Source of the DNA: an uncultured Prochlorococcus sp.
GTDB lineage: Bacteria; Cyanobacteriota; Cyanobacteriia; PCC-6307; Cyanobiaceae
Direction: 5' to 3'
Assembly (NCBI GenBank): GCA_902576415.1
Contig: CACGVZ010000004.1
Location: forward strand, 1-64,000
DNA length: 64,000 bases
In this document: piece after piece, positions 1 through 64,000 of the stretch
How the letters are laid out: each line of letters opens with the position of its first letter
Position numbering within the stretch: position 1 is the stretch's first letter
Notes under the pieces: model-generated
What the model was told of the DNA's origin: nothing
What the model saw: only the letters and a program-made list of their open reading frames with translations
The model's database searches: none
Made by a program: the position numbers and the translations under genes

Positions 1-806
1 ACTACCAGGCTGTTGGTTCAGGCTCTGGAAGGAAAGCTTTTATTGATCAAACTGTAAACTTCGGTGCTTCTGATGATCCTATGAAGGCTAAAGATATAGC
101 GAAGGTAACAAGAGGATTAGTTCAGATTCCTATGGTTGGAGGAACTATTGCTTTTGGTTATAACTATGATTGTGATTTGAAACTTACTCAAGAGCAAGCA
201 GTACAAGTTGCTATGGGTATGATCAAGAACTGGAAGGAAGTTGGCTGTAAGGCTGGTAAATTAACTTGGGCTCATCGTTCTGATGGATCAGGTACAACTA
301 AAGCCTTTACTAACTCTATGGAAGCATTTTCATCAACATGGACTTTAGGAACTGGTAAGTCAGTTAAGTGGCCAGCAGGCGTTGGAGCAAAAGGTAATTC
401 TGGTGTTGCAGGTGTTATTCAAAACACTCCAGGCGCAATTGGTTATGTTAACCAGTCCTATATTAAAGGTAATGTTAAGGCTGCTGCACTTCAGAATCTT
501 TCAGGTGAGTTTCTAAAACCATCTGTAGAAGCAGGAGCTAAGGCTCTTAATGGTATTACTCTAGATGAAAATCTTGCTGGTAAAAATCCTAACCCAACTG
601 CAAAAGGAGCATACCCTATAGCTTCATTAACATGGATACTTGCTTATGAAGAGGGTAATGGTAGAAACACTAAAGCTATCAAACAAGCCTTTAATACATT
701 ATTAAGTGATGAGTATCAAGATAAAGCCCCATCACTTGGATTTGTTCCTTTGAAAGGCGATATTCTTGAGAAATCAAGAGCTGCTGTAAAAAGAATCGGT
801 AAATAA
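1..806 (+). CDS. pstS: Phosphate ABC transporter substrate-binding protein PstS (5' truncated by window start)
   Basis: Frame is open from position 3 (YQAVGSGSGRKAFIDQTVNFGASDDPM...), continuing through the 241-aa ORF; PstS motifs including WAHRSDGSGTT and a C-terminal PLKGDI-like segment; pst genes follow downstream. Confidence 0.95.
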   Translation, partial: YQAVGSGSGRKAFIDQTVNFGASDDPMKAKDIAKVTRGLVQIPMVGGTIAFGYNYDCDLKLTQEQAVQVAMGMIKNWKEVGCKAGKLTWAHRSDGSGTTKAFTNSMEAFSSTWTLGTGKSVKWPAGVGAKGNSGVAGVIQNTPGAIGYVNQSYIKGNVKAAALQNLSGEFLKPSVEAGAKALNGITLDENLAGKNPNPTAKGAYPIASLTWILAYEEGNGRNTKAIKQAFNTLLSDEYQDKAPSLGFVPLKGDILEKSRAAVKRIGK

Positions 807-824
807 ACCGTAAGACAAATATTT

Positions 825-854
825 AAAAGGGGGAATTTATTTCCTCCTTTTTTT
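825..854 (+). terminator. Intrinsic terminator after pstS, probably bidirectional with convergent chrA
   Basis: AAAAGGGGGAA-tttat-TTCCTCCTTTT hairpin with flanking T run, between convergent genes. Confidence 0.75.
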
Positions 855-2079
855 ATGCAAACAAATATTTTGATAAACCTAATATTAAAGAAAAAAGAAT
901 AAGTATGTATGTTGGAACTATTTTAAAAAAAGATAATAGTGTGGAGATTAAAACTATAAAAATAGAGCTAATTAAAAAGAATTTTGATGAAAAACTATCT
1001 TCAATTAAATTAAAGCCAGAGAAAATAACTGCTCCAGGAATTGTATTGATTACTCCTTCGATAAAGTAATTAATCGATTTAATTCTGTTTTTTATGAAGC
1101 CTTTTCCAAAAACAAAAATCATTAAAAAACTTGGTAAAAAAATTGCAAAAGTTGATATAAATGAATACTTTATAGCTTCATGTATTCCTCCGACCGAAAA
1201 CCCAGCTTTGTATCCAATAAAACTTGTAGTTAATAAGACAGGGCCAGGTGTTATCTGGCCAATCATTATCCCATCTATAAATTCATTATTTGTTAACCAT
1301 CCTTGCGAGATAACATAATCACTCATTAGAGGAATGATTACTAATCCCCCTCCAAAAATAAAAAGTCCAGATTTAAAGAAGAAAAAAAACAGATTAAGAT
1401 AATCTATTAAAAACTTTGAGTTTGTAGAGAGCTTTAAAAAATTATAAAACTTGGCAATATCCAAAAAGATTGAGCTAGTTAAGAATGAGGTTGTTGAAAA
1501 TATAGATAAAGGAACCAAGCTATAAAAAATATTTTTCCATTTCTGTAAGAAAATATTTATCAAACCTGCAATAGTAAGAATTGTTATGAGGGGAAATTGA
1601 ATACTATTATATTTTGCAAATATAAGTAGAAATAAGATTGAGCTAGAGAATAATACCCGATCTAACCTTAATCTTTTTTTTAAAAGAACTAATGAAAATG
1701 AAAAAATTATTCCTGCAATAATAGGAGGATTAAAATAAATTAAATCATTTAGAAATTTTGATCCAGAATAAATTTGCCAAAAAAAGCTAAGAACTAATAC
1801 TGAAATGAATCCTGGGATAATGAAACATATACCGGATATCAATCCACCAAGATAACCATTAATTTTAAGACCTAGATATATTGCTAATTGAGTGGATATT
1901 GGTCCTGGAAGTATTTGACATAATCCAATACCTTTTTCAAAAGATTGGGTTGAGATCAATTTTTTATTATTTATAAGTTCATCTTCGAATAAGGAAATAT
2001 GAGCATAGGGTCCTCCAAAACTGAAAATACCAATTTTTAGGAAAGTTTTTGCAAGTTCAATTAAGGATATTTTTGCCAT
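853..2079 (-). CDS. chrA: Chromate transporter (CHR family, ChrA)
   Basis: Two homologous halves each with FGGP/FGGG and GQI(L/T)PGP motifs, polytopic membrane protein. Confidence 0.9.
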
Positions 2080-2109
2080 TAAAATATTCTAATTCCTAAA
2101 AATTAGTCT

Positions 2110-3369
2110 TTATGGAGCTGATAAGCTTTGTTTGATTGATGGTAATTTAAGACTCGAAATCCAAGATAAGAATATTAAAAGTGATGAAAAATAAAGACAA
2201 TATTGAAGACCAATACTCGGATTTCTCCCAATCATAAATAGTAAGCCAGATAGTAATGTTCCAACTAGTCTTCCAGCAGCATTTGCCATGTAATAGAAGC
2301 CAACATTTAAACTGACTTTTTCATTATCAGAGTAGGCCAAAATCATATAAGAATGTGTAGAGGAATTCATTGCAAAAACAAATCCAAAAATAGTAAGTCC
2401 TAAAATTATTGCTATTGATGGAGAACTTTCTCTCCATAATGCGACTCCTATCAAAGATGGTATTACCATTAATACGGCACTCCAAAATTGGATAGCTTTA
2501 CGATCTGGACTTTCTTTCTGGCCCCATATCTTTCTAATTGCTGGAGCAGAAGCCTGAACAATTCCATAACCTATTACCCAGGCCCCAAGAAATAATCCTA
2601 TTTCCATGTAGTCCCAACCAAATGCCATATCTAGGAATACTGGAAGAGCTACAACAAACCAAACATCTCTTGCTCCAAAAAGAAAGAATCTTGCTGCAGA
2701 AAGAATATTTATGGCATTTGATTTTGAAAAAAGATCATTAAAAGCTGGTTTGGTTTTCATCTTGCCAATTTCTCCAGGTAAAATTAATGTCAATAAAAAG
2801 GCTAAGCAGAGTCCAAAACCCATAATTCCTACAGCATTATTGAATCCAAATAACTTATATAAAAGTCCACCCAAGAAAAAACCAACTCCCTTAAGAGCAT
2901 TTTTAGATCCAGTTAAAATAGCAACCCATTTAAAAAGTTGTTTTTGGCCAGTATCATTGCCATCATTTGTCTCTGGGACTACTGTCTTAACAGCACTTTT
3001 AGCACTCATTTTGTTTAAATCTTTTGCTATTCCACTAACTGCTTGAGCAACCATAACGTATGCGACACTAAAAATTACCGGCCAATCCTCCTTAACTGGA
3101 ATAAGCATGAAAAGGGCAATGATTTGAAGGATAGTCCCAATCCATAAAGTAAGCCTTAATCCATATCTTGCTCCTATCCAGCCACCATAAAGATTAGTAA
3201 TTATTCCAAAAAACTCATAAAAAAGGAAAAGTAAAGCAATTTGTAGAGTTGTGTAACCTAGCTCATGAAAGTGACCAACAACTAATAATCTTAATGCGCC
3301 GTCAGTAAGCGTGAACGCCCAATAGTTTGCTGTTACAACACTATATTGTTGAATATTAGATAACTTCAT
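2110..3369 (-). CDS. arsJ: Organoarsenical efflux MFS transporter ArsJ
   Basis: MFS protein with ArsJ-like N-terminus (NYWAFTLTDGALRLLVVGHFHELGYTTLQIALLFLFYEFFG) and QAVSGIAKDLNKMSAKS; adjacent to GAPDH and arsR. Confidence 0.88.
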   Translation of the reverse strand: MKLSNIQQYSVVTANYWAFTLTDGALRLLVVGHFHELGYTTLQIALLFLFYEFFGIITNLYGGWIGARYGLRLTLWIGTILQIIALFMLIPVKEDWPVIFSVAYVMVAQAVSGIAKDLNKMSAKSAVKTVVPETNDGNDTGQKQLFKWVAILTGSKNALKGVGFFLGGLLYKLFGFNNAVGIMGFGLCLAFLLTLILPGEIGKMKTKPAFNDLFSKSNAINILSAARFFLFGARDVWFVVALPVFLDMAFGWDYMEIGLFLGAWVIGYGIVQASAPAIRKIWGQKESPDRKAIQFWSAVLMVIPSLIGVALWRESSPSIAIILGLTIFGFVFAMNSSTHSYMILAYSDNEKVSLNVGFYYMANAAGRLVGTLLSGLLFMIGRNPSIGLQYCLYFSSLLIFLSWISSLKLPSIKQSLSAP

Positions 3370-3380
3370 AAAGACATAAA

Positions 3381-4406
3381 TTAAATCTCTTTTTTGATTA
3401 CATATTCAGTAAGATCTGCAAGTCTGCAGCTGTAACCCCACTCGTTGTCATACCAAGCGTATATCTTTAATAAATTTGAATTAACAACCATCGTTGATAA
3501 ACTATCAACTATTGAACTTCTAGAGTCATTTACATAATCTGCAGAAACTAAAGGTCTTTCTTCGTAGCCAAGAATTCCTTTTAAATAAGTTTCTGAAGCT
3601 TCCTTTAGTGCCATATTCACTTGTTCAGTTGTCACTTCTTTATTTAATTCAAAAACTGCATCTGTTAAAGAACCATTAAGTAGAGGAACTCTTACTGCAT
3701 GTCCATTTAATTTTCCTTTTAATTCTGGAAAGATCTCAGCGATAGCTTTAGCAGATCCAGTGGTAGTAGGTATTAAACTTTGCATACATCCTCTTGCTCT
3801 CCTCAGATCACTTTTATAAAAATCTACAGGAACTTGAGTGTTCGTTACATCGTGAATAGTTGTAATAGCACCGTGTTTAATAGAAAAATTTTCATTAATT
3901 ACCTTTACTATCGGAGCTAAACAATTTGTAGTGCAGGATGCTGCAGTTACTAATTTATGTTTGGTAGGGTCATAAAGACTTTGATTTATACCGTAAACAA
4001 TATTCAGTGATTCAGCTTCTGCAACAATTCCTTTGACTGGACAAGCTACTATTACTCTTTTCATCCCAAGAGTATCAAAATAGGGATTTAGTTTGTCTGG
4101 CTTTTTATTCTTTCCTGTACATTCCAAAATAATATCTACAGAAGATTTTTCCCAAGGAATATCAAGGTAATTTTTAAAAGATGTGTAGGTTAATTTCTTT
4201 CCATCAATTATTATTTCTTCTTCTTTTACCTTTATATCTTTCACCCATCTACCATGGACTGAATCGAATTCGAGTAAATGCGCAGCAGCATTCGAATCTC
4301 CTGCTATCTCATTTATATGAGTTATTTCTATATCAGCTCTATCCCATAATGCTCTGAAAACTAATCTGCCAATTCTTCCAAAACCATTAATTCCAATTTT
4401 CATCAC
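3381..4406 (-). CDS. gap1: Glyceraldehyde-3-phosphate dehydrogenase, ArsJ-associated type (gap1-like)
   Basis: [26 protein letters not shown] active site, [11 protein letters not shown]; co-directional with arsJ, 11 bp apart. Confidence 0.93.
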
Positions 4407-4433
4407 TGTTGAAATTTTCTATATTAATTATAG

Positions 4434-4467
4434 ATCAAAATATTTTGATGTATCAAGTTGTTTTGAT
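4434..4467. promoter_or_regulatory. Candidate tandem ArsR operators
   Basis: ATCAAAATATTTTGAT (4434-4449, perfect palindrome) and ATCAAGTTGTTTTGAT (4452-4467), both ATCAA-N6-TTGAT, in the divergent gap/arsR intergenic region. Confidence 0.7.
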
Positions 4468-4521
4468 TAATGAAATCTTTTTTATTTAAGCTATATTTAG
4501 GAAAATTTAATTACTTTAAAA

Positions 4522-4842
4522 TTGTTAAAAAATATTAGCAAAGTAAAAAAAGAAGATATATCTGAGTTGATGGTTTCATTTTCTGATCCTTTTAGGCTAG
4601 AAATAATAGACCTAATGATGGAGGGAGAAGTTTGTGTTTGCGATATTATGAAATTAACTAAGTTATCTCAATCCAGAATTTCATATCACATAAAAATTTT
4701 GAAGGAAGCTGGTCTTATCTCAGACAGACAAGAAGGTAGATGGGTGTATTACAGCCTAAAGAAAGAAGCTCTCTTTTTGATCAAGGAATGGATAACTTCT
4801 TTGACAGATTATTCTTCAAATAAAAAACGTTGCTGCGAATAA
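4522..4842 (+). CDS. arsR: ArsR/SmtB-family transcriptional regulator
   Basis: winged HTH with EVCVCDIMKLTKLSQSRISYHIKILKEAGLISDRQEGRWVYYSL; divergent from gap-arsJ. Confidence 0.92.
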   Translation: MLKNISKVKKEDISELMVSFSDPFRLEIIDLMMEGEVCVCDIMKLTKLSQSRISYHIKILKEAGLISDRQEGRWVYYSLKKEALFLIKEWITSLTDYSSNKKRCCE

Positions 4843-4860
4843 ATTATATTTTAGATTTTA

Positions 4861-5067
4861 TTAATTAACTTCTGATTCCCTGTCATAAGTCATTCCTGAT
4901 TGTTCCATCCACTCAGCTTTAGTTTTGCAATTTTGTTTGTGATTAAAGATGTGAAAACCTTCAATAATAATCATTATGGATAGAAGCAAAACAGGAATAA
5001 AATATACAGGTGAAGATATTACTTCTTTATATTTGATTTGAGCTATGAATTCCCTGTATTTAAACAT
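4861..5067 (-). CDS. Small membrane protein of unknown function
   Basis: 68-aa ORF, one TM segment (VYFIPVLLLSIMIIIEGF), Pho-box-like repeats upstream. Confidence 0.6.
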   Translation of the reverse strand: MFKYREFIAQIKYKEVISSPVYFIPVLLLSIMIIIEGFHIFNHKQNCKTKAEWMEQSGMTYDRESEVN

Positions 5068-5103
5068 CTCCTTAGTTTTTATTTAATAAATAATATTCAC
5101 CTA

Positions 5104-5122
5104 TGGTTAAGTAAAGTTAAAG
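5104..5122 (-). promoter_or_regulatory. Candidate Pho box for the 68-aa ORF
   Basis: minus strand CTTTAACT-TTA-CTTAACCA, two 8-mers at 11-bp period, 37 bp upstream of the ORF start. Confidence 0.5.
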
Positions 5123-5170
5123 AGAAAAATTTTTGAAGAAATTAACTTTAAGGATGTTTACTTTTCATGA

Positions 5171-5200
5171 CTTTCTTATACCTTTAACCCCTCTTAAAGT
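5171..5200 (+). promoter_or_regulatory. Candidate Pho box for pstCAB
   Basis: CTTTCTTA-TAC-CTTTAACC-CCT-CTTAAAGT, three 8-mers at exactly 11-bp period, 46 bp upstream of pstC. Confidence 0.5.
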
Positions 5201-5246
5201 CTTTTACAACATTTAGTAGTAGATTTATAGAGATATTATTTTTTTA

Positions 5247-6194
5247 ATGGAAGAGAAATTAACTCTTTTCAAGAATCGTAAAAGATTCGGTATCGAAAAA
5301 AATATAGATATTATCTTCAAGAATACTGCCCTAGTCTTGTCCAGTTTCGTAGCAATAATACTTTTAGGAATTATTTTAGTAGTCTTTTTTCAGTCATTTG
5401 AATCCTTTTCAAGGTATGGCTTGAAGTTTCTCGTAACCTCTGAATGGAATCCAGTAAAAGATGAATACGGAGCTTTTACTGCAATATATGGCACATTGGT
5501 AACTTCATTTCTTTCGTTATTAATAACTATCCCTCTAGGCGTTGGAACTGCAATATTTATTACCGAGGACTTTGTACCGAAAGTTTTTAGAGAAATAATA
5601 GGTTCTTTTGTTGAATTATTAGCAGCAATTCCATCAGTTGTATTGGGACTTTGGGCAATATTTGTTATGGAACCTTTTTTTAGAACCTTTTTTGTCTTTT
5701 TACATAATTTCTTTGGTTGGATACCTTTATTTAGTACAGAACCTACAGGCAGGAATTCTTTGTTAGCAATATTGATTTTAGTTGTAATGCTTTTGCCAAT
5801 AGTGACTTCCATCGCAAGGGATACACTCAATCAGGTTCCTAAAAAGTTAAGAAATGCAGCCTATGGAATTGGAGCAAGTAGATGGAAAACAATATTTTCA
5901 GTAATTTTGCCGGCAGCGTTATCAGGAATTATGGCGGGTGTTTTATTGGCTTTAGGTAGGGCAATGGGAGAAACAATGGCTGTGACAATGATTATTGGTA
6001 ATTCAAATGCATTTAGTTGGTCTCTATTATCTCCTGGATATACCATTTCCTCCATGCTCGCAAACCAGTTTGGTGAAGCTGATGGAAGTCAGGTTTCATC
6101 ACTGTTTTATGCGGCTTTTGTACTAATGATCCTTTCTTTGGTGGTCAACATCTTTGCGCAATGGCTAGTTAAGAAATTTAGTCTCAAATATTAG
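5247..6194 (+). CDS. pstC: Phosphate ABC transporter permease PstC
   Basis: PstC-type permease, GALGRAMGETMAV-like motif (ALGRAMGETMAVTMIIGN). Confidence 0.95.
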   Translation: MEEKLTLFKNRKRFGIEKNIDIIFKNTALVLSSFVAIILLGIILVVFFQSFESFSRYGLKFLVTSEWNPVKDEYGAFTAIYGTLVTSFLSLLITIPLGVGTAIFITEDFVPKVFREIIGSFVELLAAIPSVVLGLWAIFVMEPFFRTFFVFLHNFFGWIPLFSTEPTGRNSLLAILILVVMLLPIVTSIARDTLNQVPKKLRNAAYGIGASRWKTIFSVILPAALSGIMAGVLLALGRAMGETMAVTMIIGNSNAFSWSLLSPGYTISSMLANQFGEADGSQVSSLFYAAFVLMILSLVVNIFAQWLVKKFSLKY

Positions 6195-6200
6195 ATAATT

Positions 6201-7094
6201 ATGAATCCTCTTTATTACCAGAAAAGATTATCAAGAAATATAGGAGATAAATTCTTTACTTCTTTATCAGTAATTTGTGCGTTGATAGCAATACTTCCTT
6301 TGATTTTTCTTGTGACTTATATCCTTATTAAAGGTGGATCTCAAATCACACCAGAATTATTTACTTTAGAACCAAATCCTCCTGGAGATGATTTAGATGC
6401 AGGAGGTATTAACCCTGCATTAATAGGCACATTAATAATAACTACCATTGCTTCAATTATCGCTATACCAGTAGGTGTTGGTGGTGGCATATATTTAGCT
6501 GAATACTCTAAAAGCGGTGCTTTTTCAAGGTTTATTAGATTCGGGGTAAATGTTTTAGCGGGAGTCCCCTCAATAATTGCCGGTGTATTTATTTATGCCT
6601 TAATTGTTTCAACAAAGATCTTATTTGGAAGTATGTATAGCGGTTTGGCTGGAGGAATGGCGCTTTCAATATTGATGTTGCCTACTGTGATAAAGACGAC
6701 TGATGAAGGTTTAAAGCTTGTTCCTAATGAGTTGAGATATGCTTCTCTTGGAGTTGGAGCAAGTATGTATACAACTATATTGAAAGTTACTTTGCCCTCT
6801 GCATTTAGGTCTATTGCTACTGGAGTTGTACTTGGAATCGCAAGAGCAGCAGGTGAAACAGCACCTTTGATATTTACAGCTTTATTTTCTTACTACTACA
6901 TAGTAGGCATTGAAGATTTATTTTATGAAATGGGTTCTTTGGCTGTATTGATATACAACTTTGCTCTAGAACCATACGATGCACAGAATAAATTAGCCTG
7001 GGCAGCTTCCTTTATTCTTGTTTTATCGATACTATCAGTAAATATATTTTCAAGGATTTTAGCCGCTTTTACTGAGAAAACTAAGAGAGTATAA
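6201..7094 (+). CDS. pstA: Phosphate ABC transporter permease PstA
   Basis: GIARAAGETAPLIFTALF motif, follows pstC. Confidence 0.95.
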   Translation: MNPLYYQKRLSRNIGDKFFTSLSVICALIAILPLIFLVTYILIKGGSQITPELFTLEPNPPGDDLDAGGINPALIGTLIITTIASIIAIPVGVGGGIYLAEYSKSGAFSRFIRFGVNVLAGVPSIIAGVFIYALIVSTKILFGSMYSGLAGGMALSILMLPTVIKTTDEGLKLVPNELRYASLGVGASMYTTILKVTLPSAFRSIATGVVLGIARAAGETAPLIFTALFSYYYIVGIEDLFYEMGSLAVLIYNFALEPYDAQNKLAWAASFILVLSILSVNIFSRILAAFTEKTKRV

Positions 7095-7904
7095 ATGATT
7101 AAAACTAATAAAAATACACCAAAGAATATCATTTTATCTCTTGAGAATGTCTCTATTAGCTATGGAACTTTTGAAGCAGTAAGAAATGTGTTCTGTAACT
7201 TTAAAAAAGGAAATATTACCTCCCTTATTGGACCTTCTGGTTGTGGTAAATCAACTGTTCTTAGATCATTAAATAGGATGAACGATTTAATTCCAAATTG
7301 TTCGTTAAAAGGAACTGTCCTCTTTGATGGAACAAATATTTACGATAAAAGAGTAGATCCAGTTGAAGTGAGAAGAAGAATCGGAATGGTTTTCCAACAA
7401 CCTAATCCTTTCCCAAAATCTATCTACGAAAATATTGCATTTGGGGCAAGAATTAATGGCTTTACTGGAGATTTGGATGAATTAGTAGAAAATTCACTAA
7501 GAAAGGCTGCATTATGGGACGAATGTAAGGATAAATTGAATGATAGTGGTTATTCTTTATCTGGTGGACAACAACAAAGATTATGTATCGCTAGAACCAT
7601 TGCTATTGAGCCTGAAATAATTCTCATGGATGAGCCATGCTCAGCTTTAGATCCAATCTCTACTTTAAAAATAGAAGAGACTATGCATGAACTGAAGAAG
7701 AATTACACAATAATAATAGTTACTCATAATATGCAGCAGGCATTAAGAGTTAGTGATATGACTGCATTTTTTAATGCAATTGAGTATGAAGATGGTGATG
7801 GAGGGAAAGTAGGTTATCTTGCAGAATTTAATTCGACAAAGAAAATTTTTAACTCTCCAAAAGAAAAAACTACTCAGGAATACATATCTGGTAAATTTGG
7901 TTGA
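7095..7904 (+). CDS. pstB: Phosphate ABC transporter ATP-binding protein PstB
   Basis: Walker [42 protein letters not shown]. Confidence 0.97.
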
Positions 7905-8131
7905 TGTTAATTTTTTACTTTTAAAAGAAAAAATTTTACCTCTAAGATTGTCAAGGGGTAGACAAACAGTATAAATACCTATATAGTTATTTCGAATTAG
8001 TAAGTTTATCTTTGAAGAACTATCCTTTTCTACCTTTCTTGATTTTTGCAGGGGCCCTCATAACAACTGCAACAATAGGATTGCCTGTATTTACTTCATA
8101 ATTTAAGAGTATTTCTATTTCAGGTAATCTT

Positions 8132-8287
8132 ATGGTTTCAATAATAAATAAAGAATTAATTGGAAGTCCTAATAAAACTTTAATAAATGCAAATTTATTT
8201 GACTTTATAAAAAAAAGAGAGAATATGAATCTGTGTGGGAGTGAAAAATCTGTATTAAAACCATTTTTTAAAGTGGTTAATTTCTAA
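8132..8287 (+). CDS. Putative 51-aa protein (MVSIINKELIGSPNKTLINANLFDFIKKRENMNLCGSEKSVLKPFFKVVNF)
   Basis: ATG-initiated ORF below the track size limit, 10 bp upstream of the next small ORF. Confidence 0.3.
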   Translation: MVSIINKELIGSPNKTLINANLFDFIKKRENMNLCGSEKSVLKPFFKVVNF

Positions 8288-8297
8288 TTTATTTATC

Positions 8298-8444
8298 ATG
8301 GATAAAACTAAAGAACAGTTAGAAAAATTAAGAGAAGTAGCAGAAGCCTCTCTTACAAAAACGGATGAACTTCAAAAAGTTCTTGCTCAAATCGAAGCTT
8401 TAATGTCTAGAGAAGAATCACAAACATTATCAAAGAAGAAATAA
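8298..8444 (+). CDS. Putative 48-aa helical protein (MDKTKEQLEKLREVAEASLTKTDELQKVLAQIEALMSREESQTLSKKK)
   Basis: ATG-initiated ORF, amphipathic heptad-like helix, charged composition unlike random AT-rich translation. Confidence 0.6.
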   Translation: MDKTKEQLEKLREVAEASLTKTDELQKVLAQIEALMSREESQTLSKKK

Positions 8445-8555
8445 TTATTTAAAAAGATAATTTTAGTTTTTGTACTTTTAATTACACCTCTACAATTTTT
8501 TTGTAGTTATTAATTGGGTAGCAGAACCCGTTCCAAAGTATTCTGTTAGGTCTCG

Positions 8556-8600
8556 AGGTCTTACCTTCTTTAAGTAAAAGACCTCTTTAATTTTTTTGTT
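8556..8600 (+). terminator. Intrinsic terminator-like hairpin
   Basis: GAGGTCTTAC ... GTAAAAGACCTC followed by TTTAATTTTTTT. Confidence 0.65.
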
Positions 8601-8627
8601 TTTAATAAATTTTGATAACCTGCTTAT

Positions 8628-8930
8628 TTAGTTGATTACTTTATAGATTTTTTTCAAGCAGACATTTACATCGAAAGATTCAGTATTAACAACCTCTAAT
8701 CCTGTTTTTTCTGTAACTTCAACAGTGGCATTGCATTCGTCTTGTTTAAGAGCCATGTAACTTGGTTTTTTGTCATCTATGTCTAATTCAACACTAGATT
8801 CATTATCTTCTTTGTATTGCTCCATTACTAGTGTAAGTGCCTCTATCTCTACGGAAAAATTATCATTTGCTGTTACCTCAAATGGTATGGCAAGAAATGG
8901 AAATAAAATCAAGGCTATTAATTTTTTCAT
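8628..8930 (-). CDS. Hypothetical secreted protein
   Basis: 100 aa with signal peptide MKKLIALILFPFLAIPFEVTA. Confidence 0.6.
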   Translation of the reverse strand: MKKLIALILFPFLAIPFEVTANDNFSVEIEALTLVMEQYKEDNESSVELDIDDKKPSYMALKQDECNATVEVTEKTGLEVVNTESFDVNVCLKKIYKVIN

Positions 8931-9138
8931 TTCTATAAAATGTGTTTATTTTTTTTATAACGTGGATTGTCTTCTAAAGAAAGGGGCATTATCTTTATAA
9001 ATTTTTTATTATCTATTTTTTACTTGTACAAATAGATTAATAGAAAACAAATTAATTGATAAAAAAACTAAACGAGAATTTTGGTATAAATTGGTATATC
9101 TAAATGAAAAATTTAATTTACCTCAATAGGACTTCTAA

Positions 9139-9789
9139 TTAAGATTTTATTTCGATAATTTCTTCTTCAGAAATAACCGCCCATTTTTTAAATGATTTTT
9201 TACAGGGATATCCTCCAGTTAAGTCTCCAAATGCAGGCAAAAATAAAGTGTTTTTATTCTTATCCATTGCAAAACATCTAAAAGACAATTTATCTCCTTT
9301 ATTTTTTAAATAGAGTTTTGGATGGTAATGTCCACAAATATTCAAAGTTTTATTATCGCCTAAATCAACTTGTTCATGGCTAAAAGTAAAATTTTTCGTT
9401 TTTTTAATATCAAAAATTTTTATATTTTTAATTTCGCAACCTACATCATGATTTCCAAGTACAAGTTCAACATTGGTTTTTAATAGTTCAGGAAGATCCT
9501 CAACTTTTTTTTGAAGAGTTTTATCTATTGAATATTTGCTATGGAATAAATCTCCTAAAATTATTAATGTTTCAGGACTATATTTTTTTACTATTTTTTT
9601 TATCCTTGCGAAATTATTTTTGTCTGAATTATTAGTAAGAGGGATACCATTTTGCTGAAAATACTCAGATTTACCAAGGTGGACATCGCAAATTAATAAC
9701 TCTCTTGTTTTCGGTAGAAATAACGCTCTTGAAGGAAGCATTTCTAATAATGTATCTTCCCAATAAAATTTAAAAGAACTTTTTTTCAT
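9139..9789 (-). CDS. pdeM: Ligase-associated DNA damage response endonuclease, PdeM-like metallophosphoesterase
   Basis: calcineurin-like motifs (DVHLGK, LGDLFHS, GNHD, CGHYHP); 1 bp from the Lhr-like helicase. Confidence 0.85.
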   Translation of the reverse strand: MKKSSFKFYWEDTLLEMLPSRALFLPKTRELLICDVHLGKSEYFQQNGIPLTNNSDKNNFARIKKIVKKYSPETLIILGDLFHSKYSIDKTLQKKVEDLPELLKTNVELVLGNHDVGCEIKNIKIFDIKKTKNFTFSHEQVDLGDNKTLNICGHYHPKLYLKNKGDKLSFRCFAMDKNKNTLFLPAFGDLTGGYPCKKSFKKWAVISEEEIIEIKS

Positions 9790-12276
9790 TTAATCACTAT
9801 ATTTTTTTATAAGTTTTTCTACTCTTTTTTCTATTGGTTCATTGCTTAAAGTATTTTTAAGTCTCTCAACTAATAAAGGGAAAGCAAAAGGAGTCGGAGT
9901 TTTTATCTCTATTACTAACATTTTTAAATTTTTTAATCTTTCTAATGATTTAGATATTCTTCTATTTTCTAATTGATATTCTTTTACTTCTTGATGCGAT
10001 TGTCTTATCAAAAGATGACCTTTTTCATACTTAGTAAAGACATCGTAGAAAAGACTTGAACTTATTTGAAGTTGAGAAGAAGTTTTTGTTTTGGTTGGAT
10101 TATTCTGATTTACTAGTCCACTTATTTGGGCAATATTTTTAAATCTACGTTTTGTTAATTCTGAAAAATTAATTGCATTTTCTAGATCTTCCTCTAATTT
10201 TTTATTATCTAAAAAGTAAGCAGCTTCTTTTTTTATTATGGAAAAATCATAATCTTCTGAGGTGGTTAAGCTGAATCCAAAATCATTAGCAGTAATACTA
10301 AATGTTGATTGTTTTAATTTTGCCAATCTTAGAGCCCATAGAAATGCAATTCCTTCATTTACAAATTTGCCATCAAGTGTAAAAACAAAAAGATTTGATA
10401 AATCTTTGGTTTTATATATTTCTATAAGGAATTCATCTTTTTTGGGAATATTTGAAAGAGCTTTTTGTTTCTTCAATATTGGGCGTAATGAATTTAGTTC
10501 AGGATTTAGGTAATCATAGTTTTCTAGTTCATTGCATATATCTATTTCTTTTCTCAAACTTTCACAAAGTAAATCAGAAATTGCCATTTGACCTCCAACC
10601 CATGCAGGAATTAGAGAACTTTTTTTTGTTGATTTTTTAACGTATAAAATCATATCTCTGATTCTTACAAATTGAAGCATCTTACCGGCAAAGAAAAAGG
10701 TATCTCCAGGATTTAATTTTGAAGCAAAATTTTCTTCTAAATTACCTAAGGATTTACCTTTCATATATTTAACATTTACAAATTTGTCACTTGTAATTGT
10801 CCCAATATTGAACTTATGCATTCTTATTAAAGATTTGTCTTTTACAAAATATTTATATTTTTCATTATTATTTTGAGATTGTTCTTTAACTATCTTTTTA
10901 TATTTTGGGTAGGCTTTAAGACATTTTCCGCCATATTCTAAAAAGTCAAGGCACCAATTCCAATCTTGATCTTTTAAGTTTCTATAACTCCAACAATTTT
11001 TAATTCTTTCTTTCTCAATTGTTGGATCAAAGCCATTTCCGCATGCCAAACTTATTAGATGTTGAAGGAGCACATCATAAGATAATTCAGGAAGTCTAAT
11101 TTCTTCAGATATACCACTTTTTATTATTCTTCTCATTGCACTAATTTCTAATAACTCCAAAGAATTAGTAGGCATAAAAATTATTTTTGATTTCCCCCCT
11201 GGTCTATGCGCACTTCTTCCTGCTCTTTGTATAAGTCTAGCTAAATTCTTTGCACTACCAATTTGAACTATTTGATCTACAGGTTGGAAGTCAACTCCCA
11301 GATCTAATGAGCTGGTGCAGACTACCCATTTTATTAATCCGTCTTTGACCCCTTCTTCAACTCTTTTTCTATCTTTTTTATCGAGGGAGCCGTGATGAAG
11401 TGCGATTTTGTCTTCCATCTCTGGGAGAAAAAATTTAAGACATTGATACCATCTTTCAGATTGATTTCTTGTATTAGTGAATAATAAGGTGCTTTTATTT
11501 TTATCTAGGATTTTTAAAAGTGAAGAATGACTTCTAATTCCAAGATGCCCACTCCATGGAAAGGCCGTTTCCTCCTCCGGTAAAACACTAATAATTTCGA
11601 TCTCTTTTTGAATATTTGTACATATTATTTTGGGCTTAATAGCTCTCATACCAACTATTGCTCTGGCTGCTTCTTCAATATTTCCTATAGTTGCAGACAT
11701 TGCCCAAATTTGTAGATTTTTTATATTACCTCTTAGCCAACTTAAAGATAACTCGCACTGGTTACCTCTTTTACTACCCATCAATTCATGCCATTCGTCA
11801 ATAATTATTGATGATAAATCTTTAAACAGATTATTTGATTCTTTATTTGAAAGTAAAAGAGATAGAGACTCTGGAGTGGTGATAAGAATATTAGGTGGTT
11901 TAGCTAATTGCTTTTTCTTTTCATATGGAGTTGTATCCCCATTCCTTATTTCAACAGTGATTTCTTTGTTAAAATGTAAAGCTGCTAATTGTATAGAATT
12001 TTTTAGATCTCTACTTAGTGCTTTCAAAGGCGTTATTAATAATATTTCCACACTTTTATTATCCTTGGGATCCTCTATCTGTGAAAGAGGTCCCATTAAT
12101 GCAGCATAAGTTTTACCACATCCTGTGGGAACTTGAATTATTCCATTCTCACCATTTAAAAATGCTTCCCATGATTCGATCTGGTAAGGTAATGGCTTCC
12201 ATCCATTATTGAAAAAAAACTCTTTAATTTTAGAAATTAAATTATTTTGCTTGCTATTTTTAGTAATGTTTTTCAT
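9790..12276 (-). CDS. Ligase-associated DEXH-box helicase (Lhr-core type)
   Basis: VPTGCGKTYAAL, DEWHELMGSKRG, AMSATIGN, QRAGRSAHRPGGKS motifs; 4-bp overlap with ligase. Confidence 0.93.
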   Translation of the reverse strand: MKNITKNSKQNNLISKIKEFFFNNGWKPLPYQIESWEAFLNGENGIIQVPTGCGKTYAALMGPLSQIEDPKDNKSVEILLITPLKALSRDLKNSIQLAALHFNKEITVEIRNGDTTPYEKKKQLAKPPNILITTPESLSLLLSNKESNNLFKDLSSIIIDEWHELMGSKRGNQCELSLSWLRGNIKNLQIWAMSATIGNIEEAARAIVGMRAIKPKIICTNIQKEIEIISVLPEEETAFPWSGHLGIRSHSSLLKILDKNKSTLLFTNTRNQSERWYQCLKFFLPEMEDKIALHHGSLDKKDRKRVEEGVKDGLIKWVVCTSSLDLGVDFQPVDQIVQIGSAKNLARLIQRAGRSAHRPGGKSKIIFMPTNSLELLEISAMRRIIKSGISEEIRLPELSYDVLLQHLISLACGNGFDPTIEKERIKNCWSYRNLKDQDWNWCLDFLEYGGKCLKAYPKYKKIVKEQSQNNNEKYKYFVKDKSLIRMHKFNIGTITSDKFVNVKYMKGKSLGNLEENFASKLNPGDTFFFAGKMLQFVRIRDMILYVKKSTKKSSLIPAWVGGQMAISDLLCESLRKEIDICNELENYDYLNPELNSLRPILKKQKALSNIPKKDEFLIEIYKTKDLSNLFVFTLDGKFVNEGIAFLWALRLAKLKQSTFSITANDFGFSLTTSEDYDFSIIKKEAAYFLDNKKLEEDLENAINFSELTKRRFKNIAQISGLVNQNNPTKTKTSSQLQISSSLFYDVFTKYEKGHLLIRQSHQEVKEYQLENRRISKSLERLKNLKMLVIEIKTPTPFAFPLLVERLKNTLSNEPIEKRVEKLIKKYSD

Positions 12277-13913
12277 GATATTTTACTCATCAGTTTATAA
12301 GCATTTTCAAGGCTATCTGCATCATTAATTTTTTTATCTTTTCTCCATTTTGTTATTCTTGGAAATCTTACGGCTATGCCTGACTTATGACGTTTTGAAA
12401 TTTGTATTTTCTCAAAAGATATTTCGAATACCATTTCTGGTTTCAATGATCGAACTGGACCAAATTTTTCTATTGTATTTTTCCTTATCCATTTATCTAG
12501 CTCTTTAATCTCAATATTTGTTAAACCAGAATATGCACTAGCAAATTTAATTAATTCTTGGTCTTTCCATAATGCAAAACTGTAATCTGTATAAAGACCA
12601 GCTCTTCTACCACTTCCAGCCTTAGCGTAAATTAGAACAGCATCCAATTGCATTGGATCAACTTTATATTTCCACCAAATACCTTTTTTTCTTCCAGAGG
12701 TGTAAGGAGATGTTTTGTTCTTAATTATTAATCCTTCAGTATTGTTTTCTCGAGATTTTTCTTTGAAAGTTAAAGCATCAGTCCAATCTATAGGATAGAT
12801 TAAATCGCATATTCTTAAAATATCGGTGATATTATTTTCAGTTTTATTTTGCCATTTTGAATAATATTTTTCTAACTCAATTCTTCTATTTTCTAATTTA
12901 ATTTCTCTTATATCTCTTCCATTAATCTCTAAAAGATCATAAGCAATAAAAATAATTGGATATTTTATTTGGATTGATCTAGTGGGAGATTTTCTATTTA
13001 TTCTTTTTTGAAGAAAAGAAAAATCAAAGGCAACTTGCTCTTTAAAATTCCAAACTAATAATTCCCCATCAAGAACAAAATCATCTTTTATATATGACAT
13101 TTTATCTACTAATTCTGGGAAAGATTCATTTACTAATTCTTGCCCCCTTGTCCACAACGAAACATTACCTGATCTTTTAATTAATTGCATCCTTATGCCG
13201 TCGTACTTCCATTCAAATTGAAAATCATTTATTGAATTTTTGAAGATTTTATCTTCAAAGTTATTTGCAAGAAGAAATGGAAATGGTTTGGAATTTAACT
13301 CTTCATTATTGATACTCTTATTAATTAAAAATTCATATGAATCAATTGAAGGCTTGAAATTACCCATCAACCGATGAGAAATAATTTCTTCATCAATATT
13401 AATTAGTTTTGATATTGATTTTGTAATTAATCCGATAGAGACTCCTACTCTAAAAGTGCCTGTAAGAATTTTATTAAAAATTAGATGGTTTTCTTCAGGT
13501 AATGCTTCCCAAATATGTTTAATTTGTATATTTTTCTCATCCTCATTAAGTTTTGATAAATCAGGTATTATTTTGCTTAGTAATTCATCGAGACTTATAT
13601 TTGATAATTTTTTATTTCTGGAAATAGTTTTATTTTTAAGTAATAAGGTTATTACCTCAGCAGAATCACCAACTTTTAAATAACAGGTATCAATTAACCA
13701 TTGAGGATATTCATATATATTAGAAAAAAGGTTTTTTAAATATCTTCCACTAATAAATCTCTTATTACTTTTTCCAGTTAGTAAATATATTGCCCATGCA
13801 TTATCTATTGGTTCATTTGATAAAAAATATCTTTTTAAAACTTCAATTTTATTATTTGTACTATTAATTGAATCTAGATCACCAAATAATTCTGAAAATT
13901 TTTTTAAGCTCAT
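12273..13913 (-). CDS. ATP-dependent DNA ligase (ligase-associated repair cluster)
   Basis: nucleotidyltransferase motif EWKYDGIRMQL, DGELLVW, TEGLIIK, WWKYK. Confidence 0.93.
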   Translation of the reverse strand: MSLKKFSELFGDLDSINSTNNKIEVLKRYFLSNEPIDNAWAIYLLTGKSNKRFISGRYLKNLFSNIYEYPQWLIDTCYLKVGDSAEVITLLLKNKTISRNKKLSNISLDELLSKIIPDLSKLNEDEKNIQIKHIWEALPEENHLIFNKILTGTFRVGVSIGLITKSISKLINIDEEIISHRLMGNFKPSIDSYEFLINKSINNEELNSKPFPFLLANNFEDKIFKNSINDFQFEWKYDGIRMQLIKRSGNVSLWTRGQELVNESFPELVDKMSYIKDDFVLDGELLVWNFKEQVAFDFSFLQKRINRKSPTRSIQIKYPIIFIAYDLLEINGRDIREIKLENRRIELEKYYSKWQNKTENNITDILRICDLIYPIDWTDALTFKEKSRENNTEGLIIKNKTSPYTSGRKKGIWWKYKVDPMQLDAVLIYAKAGSGRRAGLYTDYSFALWKDQELIKFASAYSGLTNIEIKELDKWIRKNTIEKFGPVRSLKPEMVFEISFEKIQISKRHKSGIAVRFPRITKWRKDKKINDADSLENAYKLMSKIS

Positions 13914-13915
13914 GT

Positions 13916-14902
13916 TTATTTACTGAATAAAAGAACATTTATTGATTCCCTTTCAACTAAATATTTACTTAGGGCTTCACTATCTCCATGATGAAAAAAT
14001 ACATTTTTTGCTTCAGACTTTTTTACTACTTCCAGAATTCCATCCCAATCCGCATGATCCGAGATTGCGAATCCTTTATCATATCCTGATCTTTTTCTTA
14101 GAGCTCTTATTGACATCCATCCACTAGCAAAAGCTGTTTGAATATTTTTGAAATTTTTTAGATAAGAGCCCTTACTTAAAGATGGAGGTAATAATATTAG
14201 ATTTCCTTTAAGTTCATCTATCTTTTTTTTATTATCTATTTTTATAGTATCTTTAATATCAATTCCAAGTTCCTTATAACAATTGTTCATTTTATAAATA
14301 CTGCTATGGGAATAAATATTACCTTTAAAATTTGTTTGCTGAATTTCGTTTAACAATCTTTGAGCTTTTCCAAGTGAATAGCAGAAAAGTAAAGAAGTTT
14401 TTTCTGGCGAATTACTTATCCATTTTGAAATATCATTTGCTACTTTCTTAGTCTCATCCCACTTAAATATTGGTAAACCAAAAGTACATTCGCTTATTAA
14501 ATAATCAGTTTTTACAATTTCATATTGTTTACAAGTCTCATCTTTTTGAAGCTTAAAGTCACCTGAAATTAGCCATTTTTCTTCAGCAAAAATAAATCTT
14601 ATTTGACTAGATCCAAGGATGTGACCAGAAGGATGAAAAGAAATATTGATGCCATTTATCTTGAATTCTTCTCCATAGTCAAAAGTCTTAATTTTGATAT
14701 TTTCTCCAACTCTTTCTTTAAGAAGTATCGCAGTATCATAAGTAGAAATGTATTCTTCACAGCCAAATGTGAAGTGATCAAAATGAGCATGTGTTATTAA
14801 TGCTTTTTTTACTGGCTTACTTGGATCAATCCAAATATCAGCAAGTTCACAATAAAGATTTCCATCTTTATATCTAATTAAATCTTCTTGTTTAGTTCTC
14901 AA
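13916..14902 (-). CDS. Ligase-associated DNA damage response exonuclease (metallo-beta-lactamase fold)
   Basis: ITHAHFDHFTFG, HPSGHILGSSQIRF, SGDFK, SDHADWDG motifs. Confidence 0.9.
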   Translation of the reverse strand: MRTKQEDLIRYKDGNLYCELADIWIDPSKPVKKALITHAHFDHFTFGCEEYISTYDTAILLKERVGENIKIKTFDYGEEFKINGINISFHPSGHILGSSQIRFIFAEEKWLISGDFKLQKDETCKQYEIVKTDYLISECTFGLPIFKWDETKKVANDISKWISNSPEKTSLLFCYSLGKAQRLLNEIQQTNFKGNIYSHSSIYKMNNCYKELGIDIKDTIKIDNKKKIDELKGNLILLPPSLSKGSYLKNFKNIQTAFASGWMSIRALRKRSGYDKGFAISDHADWDGILEVVKKSEAKNVFFHHGDSEALSKYLVERESINVLLFSK

Positions 14903-14937
14903 AACTCCAACTCTTACTATGAAGTTAATTTAGCTAA

Positions 14938-15351
14938 TTATGTCCATGCCTGTTTTGATAAAGCTATGGCTGAAATTGTTAGTAAAGCAATAACTACAAC
15001 TTTGTTGCTCCAATTAATCATGAATAAACTGATTTTGTTCAAAGAAACGCTATTAGATGGCAAAATCTTTTTCTGATTAAGAATATGATGATTTTCATTA
15101 TTTTCTAAATAGTTTAAATCTTTAATCTTATTTATTAATTTAGATTCGCAAGTTGATAGTTTTTCAACTTGATTTAACAAATCAATATCTTCTGGTCTTA
15201 ATAATGTATTTAGCTCTTTAATTTGTATCTCATTGCTTGCTAAAAATTCATTAACTATCTTATCTGTATCTATCCCATTCTTTATTTTTAAAAGTATATC
15301 GTCCCTTTCCCAGGAATTATCAAGAGAATCTAAAATTTTATTAATGCTCAT
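14938..15351 (-). CDS. Hypothetical protein with C-terminal membrane anchor
   Basis: 137-aa ORF, C-terminal hydrophobic helix KVVVIALLTISAIAL. Confidence 0.6.
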   Translation of the reverse strand: MSINKILDSLDNSWERDDILLKIKNGIDTDKIVNEFLASNEIQIKELNTLLRPEDIDLLNQVEKLSTCESKLINKIKDLNYLENNENHHILNQKKILPSNSVSLNKISLFMINWSNKVVVIALLTISAIALSKQAWT

Positions 15352-15434
15352 TTTAAGTATTTTTACTTATGATAAATAATTATTTTTTTTTTCTGTGACT
15401 TATTCTATTAATTAATTAGAAAAATAAGTTTTAT

Positions 15435-15716
15435 TTAAGATTTGCGAATAAGTCTGTTTGCAAAATAGTTTATCTTTACTTTTTCTACAATTTTTCTTGA
15501 ACTGATTTTAGTTTTGACTTTATTTAAATTAATCACTTCATCTGATACATTTTTACCCGTTTCAAAATAATTTTTAATTTTTTCTAATTCTTGTTTATTT
15601 AATCTTTTTGTCGCACCTTTTGCATTGATTCCAAGTTTCTTGCAGGCTAATAAAATCCTATTACTCTCGACATTAAGATCTTTGGCAATAGTGAAAATTG
15701 GAGTGTTGATAGACAT
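15435..15716 (-). CDS. Small protein with stand-alone IF-2 N-terminal (IF2_N)-like domain
   Basis: IAKDLNVESNRILLACKKLGINAKGATKRLNKQELEKIKNYF resembles the IF2_N domain; no GTPase domain follows. Confidence 0.65.
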   Translation of the reverse strand: MSINTPIFTIAKDLNVESNRILLACKKLGINAKGATKRLNKQELEKIKNYFETGKNVSDEVINLNKVKTKISSRKIVEKVKINYFANRLIRKS

Positions 15717-15814
15717 TATTTTCTTTACAGTGGAATTTATTATTAATAGTATATTTATTAATTATAAATTAAATATATTTTTAACTATTATTAATTTCAA
15801 ACTTTATTGTTTAA

Positions 15815-17134
15815 TTAGGCCACTTCATCTTCGAGATTGTTTAAATCATCAAACTTTCTTTTCATGGTTGGGTTGTTTTTAGTTAGTTTCTTTACCGTTA
15901 AATCTTGTGATTTGCTATCAGCAGATAAAAGGTGCTTTTTTGAAAGAATTAAAGCCTCTTTAGTTTTTTGTAAATGGGTTATTGATTTATCTATTTCTAC
16001 AATTGCATCATTAAATCTATCTTGGGCTAGTGATACATTTTTACCAACTGCATTTTTAAATTTTTCAAGAGTACTTTCAAAATTAGTAATGTCGTAATTT
16101 TCTCGCCTCATCAAATCAAGTTGAGATTTGTATTTTAAAGTTTCCATAGACGCATTTCTAAGAAGTGAAATAATTGGCAAAAAGAATTGTGGTCTTATGA
16201 CATACATCTTTGGATATCTATGTGAAACATCTACTATTCCTGCATTATATAGTTCACTATCTGGTTCTAGGAGCGAAACAAGTACTGCATACTCACATGA
16301 TTTTTGTCTTCTATCTTTGTCTAATTCTTTTAAAAAGTCTTCGTTTTTTCTTTTGCTATTTCCATTTACACTTTCGTTCTTCATCTCAAACATTATGGAA
16401 ACTATTTCAATTTTATTATTATCAAATTCTCTAAATATATAGTCACCTTTACTTCCAGAAGTAACATCATTATCCTTTTCAAAATATGAGTTTTTAAATG
16501 CTGTAGCGCGATTAAGATTGAATTGGGTTTCGCAATGGATTTCTAATGTTTCACCTACCATCTTTGTAGAAAGTTTCGATTTCATTTCTCTTAGCTCTTG
16601 TATAGTAAGGTCCCTTTCACTAATTTTGCTTTTAAACTTTTCTTCAATTAATTTTTCATTTATTGATTGTTCAAGCTTTATCTTTTCAATAGAACTTGTT
16701 AAGGATGAATTTTCTTTCTCTAAGTTAGTAACTGCTTCATTTACTTTGTTTTTTAAAGATAATTCTGAAATTAAAGACTGGTTTTTAATTTCATCCTTTA
16801 ATTTATTTAACTCATAGTTAAGAGAATTAATTTTATTTGTTGCTTGATTTCTTAATTCGTTTAAAGCATTTGTTTTCTTCTCTTCTGCGATATTTAATTT
16901 AGATTTAAGAGCTTGGATCTCATTTTCTTTAATCCGGCTTTGCTCTATTAACTGTATTTTTAACTCACGCTTTAAAATTTCCAAAGCTTTTTTATTATCT
17001 TCTTCAGCTAATAGAAGTCTTTCTTTTATTTGTTTATTAAATTCCTCGTCTTTTATTTGATGAAGTATTTCTTCAAAGCTGCTTGGATCAATTCGGAAAG
17101 TTTTGCCGCATGAGGGACATTGAATATCTTTCAT
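15815..17134 (-). CDS. DUF2130-type coiled-coil protein
   Basis: N-terminal CPSCGKTF, long coiled coil, then EIHCETQFN...DYIFRE...FEMKNES...EFLKELDKDRRQKSCEYAVLVSLLE as in DUF2130. Confidence 0.8.
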   Translation of the reverse strand: MKDIQCPSCGKTFRIDPSSFEEILHQIKDEEFNKQIKERLLLAEEDNKKALEILKRELKIQLIEQSRIKENEIQALKSKLNIAEEKKTNALNELRNQATNKINSLNYELNKLKDEIKNQSLISELSLKNKVNEAVTNLEKENSSLTSSIEKIKLEQSINEKLIEEKFKSKISERDLTIQELREMKSKLSTKMVGETLEIHCETQFNLNRATAFKNSYFEKDNDVTSGSKGDYIFREFDNNKIEIVSIMFEMKNESVNGNSKRKNEDFLKELDKDRRQKSCEYAVLVSLLEPDSELYNAGIVDVSHRYPKMYVIRPQFFLPIISLLRNASMETLKYKSQLDLMRRENYDITNFESTLEKFKNAVGKNVSLAQDRFNDAIVEIDKSITHLQKTKEALILSKKHLLSADSKSQDLTVKKLTKNNPTMKRKFDDLNNLEDEVA

Positions 17135-17265
17135 TTTTTAATTACAAAATTAATATTAGAAAGGATTTAATATTCGAATTATTTAAAAAGAATATTATTC
17201 TTGACTAAGAATAAACAATGATTCAATGTTATGCATTAAAAAATAAGATAAATACTTAATTTAAG

Positions 17266-17634
17266 TTATATCAATCCAGATTCTTTGAGAATATTAATTT
17301 TATTTGCTAATTCAATATCTGCAGATGATATTGAGCGATCAGAAGTTTTGTTTGAAGAAACTGTGTAACCGCTATCATCAACAAATTCATCTTCTGCATC
17401 TTTTAAATGCATATTTTTATTTTGTATCTCTTTTAAAGAATCGGATTTAAATAGACTTGATTTACTAACATTGCTAAATCCAAAATTTGCAATCCCTCTC
17501 GCATCCAATGCTTCCTCAACCAATATTCCAACAACTTTAGATCTACTTATAGATTCACTTTTAGATATTTCATCAATTATTTCTAGTACCCTTTTTCTAG
17601 GGAGGTATCCTATTCTTTTTACTTTATTTTCCAT
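17266..17634 (-). CDS. Hypothetical protein, ribbon-helix-helix-like N-terminus
   Basis: 122-aa ORF; VKRIGYLPRKRVLEIIDEISKSESISRSKVVGILVEEAL resembles CopG/Arc-type RHH. Confidence 0.55.
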   Translation of the reverse strand: MENKVKRIGYLPRKRVLEIIDEISKSESISRSKVVGILVEEALDARGIANFGFSNVSKSSLFKSDSLKEIQNKNMHLKDAEDEFVDDSGYTVSSNKTSDRSISSADIELANKINILKESGLI

Positions 17635-17863
17635 TTTTAAAATATCTTATGTCGTTATTGTAACACTTCTGTCAAATTAGATCAGTTTTTGAAAATTAAT
17701 TATAAGTTTAAATTAAAGCTATGGAAGAAAAGTATAATTTTAATTAGACTTAATAGAAAGCAATTTCTTTGTTAGTTATTAAGTTAGTTTTAGACGCTTA
17801 AAAAATTAAGTTTTCAACTAAAGTCAAAATTTCAAGATCTTTTTAATTTAAATGTAAAATCCA

Positions 17864-18067
17864 ATGAAAGATAAACTTTATGATAATGCCGATAGCTTTG
17901 CAATTTCATTTGATGAGGAATGGAAAAAAATTGATTGCGATGATTTACGTTTAAAGATTGATAAAGTATTTGAACATTTATCTGAGCATCCTTTTTTAGT
18001 TTCTAATCCTGAAAATGCAAGAAAAATGGCTGAATTTAGGATTTTTTCATTAAAGAAATTTCAGTAG
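17864..18067 (+). CDS. Hypothetical protein
   Basis: 67-aa ORF with protein-like composition. Confidence 0.5.
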   Translation: MKDKLYDNADSFAISFDEEWKKIDCDDLRLKIDKVFEHLSEHPFLVSNPENARKMAEFRIFSLKKFQ

Positions 18068-18095
18068 TTATTTAAAGTTAGTTCCTATATTAAAT

Positions 18096-18269
18096 TTACA
18101 TGTTTGGCGAATTAAAAAATCCCTTGCTGTATAAAAATATTATTATGCCAATTATTGGGCCTATTCCGAATATGAAAAGTACTAGTTTTGCAGAATTTTT
18201 AGTTTGACCTATTTCTTGATTGTTTTTAATTAAATTCTTCTGAATTTTTTTTGTTTTTTTGTTTTTCAT
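18096..18269 (-). CDS. Putative 57-aa single-TM protein
   Basis: MKNKKTKKIQKNLIKNNQEIGQTKNSAKLVLFIFGIGPIIGIIIFLYSKGFFNSPNM; basic N-terminus then one TM; below track size limit. Confidence 0.5.
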   Translation of the reverse strand: MKNKKTKKIQKNLIKNNQEIGQTKNSAKLVLFIFGIGPIIGIIIFLYSKGFFNSPNM

Positions 18270-18405
18270 GAAATATATACTAATACATTTAAACTTTAAA
18301 AAGCTTTTGATGCATAATCTAATTTCTTATTTTTTTTATTTAATCAGATTTAATCAATGTTTATAAAAACACGATATTGTATAATGGTCTTAATAAGAAG
18401 TAAAT

Positions 18406-18612
18406 ATGAGTGCAACTAAGAGAGAGGAAGTAAGTTCTCACTTAAGATACATAAGGTTAGAGCTTAGAGAAATGCATCAAATGCTTATAAAAGATGATTT
18501 GTTACCAGATTTAAATGAAGCAAAAGAAGTTCATGCACAACTTGATGCTTTATTAGATTTATTATCAGATAAGGGATTAAAAAAAATAAGAAGCCAATAC
18601 GGAAAATTTTAA
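18406..18612 (+). CDS. Small helical protein, unknown function
   Basis: 68 aa; similar by eye to the 58-aa ORF at 19843-20019(-). Confidence 0.65.
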   Translation: MSATKREEVSSHLRYIRLELREMHQMLIKDDLLPDLNEAKEVHAQLDALLDLLSDKGLKKIRSQYGKF

Positions 18613-18625
18613 ATAAATAAAATTA

Positions 18626-18820
18626 TTATAGATAATTTGTTGCAGATTCTATTTCTTTACGATTATCGTGCATTTTTTCTAATTTGTTGTAAATTTCTTT
18701 GATTTGGATTTGTAATAAATCAGTTGAATTTATATTGCTTAAAGCATCCATTGCTGATAATAGACTCTCCTTGGCTTCAATTAAATGTCTGCATTCTTTA
18801 CTGCCAGCTTCGTATGCCAT
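18626..18820 (-). CDS. Hypothetical small helical protein
   Basis: 64-aa ORF MAYEAGSKECRHLIEAKESLLSAMDAL... Confidence 0.5.
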   Translation of the reverse strand: MAYEAGSKECRHLIEAKESLLSAMDALSNINSTDLLQIQIKEIYNKLEKMHDNRKEIESATNYL

Positions 18821-18959
18821 AGTCTTATAAAAATTAAATTATCACAAATATATAAAAAAATGTTCCGTATTGCTTGATACTCTTATTAAATCAAAGCTTA
18901 TTATTGTTATTTTTAATACAAAGTGAGTAATTATTTTTATTAGAATTTAAAAAAAAACA

Positions 18960-19142
18960 ATGAAAGAAAATTACAAAAATTACGAATTATGTATCAAAAT
19001 AGCTTTAGAAAACGCAAGAAAAAGAATCAATTTATTAGATAGTAATGATAGAGAATGTGTTTTAGAAGAATATAAGGAATGGATCAAAGATGGTTTAAGT
19101 AAGCAAACAATTTTACTACTTAGAGAGGATCCAATAATCTAA
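18960..19142 (+). CDS. Hypothetical small protein
   Basis: 60-aa ORF MKENYKNYELCIKIALENARKRINLLDSNDRECVLEEYKEWIKDGLSKQTILLLREDPII. Confidence 0.5.
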   Translation: MKENYKNYELCIKIALENARKRINLLDSNDRECVLEEYKEWIKDGLSKQTILLLREDPII

Positions 19143-19313
19143 AATCTATCAATCTTTTTTTTTAATTTATTTAATTTGAGGTAATTTTATATAAAAAATA
19201 TAGGCTTAAGATAAATGTAATTATTAGAATAATAGTTAAAGAGGAAAGACTATACACAATCAAAAATGTAAATTTGTTTTATATTATCATTCCTTTCATA
19301 TTTCTCTTTCAGT

Positions 19314-19442
19314 TCATTTCCCATTTATGAGTGAAATAATAAATTTTCTTAAATTATCTTTTTCTAAATAGATTTCTCTGTTCTTATATTTCTTTAATTT
19401 CTTAAAAATTAAATCTAATAAATACTCTGATTTTTCTGTCAT
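19314..19442 (-). CDS. Putative 42-aa protein
   Basis: MTEKSEYLLDLIFKKLKKYKNREIYLEKDNLRKFIISLINGK; intact ATG-to-stop frame in intergenic space. Confidence 0.3.
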   Translation of the reverse strand: MTEKSEYLLDLIFKKLKKYKNREIYLEKDNLRKFIISLINGK

Positions 19443-19451
19443 AAGTGAAAG

Positions 19452-19802
19452 CTATTTTTCTAATAAATAAGTTTTCTCTTCTCCAATCTTATCTGGCTTT
19501 GTTAATTTACATCCTTTATCTTTTTCCATATCACAATTTTTTGTGGCGGGAACAGATTTCCATGTACAAATTTTTTCCTGAGAGTATTCTTTTACAATAA
19601 TCCAACCATCATCTAAGTATTCTGAAATTCTATCTTCACCGCAAGAAAACTTTATTTCCATTTTCTCTTTATCTAAACTGTTATTCTTATTAATTTTTCC
19701 TTCAGAATTAATTATGGGATTTTCATTATTTGTGGATATTCTACAAGAAGTTAAGAACAATAAAACTAAAAATATTTTTGTGAATTGTTTTATTTTTTTC
19801 AT
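19452..19802 (-). CDS. Hypothetical lipoprotein
   Basis: 116 aa; MKKIKQFTKIFLVLLFLTSCR lipobox-like signal. Confidence 0.6.
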   Translation of the reverse strand: MKKIKQFTKIFLVLLFLTSCRISTNNENPIINSEGKINKNNSLDKEKMEIKFSCGEDRISEYLDDGWIIVKEYSQEKICTWKSVPATKNCDMEKDKGCKLTKPDKIGEEKTYLLEK

Positions 19803-19842
19803 TTGTTATTCTTTCGATAATTAAAAGTTTATAAATTATAGT

Positions 19843-20019
19843 TTATTTTGATTCTATCAATTTTAACAATTGGTCCATTTTATTCATCAATGTTTTTACT
19901 TCATCTGGCTGAGGTAATAGTAATTCTTCCGTAACTGCTAAATGCATTTGCTTTAAATTTTGTCTAAGATCTTTTAAATGCATTTTTACATTTTCTTTCT
20001 TTTGTCTTATATCAGTCAT
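19843..20019 (-). CDS. Small helical protein, similar to ORF 18406-18612
   Basis: MTDIRQKKENVKMHLKDLRQNLKQMHLAVTEELLLPQPDEVKTLMNKMDQLLKLIESK; 58 aa, missed by the ORF track. Confidence 0.6.
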   Translation of the reverse strand: MTDIRQKKENVKMHLKDLRQNLKQMHLAVTEELLLPQPDEVKTLMNKMDQLLKLIESK

Positions 20020-20104
20020 AGGATTAAAAGCTTAATTCAATTCTATCTAGATTGATTATTATAATATTTTGAAGGTTATTATAGGAATATAATTAAAAAT
20101 TTTT

Positions 20105-20533
20105 TTATTCTTCAAGCTCGTAGATTTCTCTGCCACCATAACAAAAATTTGTTGATAACATCCTAAGTTCTTTATTATTAAGTCCTATTATATTTTTATT
20201 TTTAATAATGTAATTTCTGGCAATTGCTTCACAATCTAATCTATTTTTTGCATGTCTAATAACTGGATAAAAATATGCAAATGAAGTAATTGTGAACAAA
20301 AATAATATCATTAACTTTTTTTCATTTTTCAAAAATTCTTTAGATTGTTTTTTGGCTTTTAATATTTTTATTAGTAAAGTGTCTGGCAATCCAATCTGCA
20401 CAAATAACAATTCTACCCACCATGGAAGATCTTTATCTTTCTTTTTTTTTGAGTTTTCGGAATTATTCATTTTTTTAGATTCATGATTTTGGTTTCTGAC
20501 CTGTTTGGGATTACTTTTTCCATTTTTATCCAT
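20105..20533 (-). CDS. Hypothetical membrane protein
   Basis: 142 aa, charged N-terminus and TM segment LMILFLFTITSFAYFYPV. Confidence 0.55.
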   Translation of the reverse strand: MDKNGKSNPKQVRNQNHESKKMNNSENSKKKKDKDLPWWVELLFVQIGLPDTLLIKILKAKKQSKEFLKNEKKLMILFLFTITSFAYFYPVIRHAKNRLDCEAIARNYIIKNKNIIGLNNKELRMLSTNFCYGGREIYELEE

Positions 20534-20663
20534 ATCATCAAATATCTAATTGAAATATAAAAGGTTTATTTTGATTTGGAAACTATATTTTATTTTATAA
20601 GTATTAATTTAATTTATCTATGAGTTTGAGTATTGTAAATTTGTATTTAAAAAAAATTTATAG

Positions 20664-20933
20664 ATGGCAAAAAAAAGAAGAAAATTAAATAAAGATTTCG
20701 AGAAGAAAATATATTCATCTAAAAAAAATGTTGAACTAGTATTGGCGAAAATATATGATATCGATGATGAAGACATACAAAAAGAATATATGAGTGCGTT
20801 CAATGAAGTTGTCTACTTATATGATATTTTAAAAGAAACTTATGACCAACAGGGATTTAATGAGGATTCAGAACGACTTCTGACAAATTATAAAAATTCA
20901 TTTAATCTTTTTGAATCGGAATTTGAAATTTAA
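20664..20933 (+). CDS. Hypothetical protein
   Basis: 89-aa ORF, MAKKRRKLNKDFEKKIYSSKKNVELVLAKIYDIDDED... Confidence 0.55.
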   Translation: MAKKRRKLNKDFEKKIYSSKKNVELVLAKIYDIDDEDIQKEYMSAFNEVVYLYDILKETYDQQGFNEDSERLLTNYKNSFNLFESEFEI

Positions 20934-20940
20934 AATATAG

Positions 20941-21147
20941 TTATCTCTTGTAAGGTATTACTGGTATTTCAATTAATTTACCATTATTTAGATCGAATCT
21001 TTTCTTTCGCAAAATTTTTATACAAGTTAATTGTCTTTTCTCATTTTTACAAAATCTTTTTATTTGGTAATCAGTTAAAGAAAAGGCTTTATCGCAAGAT
21101 ATGACTAAAACGAATAAAAATAAACATAAATTTAATACTAATTTCAT
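20941..21147 (-). CDS. Hypothetical secreted small protein
   Basis: 68 aa with signal peptide MKLVLNLCLFLFVLVISCDKAFS. Confidence 0.5.
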   Translation of the reverse strand: MKLVLNLCLFLFVLVISCDKAFSLTDYQIKRFCKNEKRQLTCIKILRKKRFDLNNGKLIEIPVIPYKR

Positions 21148-21187
21148 TGATTTTCTGGATAGTCTAGTAACTTTGAAAAAAGATAAA

Positions 21188-21466
21188 TTAATTACTACTA
21201 TAATTATCTATAATTTTTTTTAAGTCATCTTTACTTAAGTCTGTTGAAATAAAAACTTCTTGAGCTGTTGTCCCTTTTCTTGCAATAGCTTTATATCCGT
21301 TAATAGTTTTAACTGATAATCTTATAGTTAATTTTGATGATCTTCCTCTTGCTTTTGATATCACGGCAGGAGTTATTGTTTTTATATTAATGTTGAGGGC
21401 TAATTTTTTCAATATAGGAATTAACCCGTCTATGTTTGTACTATGGTTTGATACTAACCTGCCCAA
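21188..21466 (-). CDS. DUF2103-like protein
   Basis: GRLVSNHSTNIDGLIPILKKLALNINIKTITPAVISKARGRSSKLTIRLS resembles DUF2103 (predicted metal-binding). Confidence 0.6.
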   Translation of the reverse strand: MGRLVSNHSTNIDGLIPILKKLALNINIKTITPAVISKARGRSSKLTIRLSVKTINGYKAIARKGTTAQEVFISTDLSKDDLKKIIDNYSSN

Positions 21467-21582
21467 CTGCTTTATCTTTATTCTATATTATAGATCTCTG
21501 TTTATGAGAGTTTAAATTTAGCTAAGAAATGATTAAAAATATTTGAAATTCTGTTATATTTGTCTAAACACTTTAAAATCTA

Positions 21583-21684
21583 ATGATCTTTCAACTAGGA
21601 TGGGCCGCATTAGCTGCAATTTTTACTTTTTCAATTGCTATGGTTGTTTGGGGTAGAAACGGTGATGGCTCTATTGATATATGA
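21583..21684 (+). CDS. petN: Cytochrome b6-f complex subunit VIII (PetN)
   Basis: 33 aa [33 protein letters not shown]; matches the PetN pattern (..WAAL..VFTFS..MVVWGR.G); not in ORF track. Confidence 0.9.
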
Positions 21685-21821
21685 TTTCACTTTTAAATTA
21701 TGAATCTTTTTTAAGTAAATTTCTAATATATTCATCCTTCATTTTACTTGTTTTTATAACATTTGCTGTAATTTATATCTCTTATATTTCTTGGAAAGAT
21801 AAAAGAAGATTGAAAAAATAG
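21681..21821 (+). CDS. Putative 46-aa single-TM protein overlapping petN stop codon
   Basis: [50 protein letters not shown] overlap with petN stop, one TM and basic C-terminus. Confidence 0.6.
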
Positions 21822-21824
21822 TCA

Positions 21825-22481
21825 CTATTTTTTATTGTCTTTTTTCTTATCCTTTAATCTTAGTTCTTCTATTAATTCTTTTGCTTGCTTCATTTTAGAG
21901 ATACTACTTTTGTAAATTCCAATATCTTTTTCTGCTTTATCAGTAGATAGGTTTAGACTTTCAAAAATGTTTTTGATTGCCTTATTAATTTCAGTTTCAT
22001 TTTCCCCTTTTAGATCTTGGGATTCTGAAATTAGTATATACATTCCAAGGATTAGTATCCTTGAGGGATAAAGTTTGGTATCGCTTTTTTCTTTTAATAA
22101 CTTTAATATGTCATTTGATGGTTTATCTTTAAATTCTAATTGAAATTTTTGCGATATTTCTTTAATTTTTATAGCTTCAAAATTTGTAGAGCTACATAAG
22201 GAATCAAAAAGAAGATCTAAATGTTTCTCAGGCTCGTATCCTTTCATTAATTCTTTGAATGTTTCGGTGAGACCAATACAAAAGAGGTAATCTTGTGTGA
22301 ATTCATTTTGATGATGTAAAAGATTTAGTTCGACAAGCATTTCATCTACTATTCTTTTGTATAAACCTGGAATAACGTAAGGAAATTGTTCATGGAATAA
22401 CTTCTTGCTATCTGAAACAGTCAATTTTTCTTTCAATTTTTTATATGTAAACCTTAATAAGGTTAGCGTATGTTGACTCAA
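21825..22481 (-). CDS. thf1: Thf1 / Psb29 (Psp29) thylakoid formation, PSII biogenesis protein
   Basis: [35 protein letters not shown], coiled-coil C-terminus. Confidence 0.9.
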
Positions 22482-22516
22482 TATCGTTAGTATCTAATAA
22501 ACAGATAAATATTATT

Positions 22517-23098
22517 ATGATCCCTTTAGTTTTAGAAGAATCAGGCGGTAGTGAAAGAGTCTTTGATATTTACTCGAGACTATTAAGAGAGAGAATAATC
22601 TTTTTGGGAGAACAAGTGACTAGTGAAACAGCTAATAGAATTGTCGCTCAATTGCTTTTCCTTGAAGCAGAAGATCCAGATAAAGATATTTATATGTATA
22701 TCAATTCACCTGGAGGATCTGTATACGATGGTTTAGGTATATTTGATACAATGCAACATGTAAAGCCTGATATCCATACAGTTTGTGTGGGTTTAGCTGC
22801 CAGTATGGGCGCATTTTTGTTGGCTGCAGGTACTAAAGGTAAAAGAAGTAGCCTTAGACATTCAAGAATAATGATCCATCAACCTCTTGGGGGCGCTAGA
22901 GGTCAAGCAAGCGACATAAGGATTCAAGCAGATGAAATTTTGTTTTTAAAAGAACGTCTTAATACCGAATTATCACAAAGAACAGGCAAGGATTATGAGA
23001 CTATCAAGGAAGATACTGATAGAGATTTCTATATGTCTCCAAAAGAAGCAGTTGAGTATGGATTAATTGATCTAGTTTTAGATAAGAAACCCCTTTAA
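22517..23098 (+). CDS. clpP: ATP-dependent Clp protease proteolytic subunit
   Basis: [38 protein letters not shown] catalytic Ser, [14 protein letters not shown]. Confidence 0.97.
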
Positions 23099-23101
23099 AA
23101 T

Positions 23102-25015
23102 TTAGTTTAATAATTGTGGTGTTCTATCTTTTTCTGGGATGTTAGTGAATTGAGAGAGTATGCTGACAAATTCATCACCATCTAATGTCTCTTTTTCAAT
23201 TAATAAATCGACAATTTTATCCATAGCTTCCCTATTCTTACTGACAATAGAATAAGTTTCCTCATAACATTCCTTTACCATTACTCTTACACTTTCATCA
23301 ATTTGCTTGGAGATAGAATCAGAAACTTCACTTCTTGTCATTAAATCTCTACCAACGAATACTTCTTGATTTCCACTTTCTAAAGCAATAGGACCTAAAT
23401 TGCTCATTCCAAATCTAGTAACCATTTGGCGTGCCATAGAAGCAACTTGTTGGAAATCACCACCGGCACCTGTAGTGATTTCACCTTTTCCAAAAACAAC
23501 ATCCTCAGCTGCTCTTCCTCCTAAAGCACCCATTATTCTGGCTTTAAGTTGTGCTCTACTTACTAGGGTTTGTTCATCATCTGGAGTAAACCAAGTTAAA
23601 CCTTTAGCTTGACCTCTAGGAATTACAGTTACTTTTTGAACAGGATCATGAGCTTTGACTAATGAACCGATGAGAGCATGACCAACTTCATGATAAGCAA
23701 TTAATCTTTTACTTCTACCATCAGTTAATGGTGAACCCTCCATTCCAGCTACAATCCTGTCAACAGAGTCATCAATTTCAGAAATACTAATTGAATCTTT
23801 TCTTCTCCTTGCTGTTAATATGGCGGCTTCATTTAGTAAATTTGCTAAATCTGCTCCAGTAAAACCAGGGGTTCTTCTCGCAATGCTTTCGAGGGTTAGA
23901 TCTTTTTGAAGCTTTTTATTTCTTGCATGTACTTCAAGTATAGATAATCTACCTTTGATATCTGGTGCGTCTACAGTTACTTGCCTATCAAATCTACCAG
24001 GTCTCATTAAAGCTGAATCTAAAACGTCAGGTCTGTTTGTGGCAGCAATAATAATTATACCGCTATTGCCTTCGAATCCATCCATTTCAGTTAGTAATTG
24101 GTTTAGAGTCTGTTCCCTCTCATCATTACCTCCACCAATGCCTGCACCTCTTTGTCTTCCAACAGCATCAATTTCGTCAATAAAAATTAAACAAGGACTA
24201 TTTTCTTTAGCTCTCTTAAAAAGATCTCTCACTCTGCTTGCACCAACACCAACAAACATCTCTACAAATTCAGAACCTGATAAAGAAAAAAATGGTACAC
24301 CTGCTTCACCTGCTATTGCTTTGGCTAAAAGTGTTTTACCGGTTCCTGGAGGTCCTACCAATAAAACTCCCTTGGGAATCTTTGCTCCGACAGAAGTAAA
24401 TTTTTCTGGTTTTTTTAAAAAAGTAACAACTTCCTGCAAATCCTGTTTGGCTTCGTTAACTCCCGCTACATCGTCAAAAACCACTCCCGTTTCAGCTTCC
24501 ATTGCAAATCTTGCCTTTGTCTTTCCAAATTGCATGGCTTGCCCAGGACCTCCCGGCATACCATTAGATCTTCTGGCTAATAAAATTAAACCGCCTATTA
24601 GAATGGCTGGGAAAAGCAAATTACCCAAAACTCCTAATCCAGCTGGAGCAGTTTTAATAGGATGTACATCAAAACTGATCCCCTCATTTTTTAAATTATT
24701 AATGAGCTCAGGAGTTAGACCTGGAAGGTCTACCCTTAATCTTTGGACTTTATTGTCTAAATCTGAATCTATTGTCTCTATTACTGCATTTCTACCACCA
24801 TCATAAATATCAACTGATGTTACCCTTCCAGAATTAATGTAATCTAAAAATCTACCGTAACTAACCCTTGCTACCGCAGAATTTCTTGGGGCAACCGTTG
24901 TTCCATTTGATTTAAGTGAATCAACATTGCTAGATGATAAGAATTGGTAAGAAAGTGCTATTACTAAAACTATAGGTAATGCCCATAAAATTAATGTTTT
25001 GAATTTTTGATTCAT
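23102..25015 (-). CDS. ftsH: ATP-dependent zinc metalloprotease FtsH
   Basis: [51 protein letters not shown]. Confidence 0.98.
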
Positions 25016-25113
25016 TAATTTGTTAGAAGTTAATTTTTAGATTCTAGACTGAATCAATGCATTTCGTTGATATTTCCTTTAACTTTGTGCTTATATTACT
25101 CTTGAAACTATTA

Positions 25114-25332
25114 GATTTATTTATGCAATTTGTGATCAAAGATAAGGTTAAGTTGATTGCACCAGTGTCCTTCCTAAAGACTTCTGATAATATGCCAATG
25201 CTAAGACCTCCTGAGCTGGTAGCAATTGATGAAATTGGAGAAGTTTTATCAATAAAATCTCCAGATACTGTTGAAGTAAAGTTTAGAAGAGGTTCCTTCT
25301 TAATCGATATTGATAAGATCGAGAAGGTTTAA
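25114..25332 (+). CDS. DUF3148 / SipA-like regulatory protein (start assigned by inspection; the ORF track starts at 25057)
   Basis: DKVKLIAPVSFLKTSDNMPMLRPPELVAIDEIGEVLSIKSPDTVEVKFRRGSFLID resembles the cyanobacterial DUF3148/SipA family; start codon uncertain. Confidence 0.65.
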   Translation, partial: DLFMQFVIKDKVKLIAPVSFLKTSDNMPMLRPPELVAIDEIGEVLSIKSPDTVEVKFRRGSFLIDIDKIEKV

Positions 25333-25334
25333 CT

Positions 25335-26552
25335 TTAAAAAATTTTCTGCCACCTAGTATTAATTTCTAAGATAATTTTTTTATTTCCAGAAATACTCAA
25401 AAAAGGTTTCGAAAAATACTTATTTATCAAATTAAAAATTTCTAATGAAGATATTTCGTCTATCTTAGAAATTAAATTGATTTCAGAAATAGGTTGTATT
25501 CCATAACTAATTAATTGAATCCTTCGCTGCAAAATTTCATCTAAAGATTGATTTCCTAAAAGGAAAGAGCCTTTTAATTTTTCTTTTGCTAAAAATATTT
25601 CAGAATCCGTTAGCTTTTTAAAAAGTAAATTTTTAAATAAAGATGATAAAAGTTCAAAAGCCAAAATAGCGTTCTTATTTGATACTGATAAATAAACTAA
25701 AAAGGGAGCATTCCCACTCCTGACAGGATTAAAAACTCCAAGATCGTAAGTTATACCATTTTTTTCCCTGAAAAGCTTGAATAAAGCAGAGCTCATTCCA
25801 TAGGATAAATGTGACTCTAAAATTTTAAGTGGCAAGTATTCAATACTTCTACGAGAGCAGGTTTGATTCCCTATCATTATTATTGTTTGATTCGAATCAT
25901 TATTTGTGTAATCAAATCTATATTGAGGCTCTAAGTGATAACTTCGAGGATTTGATTTTTCTTCTTGGATGGTCTGAACAAATTTATCTAAAGTTTCTCC
26001 GTTTACTTCTAAATTATTCGAAATTATATACTTTTCTCTTTTTTTGAAATTCTTAAACTCACATAAAATATCGTCGTAGGTTATTTTTGCAACATCATTT
26101 AAATTACCAATTGTATTGAAAGCATAAGGATGATTTGAATAAACTATTTTTCTCCATTTCTCAAAACATATATTAAATGGATTTTCTCTATCTTTTTTAA
26201 TCAAATTAATAGAAGATTTTTTTACTTTTTGAAATTCAATTTCAGATATAGTTGGATTATTAATTATTAAATCCAACAGAGGGAGTAATTTGCTGAAATG
26301 TTCATTTAGAGATTTGATGCTTATAAAAATACCATCTTCAAATACTTCTTGGTTTAACTCCGCTCCATAAGATTCAATATATTCTGATAGCTCGAAATTA
26401 TCAAAACCTTCACATCCTCGGGTAAGTAATGAAGAAAGAATCTTATTAATACCTTTTTTATTGATACTATCCAAATCGCTACCACCTTTAATCCAAATTG
26501 AAGCAGTTGAAAAATTTCTTTTTTTGTGATTTAAAAAAAATCTTTTTATCAT
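25335..26552 (-). CDS. M16-family peptidase-like protein (second of tandem pair)
   Basis: M16 fold similarity; lacks the HxxEH zinc motif seen in its upstream partner. Confidence 0.8.
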   Translation of the reverse strand: MIKRFFLNHKKRNFSTASIWIKGGSDLDSINKKGINKILSSLLTRGCEGFDNFELSEYIESYGAELNQEVFEDGIFISIKSLNEHFSKLLPLLDLIINNPTISEIEFQKVKKSSINLIKKDRENPFNICFEKWRKIVYSNHPYAFNTIGNLNDVAKITYDDILCEFKNFKKREKYIISNNLEVNGETLDKFVQTIQEEKSNPRSYHLEPQYRFDYTNNDSNQTIIMIGNQTCSRRSIEYLPLKILESHLSYGMSSALFKLFREKNGITYDLGVFNPVRSGNAPFLVYLSVSNKNAILAFELLSSLFKNLLFKKLTDSEIFLAKEKLKGSFLLGNQSLDEILQRRIQLISYGIQPISEINLISKIDEISSLEIFNLINKYFSKPFLSISGNKKIILEINTRWQKIF

Positions 26553-27811
26553 TTAACAGAAGACGCTATAAGAGTGTATTTATCTTCTTGAATAAATTTC
26601 GTAATATCCTGGAAATTATCCAAGTCACTCCAATATTTTAAATTATTTTCTAAATCATTAATTGAATACTTTCTTCCCCATAGAAGTTCATTTCCAAAGA
26701 ACGAGGAAAGCTGCGTAGATGTCTCTAAATTAAATATATAGTTACTTTTTACAATATTTACAGCTTTTTTAATTTCATTCAAAGTTAAATTTTTATATTT
26801 TAAAAGTTCATCTATTGATTTATTAATTTGCTTTTCTACTAAATAAACGTCTTTGTTTTCACAACTAGCTTCCAAAATGAATAATCCACCTAATTCTCCA
26901 GCATTTACGTCTACATATACTGATTCAACAAAATTATTATCTTCTTTTAAACTCTTCACTAATCGACTGTTTCTTCCTACGGAGAGAATTGATGCTAAAA
27001 TTTCTAGTCCAACAATACTTTTTTGATTACTGAGATTTGGTATAAACCATGCCATAAATATTCTTGAAAACTCTAAATTATCAAAATTAATTACCTCTCT
27101 ACCATTTCTAATTTTTAGGGGAGGTTTAATTTTTGGATTTTGAAAATTTGGTAACTCATAAATAGGATTTTTATTAATCCCAGAAAGGTCACTTTTTTCA
27201 AAAATTTTATAAATATTTTCTGAGAGATTACCTGCAATCGCAATACAAGTTTTTTCAGCAATGTAATGTTTCTTATGAAATTTCACAAGGTCATTTATCT
27301 CAAGATTTTGAATACTTTGTTCGGTTCCTAGAATTGTATTGGCGTAGTTAGAGCCTACCCAAACCCTTTTTAAAAAGTAGTTATATAATTTTTCTTCTGG
27401 CTGATCATTTTGTTGTTTTATTTCATCAATTACTACCCCTTTTTCTTTCATAAATTCTTCAGTATTAAAACTTGGAGAAACAACAATATTTGTCAAAAGA
27501 GCAAGTGATTCACTAAAGTTACCTGGTGGGATGAGGACATGGTAATGTACATCATCATAACCTGTTGAAGCATTGCTTAATCCACCAAGCGATTCAATTT
27601 TATGATCAAATTCACCTGGCAAAATTTTATTAGAACCCTTAAAAATCATATGTTCTAAAAAATGAGCAGTGCCATTTTTACCAACTTCCTCGAATGAAGA
27701 ACCTGCTTTACACCATATATCAATGCTTATAAGCGGCAATTCTTTATTATCCACAAATACACATTTGGTTTTGCTTGAATGAATATGGTAGTTAACTTCT
27801 CCTACATTCAT
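26549..27811 (-). CDS. M16-family zinc peptidase
   Basis: HFLEHMIFKGS zinc motif; 4-bp overlap with downstream M16 gene. Confidence 0.92.
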   Translation of the reverse strand: MNVGEVNYHIHSSKTKCVFVDNKELPLISIDIWCKAGSSFEEVGKNGTAHFLEHMIFKGSNKILPGEFDHKIESLGGLSNASTGYDDVHYHVLIPPGNFSESLALLTNIVVSPSFNTEEFMKEKGVVIDEIKQQNDQPEEKLYNYFLKRVWVGSNYANTILGTEQSIQNLEINDLVKFHKKHYIAEKTCIAIAGNLSENIYKIFEKSDLSGINKNPIYELPNFQNPKIKPPLKIRNGREVINFDNLEFSRIFMAWFIPNLSNQKSIVGLEILASILSVGRNSRLVKSLKEDNNFVESVYVDVNAGELGGLFILEASCENKDVYLVEKQINKSIDELLKYKNLTLNEIKKAVNIVKSNYIFNLETSTQLSSFFGNELLWGRKYSINDLENNLKYWSDLDNFQDITKFIQEDKYTLIASSVK

Positions 27812-27851
27812 TTAAATTTTCTCATTACACCCATTTTGGTACCTTTTACCC

Positions 27852-28577
27852 TTGTTGTCTGAATCTTTAATTAAAACTAAATTAACAGATCCTCTTATTT
27901 TGGACTTATTACAAAATATTAGAGAGCATAGATCCGTGCTTGAGAACCTCCAAAGTATGAAAGTCGATCCAAATCTCACCAATATAATATCGAAAGACAT
28001 AGGAAGAGAATTCTTTATAGAAAACGAATTTCATAAAGCCAAGGGATTTAGAAAGTTACATATCGAAGTGGCAGAATTTTCGAAAAACCTTAAGATCTTA
28101 CATTGTGTTTTTTTTCCAGATCCAAAGTTTGATATCCCAATTTTTGGTATGGATTTAGTAAAAATAAATGATATTGTCTCAGCTGCGATTGTTGATTTAT
28201 CACCCGCATCTAAAAATCAAGGTGTTAAATACGAAAAATTTCTTTCTGAAGTAGATAAGAGTTCTTTTACTTCATTGCGAGAGATTCCAAACTGGGGAAT
28301 GATTTTTTCAAAAAATGTATTTTTTGCCTCTTTAAAAAGTAATTCTGAAAAAAATGCTTTTTGTAGAGTTGTTGATGAATACCTCTCAATTTTGATCAAA
28401 TTGAGTAAGGAAGCCAGGCCTGAATTTAATAAGAACATTATTCAAGAGAGAATAGATTACCAAAAGAATTATTGTTTACAGCAAATGAAAAATGAAAAAA
28501 CTAGCATGGTTCTCCTAAAATATTTCGACGAAAAATGGGTTAATAACTATATAAGCAATGTACTATTTGATTTTTAA
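27852..28577 (+). CDS. pcyA: Phycocyanobilin:ferredoxin oxidoreductase
   Basis: [43 protein letters not shown], bilin-reductase family signature. Confidence 0.92.
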
Positions 28578-29491
28578 TGTATTTAAGAAGATTTCAAAAT
28601 TTATTAATTTATTTATTAATACTTTTCCCAATCCCTCTTGGAATTATTTCCTGTTCTAGCGATAACAAATCAAGTACCAAATTAAAAGAAGGAATAACTG
28701 CTGATTTTATCCCTCCAATTACAGCTGTTGCTGCACTAGGCGTACTTTCCCCTTCAGGGGAGATTAGGCAATTGGCAGCTCCGATAAGTCAGTTTGGTTC
28801 TTCCCCTCGAATAGTTGACACTTTAGTTAATGAGGGAGATTTTGTAAAAAAAGGTGATATCCTGGCAATTTTTGAAAATAGAGAAAAGTTAATTTCTGAT
28901 CTTGAAAAGAATGAAAATCTAATTAGTATTATTAACGATGAAATAGTTTTAAAGAAAGATCAAATTCAAAGGTATGAATTGGCTTTGAGTAAAGATGCAT
29001 ATTCTTTTGTACAGTTGTCTCAAAGAAAAGATGAATTATTAAAATTGCAAAAACAAAAAATCAATCTTGTTGGAGATCAAAAAAATATCAAAATAGATCT
29101 ATTTAATTCAAAACTCAGAAGCCCAATTGATGGTTTTATTCTTGGTATAAATACGAGAGTGGGTGAGAGACCTCAAAATGAAGGAGTTTTAGATATTGGT
29201 TCTAGTCAAAAGATGGAAGCTTTAATAGAGGTTTATGAATCTGATATAGATAGAGTATTTATATCTCAGAATGTTGAATTGACCAGTGAAAATGGAGGTT
29301 TCCAAAAAAATCTTAAAGGGAAGGTAATTAGGATAAGTCCTCAGGTAAAACAAAGAAAAGTTTTATCTACTGATCCAACAGGAGATGCAGATTCTCGAAT
29401 TATTGAGGTGCTCGTAAAACTAGATCAAGATTCTATAGATACCGTGCAAAATTATGCAGGAATGAAAGTGATTGCACGATTTATTCCCTAA
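28577..29491 (+). CDS. devB: DevB-like HlyD-family membrane fusion protein
   Basis: lipoprotein-like N-terminus, biotin-lipoyl-like and coiled-coil regions; followed by DevC and DevA. Confidence 0.85.
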   Translation: MYLRRFQNLLIYLLILFPIPLGIISCSSDNKSSTKLKEGITADFIPPITAVAALGVLSPSGEIRQLAAPISQFGSSPRIVDTLVNEGDFVKKGDILAIFENREKLISDLEKNENLISIINDEIVLKKDQIQRYELALSKDAYSFVQLSQRKDELLKLQKQKINLVGDQKNIKIDLFNSKLRSPIDGFILGINTRVGERPQNEGVLDIGSSQKMEALIEVYESDIDRVFISQNVELTSENGGFQKNLKGKVIRISPQVKQRKVLSTDPTGDADSRIIEVLVKLDQDSIDTVQNYAGMKVIARFIP

Positions 29492-30663
29492 TGAGTTTTT
29501 CTTTTTTAAAATTTAGAAAAATCCCATTAGCCTGGTTGTTGTTAACAAGGCAACCATTAAGGTTGGCAGTTGCTATCGCAGGAATCAGCTTTGCAGGAAT
29601 TTTGATGTTTATGCAATTAGGTTTCAGAGATGGTTTGTTTGATACAAGCGTAACTATTCATAAACTATTAGATGCTGACCTGGTTTTGATTAGTCCAAGA
29701 TCAAAAAGTTCAATAAGTATGAGTGGATTCCCAAAAAGAAGGTTGATCCAAACTCTTGCATTAGAAGATGTTGAAAAAACTACTCCTGTCAATCTTAATT
29801 ATTTACTATGGAGAAATCCCGAAAATCTTAAAACGAGATCTATACTAGCATTGGGATTTAATCCTTCTGATTCACTTCTTCTAGATGATGGTTTCTCAAA
29901 GAAAGCTTATAAATTGAGAAATCCATCGAGAGTTCTTTTTGATAAACTTTCTAGGCCTGAATTTGGACCAATTGAGGAATGGTTTTTATCAGATAAAAAA
30001 GTTGAAACTGAAGTCGCTGGAAAAAGAGTAATTGTTGAAGGTCTTGTGGAGTTGGGACCATCTTTTGGTGCAGACGGTAATTTGATTACAAGTCGAGAAA
30101 CATTCTTAAGACTTTTTCCTGCAAATCCTCCCGGAAGCATAGAAATAGGTTTGGTAAAGCTTAAAAAAGGATCTGATCCTGAATTTATTTCAAGAATCTT
30201 AAACAACTCGCTCCCTAATGATGTCCGGGTTCTCACAAAAAATCAATTTATAGATTTTGAGAAGAATTATTGGAAAAACAGCACTGCAATAGGTTTTATA
30301 TTTAGTTTGGGAGCTCTGATGGGTTTTGTTGTAGGGTGTGTAGTCGTCTATCAAATTCTTTATAGTGACGTTACAGACCACCTCCCAGAGTACGCCACCT
30401 TATTGGCGATGGGATATAGATTAAATTCTCTCTTCTTTGTTGTAGCCAGAGAGGGTTTTTTGTTGGCTTTGTTTGGTTATTTACCTGCTTATTTCTCTGG
30501 TCAAATTCTCTACTCAGTTATTAGAAGCTCTACTAAGCTACCAATTATAATGGATGCAGATAAAACAATTTTAATTTTCGTATTAGTTTTAATAATGTGT
30601 ATGGGATCAGCTGCTATCGCTATGCGCAAATTAGTTGATGCCGATCCTGCTGAAATTTTCTAA
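29491..30663 (+). CDS. devC: DevC-like ABC transporter permease
   Basis: FtsX/MacB-like permease; PLAWLLLTRQPLRLAVAIAGISFAGILMFMQLGFRDGLFD. Confidence 0.9.
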   Translation: MSFSFLKFRKIPLAWLLLTRQPLRLAVAIAGISFAGILMFMQLGFRDGLFDTSVTIHKLLDADLVLISPRSKSSISMSGFPKRRLIQTLALEDVEKTTPVNLNYLLWRNPENLKTRSILALGFNPSDSLLLDDGFSKKAYKLRNPSRVLFDKLSRPEFGPIEEWFLSDKKVETEVAGKRVIVEGLVELGPSFGADGNLITSRETFLRLFPANPPGSIEIGLVKLKKGSDPEFISRILNNSLPNDVRVLTKNQFIDFEKNYWKNSTAIGFIFSLGALMGFVVGCVVVYQILYSDVTDHLPEYATLLAMGYRLNSLFFVVAREGFLLALFGYLPAYFSGQILYSVIRSSTKLPIIMDADKTILIFVLVLIMCMGSAAIAMRKLVDADPAEIF

Positions 30664-30676
30664 CAATTAAATTTAT

Positions 30677-31405
30677 ATGCCTAAAGGTAATACATTAAAA
30701 AAAAATATCAAAAATGAAAAAACAGTCTCAATAAATAATTTGAGTCACTTTTATGGAAAAAATGAAAATAAAAAACAAGTTCTTAACGATGTTAATTTAA
30801 ATATTGATAAAGGGGAATTGGTTCTTTTAAAGGGACCTTCTGGATGTGGAAAAACGACACTTTTAACACTAATTGGTGCTTTGAGAACCTGTCAAAGTGG
30901 TGATTTAACCGTATTAAATAATCAGTTAAATGGAGCTTCAAGAAAAACGCGTCAGATTCTTAGAAGAAGTATTGGCATGATTTTTCAAGGTCACAATCTT
31001 CTTAGATGTTTAACAGCTGAGCAAAATGTTCAAATGGGAGCAGATTTAATAAAAGGTTTAACATATTTGCAAAGACGCGAAATTGCACGAAATTGGTTAT
31101 CAGCAGTAGGATTAGAAGAACATCATAAAAAGATGCCCAATGACTTATCTGGTGGACAGAAACAAAGAGTAGCAATTGCTCGAGCTTTATCTGCTAACCC
31201 AAAACTTTTATTAGCTGATGAACCTACTTCTGCTCTTGATAGTGTTACAGGTAGAGAAATAGTAACCCTTTTAAGAAAATTAGCTAAAGAGCAAAATTGT
31301 TCTGTACTTATGGTGACTCACGATCCAAGAATATCTGATATGGCCGATAGGATATTAAATATGGAAGATGGTAAAATATATAGTGCTCATAGTGAGCTAA
31401 TATAA
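30677..31405 (+). CDS. devA: DevA-like ABC transporter ATP-binding protein
   Basis: GPSGCGKTTLLTLIGALR, LSGGQKQRVAIARAL, DEPTSALD. Confidence 0.92.
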   Translation: MPKGNTLKKNIKNEKTVSINNLSHFYGKNENKKQVLNDVNLNIDKGELVLLKGPSGCGKTTLLTLIGALRTCQSGDLTVLNNQLNGASRKTRQILRRSIGMIFQGHNLLRCLTAEQNVQMGADLIKGLTYLQRREIARNWLSAVGLEEHHKKMPNDLSGGQKQRVAIARALSANPKLLLADEPTSALDSVTGREIVTLLRKLAKEQNCSVLMVTHDPRISDMADRILNMEDGKIYSAHSELI

Positions 31406-31423
31406 CTAAAAGATAAAAATTTC

Positions 31424-31573
31424 ATGTCTAAGAGAAGGAATCTAAAAAAAGAAAAGCAGGAACGTAACCGAGCATATGCTAGAAAGTTCAAAAAAAGGAA
31501 ATTAAGAACTGATGGCAGACCTGATGGTGGAAATGTTACAGGTACAGCAAATAATGGCGGGGCGGCTGATTAA
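31424..31573 (+). CDS. Putative 49-aa highly basic protein
   Basis: MSKRRNLKKEKQERNRAYARKFKKRKLRTDGRPDGGNVTGTANNGGAAD; not in ORF track. Confidence 0.65.
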   Translation: MSKRRNLKKEKQERNRAYARKFKKRKLRTDGRPDGGNVTGTANNGGAAD

Positions 31574-31627
31574 CAAATATCTTTTATTATTACCTTCTTG
31601 TAATCCTTCTACTATAGATATTTAAGC

Positions 31628-32545
31628 GTGACAATGAATGTAAGTATTGTTATACCAACTTACAACAGAAAACCCATACTAGAGAAATGTCTTTTCGCGC
31701 TTGAGAATCAGAAGTTGAATAAAAATACTAGTAATTATGAAATCATAGTTGTTGATGATGGATCTACAGATGGAACAAGTTTTTGGATAAATAATAATAA
31801 AGCTAATCTCCCTCATGTAGTTCTTCTTCAACAAGAACATGGGGGACCTGCATTAGGAAGAAATCTTGGGGTAATTAAATCAAAATATGAAATTATTATT
31901 TTTATTGATAGTGATCTTGTAGTTCTAGATAATTTTATAAGTTGTCATGTAGATAAGTTGCTTGCCTCTTGGAAAAAATATGATAAAAAATGTTTTACCT
32001 ATGGCTCGGTCATCAATACCTCTAATTTTCAAAATCCTCAGAGTGAAAAATATAAAATAATTGATACTTCTTTTGCTTACTTCGCGACTGGAAATGTTGC
32101 GATATTTAAAGAACTGATTTTAGGTGTCGGCCTATTTGATACCTCTTTTAGTCTTTACGGTTGGGAGGATTTGGAACTAGGAGAAAGATTAAAGAAAATA
32201 GGGACAAAATTAATTAAATGTCCAGATGCAGTTGGTTTTCATTGGCATCCCCCATTTAATTGCGAACAAATTGAATCATTAATAAATCAAGAAAAAGAGA
32301 GGGCAAAGATGGCATTAGTCTTTCATCGGAAACATCCAAATTTAAGGGTTAGATTTATGATTCAATTAACACCTTTTCATTATTTACTATGGCAGTGCCT
32401 TTGCTTGGGAGGACTTATCAGTGTTGATAGAATTCGACCATTATTGAGATTTCTTGTTAATGCCAGAAGAAATAGACTAGCTCTTGAGGTCCTTAGGATC
32501 CCTTTAAATTTGATTTACATTAAACAGTTAACTAAATCAAGATAA
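31628..32545 (+). CDS. Glycosyltransferase family 2
   Basis: VSIVIPTYNRKPILEKCL, VVDDGSTDGT, FIDSDLV. Confidence 0.93.
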   Translation: MTMNVSIVIPTYNRKPILEKCLFALENQKLNKNTSNYEIIVVDDGSTDGTSFWINNNKANLPHVVLLQQEHGGPALGRNLGVIKSKYEIIIFIDSDLVVLDNFISCHVDKLLASWKKYDKKCFTYGSVINTSNFQNPQSEKYKIIDTSFAYFATGNVAIFKELILGVGLFDTSFSLYGWEDLELGERLKKIGTKLIKCPDAVGFHWHPPFNCEQIESLINQEKERAKMALVFHRKHPNLRVRFMIQLTPFHYLLWQCLCLGGLISVDRIRPLLRFLVNARRNRLALEVLRIPLNLIYIKQLTKSR

Positions 32546-32573
32546 AAAACTTTTAGAAGTACACATCACTTGC

Positions 32574-32579
32574 TACAAT
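32574..32579 (+). promoter_or_regulatory. Candidate -10 element of rpsB-tsf
   Basis: TACAAT, about 20 bp before the structured leader. Confidence 0.4.
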
Positions 32580-32598
32580 TATTGAAACAAAATCCACA

Positions 32599-32660
32599 CA
32601 TCTGACAGTTTCGGGTGATTTCAAAGTAAATTCCCAGTCAGATGGAGGCTAACCCGAAAC
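32599..32660 (+). promoter_or_regulatory. Structured rpsB leader (interleaved stems)
   Basis: CATCTGAC (32599-32606) complements GTCAGATG (32637-32644); GTTTCGGGT (32608-32616) complements ACCCGAAAC (32652-32660). Confidence 0.7.
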
Positions 32661-32670
32661 CTTTTAAATT

Positions 32671-33375
32671 ATGGCTGTTGTATCACTATCTGAAATGATG
32701 GAAGCTGGTGCTCATTTTGGGCATCAAACTAGACGTTGGAATCCGAAAATGTCTAAATATATTTATTGCGCGAGAAATGGAGTTCATATTATTGACCTTG
32801 TTAAAACAGCATTATGTATGAACGATGCATATAAATGGACCAGGAACGCAGCAAAAAGTGGCAAACGTTTTCTATTTGTTGGAACAAAAAAACAAGCATC
32901 TGACGTGGTTGCTCAAGAAGCTACTCGATGCGGAGCTGCTTATGTAAATCAAAGATGGCTTGGAGGTATGTTGACAAACTGGACAACCATGAAAGCTAGG
33001 ATTGAAAGATTGAAGGATCTTGAGAAAATGGAAAGTAGTGGTTCAATATCAATGAGGCCAAAAAAGGAAGCCGCCGTTCTTAGGAGAGAACTTGAAAGAT
33101 TACAAAAATATTTGGGGGGACTTAAGGGTATGAGAAGATTACCAGATGTAGTGGTTTTGGTTGATCAGAGAAGAGAATCGAATGCGGTTTTAGAAGCTAG
33201 GAAATTAGATATTTCATTAGTATCAATGTTAGATACTAACTGCGACCCGGATTTGTGTGAGGTCCCAATACCATGTAATGATGATGCAGTTAGATCTGTG
33301 CAGCTTATTTTGGGAAGACTTGCAGATGCCATAAATGAAGGCAGAAAAGGTTCTAATGCCGAAAGAAAAAATTAA
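32671..33375 (+). CDS. rpsB: 30S ribosomal protein S2
   Basis: [41 protein letters not shown]. Confidence 0.98.
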
Positions 33376-33415
33376 ATCTTAAAACTTTCTAATTACTATT
33401 TTTTTTATTATTTAA

Positions 33416-34072
33416 ATGGGAAACATTACAGCAAAACTCGTAAAAGATCTTAGAGATAAGACAGGTGCAGGAATGATGGACTGCAAAAAAGCACTCAACG
33501 AGACTGATGGAAATCTGGAAAAAGCTTTAGAATGGTTAAGAAAGAAAGGTATAGCAAGTGCTGAAAAGAAATCGGGAAGAGTTGCTGCTGAAGGTTCTAT
33601 TGGGAGTTATATTCACACAGGATCAAGAGTAGGAGTTTTGCTTGAGTTGAATTGTGAAACTGATTTTGTTGCAAGAGGTGATATATTTCAATCTTTGTTG
33701 AAGGATGTCTCAATGCAGATAGCAGCATGCCCCAATGTCGAATATGTCTCAATTGATGAAATACCAGAGGAGGTAGTAGAGAAAGAAAAGCAGATTGAAA
33801 TGGGTAGAGATGATCTATCGGGGAAACCAGAACAAATTAAAGAAAAAATAGTTGAAGGTAGAATAGCGAAAAGACTTAATGAGCTAGTTTTGCTTTCACA
33901 ACCTTACATTAAAGATAGTTCCCTTACTGTTGAGGATCTAGTTACACAAGCAGCCGCAAAAATCGGAGAGAATATCAAAGTAAGACGCTTTACAAGATAT
34001 ACGTTAGGAGAAGGTATCGAAAAAAATCAGATTGACTTTGCTGAAGAAGTTGCTTCAATGAAATCAAATTAG
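33416..34072 (+). CDS. tsf: Elongation factor Ts
   Basis: [30 protein letters not shown]. Confidence 0.98.
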
Positions 34073-34076
34073 TAAA

Positions 34077-35153
34077 TTGAACTATTTCAATAACTTTGCA
34101 GAAATAGATAAAATTAACTCACAATTAGAGAGAGCAGAGATACAAAAAAGAATATTAACTAAAAATATCTATAGGGAATATGAACTTTATCTTAATCTAG
34201 TAAGAGAACTACTTTTCATCTCTGTAGAAAAAGGCCTCAATCAAATATATAGTTATCCAACAATTAATGATAATTTCTTAAATGAAAATGAATTCTATAG
34301 TCTTTTTGAAAAAAAAATAAGTAAAATAATATTTACGAATTTGCCCTTTTTAACAGTAGAACAATTAAAGATAAATGAAATTGAAAAAAATATAAATAAT
34401 CAAATTAATTTTACTATTTTTGATGGTTCAACAAAAATAAAGGATGATCAAAAAGAAAAATTTCAATATGAAGATGGTTTTCAATTAAAAGAACCCATTC
34501 AGTTCGAGATTACTGAAGACTTATCAAATACTTCTGAATATTATCAAACTCATAATTATGATAGATTCGTGTCACTTGATTTAGATAATAACCAAAATAA
34601 TAATTATTTATCTAAAAAAGATTTTTTTGAAAATTTAGGAGTTGAAAAACAATTTATTTCCTCCTTAATTGAATTAATAGGAGAAGAAAAGGTGGAGAAA
34701 ACAAGATATCAAGAAAAAGAAAATATCAATCAGATGGATAATCTACAAAAAAATCAGATTTTTAATGATTTTGATTTAATAGACAAGTCATTGGAAAATT
34801 TACTATTGAATCTTTCATATAATATTAATCAAGAATTATTCAAGGCAAATCTCATAAAAAAGATGATATCTAAAGATGCCTTTGATTACTTAGTAGGCAA
34901 AAATTTTATGATAAAACATCCATATCCTTTTGTTATTAATTTCGAATTAAACTTAAATCAGTCATCATTAATAGGCAACAATTTTCCAAGCATTATTTTC
35001 TTCAATATATCTACTGTTGAATTAGAGTATAAAAATTTAAATCTTTCTATTCAAAGGAACAAAATAAATGAGCTAAAAAATCAATTTCAGCGTTTGATTA
35101 AAAAAGAGTCATATTGGAGGCAAAAAGAAATAACTTTGAATAAGATACGTTGA
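34077..35153 (+). CDS. Hypothetical protein between tsf and recG
   Basis: 358-aa ORF with TTG start, close spacing to tsf; no family recognised. Confidence 0.75.
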   Translation: MNYFNNFAEIDKINSQLERAEIQKRILTKNIYREYELYLNLVRELLFISVEKGLNQIYSYPTINDNFLNENEFYSLFEKKISKIIFTNLPFLTVEQLKINEIEKNINNQINFTIFDGSTKIKDDQKEKFQYEDGFQLKEPIQFEITEDLSNTSEYYQTHNYDRFVSLDLDNNQNNNYLSKKDFFENLGVEKQFISSLIELIGEEKVEKTRYQEKENINQMDNLQKNQIFNDFDLIDKSLENLLLNLSYNINQELFKANLIKKMISKDAFDYLVGKNFMIKHPYPFVINFELNLNQSSLIGNNFPSIIFFNISTVELEYKNLNLSIQRNKINELKNQFQRLIKKESYWRQKEITLNKIR

Positions 35154-35175
35154 AAAAATAACTCTTTTTTCAAAT

Positions 35176-37632
35176 GTGACTATTAGCGAGAATAATAATA
35201 AATTAATTAAAGATTGGATAAGACCTCTTCAAAAATCTCTTACTATTGAAACTGAAAATAAATTTATTAATACCTTAGGAAGAGAAAAATATTTTAATGA
35301 TTATTTGCATGAATCATTAAAAAAACTAGATAATCTAAATCTCTCAGAGGAATATTTAAGGATATTTTATGAATTTTCTGAAAAATATAATGAATATAAT
35401 AAATTAGATGAAAATCAAAGAAAAAGGTTAATTATAGATACAAGAAAAAATCTTTATAAACTAGGCAAAACTCTAGAAATAGAAAGTTTTAATAATAGTA
35501 ATAATAATGTTTTTCTGAATAAAGCTGATTCAAGTTTGTCTTTTGATTCAGATATTTCATTAATAAAAAATGTAGGAAAAGTTTATAAAAATAAGCTTAA
35601 TGAATTAGGGATATTTCATATAAAAGACCTAATTAATTATTTCCCGAGAACATATCTAGATTATACGAATAGAGTCAAGATAATAAATTTAAAACCAGAG
35701 AATTTATACACGTGCATCGCAAACGTTAAAAGATTTTATATTCATAAGAGTAAAAAAAATAGTAATTTATCAATAATGAATATTGTAGTTTCTGATGAAA
35801 CGTCTTCAATAAAGGTTACAAAATTTTTTTTAGGAAGAAGATTTAGATCTTACTCCTTCTTCTCATCTCAAAAATCTTTGTATATTCCTGGAACCAAATT
35901 AGCAATCTCCGGTAAGGTTAAATTGACAGAGTATGGCAAAACTTTTGTAGATCCGCAGATTGAAATTCTTAAGGATAACAATGATAATTTTAATTTCTCA
36001 GGCAAAATATTACCCTTGTATTCATTAGGTGAAGCTTTATCAAATATGAGTTTTATCAAACTTATGAAAAAGGTACTAATTTATGCAAAGCAATATCCAG
36101 AAATTTTAAATAAAAAGCAACTTGATTCATTATCTTTATTATCAAAAGGAGAGTCGTTGATTAATATTCATTTCCCACCAACTCAACAGGCACTTATTGA
36201 GTCAAAAAAACGTTTGGTTTTTGATGAGTTATTCTTACTTCAAATAAAGTTCCTACTTAGAAAAAAAAAGAATAATAAAAATGTAACTTCCCAACAATTA
36301 CCTCAAAAGAAATCTTTATTAAAAGAATTTTTAAATACTTTTCCTTTTAAATTAACAAAATCTCAAGAAAATGTTTTAAATGAAATTAAGAAAGATTTAT
36401 CTAATCCCGTACCAATGTCTAGATTGCTTCAGGGAGATGTGGGAAGCGGTAAAACTATAATTGCAATAGCGTCTCTTTTACTTGTCATTGAAAAAAGCCA
36501 GCAAGGTGCATTTATGGTCCCAACTGAGGTATTAGCAGAACAGCATTATAAAAATTTATTAAAATATTTAAATCCCCTTCTGGTTTCTGTTGAACTACTT
36601 ACTGGGAATACTCCTCAAAAAAAGAGAAAAGAAATTTTCACTAATTTGAACAATGGATTAATTGATATCCTCGTAGGTACTCATGCTTTATTTGAGGATA
36701 AAGTCATCTTTAATGCATTAGGCATGGTTGTAATTGATGAACAACATAGATTTGGAGTTACTCAAAGAAATAGATTACTAAATAAAGGAGAAAATACTAA
36801 CTTGTTATCAATGACAGCAACACCAATTCCAAGAACTCTTGCGCTTTCTATTTATGGTGATTTAGATGTGAGTCAAATTACAGAACTCCCTCCTGGGAGA
36901 GTTCCCATAACAACAAAAATAATTTCAGAAGATGATTTAACTAACCTGTTTAAGATTGTTGAAGATGAGATCAATAAGGGAAAGCAAGCTTATGTGATTT
37001 TGCCACTTATAGAAGATTCAGAAAAAATGAATTTAAGCTCCGCAAAGAAAACATTCAAACATTTATCAGAAGAGGTCTTTTTTAATAAAAAAGTTGGATT
37101 ATTGCATGGTAAATTAAGTTCACAAGAAAAGAATGAAGTAATAAATTCTTTTTTAAAGAATGAAATTAATATATTGGTTTCAACCACAGTAATTGAGGTT
37201 GGCATTGATGTGCCTAACGCCTCAATTATGATTATTTATAATTCGGACAGATTTGGATTATCCCAGCTACATCAGTTAAGGGGGAGAGTTGGTAGAGGAT
37301 CAACAAAATCTTTTTGTTATTTGGTAACCCCCGATAAAAATGGATTAGAAAATAAACGACTATGTGTTTTGCAAAAATCTAATGATGGCTTTTATATTGC
37401 TGAAAAAGACTTGGAGCTTAGAGGACCAGGCCAGATTTTAGGATATAGACAATCCGGATTGCCTGATTTTGTGCTGGACAATTTACCTAATAATAAATTT
37501 CTTATTGATAAGGCTCGTGAAGAGGCTATTAAGATTGTTAGTGATGATCCTGATTTAAAAGAAAATATTGTTTTAAGGAATATACTTATTGATAATTCTG
37601 ATAATAAATTCATTCATGATTTCTTAAATTGA
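35176..37632 (+). CDS. recG: ATP-dependent DNA helicase RecG
   Basis: LLQGDVGSGKTIIA, VIDEQHRFGV, MTATPIPRTLAL, QLRGRVGRG. Confidence 0.96.
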   Translation: MTISENNNKLIKDWIRPLQKSLTIETENKFINTLGREKYFNDYLHESLKKLDNLNLSEEYLRIFYEFSEKYNEYNKLDENQRKRLIIDTRKNLYKLGKTLEIESFNNSNNNVFLNKADSSLSFDSDISLIKNVGKVYKNKLNELGIFHIKDLINYFPRTYLDYTNRVKIINLKPENLYTCIANVKRFYIHKSKKNSNLSIMNIVVSDETSSIKVTKFFLGRRFRSYSFFSSQKSLYIPGTKLAISGKVKLTEYGKTFVDPQIEILKDNNDNFNFSGKILPLYSLGEALSNMSFIKLMKKVLIYAKQYPEILNKKQLDSLSLLSKGESLINIHFPPTQQALIESKKRLVFDELFLLQIKFLLRKKKNNKNVTSQQLPQKKSLLKEFLNTFPFKLTKSQENVLNEIKKDLSNPVPMSRLLQGDVGSGKTIIAIASLLLVIEKSQQGAFMVPTEVLAEQHYKNLLKYLNPLLVSVELLTGNTPQKKRKEIFTNLNNGLIDILVGTHALFEDKVIFNALGMVVIDEQHRFGVTQRNRLLNKGENTNLLSMTATPIPRTLALSIYGDLDVSQITELPPGRVPITTKIISEDDLTNLFKIVEDEINKGKQAYVILPLIEDSEKMNLSSAKKTFKHLSEEVFFNKKVGLLHGKLSSQEKNEVINSFLKNEINILVSTTVIEVGIDVPNASIMIIYNSDRFGLSQLHQLRGRVGRGSTKSFCYLVTPDKNGLENKRLCVLQKSNDGFYIAEKDLELRGPGQILGYRQSGLPDFVLDNLPNNKFLIDKAREEAIKIVSDDPDLKENIVLRNILIDNSDNKFIHDFLN

Positions 37633-37689
37633 AATCTATCATTGTAATTTTTGATATATATGTCACTATAAATCAATTGCAAATTTCTA

Positions 37690-38373
37690 TTGAAAATTTG
37701 GAATAAAATACCAATTAAAGATAATGGAGATAAATTAATAGCTATACCTAGCTGCCTAAAGTTTTTAGATCCCCACCCTTACTTTCATTTAGGAGCACCT
37801 TACAAAGATAAAACTTCTATTTGGAAATTAAGAGAGGAGGTTGTAAATAGATTAGTAAAAGTAAATGATTATTTGATATCAAAGAGTAGTTTTAACCTTT
37901 TAATTTATGACAGTTGGCGACCTTTAGAAGTCCAGGAATTTATGTTTAAAAGAGCATTTTTATTAGAGTGTGAAAAATCTGATATTGATATCTCTTTTGA
38001 AAATAGAAAATCTTATCCTTCCATTTTAAAAAAAGTTGAAAAATTTTGGGCATATCCTTCTCATGACACGAGGTGTCCTCCCCCTCATTCAACTGGTGGT
38101 GCATTGGATGTTTGTTTGTCAGATAAAGACGGAAATCTTGTTAAAATGGGAAGCATGGTTGATCAAATGGACGAGACCTCAAATCCTTATTTTTATGCAA
38201 ACATGAAGAATGAAGGAGCAATTATTTGGAATAGTAGAAGAAATTTATTAAGGGAAATTATGACTAAATTCGGATTTGCTCAACATCCTAATGAATGGTG
38301 GCATTTTAGTTATGGTGATCAATTATGGGCTTGGAAAAATAAAAAAGCAAATGCCCTATATGGAAAAATTTAA
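37690..38373 (+). CDS. D-alanyl-D-alanine dipeptidase (VanX/DdpX family)
   Basis: YDSWRPLEVQEFMF, STGGALDVCL, EWWHFSYG. Confidence 0.88.
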   Translation: MKIWNKIPIKDNGDKLIAIPSCLKFLDPHPYFHLGAPYKDKTSIWKLREEVVNRLVKVNDYLISKSSFNLLIYDSWRPLEVQEFMFKRAFLLECEKSDIDISFENRKSYPSILKKVEKFWAYPSHDTRCPPPHSTGGALDVCLSDKDGNLVKMGSMVDQMDETSNPYFYANMKNEGAIIWNSRRNLLREIMTKFGFAQHPNEWWHFSYGDQLWAWKNKKANALYGKI

Positions 38374-38376
38374 AAT

Positions 38377-40164
38377 CTATTGATTTTCATTTAGTAAATT
38401 TAATATAGAATTTTGATCTTGAGTATTTATAAAATCACCGAAATCCAAATCCAGATTACTCTTCCAATTATCAAATAATGGTTGAAGAGTTTTTTCTAAA
38501 TCGTTAAGTTCCATTCTTTGTAAAAAAGGTTTAGCAAGCCTTTGTAGATTTTTACTTCCCCCCAACCATAATTGATATTTGTTTTGACCACTTCCAACAA
38601 GTGCTAATTCGGCCATATAAGGCCTGGTACATCCATTCGGACATCCTGTCATTCTGAATAATATTGTTTTTTGTATTTTTAGATCTAATAGTAAATTTTC
38701 AATCCTTTTTAGTACATCAGGTAATATCCTTTCAGCTTCAGTCATTGCAAGACCACAAAGTGGTAAAGCAGGACAAGCTAAAGCGTGTCTTTGTATTTCA
38801 TTAATGTTTTCTAAATTTTCATATCCAATTTTTGATAGAGATTTTTGAATTTCACCTTTGTTTTTATTGGGAATATTACAAAGTAAAATATCTTGATTAG
38901 GTGTGAGTCTTAAATCTAAATTATATTTTTTAACAATACTTGTGATGGTATTCTTCTTCTCTCCAGATAATCTTCCTGATAATAATGGTAAACCTACGAA
39001 ATGGGAGGTTTTATCTTGTTTATGCCAACCTAGGTAATCAATAAGAACCTTATCAGGTTCTTTTCTAATTTTTTTAATTTCTTTTTTGAAATACTTATCA
39101 AAAAGTATCTTTTTGAACCATTTAATACCTTTTCTATGAAGAAGATATTTCATTCTCGAATTTTTTCTTGATTTCCTATCACCATAATCTCTTTGAATAG
39201 CCACAATGCTTTGTATTAATTCATAAATATCAGGTTCTTCAACATATCCAAGTGGATCTGCAATTCTGGCAAAGGTCTCCTCATTATTATGTGTGCGACC
39301 CATACCACCTCCAACATAGAAGTTGCATCCTTCTAAGTTTCCATCTTTAGAAGTAAAGGCAACTATTCCTATGTCATTGGTAAGAAGATCAACAGAATTG
39401 TCACCAGGAACTGTCACGGCACATTTGAATTTTCTCGGTAAATAAGTTGAACCATAAAGAGGTTCTTCTTTTATTCCACTAAAAACATTATCTTTGAATT
39501 GGAGCTTCCTGATTGCTTCAATATCTTTATCAGGCTTTATAGTGTACTCTAAATCTCCATCAGCCCAAAGCTCTAAAAAAGTGCCTTGGCCAGCCATTGG
39601 GGTGAGAAGATCTGCAACTTTTTTTGCCAATGCTCTTGCAATATTATAGTCTGGCGAATCAAATGGAGCCGCAGGGGCCATAACATTTCTATTAATGTCT
39701 CCACATGCAGCTAATGTGGACCCCATTGAATTTACTATTGTTTGAATTACTTCCTTTAGGTTCTCCTTTCTGATTCCATGCATTTGAAAGGCTTGTCTTG
39801 TCGTGGCCCTAAGTGTTCCATTACCTAGTTTGTCAGATAATTCATCTAATGCTAAAAATAATTTCCCAGGGACTTCACCTCCCGGATTTCTTAACCTAAG
39901 CATCATTTGCCAATCTTTACTTTTGCCCGGCCTTCTATTTTCCCGGTTATCTTGTTGATAACTACCATGAAATTTTAATAACTGAACTGCATCATTAGTA
40001 AAATGATCACTTTCATTGACTAATTCTGTAGCAAGTGGTTCCTTAAGAAATTGGCTACTTTTTTTAAAATTTTCAAATTTAGAGACTTCTTGTCCATTTG
40101 CTAAACAAACAGTCTCATCCTTTGCAGAATCTTTTTTCTTTTTTACTTTCTCAACCTTGATCAA
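38377..40164 (-). CDS. sir: Ferredoxin-sulfite reductase
   Basis: TGCPNGCTRPYMAELALVG, LACPALPLCGLAMTEAER, siroheme/4Fe-4S Cys pattern. Confidence 0.95.
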   Translation of the reverse strand: MIKVEKVKKKKDSAKDETVCLANGQEVSKFENFKKSSQFLKEPLATELVNESDHFTNDAVQLLKFHGSYQQDNRENRRPGKSKDWQMMLRLRNPGGEVPGKLFLALDELSDKLGNGTLRATTRQAFQMHGIRKENLKEVIQTIVNSMGSTLAACGDINRNVMAPAAPFDSPDYNIARALAKKVADLLTPMAGQGTFLELWADGDLEYTIKPDKDIEAIRKLQFKDNVFSGIKEEPLYGSTYLPRKFKCAVTVPGDNSVDLLTNDIGIVAFTSKDGNLEGCNFYVGGGMGRTHNNEETFARIADPLGYVEEPDIYELIQSIVAIQRDYGDRKSRKNSRMKYLLHRKGIKWFKKILFDKYFKKEIKKIRKEPDKVLIDYLGWHKQDKTSHFVGLPLLSGRLSGEKKNTITSIVKKYNLDLRLTPNQDILLCNIPNKNKGEIQKSLSKIGYENLENINEIQRHALACPALPLCGLAMTEAERILPDVLKRIENLLLDLKIQKTILFRMTGCPNGCTRPYMAELALVGSGQNKYQLWLGGSKNLQRLAKPFLQRMELNDLEKTLQPLFDNWKSNLDLDFGDFINTQDQNSILNLLNENQ

Positions 40165-40251
40165 AGGACCAAAACATATCTCTTTTTATACATTAGCGAA
40201 AAGCTTATTTAACTGGTAGTAAATTATAGTAAGTGAAGTCATATTTTTTTC

Positions 40252-42414
40252 TTGTCTAAATATTTACTTGAGATAGGAACAGAAGAGTTGCCCGCAAAAT
40301 TTTCTCATTCTGTTCTAGAGCAATTTAAATCTCTAATAGAATTTGAATTGGATAAAAAGTTAATCAAATTCGAACAAATAGTTGTCACCTCAACACCAAG
40401 GAGGATAATTCTACTTCTCGAAGGTTTAGTTGATTATGCAGAAGATAAGATAATAGAGAGAAAAGGGCCTAAAGCAAATTTAGCTTTTTTAGATGGATTT
40501 CCTACTAATGCTGCTTTAGGATTTGCTAATAGCTTAGATATAGATGTAGGTGAGCTAGAAATAAAAAACACGGAAAAGGGTGATTTTGTATTCGGAAAGA
40601 AAATTGAGAAAGGACTATCAACAAAAATTTCTTTGTCTTCGATTGTCCCAAAATTAGTAAAGAGTCTTCAAGGCCCTCGATTTATGAAATGGGGGGGTGG
40701 GAACATAAAATTTTCAAGACCTATTAGGTGGATTGCCTCTATTTATAATGATGAAATTCTTGATTTTGAATTTGATGAATGTGATCCAAAAATCAAAATA
40801 AGTAATAAAACAAAAAGTCATAGGTTAATCAATGAAGTTTTAGAAGTTCAGAATCCTGATGATTTTTTTGAATTATTGAAACGAAATAGAGTAATAGCTA
40901 TTCGAAAAGAAAGAAAAGAAAAAATTGAAAGTTTAATAAATCGGGCATCTAAATCTTTAAATCTGAAACCTGACCTTTCAGAAGGATTACTAAATGAACT
41001 AACTGATTTAGTTGAATGGCCAGACTTAATTATTGGTAAATTTAGTAATGAATTTCTTGACCTTCCGGTTGAAGTTCTCTCAACAGTCATGAAAATTCAT
41101 CAGAGATACGTTCCTCTTTTATTTAAAAACGAAAGTTTTTCTAAACTAGATTTAAGCTCTGAAAAAAATATTAGTACAACTTTCTGCGTTATTTCAAATG
41201 GTCTTGAAGAATCAAATAATAATATTGCCAAAGGTAATGAGAAAGTATTAAGGGCAAGGTTTTCAGATGCAAAGTTTTTTGTAGAAAGTGACAAAAAAGT
41301 TGCTTCAATCGAAAGAAATGAAAAGCTGAAATCAGTTTCATATTTAAAAGGACTTGGAAATATATTTCAGAGGGTAGAAAGGATAGAGGAAGTTACTAAA
41401 AAAATTCTTAAATTTTTAAATGATAAGTCTTTAGAAGAAAAAAAAATAATAGAAGCTGCTAAATACTGTAAAAACGACTTATGTAGCGAAATTGTTTTCG
41501 AATTCCCTGAGCTGCAAGGAATAATGGGTGGTAAATATCTTAAATATGAGGGATTTAGTGATGATGTTTGCATGGCTGTCGCTGAACATTATTTACCTTC
41601 TTTTTATAAAGATGCTTTGCCCTCCACAAAATATGGTGCAATAGTTTCCATAGCAGATAAGGTCGAAACTTTAATAAGTATATTTATTTCTGGTAAACGT
41701 CCTAGTGGATCATCTGATCCTTATGCTTTAAGAAGAAATTTAAATGGAGTGATTAAAATAATTTGGGATTATGAACTTGATTTACCTTTAGATAAATTAT
41801 TTAACGAACTTATTGATTTTTGGAAAATCGTATTTCCGAATTTAAAATTCTCAAAAGAAACAGTATTTAATGATTTAAATGAATTTTTAGTTCAAAGAAT
41901 TGTTAGTCATCTAGAAGAAATATCACTAAGGAAAGAATTAATAAAGGCCGTTTGCTCTTCTGATGAATTGTCTCAAAAAAGAGTATTGAATATTGTTGAT
42001 CTTAAAAATAGGATTAAATCTATTATCGATTTTATCGAAAAGGATAATTTTGATGAAATCCAGAAGGTAATAACTAGGGTAAGCAAATTAGCAAATAAAA
42101 GTGATATTTCAAGAGACGTTCTCTCAACAAGTAATTATGTAAACACAAAACTTTTTGAAAAAGATTGTGAATTCAAAGTTTTTGAATTTATTGGAGAATT
42201 AGAAAAACTTTTTTCAGAAGGTTATTGCAATTATTTGGAACTTCTAAATTTGTTTGAGATTAATGTAAACACTATCGAGGATTTATTTGATAATGAAAAG
42301 GGAGTTCTAATAATGTCAGAGGATTTAAAAATAAGAAATAATAGACTTAATTTGTTGAGCTTAATTAGAAATTATTCTCTTAAGATTGCCGACTTTACAC
42401 TTTTGAACTCTTAA
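40252..42414 (+). CDS. glyS: Glycyl-tRNA synthetase beta subunit
   Basis: LLEIGTEELPAKF, GPRFMKWGGGNIKFSRPIRW, GSSDPYALRR. Confidence 0.97.
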   Translation: MSKYLLEIGTEELPAKFSHSVLEQFKSLIEFELDKKLIKFEQIVVTSTPRRIILLLEGLVDYAEDKIIERKGPKANLAFLDGFPTNAALGFANSLDIDVGELEIKNTEKGDFVFGKKIEKGLSTKISLSSIVPKLVKSLQGPRFMKWGGGNIKFSRPIRWIASIYNDEILDFEFDECDPKIKISNKTKSHRLINEVLEVQNPDDFFELLKRNRVIAIRKERKEKIESLINRASKSLNLKPDLSEGLLNELTDLVEWPDLIIGKFSNEFLDLPVEVLSTVMKIHQRYVPLLFKNESFSKLDLSSEKNISTTFCVISNGLEESNNNIAKGNEKVLRARFSDAKFFVESDKKVASIERNEKLKSVSYLKGLGNIFQRVERIEEVTKKILKFLNDKSLEEKKIIEAAKYCKNDLCSEIVFEFPELQGIMGGKYLKYEGFSDDVCMAVAEHYLPSFYKDALPSTKYGAIVSIADKVETLISIFISGKRPSGSSDPYALRRNLNGVIKIIWDYELDLPLDKLFNELIDFWKIVFPNLKFSKETVFNDLNEFLVQRIVSHLEEISLRKELIKAVCSSDELSQKRVLNIVDLKNRIKSIIDFIEKDNFDEIQKVITRVSKLANKSDISRDVLSTSNYVNTKLFEKDCEFKVFEFIGELEKLFSEGYCNYLELLNLFEINVNTIEDLFDNEKGVLIMSEDLKIRNNRLNLLSLIRNYSLKIADFTLLNS

Positions 42415-43735
42415 CTTTAATTCCTCCCTTTATTGAATAATTTTCTAGCATTTTTTCTACCTCTTTATTTTCCCTAACAGCACTATCAACGGGTTTATAT
42501 TTTAGAGGCGCTAAGGCTTTCCCTCTTAAAATCGAACCAAGTGTAAGCATCGTAATTTTAAGTTGCTGTAATGGTTTCATAGAGACAACTCTTTTGTATA
42601 AGTAACTATCAAAAGTAAGTCTTTGAACATCCATGTCATCACACATCTCAACAAAGGCTTCTCTAGCAGAATCATTTCTGTAGAAGATATTTTGAAGGAT
42701 TTCTAGCACCTTATAAGTAGTGCCATATTTTTTATCCCATTTTTTAAGATAGTTTTTTAAATCTTTTTCTGATGGAATTACTTGACCATTTTTTGATGCT
42801 TCAACAATTTCTTCAGCACACATTCTTCCGCTTTTTGCAGCAAAATAAATACCTTCTCCAGAACTTTTTGTAACATAACCAGCTGCATCACCAACCAATG
42901 CCATTCTCCCAACAACCCTTCTAGGTCTTGGATGCTCTGGAATAGGGTGAGCTTCTACCTTTATTACTTCACCATTAACAAGTCTTTTCTTAGCCCTATT
43001 TCTTACACCCTCTTGAAGTCCTTTAATTAATGACTGATTCTTTTGCATGGTTCCTGTGCCCACAGCAACATGATCATATTTAGGAAATACCCACCCATAA
43101 AAATCAGGAGAGACATCAGTTCCAACATACATTTCAGCAAGATCTTCGTAGTAACTCATTTCTTCTTTAGGCAATTTAATTCTTTCCTGAAATGCTATAG
43201 CAACTTTGTAATCACCTGCATCCATTGCTTTTGCGACTCTGCTATTGGCTCCATCAGCTCCGATCAAAAGGTCAACAGTAAGCTCTTTTAGTTCCCCTTT
43301 TTTATCTCCATTCGTAAAATCTGAATAGGAAAGCTTATATGGCCCTTGATTATTATCGCCAGTATCAATAGAAGTAACTAATCCATTTATTAATGTAGCA
43401 CCAAGATCTGATGCTCTGTTGCGCATAAAGGCATCCATAACTTCTCTTCTACACATCCCAATAAACTCATTATCACTTTTCCCATAAACTCTATCTAAAC
43501 TTATATCTACTTCTCTATTTGATGGAGATATCATTCTCATATGCCTTACTTTTCTATCAATAATTGACTCAGGTAAATCAAATTCTTCGACCATGCAAAG
43601 TGGAATTGCTCCTCCACAAGGTTTCGCATTATCTAATTTTCTCTCGAAGAGCCAAGTTTTTATTCCAGCTTTAGCAAGTATTTCTGCCGCACATGAACCA
43701 CTTGGACCTCCACCAATAACAGCTACCCTCAACAT
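42395..43735 (-). CDS. chlP: Geranylgeranyl reductase (ChlP)
   Basis: LRVAVIGGGPSGSCAAEILAKAGI, CGGAIPLCMVEEFDLP, GDAAGYVTKSSGEGIYFAAKSGRMCAE. Confidence 0.96.
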   Translation of the reverse strand: MLRVAVIGGGPSGSCAAEILAKAGIKTWLFERKLDNAKPCGGAIPLCMVEEFDLPESIIDRKVRHMRMISPSNREVDISLDRVYGKSDNEFIGMCRREVMDAFMRNRASDLGATLINGLVTSIDTGDNNQGPYKLSYSDFTNGDKKGELKELTVDLLIGADGANSRVAKAMDAGDYKVAIAFQERIKLPKEEMSYYEDLAEMYVGTDVSPDFYGWVFPKYDHVAVGTGTMQKNQSLIKGLQEGVRNRAKKRLVNGEVIKVEAHPIPEHPRPRRVVGRMALVGDAAGYVTKSSGEGIYFAAKSGRMCAEEIVEASKNGQVIPSEKDLKNYLKKWDKKYGTTYKVLEILQNIFYRNDSAREAFVEMCDDMDVQRLTFDSYLYKRVVSMKPLQQLKITMLTLGSILRGKALAPLKYKPVDSAVRENKEVEKMLENYSIKGGIKVKSSKV

Positions 43736-43848
43736 ATGAAAAAAAATAATACTGTATATAAAAACTACATCTTTTTTGCATATAAAAGTGCATTTCTTAA
43801 AATAATAGTTAATATCGAAATATCTTTATCCAAATTCACTTCTAAATA

Positions 43849-44562
43849 TTGGAACTAAACAAAGATATCGATCAATTTGATATACCATTTGCCAAAAGAA
43901 CTTACCTAAATAATCCAAATTCAACATTTTTAAAAAAACTATTAATATTTTCTCCATTTCTTTTTCTTATCTTTTCTGTCGCTGCATTGCGATTAATTAA
44001 AAATATAGAAATTGGATCTCTTGATAATCTCAATTTTCAGGCTCAGATAAATCACGACCATAGAATTTTAGGTCATTTGCCCTATGCGGAAATTTCTAAG
44101 GAGAAACTAGTTTTAATTGAGCCTAATATTGAAGTTCATATGGATATGCGCGATTCTCTACTAAGCATGAGAGAAGAAGCCAAAAAGGATGGGATATATT
44201 TAGTCTTCTTGAGTGGTTATAGATCAATAAATTTGCAAAACGATATCTTTTATTCTTTAAAGTCTATTAGAAATCAAGAAGCGGCAGAAAGAGCTAGAGT
44301 TTCAGCCCCTCCAGGTTATTCCGAACATAGTACAGGATTCGCAATCGACATCGGTGATGCTACTCAAAGAGTGACAGACTTTGAAACCGACTTCGAAAAT
44401 ACTGACGCCTTTAGATGGTTAATAAAAAATGCAGCTAAGTTTCACTTTAAGTTATCGTTCAACAAAGATAATAAATATATAGATTACGAACCCTGGCATT
44501 GGAGATATGAGGGGTCAATTGAAGCATTAAAAGTTTTTGAAAGCTCAAATAGAAAATTATAA
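43849..44562 (+). CDS. D-alanyl-D-alanine carboxypeptidase, VanY-type
   Basis: LSGYRSINLQ, GYSEHSTGFAIDIGD, EPWHWRYEG. Confidence 0.9.
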   Translation: MELNKDIDQFDIPFAKRTYLNNPNSTFLKKLLIFSPFLFLIFSVAALRLIKNIEIGSLDNLNFQAQINHDHRILGHLPYAEISKEKLVLIEPNIEVHMDMRDSLLSMREEAKKDGIYLVFLSGYRSINLQNDIFYSLKSIRNQEAAERARVSAPPGYSEHSTGFAIDIGDATQRVTDFETDFENTDAFRWLIKNAAKFHFKLSFNKDNKYIDYEPWHWRYEGSIEALKVFESSNRKL

Positions 44563-44690
44563 ATCTAATTGATTAATTTAATTATTCAATAAATTATATT
44601 TTTCAAAGTCTTAAAGAGAAAATTCTCATAATAAGCATACTTTGAGTTAGCCTTAATAAAGTCAATCTAATATTTATATAAATTCTATAA

Positions 44691-46487
44691 ATGTCATCTT
44701 CGATAAAAGAAATTAGAAATGTTGCAATTATTGCTCACGTTGATCATGGGAAGACAACTCTCGTAGATGCATTGTTATCTCAATCAGGAATATTTAGAGA
44801 TAATGAAGTTATCCCTACATGTGTAATGGATTCAAATGATCTTGAAAGAGAAAGGGGGATAACAATTCTCTCAAAAAATACAGCAGTTAACTACAAAGAA
44901 ACCAGAATAAATATTATAGATACACCTGGACATGCTGATTTTGGAGGAGAAGTTGAAAGGGTTTTGGGAATGGTTGATGGTTGTCTGCTTATTGTAGATG
45001 CAAATGAGGGACCTATGCCTCAAACAAGATTTGTTTTAAAAAAAGCATTAGAAAAAGGACTTAGGCCTATAGTCTTTGTAAATAAAATTGATAGACCACG
45101 AGTAGTACCAGAAATAGCAATTGATAAGGTCCTTGATTTATTTTTGGAGTTAGGTGCTGATGATGATCAATGTGATTTCCCTTATCTTTTTGGGAGTGGC
45201 TTATCTGGTTTTGCAAAAGAAGAGATGGAATCTAATAGTGACAATATGATGCCTCTTTTTGAAGCTATTATTAGACATGTTCCTCCTCCTGTAGGTGATT
45301 CTAATAAACCTCTTCAGCTACAAATAACTACTTTGGACTATTCTGATTTCTTAGGCAGAATAGTTATTGGGAAGATCCATAATGGAACTATAAAAAATGG
45401 CCAACAGGCTAGTTTGATTAAAGAAAACGGAAAAACTATTAAAGGTAAGGTCAGTAAGCTTTTAGGATTCGAAGGATTACAAAGAATTGATATAAATGAA
45501 GCATTTGCAGGTGATATTGTTGCTGTTTCAGGTTTCGATGACGTCAATATTGGTGAGACCATAGCATGTCCCGATTCTCCTCATCCTCTTCCATTAATCA
45601 AAGTTGATGAACCTACCTTAAATATGACTTTTGTTGTCAATGATTCACCATTCGCGGGTAAGGAAGGGAAATTTGTTACTAGTAGACAATTAAAAAATAG
45701 ATTGGAGAGGGAACTTTTAACAAACGTAGCCTTGAGAGTGGAAGAAACTGATTCTCCTGACAGGTTCTCAGTTTCAGGAAGAGGAGAATTACATCTAGGG
45801 ATATTGATTGAAACTATGAGAAGAGAGGGTTTTGAGTTTCAAATCTCACAACCTCAAGTAATTTTCAGAGAAATTGATAATGTTGAATGTGAGCCTATAG
45901 AGACTTTGGTTTTAGACGTACCTGAAGTATCTGTTGGTTCTTGCATCGAAAAACTTGGATCTAGAAAGGCAGAGATGAAAAACATGCAGACAAGTTCAGA
46001 TGGTAGAACTCAATTAGAATTTCTAGTTCCATCAAGAGGATTAATTGGATTTCGAGGGGAGTTTGTAAGGATAACCAGAGGTGAAGGTATCATGAGCCAT
46101 TCGTTTTATGAATATAAACCTAAAACAGGAGACTTTGAAACTAGAAGGAATGGAGTTCTTATAGCTTTTGAGGAAGGTGTAGCCACATTTTATGCTTTAA
46201 AGAATGCTGAAGATAGGGGAGTATATTTCATTAAACCTGGAGTTAAAGTTTATAAAGGAATGATAATTGGTGAGAATAATCGACCTCAAGATCTTGAGTT
46301 GAATATATGTAAAACTAAGCAGTTGACTAATATGAGATCTGCAGGGGCAGAAGAACTTGATACTTTGCAGTCACCTGTGGATATTACCCTTGAAAGAGCA
46401 CTCGAATATATTGGTCCAGATGAAATGCTAGAGGTAACACCGGATTCAATAAGAATGAGAAAAATAAATAAAAAGAAAAAAAATTAG
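44691..46487 (+). CDS. typA: Translational GTPase TypA/BipA
   Basis: [48 protein letters not shown]. Confidence 0.97.
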
Positions 46488-46498
46488 TAATTGCTTTA

Positions 46499-46867
46499 AT
46501 GAAAGAAGAGAGTGCAAAAAGTTTTCAAGATTCCCTTTTTACAGCTTTAAATCTTTTTAACAATCATGAATGGTACGAGGCTCATGATGCTTTTGAAGAA
46601 ATATGGAATTCCGTAGATGGTGACGAAAGACAAGTTATCCAAGGAATTTTACAAGTATCTGTTTCTCAGTTTCACTTAAGTAAAGGCAATTTAAATGGAG
46701 CTACTATTTTGCTTGGAGAGGGTTTAGGCAGGATAAAAACTAGAACTAAGATTGATTTAGGGATTGATCTTGAATCCTTTTGCCAATGTTTGGAAGATTT
46801 ATTAAGGAAATTACAATATAGAGAACTATTAAACGAAAACGATAAGCCTTTTTTGAAACCTCTTTGA
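46499..46867 (+). CDS. DUF309 domain protein
   Basis: ALNLFNNHEWYEAHDAFEEIWNSVDGDERQVIQGILQ. Confidence 0.88.
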   Translation: MKEESAKSFQDSLFTALNLFNNHEWYEAHDAFEEIWNSVDGDERQVIQGILQVSVSQFHLSKGNLNGATILLGEGLGRIKTRTKIDLGIDLESFCQCLEDLLRKLQYRELLNENDKPFLKPL

Positions 46868-46954
46868 TGAATATATCTTAATCTTCAATTAAATTATTAT
46901 TATGTATTTAATTTTTTTTCAAGAAAGTAAGAAAACTAATCGATCTCAAGGAAA

Positions 46955-47683
46955 ATGAACCTAAATATCCATAATGTATCCCTTTCAATTAAAGGAAGAT
47001 TAATTGTAAATGATGTTTCCATAACTGTTAATCCAGGGGAAATTGTAGGTTTGATGGGACCTAATGGTGCTGGGAAAACTACAACTTTTAATCTTGCAGT
47101 TGGGAATATAAAACCAGATAAAGGTGAAATTTTAATGAATGGTAAAAATATAACTAATCTTCCTCTGCCAATTAGATCAAGACTTGGGTTAGGGTACTTA
47201 ACTCAGGAAGCGAGTATATTTAGAGACCTCACAGTTAAGGATAATATAGATTTGGCTTTACAAAATTCATCTTATAGTAGAGCAGCGATAAGAAATAGAA
47301 GGGAACAATTAATTAATGAATTTAATTTGAATAACTTTGTAGATAATTATGGTTATCAACTTTCAGGAGGAGAGAGGAGGAGGTGTGAAATTGCAAGGGC
47401 TCTCACTGTAGGCAGAAAAGGACCTAGATATTTGTTATTAGACGAACCTTTTGCTGGGATAGATCCTCTAGCTGTTAATGATCTAAAGAAACTAATTTTA
47501 AAATTAAGTAGTGATGGGGTGGGGATTCTCATTACAGACCATAATGTGAGGGAAACCCTTCTAATTACTAACAAATCATATGTACTAAGCGAAGGAAAAA
47601 TTTTAGCTAACGGTTCATCAAGTGAATTGGCTGATAATCCAATAGTCAAGAAGTATTATCTAGGAGATAATTTCAAACTTTGA
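46955..47683 (+). CDS. lptB: LPS export ABC transporter ATP-binding protein LptB
   Basis: GLMGPNGAGKTTTFN, LGLGYLTQEASIFRDLTVKDNI, LSGGERRRCEIARAL. Confidence 0.93.
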   Translation: MNLNIHNVSLSIKGRLIVNDVSITVNPGEIVGLMGPNGAGKTTTFNLAVGNIKPDKGEILMNGKNITNLPLPIRSRLGLGYLTQEASIFRDLTVKDNIDLALQNSSYSRAAIRNRREQLINEFNLNNFVDNYGYQLSGGERRRCEIARALTVGRKGPRYLLLDEPFAGIDPLAVNDLKKLILKLSSDGVGILITDHNVRETLLITNKSYVLSEGKILANGSSSELADNPIVKKYYLGDNFKL

Positions 47684-47797
47684 AATGCTTTTTTTGAAAT
47701 AAATTAAAACTTTTTTATTAAAGATTTACTCATATGAGAATGATTTTAATTATTATTTGGTTGTCATTGAATATTAAAACTTGAGAAATTTCTAGAA

Positions 47798-48727
47798 ATG
47801 GTACTAGATAATTTTTTTAAAAATTTAATATATGAACCGGTTTCAGTTTTAGGTCTTTTAGTTTTTTATTTTTTATTAATTAACTTACCAATATCTTTGG
47901 GAGCAGTTTTTAAAAAAAAGTCTTCTGCTGCTGTTAGGCTTATTACGATTTTAGTGAACTTATTAATAACATTACAATTACTTTTTAGGTGGTCAATTTC
48001 TGGGCACTTTCCTATTAGCAATTTGTATGAATCTCTTTATTTCCTTACTTGGGGTATCACTTTAGGTCAACTATTGGTCGAAAGAGAATACCAAGCTCCA
48101 ATAATTCCCTCAATTGCTATACCTATTGAGTTACTGACTGTGGCTTTTGCTTGTTTTGTTTTACCTGAGGATTTGAAATTATCATCCAATTTAGTTCCAG
48201 CTTTAAGGTCTAGTTGGTTAGTTATGCATGTTAGCGTCGTAATGCTTAGTTATGCAGCATTAATAATAGGTTCTTTACTTTCAATGTCCGTTTTGTTTAT
48301 CAATAAAAATAAGCCACTTCAAATCAGAAGCAGTTCTACAGGTATAGGAGGATTTAAACTTTCAAATAGCTATCCCGTAAATGATTTAGTTGAACATATT
48401 GAATTTTCTCATTCAGAAGAATTAGATACATTAAGTTACCGTTCTATATTGGTGGGTTTTGTTCTTTTAACCCTTGGTTTAATTTCAGGTGCAGTTTGGG
48501 CTAATGAGGCCTGGGGCACATGGTGGAGTTGGGATCCGAAAGAAACATGGGCATTTATCTCATGGTTGTTTTATGCTGCTTATCTGCACATGAGAATAAG
48601 CAAGGGTTGGCAGGGACGCAAACCAGCATTATTAGCATCTACAGGCTTTTTAGTTGTTTTAGTATGTTATTTAGGAGTTAATTTTTTAGGAATAGGTTTA
48701 CATAGTTATGGATGGATATTTGGGTGA
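47798..48727 (+). CDS. ccsA: Cytochrome c biogenesis protein CcsA
   Basis: WGTWWSWDPKETWAFISWLFYAAYLHMR heme-handling motif. Confidence 0.94.
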   Translation: MVLDNFFKNLIYEPVSVLGLLVFYFLLINLPISLGAVFKKKSSAAVRLITILVNLLITLQLLFRWSISGHFPISNLYESLYFLTWGITLGQLLVEREYQAPIIPSIAIPIELLTVAFACFVLPEDLKLSSNLVPALRSSWLVMHVSVVMLSYAALIIGSLLSMSVLFINKNKPLQIRSSSTGIGGFKLSNSYPVNDLVEHIEFSHSEELDTLSYRSILVGFVLLTLGLISGAVWANEAWGTWWSWDPKETWAFISWLFYAAYLHMRISKGWQGRKPALLASTGFLVVLVCYLGVNFLGIGLHSYGWIFG

Positions 48728-48748
48728 TTTCTTAATCATCCAGAATAT

Positions 48749-49507
48749 TTATTGAGGTTCTGAAAGAACATTCCCTTTTTGTGCTTCTTGTGCCACTTTT
48801 CTCAAGTCATCACATCCTTCTTTCAATGTTGGGTAAGCAAACATTCCGCTACCTGCAATAAAACAATTAGCACCAGCATCGGCACATTGTGAAATAGTCC
48901 AATTTGCTTTTATCCCCCCATCAACTTCAATGTCGATATCTAAATTTTTTTCGATAATAAAGTTTCTTATTTCTCTTATCTTATTAAGCATTGTTGGTAT
49001 GTAAGCTTGTCCTCCAAAACCTGGATTAACTGTCATAACCAAAACATGATCAACCATATCCATTATGTTTTTAATCATTTCAAAAGGAGTATGAGGGTTT
49101 AATGCAACAGAAGGAGATCCTCCTAAATCTCTTATCCTCCCAAGAACTCTATGCAAATGAATATTTGCTTCGGCATGAGCTATTACTACTCCTGGTTCAC
49201 CATTTACCCCTTTTGTAGCGTTTACATAAGATTCAAGCATTGTTTCACAGTTGTACTGGCTTACCATTAATTGAGTTTCAAAAGGGACATTGCAATATTT
49301 CCTACATGCAGCAATCATTTCAGGACCAAATGTAAGATTTGGTACGAAATTTCCATCCATTACATCAAATTGAATTCTATCTACCCCAGCTTCCTCGAGC
49401 TCTTTCACACATGCCCCCATATTTGCCCAATCTGCTGGTAAAACTGAAGGAATTATTTGAATTGGTCTATTTGCACCAGTTAAATTTGCTTGATTTGACT
49501 CAGTCAT
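48749..49507 (-). CDS. rpe: Ribulose-phosphate 3-epimerase
   Basis: IIPSVLPADWANM, FDVMDGNFVPNLTFG, VMTVNPGFGGQAY, EVDGGI. Confidence 0.97.
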   Translation of the reverse strand: MTESNQANLTGANRPIQIIPSVLPADWANMGACVKELEEAGVDRIQFDVMDGNFVPNLTFGPEMIAACRKYCNVPFETQLMVSQYNCETMLESYVNATKGVNGEPGVVIAHAEANIHLHRVLGRIRDLGGSPSVALNPHTPFEMIKNIMDMVDHVLVMTVNPGFGGQAYIPTMLNKIREIRNFIIEKNLDIDIEVDGGIKANWTISQCADAGANCFIAGSGMFAYPTLKEGCDDLRKVAQEAQKGNVLSEPQ

Positions 49508-49626
49508 TTAATTTTTAAAATATTTAATAAAGATACTATATTTAGTTGTTTATTCCTAATTTCAAGTCACGGCCTGATAAAGTAACAGCTGTAAAGAGTT
49601 AAAAAAAGCTTACTAGCATAATAATT

Positions 49627-49653
49627 CTCATAAAAAAGTGCATTTTATATGAG
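49627..49653 (+). promoter_or_regulatory. Hairpin upstream of glpX
   Basis: CTCATA-A-AAAA-GTGCA-TTTT-A-TATGAG, 10 bp with one A.A mismatch. Confidence 0.5.
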
Positions 49654-49694
49654 ATCATACTCAAAACCTTTTAGAAAATCCTCAAAATTTAATT

Positions 49695-50696
49695 GTGAAT
49701 CAAACTTTAATTCAAGAAATTCTCGAAGTTGTCGAGCAAGCAGCTATTGCCTCAGCAAAACTTACAGGACTTGGTCAAAAAGATGAAGCTGATGCTGCAG
49801 CTGTCGAAGCAATGAGATTGCGAATGGGCAAAATTGAAATGAAAGGGAAAATTGTTATTGGAGAAGGTGAAAGAGATGAAGCTCCCATGCTTTATATAGG
49901 TGAAAAGGTAGGGAGTGGAAGTGGACCAGGTGTAGATTTCGCGGTAGATCCTTGTGAAGGTACTAACCTTTGCGCGAATAATCAAAGAGGTTCTATGGCG
50001 GTTTTGGCTGCTTCTGATACAGGCGGTCTTTTTAATGCTCCTGACTTTTACATGAATAAATTAGCAGCTCCTCCTGCTGCCAAAGGCAAAGTAGATATAA
50101 GAAATTCTGCAACTGAAAATTTGAAGATACTCAGTGATTGTTTAGATCTTTCTGTTGATGAACTTACTGTTGTTGTAATGGATAGAACTAGGCATAAGGA
50201 TTTAATTAAAGAAATTCGAGGATGTGGTGCGAAAGTACAACCTATTTCTGATGGTGATGTTCAAGCAGCGATTGCATGTGGTTTTGCAGGGACGGGAACA
50301 CATTGCTTGATGGGTATAGGCGCGGCTCCAGAGGGTGTTATTTCGGCTGCTGCGATGAGAGCTCTTGGTGGACACTTCCAAGGACAACTAGTTTATGATC
50401 CTGCAATTGCTCAAACTTCTGAGTGGGCTGATTACACGAAAGAAGGAAATATCAAACGTTTAAATGAAATGGGGATAACAGATATAGATAAAATCTATGA
50501 AGCTAATGAACTAGCATCGGGAGAAAACGTTGTTTTCGCTGGAAGTGGAATAACTGATGGATTATTATTTGATGGAGTTAAATTTGAGAGGGATTGCGTT
50601 AGAACAAGCAGTCTTGTAATTAGTACTTTAGATAGTACTGCAAGATTTACAAATACTGTCCATATAAAAGATGGTGCTAAGAGTATTAGTCTTTAA
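49695..50696 (+). CDS. glpX: Fructose-1,6/sedoheptulose-1,7-bisphosphatase (GlpX, class II)
   Basis: [30 protein letters not shown]. Confidence 0.96.
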
Positions 50697-50714
50697 AAAT
50701 TTACTTTTGATTTT

Positions 50715-52025
50715 ATGCATATTGTTGTCGTCGGACTAAGTCATCGCACGGCACCTGTTGAAGTGCGTGAGAAGCTAAGTATCCCAGACCAATCCATAAC
50801 AGAATCATTGAAAGCATTAAAAGCTTTCTCTGATATTTTAGAGGTGTCAATTTTAAGTACTTGTAATAGGCTTGAAATATATGCGCTAGTAAAGGATAAA
50901 AATACTGGGATTTCATCTATTAAAGAATTTATATCAGATTATTCTGGAATAATTTTTGAAGATTTAAATCCACATCTTTTTTGCTTCAGACAAGAAGACG
51001 CGGTTTTGCATTTAATGAAAGTTTCAGCAGGACTCGATAGCCTTGTTTTAGGAGAAGGACAAATCCTTTCGCAGGTAAAAAAAATGATGAGATTAGGTCA
51101 AGAGAATCAATCTACTGGGCCTATTCTTAATAGATTATTAACTCAATCAGTTAGTACAGGTAAGAAAGTTAGATCAGAAACAAATTTAGGAACCGGAGCC
51201 GTATCAATCAGTTCAGCAGCGGTAGAACTTGCTCAATTAAAAATTGGACAAGAAAATGGGGTTGACAATCTTGTAAGTTTAGAATCAGAGAAGGTTCTTG
51301 TGGTTGGAGCTGGACGAATGAGTAGGCTTTTAATAACTCATTTAAAATCAAAAGGATGTAATAAACTTGTTCTCGTGAATAGAAATATTGATAGAGCATT
51401 AAATCTTTCCTTAGATTTCCCAGACATAGAGATTGTTTGTAAAGGATTAAGCGAATTAGATGAAAATATATCAACATCTTCTCTTGTTTTTACTAGTACA
51501 GCGTCAGAAAAGCCAATAATTGATCTCGCTAAAATTGAAAATTTAAATTTGAACAATAATCTTAAATTTATTGATATTGGCGTACCGAGAAATATATCAA
51601 ATGATGTTAAGCATCATCAATTTGTAAAGTCGTTTGATGTAGATGACCTACAAGAGGTCGTTTCAAGAAATCAAGAATTTAGGCAGAAAATAGCAAAGGA
51701 AGCAGAATCTTTAGTAGAAGAAGAAAGGATCATTTTTCTAGAATGGTGGGCAAGTTTAGAGGCGGTTCCAGTCATTAATAAACTCAGATCGGATTTGGAG
51801 TTAATTAGAAAAGAGGAACTCCAAAAAGCACTTAGTAGGATGGGGCCAGATTTTTCTGCAAGAGAAAGAAAAGTCGTGGAAGCTCTTACTAAAGGAATTA
51901 TCAATAAAATACTTCATACACCCGTTACTAAGTTGAGAAGTCCTCAATCAAGAGAAGAAAGACAAGCTTCTTTAAAAATTGTTGAAAAATTGTTTTCTTT
52001 GGTTGATGAGGAAAAAAACAGCTAA
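50715..52025 (+). CDS. hemA: Glutamyl-tRNA reductase
   Basis: VVGLSHRTAPVEVREKLS, STCNRLEIYA, LVLGEGQILSQVK. Confidence 0.97.
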   Translation: MHIVVVGLSHRTAPVEVREKLSIPDQSITESLKALKAFSDILEVSILSTCNRLEIYALVKDKNTGISSIKEFISDYSGIIFEDLNPHLFCFRQEDAVLHLMKVSAGLDSLVLGEGQILSQVKKMMRLGQENQSTGPILNRLLTQSVSTGKKVRSETNLGTGAVSISSAAVELAQLKIGQENGVDNLVSLESEKVLVVGAGRMSRLLITHLKSKGCNKLVLVNRNIDRALNLSLDFPDIEIVCKGLSELDENISTSSLVFTSTASEKPIIDLAKIENLNLNNNLKFIDIGVPRNISNDVKHHQFVKSFDVDDLQEVVSRNQEFRQKIAKEAESLVEEERIIFLEWWASLEAVPVINKLRSDLELIRKEELQKALSRMGPDFSARERKVVEALTKGIINKILHTPVTKLRSPQSREERQASLKIVEKLFSLVDEEKNS

Positions 52026-52154
52026 AAATTCATCATTTATATTAAGTTTTTCTAAAAATTTTCGAAATACCTTTGTAAACTGACCATTCCTATTTCTAAA
52101 CTTGCCCATTATCAGTTACTTTAAATAGTTGTATCTCTACCTCCATTAGATTGA

Positions 52155-53450
52155 ATGAAGCGTGTGTTGGCCATCATCCTCGGAGGAGGAAAAGGTTCTA
52201 GACTTTACCCTTTAACAAAAATGAGGGCAAAACCTGCTGTTCCCTTGGCAGGTAAGTATCGTTTAATAGATATCCCTATTAGTAATTGTATTAATTCAGG
52301 TATAGAAAAAATGTACGTATTGACTCAGTTCAATAGTGCATCTCTAAATAGACATATAGGAAGAACCTATAATTTAAATGGACCTTTTGGTCAAGGTTTT
52401 GTAGAGGTTTTAGCCGCACAACAAACTCCTGAAAGTCCAAAGTGGTTTGAAGGAACTGCTGATGCCGTTAGAAAATACCAGTGGTTATTTCAAGAATGGG
52501 ATGTTGACGAGTATTTAATATTGTCAGGTGATCAACTCTACAGAATGGATTACAGTTTATTCGTCCAACATCATAGAGAGAATGGAGCTGACCTAACTGT
52601 CGCAGCTTTACCTGTTGATGAAGCTCAAGCAGAAGGTTTTGGCCTCATGAGAACAGATGAGCAAGGAAATATAAAAGAATTCAGTGAAAAGCCAACTGGA
52701 GAGAAGTTGAAGGCAATGGCAGTAGATACTTCAAAATTTGGATTAAGTAAGGAGTCAGCAGCAGAAAAACCTTACCTAGCCTCTATGGGTATTTACGTTT
52801 TTAGCAGAAATACTCTTTTCGATCTTCTAAATAAATTTCCTAGTTATACAGATTTTGGTAAGGACATAATTCCTGAAGCACTAAATAGGGGTGATACTCT
52901 TAAAAGTTATGTGTTCGATGATTATTGGGAAGATATTGGAACCATTGGCGCATTCTTTGAGTCAAATCTTGCATTAACTGAGCAACCAAAACCTCCATTT
53001 AGTTTTTATGATGAAAAGTTTCCAATTTATACAAGACCTAGATTCCTCCCACCTTCTAAACTTGTAGATGCTCAAATTACTGACTCAATAGTCTGTGAGG
53101 GTACAATCTTGAAGTCATGCAGTATTTTGCATTGTGTCTTAGGTGTAAGAAGTAGGATTGAAAGTGATTCGGTTCTTGAGGATACTCTAGTTATGGGTGC
53201 AGATTTCTTTGAATCGCCTGAAGAAAGGGTTGAATTAAGAAAAGGAGGTGGAACACCTCTTGGAGTAGGAGAAGGAACTACTGTAAAAAGAGCAATTCTT
53301 GATAAGAATACAAGGATTGGTGATAATGTCGTAATCATAAATAAAGATCGAGTAGAAGAAGCAGATAAGCCAGAATTAGGCTTCTATATAAGAAATGGAA
53401 TTGTTGTAGTAGTTAAAAATGCAACTATCGCAAACGGAACTGTTATTTAA
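52155..53450 (+). CDS. glgC: Glucose-1-phosphate adenylyltransferase
   Basis: [37 protein letters not shown]. Confidence 0.98.
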
Positions 53451-53546
53451 ATCTTTTTCGATCATTTTTCGCTGACATAAGTATTTTTTTTGAGCAATTT
53501 TGTTGAGTTGCCGTCACACTATATTTATTGAGTTTTTTAATTTTTT

Positions 53547-54965
53547 ATGTCCAAGGCACATTTTGGTTTAATAGGTCTTGGTGTTATGGGCGAAAATTTA
53601 GTTCTTAACGCAGAGAGAAATGGATTTTCTAGTGTAGTTTTTAATAGGACTTACTCAAAAACTGAAGAGTTTTTACAAGGTCGTGGCCTTGGGAAGAATA
53701 TAGAGGGAGCTGAAACTCTTCAAGAATTTGTTAGTAAGCTAGAGAGGCCTAGAAGAATTCTAATGATGGTAAAAGCTGGACCTGCAACAGATGCCGTCAT
53801 AGACAATATTTCTGGATATCTGGAGGAAGGAGATTTGTTAATAGATGGCGGTAATTCTCAATTCAAAGATACAGAAAGAAGGGTAAAGACTCTTGAAAGT
53901 AAAAGTTTTGGATACATTGGAATGGGAGTATCTGGAGGGGCCAAAGGGGCTCTAGAAGGGCCAAGCATGATGCCTGGTGGTACTAAAGCTTCATATGATG
54001 CAATAGAAAGCTTAGTAACAAAAATGGCTGCCAAAGTTGAAGACGGACCATGTGTTGCATATGTTGGACCTGGAGGCTCAGGCCATTTTGTGAAAACTGT
54101 TCATAACGGAATTGAATATGGAATTGAACAAATACTTGCAGAAGCTTATGACCTTATGAAGAGAGTCAAAGGTATGAATGGACAACAGATGTCAGAGGTA
54201 TTTGGTATTTGGAACAATACTGATGAATTAGCTTCTTATCTGGTTGAGATAACAGAGATTTGTCTAAATACAAAAGATGAGATAACTGGAGATGATGTCG
54301 TGGAAAAAATATTAGATAAAGCTGGCCAGAAAGGTACAGGTTTATGGACTGTTGTAAGTGCTTTAGAACTGGGGGTATCAGTCCCAACTATTTATGCATC
54401 TTTAAATGCAAGAGTAATGAGTTCTTTAAAAGAGCAACGTAGTGAGATTGAAAAAACTATTCCATCTAAAGAGATAGAGGATTTTGATTTAGGAAATATA
54501 TCAGATGGAATGAAACCTTTATTTGATGCTGTAGTCCTTGCTACAATTGCTAGCTATGCCCAAGGGATGGACATTTTAAGAGAAGCATCTGCAGTATATA
54601 ACTATGGTTTGAATATGCCGTCAATTGCTCAAATATGGAAAGGTGGTTGCATAATTAGATCAAAATTATTAAGTAAAATTCAAGATGCTTATAATAAAGA
54701 TCCTAATCTAAAAAATTTAATTTTTGATGATTGGTTCAATAATGAAATTGCGACAAGATTAGATAATTTAGCTAAAGTTGTTTCTTTATCTACAAAAGCT
54801 GGTATACCAGTCCCATGTCTATCCAGTACCTTAGATTATTTGAATAGTTATAGAACAAATAGACTTCCTCAGAACCTTGTTCAGGCAATGAGAGACTGTT
54901 TTGGCTCTCATACATATGAAAGAATTGATAAGGAAGGTAGTTTTCATACTGAATGGATGAAATGA
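53547..54965 (+). CDS. gnd: 6-phosphogluconate dehydrogenase
   Basis: GLIGLGVMGENLVLNAERNGF, VKTVHNGIEYG. Confidence 0.97.
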   Translation: MSKAHFGLIGLGVMGENLVLNAERNGFSSVVFNRTYSKTEEFLQGRGLGKNIEGAETLQEFVSKLERPRRILMMVKAGPATDAVIDNISGYLEEGDLLIDGGNSQFKDTERRVKTLESKSFGYIGMGVSGGAKGALEGPSMMPGGTKASYDAIESLVTKMAAKVEDGPCVAYVGPGGSGHFVKTVHNGIEYGIEQILAEAYDLMKRVKGMNGQQMSEVFGIWNNTDELASYLVEITEICLNTKDEITGDDVVEKILDKAGQKGTGLWTVVSALELGVSVPTIYASLNARVMSSLKEQRSEIEKTIPSKEIEDFDLGNISDGMKPLFDAVVLATIASYAQGMDILREASAVYNYGLNMPSIAQIWKGGCIIRSKLLSKIQDAYNKDPNLKNLIFDDWFNNEIATRLDNLAKVVSLSTKAGIPVPCLSSTLDYLNSYRTNRLPQNLVQAMRDCFGSHTYERIDKEGSFHTEWMK

Positions 54966-55690
54966 TTGAGAAGGTTAAAAATGGATATAAACTTAACATC
55001 TACAAAGACAATTTAGAGCTATCTAAAGCAGTTTTTAAGTTTATTGAAAGTCACATTATTCATACTTTAAAAAGGAATGATAGGTTCAAATTTTGTGTAA
55101 GTGGAGGTTCAACTCCTAAATCTGTCTATAATCTTTTATCAAAAAGTGATCTTAGATGGGATATGGTTGATGTCTTTTTAGGGGATGAAAGATGTGTTGA
55201 TCCAAATTCAGAATTGAGTAACTCGTTAATGTTGAAGAATTCATTGTTAACTAATTTTGGATCTAAAGCTTTTTTTTATGAAATTTTCAATGATAAAAAT
55301 GCTGATGATGAAGCTACAAAAAATCAATTTATCTCTAAATTATTTGAAAAATGCGGATCAAACCCTCCAACTTTTGATTTAACATTATTAGGTCTTGGAG
55401 ACGATGGTCATACAGCCTCACTATTCCCTTATCAAAAAAATAATAATGTAGATGATTTTGTTACCTTTAATGAAGGTAAAGGTTTAAAAAGAATTTCATT
55501 AACTCCAAAGGTTCTTTCAGCTTCTTCAAAGATAGTATTTTTAGTTAGTGGAGCTTCTAAAAGAATTGCTCTTGAGAGGTTATTAGATGAAAAAGAGCCA
55601 CCAGATAGAACACCATCAAAATTAATAAAATCTATTAATCAAATTTCAATATTTTGTGATCAGGAATCAGCAAAAGAATTAGAAATTTAG
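54953..55690 (+). CDS. pgl: 6-phosphogluconolactonase
   Basis: FCVSGGSTPKSVYNLL, GDERCVD, LLGLGDDGHTASLFP; start may be the ATG at 54962 (ATGA overlap with gnd). Confidence 0.93.
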   Translation: MDEMIEKVKNGYKLNIYKDNLELSKAVFKFIESHIIHTLKRNDRFKFCVSGGSTPKSVYNLLSKSDLRWDMVDVFLGDERCVDPNSELSNSLMLKNSLLTNFGSKAFFYEIFNDKNADDEATKNQFISKLFEKCGSNPPTFDLTLLGLGDDGHTASLFPYQKNNNVDDFVTFNEGKGLKRISLTPKVLSASSKIVFLVSGASKRIALERLLDEKEPPDRTPSKLIKSINQISIFCDQESAKELEI

Positions 55691-55720
55691 TTAAAGTCTA
55701 TTAATAATTTAAATTATTTA

Positions 55721-56269
55721 ATGAGTAAGAAAAAATTTTTATTCCAGAAAAAGGAGTTCGATGGTTGGAAAACATTAAATGATACTGTTATGGGCGGATC
55801 AAGTTCAGCTTTTTGTGAAATTTCAAATTCGGGTTTGATATTAAAGGGTAATATTGTCGAGAAAGCAGGAGGATTTGTTAGTTGTAGATCGTCTATATAT
55901 AAACCCTCTTTAAATGTATCTGAGTATTCATCCTTTGAATTAAATATTGATGGACAAGGAAGAACTTTTAAATTTGCTGTCGCTTGTGAAGATGATCTAC
56001 TAGGACTAACCGAATTTATTCCGGGTGGACTTAGATGGATTAAATCATTCCCAACAAAAAAATTCGGGACAACAAATGTTCAAATTCCTTTTAGTGAGTT
56101 AAAACCTTCAGTAAGAGCTAATAAAGTAAGTTTTCCATTTAAATTCAAGCCATCTAAAATTAAGAGATTGCAGCTACTACACTCTAAGTTCGGTGATGAT
56201 GGATTACTTAATAATGAGTTTAAACAAGGTTCAATAAAAGTTTTAATTAAATCAATAAGTGTTATTTGA
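55721..56269 (+). CDS. CIA30/NDUFAF1-like protein
   Basis: WKTLNDTVMGGSSSAFCEISNSGLILKGNI.. pattern of CIA30 family. Confidence 0.85.
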   Translation: MSKKKFLFQKKEFDGWKTLNDTVMGGSSSAFCEISNSGLILKGNIVEKAGGFVSCRSSIYKPSLNVSEYSSFELNIDGQGRTFKFAVACEDDLLGLTEFIPGGLRWIKSFPTKKFGTTNVQIPFSELKPSVRANKVSFPFKFKPSKIKRLQLLHSKFGDDGLLNNEFKQGSIKVLIKSISVI

Positions 56270-56645
56270 AAATCCCCCTAAAAATATAGAGAGCTTAATC
56301 GCTAAGTCAGCAGATTTAACAAATAAACCTTTTGTTCATTCTGTAGTAAAAATAAATGGTGAATACGAATTCGAAGATGAAGATATTGATTTAACAGTTA
56401 ATATCTTATGTCGAGATAAAGAAGGTAAAAGATTAGAAATTTATGATCTTGAATTAGAACTTTTTAAATCAAATAAAGAGTTGGTTTTAGTAATCTCTAA
56501 GCTTAACTTTCCTGATGAACCAATATTATGGTGTGGAGTTAAAACATTATGGATGGATAGCAATAATGGAAAAAAATGCAATTCACCAAAATACAGCGGT
56601 AGATTGGAAAATTTAGCAAATAGGATAAAAAGTTTTATTGATTAA
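56259..56645 (+). CDS. Hypothetical protein
   Basis: 128-aa ORF overlapping CIA30 gene; no family recognised. Confidence 0.65.
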   Translation: MLFENPPKNIESLIAKSADLTNKPFVHSVVKINGEYEFEDEDIDLTVNILCRDKEGKRLEIYDLELELFKSNKELVLVISKLNFPDEPILWCGVKTLWMDSNNGKKCNSPKYSGRLENLANRIKSFID

Positions 56646-56666
56646 GAAAATAAAATTTGAGCTGAT

Positions 56667-58340
56667 TTATAAATCAGTAACAGCCCCTAAACTTGATGTG
56701 CTTACGATTCTCGAATATTTTGAAAGAATTCCTCTTTTGTATTTTTGAACAGGTTTTACCCAATCTTTTTTTCTTTTTTCTAATTCTTCGTCAGATAAAT
56801 CAACTTCAATTAGTTGTTTTACAGCATCTACTGTAATTAAATCACCTTGTTTTATTAGAGCAATATTTCCTCCTACAGCAGCCTCTGGAGCTATGTGACC
56901 CACAACAAGACCGTAGGTACCACCGCTAAATCTGCCATCTGTAATTAAAGCCACCTTCTCTCCTAGCCCTTGACCAACAATCGCAGATGTTGGAGCTAAC
57001 ATTTCTCTCATGCCTGGACCTCCAACAGGACCTTCGTTTCTAATAACAACAACATCACCAGCTTTGATATCGTTATTTAATATGGATTTTAAACAATCCT
57101 CTTCACTTTCAAAAATCTTTGCGGGACCTGTTAATACAGGGTTTTTTACTCCGCTAATTTTGGCTACAGAACCTTCGCTCGCTAAGTTACCTTTTAATAT
57201 CGCTAGATGTCCTTTTTTATAAAGAGGGTCATCTATGTCTCTTATGACATTTTGATTTGTTGAAGGCTTATCTGGAATATTCTGTAAGTATTCTGAGATG
57301 GTTTTTCCTTCAATATTTTTGCAATCGCCATGAATTAATCCTGCATTCAAAAGTATTTTCATAACTTGTGGAATCCCACCTGCCTTATGAAGATCCACCG
57401 TCACATATTTACCACTCGGTTTAAGGTCACAGATAACAGGTACTTTTTGTCTGATTCTCTCAAAATCATTAATGTTGATATCTATTCCTGCAGTATTCGC
57501 AATAGCTAAGATGTGCAATACCGCATTTGTTGATCCGCCAATTGCCATAATTACTGATATTGCATTTTCAAATGCTTTCTTTGTCATTAGGTCTAGAGGT
57601 CTTATATCTTTTTCTATTGCAGAGACTAATATCTCAGCACTTTTATCTGCGCTTAGTTCTTTTTCAAGATCTTCAGCAGCCATAGTGGAACTGTGAGGAA
57701 GACTTAACCCTAATACTTCAATAACCGCAGACATTGTATTAGCTGTAAACATTCCTCCACAGCTACCAGCACCAGGAATACAATTTTTCTCAACTTGGAT
57801 TAGCCTTTCTTCATTAATTTTTCCTGATGTTAATTGTCCAACAGCTTCAAATGCACTAACAACAGTAAGATCTTCTCCATGCAATTTCCCAGGCTTTATT
57901 GTCCCTCCATAAATGAAAATTGAGGGGATATTCATTCTTGCAATCGCAATCATGGCACCCGGCATATTTTTATCACATCCACCTATAGCAAGTACTCCAT
58001 CCATACTCTGAGCATTGCATGCTGTTTCAATTGAATCAGCAATAACTTCTCTTGAAACTAGGGAATATTTCATGCCCTCTGTTCCCATAGAAATCCCATC
58101 ACTTACTGTTATAGTCCCAAACATCTGAGGCATCCCACCTGATCTTTTTATTGACTCTTCAGCTTTTAGAGCTAACTTATTTAAACCCATATTGCATGGT
58201 GTTATGGTGCTGTATCCATTTGCAACTCCAATAATAGGTTTATTAAAATCTTCATCATTAAATCCAACAGCTCTTAACATGGATCTGTTAGGGGATCTTT
58301 GCACACCTTGGGTTATTGCAGATGATCTTAGTTTATTCAT
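56667..58340 (-). CDS. ilvD: Dihydroxy-acid dehydratase
   Basis: [47 protein letters not shown]. Confidence 0.97.
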
Positions 58341-58363
58341 ATTATTTGAGAACCTTTTTTATT

Positions 58364-58654
58364 CTATTGCCCCAACTCTTCAAGTTGCTTCCTTACATCA
58401 GCAATTGCAGAATTAAGTTGCTCAACTTTCTTCTCAAGATTCTCTCCTTCAACTTCATTTATAGTTTCATTTGAATCAATCGCTTCTGAGCCATCTTGAA
58501 TTCTGGAGGAATACATCATTGCTTTTTGTTTTTTTTCCTCCTTTCTTTTGTCTGCTTCGGATATTAACCACCAAGCTAGACCTGCTGCTCCAATAAAAGC
58601 ACCGCTTATTAATGATAAAAGATTATTTGAAGACGAATCTCTGTATTCAGACAT
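58364..58654 (-). CDS. Hypothetical membrane protein with coiled-coil C-terminus
   Basis: 96-aa ORF; TM (LLSLISGAFIGAAGLAWWLI) then charged coiled coil. Confidence 0.7.
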   Translation of the reverse strand: MSEYRDSSSNNLLSLISGAFIGAAGLAWWLISEADKRKEEKKQKAMMYSSRIQDGSEAIDSNETINEVEGENLEKKVEQLNSAIADVRKQLEELGQ

Positions 58655-58683
58655 TGGTAAAATATTTACTCCTATATACTATA

Positions 58684-59301
58684 TTAGTTCTTATCTTGAA
58701 ATATAGTACTTAAACGCGATAGAGGATTCCCAATACCCGGTACTAATAATTGTGTTTTTTCGTCTTCCTCATCTATGCATGAAGTGTAAATTACCTGATT
58801 GGGGAGTAATTTCGCAATTTCATTTAACCCTTTATTTGAGCAAATAGCAGTTATCACAAGAATCCTATTTGAATCAACACCTAATTCCTTTAATTTCATT
58901 AAAGTTTCTAATGTAGCTGATTTTGTTGTTAATTGTTCTGAATAAAATATAACTCCTTCATTTGATTCAATAGTTTTAGGAAGTTCTCCTAATGATAGGG
59001 TTGAATTAGGAATTACTTCTTTAGATCCAAGCCAAAGAGATAACCCTTCGGGCAACATTGCGATCACTTTTATTGGATAATCATTATTAATAAAGAATCC
59101 ATCTGCGTCTCCATTATCAGTATTTACTATTTCTTTTTTATATGGCAGCCAATTACGTAATGCTTCATATGTAAGCCATTTCCCTAATTGCTCATATCCT
59201 GTTGAGTACAAAATATTTGGAGTATTTTTTTCTCGCAATATTGAAAGCCAATGTTTTATTAATGGATGAGGAGGAACAATAACCTTTAGTGACATTGCCA
59301 T
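58684..59301 (-). CDS. upp: Uracil phosphoribosyltransferase-like protein
   Basis: VIVPPHPLIKHWLSILREKNTPNILYSTGYEQLGKWLTYEALR; family call from N-terminus and PRTase-like core. Confidence 0.85.
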   Translation of the reverse strand: MAMSLKVIVPPHPLIKHWLSILREKNTPNILYSTGYEQLGKWLTYEALRNWLPYKKEIVNTDNGDADGFFINNDYPIKVIAMLPEGLSLWLGSKEVIPNSTLSLGELPKTIESNEGVIFYSEQLTTKSATLETLMKLKELGVDSNRILVITAICSNKGLNEIAKLLPNQVIYTSCIDEEDEKTQLLVPGIGNPLSRLSTIFQDKN

Positions 59302-59364
59302 ATATTTTCCTTTAAGATACTCTTACAAACTTTAAATACTTAAGTTCTAAAATACAGTCTTATT

Positions 59365-59877
59365 ATGATTAAATCAATTGTTTTCCCCTCACTAAAGAAC
59401 TCATTAATTACTTTGTTATTCGTTGGGATTTTATTTTTTAATTCTGTAAATTCTGCATGGGCTAAAAGACCTCCTGAGATTAGAAACCAGCAAGACCTTA
59501 ATTTAGAGCCAGATATGCATGGTCAAGACTTAAGCGGTAACGAATACGTTAAGTTTGATTTGAATGGGTTTAATTTCAGTGAAAGTAATTTAGAAGGAGC
59601 GGTGTTCAATAATAGTAAATTGCAAAACTCAAAGTTTACTGGAGCAAATTTAAGAGATGCACTAGCTTATGCAACTGACTTTACAGATGCTGATCTTTCG
59701 GATGTTAATTTTACTAATGCTTTATTAATGGAGAGTAATTTTGAAGGTGCAAAAATAGATGGTGCAGATTTTACAGATGCTGTTCTTAGTCGTACACAAC
59801 AAAAACAATTATGTGCGATTGCTAAGGGCACAAATAGTTCTACAGGAGAGAGTACAGAATATAGTTTAGGTTGTTAA
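59365..59877 (+). CDS. Pentapeptide-repeat protein with signal peptide
   Basis: signal peptide then A(D/N)LxN/F repeats (NFSESNLEGAVFNNSKLQNSKFTGANLRDALAYATDFTDADLSDVNF). Confidence 0.93.
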   Translation: MIKSIVFPSLKNSLITLLFVGILFFNSVNSAWAKRPPEIRNQQDLNLEPDMHGQDLSGNEYVKFDLNGFNFSESNLEGAVFNNSKLQNSKFTGANLRDALAYATDFTDADLSDVNFTNALLMESNFEGAKIDGADFTDAVLSRTQQKQLCAIAKGTNSSTGESTEYSLGC

Positions 59878-59886
59878 TAACCAAAG

Positions 59887-60951
59887 ATGAAAAAAAAAGT
59901 TCCAGTTATTGTTGTTTCGGGATTTCTTGGTTCAGGTAAAACAACTTTTCTAAGATATCTATTAAAAGAGAGTAATAAAAAATTTGGTTTAATAATTAAT
60001 GAATTTGGTGATGTTGGAATTGATGGTGATTTGATTAAAAGTTGTGATAAATGTGATGAATCTGAAGACGACTGCGTTATCGAATTAAACAATGGATGTT
60101 TATGTTGTACTGTTCAAGATGATTTTGTTCCATCAATAAAAGCTCTCCTAGAATTTAATCCTCCTATCGAATCAATAATTATCGAAACAAGTGGCTTGGC
60201 ACTACCAATTCCCTTAATTCAAGCACTTAACTGGCCTGAAATTAGGTCTTCCATCTATCTTGATGTAGTTGTTGGCATCGTTAATGGAGAATCAATGCTT
60301 AATGGTTCACCAATTAATGATTTAAATAAAATAACAAAACAATATAATGAAACAGATAAAATTGATCACAACGCAACTATAGATGAACTTTTTGAGGAGC
60401 AACTAGAAGTTTCTGATATCGTTTTAGTCTCAAGATCAGATGTCTTAAATGATAATCAGTTTGACGTTGTAAAAAATAAAATCCAGGGAAGTCTAAACTC
60501 ATCTACACCAGTCCTTAAATCCAAGAATGGCAAAATTGATTTAAATTATCTTTTTGACTTTAATTTTAAAAAAGAGACTTATAAAGAATTTTTAACTGAA
60601 GAACATGACCATAATCATGTAGAGCTTGTATCAGATTCAATTAAATCAAATTATTTCCTTGAAAAAAATGACTTTGAAAAAGAGATTTCAAAAATCTTGG
60701 ATGAATTAAACATTCTTCGAATAAAAGGACGTATTTGGATACCAAATAAATCATTGCCTTTACAAATACAAATTGTTGGAAAGAAAATTAATACTTGGTT
60801 TGAAGAAGCTCCAGACAATTGTTGGAGACCAAATGATAATGCTGGACTTGAATTAGTAATAATTTCCTTTGATAAAAAATCTATAAAAAATTTCAATAGA
60901 AAAATTAAAGAGAAATTTAAGAATTTAAGTGAACCAAAAATAGCAATTTGA
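59887..60951 (+). CDS. CobW/COG0523-family G3E GTPase
   Basis: VSGFLGSGKTTFLRYLL, NEFGDVGIDGDL, ELNNGCLCCTVQDDF. Confidence 0.93.
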   Translation: MKKKVPVIVVSGFLGSGKTTFLRYLLKESNKKFGLIINEFGDVGIDGDLIKSCDKCDESEDDCVIELNNGCLCCTVQDDFVPSIKALLEFNPPIESIIIETSGLALPIPLIQALNWPEIRSSIYLDVVVGIVNGESMLNGSPINDLNKITKQYNETDKIDHNATIDELFEEQLEVSDIVLVSRSDVLNDNQFDVVKNKIQGSLNSSTPVLKSKNGKIDLNYLFDFNFKKETYKEFLTEEHDHNHVELVSDSIKSNYFLEKNDFEKEISKILDELNILRIKGRIWIPNKSLPLQIQIVGKKINTWFEEAPDNCWRPNDNAGLELVIISFDKKSIKNFNRKIKEKFKNLSEPKIAI

Positions 60952-60997
60952 CATTATAGTTAGCTGTCGGGATACTAACTAAAGTAGACAGCACAAG

Positions 60998-61162
60998 ATG
61001 GAAAATCCAAAAATTGTATTAAAACAAATAATCTCTGACGAAGTTACATCAATTGATAAAATAAAATGTTCAAAATGTGGTGGGGCAGGAAACTTTAAAA
61101 CTCATGAAAATTCAAGAAGAACTTGCTTAGTTTGTTTTGGTAGAGGCTACATAAACATCTAA
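60998..61162 (+). CDS. Putative 54-aa zinc-ribbon (DnaJ cysteine-rich-like) protein
   Basis: MENPKIVLKQIISDEVTSIDKIKCSKCGGAGNFKTHENSRRTCLVCFGRGYINI; two CxxC motifs; not in ORF track. Confidence 0.75.
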   Translation: MENPKIVLKQIISDEVTSIDKIKCSKCGGAGNFKTHENSRRTCLVCFGRGYINI

Positions 61163-61259
61163 TAACTCAGAGAACCTTAAGGTAAAAATATTTGTTTATT
61201 AATCAATAGTACTTTTTATTAAAATTTAAACTAATCTTCTAGTAGAAATTAATTTTTAA

Positions 61260-61514
61260 TTGGACCAATTTGCTGTAAAAGTTTTTGTAAGACTAAGACC
61301 CTCAGTTTTAGATCCAGCAGGGGAAGCTACCAAATCTGCCTCTATAAAACTTGGAGCCGAGGGAATAAAATCATTACGTATAGGAAAAATGATTGAAGTA
61401 AAAATAGAAGGTAATGGTGAAAACGAAGTAAGAGAAAAAATTGATTTATTGTGTGATAGGTTATTCGCAAATACTGTTATTGAAGATTATGAGTATTCAC
61501 TAGAAAAATTATAA
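61260..61514 (+). CDS. purS: Phosphoribosylformylglycinamidine synthase subunit PurS
   Basis: [27 protein letters not shown]; 1 bp before purQ. Confidence 0.94.
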
Positions 61515-61515
61515 G

Positions 61516-62181
61516 ATGGTTAATTTTACTGTAGGAGTTGTTGTCTTTCCTGGTTCTAATTGTGATCGTGATGTTTCATGGGCATTGGAAGGTTGTTTAG
61601 ACATAAGAACAAAATACTTGTGGCATGAGTCTTCGGATTTAAGCGATGTAGATGCAATAGTTTTACCTGGAGGATTTAGTTATGGTGATTATTTAAGATG
61701 CGGTGCAATTGCAAGATTCTCTCCATTAATAAATGCCTTGGATGACTTTGTTAAAAGTGGAAAAAGAGTTTTAGGAATTTGTAATGGGTTTCAAATTTTG
61801 ACAGAATCAGGCTTTTTGCCTGGTGCCCTTACTGCAAATAAAAATCTTAATTTCATCTGTGATGATGTTGAACTTGATATCATTTCTTCAAAAGGAGGTT
61901 GGTTTAATAATGGAAGTGAAAAACAAACTATTAAGTTGCCAATAGCGCATGGGGAAGGAAGATATCATTGTGATTCTGATACTTTAAAAAAACTTGTGGA
62001 TAATGAATTGATCGCTTTGAGATATAAAAATAATCCTAATGGATCCTCATTCGATATTGCAGGCATAACTAATGAAAAGGGAAACGTTCTAGGTTTAATG
62101 CCTCATCCAGAGCGTGCATGTGACGAGACAATTGGTGGGACTGATGGTCTCTTTACATTAAAATCATTAATATTGAAATAA
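61516..62181 (+). CDS. purQ: Phosphoribosylformylglycinamidine synthase subunit PurQ
   Basis: [43 protein letters not shown]. Confidence 0.97.
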
Positions 62182-62216
62182 AAAAAAAGACCACCAATTT
62201 TGGAGGTCTTTTTTAT
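62182..62216. terminator. Bidirectional intrinsic terminator between purQ and fba
   Basis: AAAAAAGACC-A-CCA-ATTT-TGG-A-GGTCTTTTTT between convergent genes. Confidence 0.9.
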
Positions 62217-62233
62217 TTAATTTAGGAAAAAAA

Positions 62234-63307
62234 TTAAACAGTAGCTTTTACTTTGGGATCTAAATCACCTTTAGCGTAAAGATCAGCAAAGTAATTTGTG
62301 CTGTTTTGCTTGATCTTACTTGCTTGACCTTCGCACCAGAACTGCTTGTATCTGTCAAGACAAACTTGCTTCATGTATTTTCTAGCAGGTTTGTTGAAAT
62401 GTCTAGGGTCAAAGTTTGCCTTGTCAGCAAAAGCTGCCTCTCTTACCGCGGCAGTGAAAGCAAGTCTGTTATCGGTATCAATGTTGACTTTCCTAACTCC
62501 ATTTCTTATTCCCTCTTGAATCTCTTCAACAGGAACACCGTATGTTTGAGGTATCTCACCACCATATTTGTTTATGATATCTAACCATTCTTGAGGCACT
62601 GAACTAGATCCATGCATTACAAGATGTGTATTTGGAAGTGCTTTATGGATTTCAGCAATTCTGCTTATTGCAAGAACTTCTCCTGTAGGCTTCCTTGTGA
62701 ATTTATATGCACCATGGCTTGTACCTATAGCGATTGCTAATGCATCAACTTTTGTTTTAGCAACAAAATCTGCCGCTTCTTCAGGATCAGTCAAAAGCAT
62801 ATCAGTAGAAAGTTCACCTTCAAAACCATGACCATCTTCTGCTTCACCTTTCCCTGTTTCTAATGAACCTAAGCAACCTAATTCTCCTTCAACACTAACT
62901 CCAACTGAATGAGCAAAATCTACTACTTTTTTAGTAACTGCAACATTATATTCGTAACTAGCGGGTGTTTTTGCATCTGCTTCTAGAGAACCATCCATCA
63001 TTACTGATGTGAAACCATTTATTGCTGCTGAATAGCATGTTGATGGCTCATTACCGTGGTCTTGGTGCATTACTACTGGAATATTAGGATATGTCTCTGT
63101 GGCAGCAAGTATTAGATGACGTAGGAAAATTTCTCCTGCATAATTTCTTGCCCCCCTTGAGGCTTGAAGGATTACAGGACTATCAGTTTCATATGCTGCT
63201 TCCATGATTGCTTGAACTTGCTCAAGGTTATTAACATTGAAAGCTGGAATACCGTAACCATTCTCAGCAGCGTGATCTAAAAGTAGTCTTAGTGGAACGA
63301 GGGCCAT
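62234..63307 (-). CDS. fba: Fructose-bisphosphate aldolase class II
   Basis: [47 protein letters not shown]. Confidence 0.97.
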
Positions 63308-63455
63308 AATTAAAATAAGTTAAATGCTATATAAAGCACATGTTTCCGAGAGTTTAGTATAAAGAGGTATCAAATGTCACGTCATTAGATATACAAAATA
63401 CTAAATTAAAGAAACTAATTTTATGACCCAGAGTATATTTTTAGAATTTTTTTAG

Positions 63456-64000
63456 TTAGTAAGTGTAGCCTGCTACAAACAATTGCTCATCAGATGAAGG
63501 TTGAGATCCAGCTACATATGCACCTTTTGAAGCTTCAGAGTTTGCTTGAGCTCTTGCTATTAATGCTTTTTGACCTTCTTCAACGTTACTTCCTTTCCAT
63601 GCTTTTAAGCATGAGTGCTGTAGTGCTCTTCCATAGGAGAATGAAACATTCCATAAAGCTTTCCTGTAAAGAGTGTTCATATTGTTTAAATAAACAGAAG
63701 CAGCTTCTTCGCTTAACCCTCCTGATAAGAAAACTATTCCAGGAACAGATGCGGGAACGCATCTTTCCATAGTTCTTATTGTCATTTCAGCAACTTTCAT
63801 AGGATCAGCCTTTGTTGGACAATCTGCTCCATTAACAGTCATTGAAGGTTTTAATAGAGTGCCTTCTAGAAAAACTCCATTTGCTTGACAAGCAATATAA
63901 ACCTGCTTTATTACCTCTTCTTGGACTTCAGCAGTTTTTTCAATAGTATGATCGCCGTCCATTAAGATTTCAGGTTCAATAATTGGTACCAACCCTGATT
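63456..64000 (-). CDS. Fructose-bisphosphate aldolase class I (5' part outside window)
   Basis: GLVPIIEPEILMDGDHTIE, GVFLEGTLLKPSMTVNG, VPGIVFLSGGLSEEAA, SFSYGRALQ; frame open to window end. Confidence 0.95.
   Translation of the reverse strand, partial: SGLVPIIEPEILMDGDHTIEKTAEVQEEVIKQVYIACQANGVFLEGTLLKPSMTVNGADCPTKADPMKVAEMTIRTMERCVPASVPGIVFLSGGLSEEAASVYLNNMNTLYRKALWNVSFSYGRALQHSCLKAWKGSNVEEGQKALIARAQANSEASKGAYVAGSQPSSDEQLFVAGYTY

Follow-up and report, generated by a model that had tools for sequence, protein, structure and literature searches.

A conserved pseudoknotted leader upstream of rpsB in Prochlorococcus and its probable role in the control of ribosomal protein S2

The leader of the Prochlorococcus rpsB gene raises the question of whether a set of interleaved complementary segments lying just ahead of the start codon is an accident of composition, a pair of alternative hairpins or a single folded element, and what such an element might do for the expression of S2. 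The reading favored here is, taken as a whole, very probable. It holds that positions 32595–32660 (66 nt) represent the rpsB motif (S2 leader) in its cyanobacterial form, that this element lies close to the 5′ end of the rpsB-tsf message, and that S2 represses its own synthesis through it.

The interleaved segments and their surroundings

Four interleaved segments (a, b, a′ and b′, separated by 1, 20 and 7 nt), a GGAGG and a TACAAT hexamer had been described in this leader by the initial annotation, and all of them were confirmed at their positions (Table 1). Across the window, that is the whole 64-kb stretch of DNA that was analysed, there is a single perfect interleaved arrangement of 8 + 9 bp within 62 nt. 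At least one such arrangement was also present in 16 of 60 dinucleotide-shuffled windows, and the nested minimum-energy fold of the leader, which predicts b/b′ alone, is not more stable than those of the shuffles (z = 0.03); therefore the sequence pattern is by itself no more than mildly surprising. The shuffled windows speak for chance complementarity within an AT-rich intergenic stretch insofar as a comparable pattern arises somewhere in them, but this explanation deserves practically no credence and is refuted by the comparative data, in which the pattern is conserved at the same place and covaries in 298 of 299 leaders (see below). On those data the element is certainly real, its layout and both predicted helices recurring across the cyanobacterial class.

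The gene downstream, located in 366 of the 400 family genomes searched, is followed by tsf, presumed to be the second gene of an rpsB-tsf operon. The TACAAT hexamer and a TTTAGA at 32552 are separated by a 16-nt spacer and give 9 of 12 promoter matches, with a TG ahead of the −10-like element. This hexamer and the start of the motif are 15 nt apart in the window and in 68 leaders, and 14–20 nt apart in most leaders with an assignable hexamer. The −10-like element is consistent with a transcription start at about 32585–32588, about 8 nt ahead of the motif; no rpsB transcription starts in Prochlorococcus were found in the literature searched. The sole terminator-like site nearby is placed upstream of the leader, at 32488–32500.

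Table 1. Features of the rpsB leader and adjoining genes (positions in the window)
Feature	Position	Strand	Remark
−10-like TACAAT	32574..32579	+	TG one base upstream (TGCTACAAT, extended −10)
CAC, outer part of P1	32595..32597	+	faces GAG 32645–32647: C-G, A·A mismatch, C-G
Bulged A between outer and main P1	32598..32598	+	invariant in alignment A1; same unpaired A in the RF01815 consensus
P1 5′ strand CATCTGAC (segment a)	32599..32606	+	pairs with 32637–32644
Pseudoknot 5′ strand GTTTCGGGT (segment b)	32608..32616	+	pairs with 32652–32660
Variable loop at P3 position	32617..32636	+	hairpin weak or absent in the window; forms in most relatives
P1 3′ strand GTCAGATG (segment a′)	32637..32644	+	pairs with 32599–32606
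GGAGG	32644..32648	+	conserved motif element, P1 end plus linker; 22 nt before ATG
Linker GAGGCTA	32645..32651	+	P1 to pseudoknot 3′ strand; 7 nt
Pseudoknot 3′ strand ACCCGAAAC (segment b′)	32652..32660	+	ends 10 nt before ATG
rpsB, ribosomal protein S2	32671..33375	+	ORF, 234 aa; ATG at 32671
tsf, elongation factor Ts	33416..34072	+	ORF; identity from sequence and place after rpsB

In the proposed fold P1 would be formed by CAC-A-CATCTGAC with GTCAGATG-GAG, closing a loop that contains GTTTCGGGT and the variable hairpin, and GTTTCGGGT would pair with ACCCGAAAC directly downstream of P1. The CRC in the outer part of P1 is invariant or nearly so across cyanobacterial leaders; its middle pair is a G·A or A·A mismatch in most cyanobacteria and a GU pair in 3 of 124 unique cores, and the RF01815 consensus has CaC/GuG at this place. 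Several leaders (L112, L126, L210, L215–L218) carry GTGG for GAGG after P1, which restores a G-U pair opposite CGC and resembles the GGuGG of RF01815. The loop measures 16–138 nt among picocyanobacteria; that of the window has no stable fold, and those of most sampled relatives fold. The linker is 7 nt long in 198 of 202 picocyanobacteria and 8 nt in 78 of the 96 other leaders.

Conservation and covariation of the two helices

The comparison drew on 299 rpsB leaders, which came from 80 named Prochlorococcus contigs and from a wider set of genomes across the family and the class. With a parser that selects the register giving most pairing, 298 of them read as CRC-A-P1(8)-(0–2 nt)-b(9)-loop-P1′(8)-GAGG-linker-b′, the P1 register being probably misplaced in L278–L280, L284, L288 and L293 (basal, among others). 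Only L120 could not be parsed; it carries ACTC instead of ACCC, and a G-U pair is still possible there. Nine standard pairs are found in b/b′ in 201 of the 202 picocyanobacterial leaders, all 202 of which have at least 7 of the 8 P1 pairs; among the 96 non-picocyanobacterial leaders, 6 or more pairs of b/b′ are kept in 95, and 7 or more of P1 in 93. The spacing between P1 and the pseudoknot strand is 0–2 nt in nearly all leaders.

Some basal or divergent leaders depart from this scheme. In families f26 (L238, L283, L290) and f16 (L242, L278, L280, L284, L288) the 5′ CRC and the usual GGAGG are missing, and P1 is kept together with an altered pseudoknot (CTTGGGT/ACCCATAG and CTACGGGT/ACCCGTAG); these leaders may represent a distinct S2 leader subtype. 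In two leaders (L279, L293) P1 and the pseudoknot strand seem to be separated by an additional hairpin, in the place of the P2 that cyanobacteria otherwise lack.

Covariation was evaluated in two alignments. In an anchored alignment blind to P1 pairing, the top 8 of 903 covarying column pairs are all structural, 6 in P1 and 2 in the pseudoknot; GGGT and ACCC were required in this set, so the pseudoknot core is invariant there by construction. The second, A1, is a MAFFT alignment of 54 sequences, structure-blind though made on parser-chosen stretches. Here 90.6% of cells pair, compared with 81.5% in shuffles and 26–54% in slid versions, and 118 cells are changed on both sides, compared with 30.6 in shuffles and 4–29 in slid versions. 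In P1, 98% of cells are paired and both-side changes occur at 7 of the 8 pairs; in the pseudoknot they occur at 3 of the 9 pairs, and the GGGT/ACCC core never varies. The covariation among relatives that the initial annotation had proposed as a test is in this way present. Compensatory P1 changes are found even within the genus (CTGGC/GCCAG, GAC/GTC, GGC/GCC, GAT/ATC), and compensatory cases in the pseudoknot are GATCGGGT/ACCCGATT in L224 and CTACGGGT/ACCCGTAG in L242. A tree-based null, in which substitutions are re-placed along a FastTree tree, gave two P1 pairs at E < 1 and no pseudoknot pairs; since this null is conservative, the conclusions drawn here rest on the ranks, the slid controls and the named compensatory changes. 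The pseudoknot helix thus has good comparative support, weaker than that of P1, because its evidence consists mostly of conservation and single compensatory cases, with a modest covariation that is not significant under the tree-based null.

These data also bear on a two-state switch, in which P1 and b/b′ would be alternative hairpins with S2 or another signal choosing between them. Either helix can form without the other at similar predicted energies (−9.8 and −12.2 kcal/mol), the nested prediction of b/b′ alone agrees with such a switch, and many picocyanobacteria have a CCC ahead of a′ (in the region of loop 32617–32636) that might pair with the GGG of b and compete with the pseudoknot. Against this, the two helices are conserved jointly across the class, together with the linker sequence and the connections of 1 and 7 nt, which is what a single compact fold would show; moreover, the motif as published is pseudoknotted in all taxa (PMC2704228), and the leader has no terminator that a switch could turn on. 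The switch is therefore improbable, and the pseudoknot is preferred because both helices are conserved together. Of the two structures left open by the initial annotation, a pseudoknot or mutually exclusive hairpins, the former stands and the latter is disfavored, both helices being kept together in nearly every leader.

Relation to the rpsB motif and its Rfam models

Meyer et al. (2009; PMC2704228) described an rpsB motif that has stems P1, P2 and P3 and in which J2-3 pairs with the 3′ extension of P1 to make a pseudoknot, and listed it in Cyanobacteria, where P2 is absent or very short (at most 3 bp). The Prochlorococcus element lies upstream of rpsB and tsf and has a long covarying P1, no P2, and a pseudoknot in which the loop junction pairs with the P1 3′ extension. 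Judged by its sequence and predicted pairing it is this published motif, homologous to the E. coli t44/S2 operator. The likeness to the Meyer motif extends to the unpaired A of P1 and the GG-N-GG linker. Several differences stand beside it: the pseudoknot predicted for most taxa has five pairs and that of the window 9 bp, P3 is weak in the window and there is no Shine-Dalgarno sequence after b′. With the E. coli operator the leader shares P1 and a CACACAC...GTGGAGGC-TAACC core, and a 7-bp TTGGGGT/ACCCCAA can be read from the E. coli sequence at the pseudoknot position (L307, 312–318 with 346–352), 8 nt after P1. Unlike the Prochlorococcus leader, that of E. coli has a long P2 hairpin in the loop and a Shine-Dalgarno sequence, AGAGG, well downstream of the pseudoknot.

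A scan of the whole window at the Rfam gathering thresholds returned no matches, RF01815 (cut-off 40 bits) included, a result that taken alone would have suggested novelty. The comparison with the Rfam ribosomal protein leaders recommended by the initial annotation pointed elsewhere, as RF00127 (t44) applied directly to the leader matches 32577–32654 with 28.2 bits (E = 0.0002), where the cut-off is 44 bits; the E. coli rpsB leader reaches 83.5 bits with the same model. The RF00127 search over relatives omitted the host genome, though the direct scan of its leader gives this match, which is a limit of the first-look filter. RF01815 scores other cyanobacterial rpsB leaders at 18–29 bits (maximum 28.7) against its cut-off of 40, and its best whole-genome matches, placed against the rpsB coordinates where these could be checked, lie directly upstream of rpsB in G438, G415, G434, G441, G401, G425, G404 and G408. 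The rpsB leader of the host genome was not among the matches listed by the genome search with RF01815. Neither does RF01815 report the E. coli rpsB leader that RF00127 finds, and therefore it does not cover the whole motif. The two models look like parts of one motif, both missing the cyanobacteria at their cut-offs, and both are typed as sRNA genes and not as cis-regulatory elements.

A model built from 45 cyanobacterial leaders, with the genus Prochlorococcus and E. coli left out (R1), gave exactly one match in the host genome, at 32595–32660 (E = 8e-13), and also matched the E. coli rpsB leader at 22.4 bits. Within the class it located the element in most genomes searched; no match was obtained in G402, G414, G427 and G440, in whose families the leaders, read by hand, diverge. 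The phylum-level search outside the class gave matches only at E values of 0.04 or worse, treated as chance, and the search of phage records for the leader gave no match.

Control by S2 and the missing Shine-Dalgarno sequence

The comparisons show that rpsB is preceded by a conserved, covarying predicted fold that is a homologue of the E. coli S2 operator. Autorepression of E. coli S2 through the rpsB leader is published (PMC10931766, PMC2704228): excess S2 represses its own mRNA through the leader with the assistance of S1, and the Shine-Dalgarno sequence and the start codon are outside the operator (PMC10931766). By analogy, S2 autorepression of rpsB-tsf through the pseudoknotted leader is the best explanation for the Prochlorococcus element, and we hold it with high confidence. 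S2 in excess over 30S subunits would bind the leader fold, probably together with S1, and the bound protein would block the initiation of rpsB, lowering S2 and EF-Ts together. The end of the pseudoknot is so near the AUG that bound S2 would plausibly hinder 30S loading, and EF-Ts would fall with S2 because tsf is on the same message. We infer S2 binding in Prochlorococcus, the block at initiation and the response of tsf from the E. coli system; the literature searched yielded no cyanobacterial S2-binding or reporter experiment. The candidate S2 autoregulation through a pseudoknot put forward in the initial annotation is thus supported by the conserved, covarying pseudoknot, and its statement that such control was known in principle from gammaproteobacteria was too narrow, as PMC2704228 already lists the Cyanobacteria, pseudoknot included. 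Among other systems, the S15 (rpsO) and S4 (alpha operon) operators are similar in placing the autogenous control of a ribosomal protein gene in a 5′ pseudoknot (PMC10931766). Their structures and proteins are unrelated, and the E. coli S15 and S4 pseudoknots include the ribosome-binding site, whereas that of the window ends 10 nt before the AUG.

A closer inspection of the segment around the start codon corrects the view of the GGAGG as Shine-Dalgarno-like. This sequence is nearly invariant in A1, including the row of E. coli, which has a separate Shine-Dalgarno sequence further downstream, and it is a conserved element of the motif (GGuGG in RF01815), not the ribosome-binding site; in those relatives that have a Shine-Dalgarno sequence, this is likewise separate and downstream of b′. 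GGAG or AGGA is found between b′ and the ATG in 96 of 96 non-picocyanobacterial leaders and in 0 of 202 picocyanobacterial ones. In the window, 1 of 42 long ATG ORFs has GGAG or AGGA upstream, so that the lack of such a site is characteristic of the lineage and not of rpsB in particular. As picocyanobacterial leaders are devoid of a Shine-Dalgarno sequence, the step blocked by S2 may differ from that in E. coli.

The same counts give some room to a role in which the pseudoknot acts directly in translation or in stabilizing the mRNA, for example by giving S1 a place to land on messages devoid of a Shine-Dalgarno sequence, or binds EF-Ts or S1 and not S2. Pseudoknots are high-affinity S1 targets and S1 aids S2 repression in E. 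coli (PMC10931766), which would fit such a role. It is nevertheless very unlikely, since the same core motif is present in non-picocyanobacterial cyanobacteria that keep a Shine-Dalgarno sequence and in E. coli, where S2 is the repressor, and since the motif is tied to rpsB, with a single match in the host genome. Within the favored S2 autorepression, a tentative extension is that the S2 leader has been remodeled in picocyanobacteria: the Shine-Dalgarno sequence after the pseudoknot would have been lost and the pseudoknot 3′ strand lengthened to ...GAAAC, and the pseudoknot, via S1 or the 30S subunit, would now be part of the ribosome-loading site, with S2 controlling initiation in leaders that have no Shine-Dalgarno sequence. 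We regard this as possible and rather doubtful.

The element belongs to a known family already reported in the phylum and is not a new kind of regulator. What the analysis adds are small details: the element occurs almost universally in the class, picocyanobacteria have a pseudoknot of 9 bp and have lost the Shine-Dalgarno sequence, and both Rfam models score below their cut-offs. An S2 leader is present in practically every cyanobacterial rpsB leader examined, that of Prochlorococcus included, and is missed by the current Rfam models. The step at which S2 represses initiation is called unclear for E. coli in the review literature, and cyanobacterial leaders with and without a Shine-Dalgarno sequence offer a natural comparison for how S2 exerts this repression.
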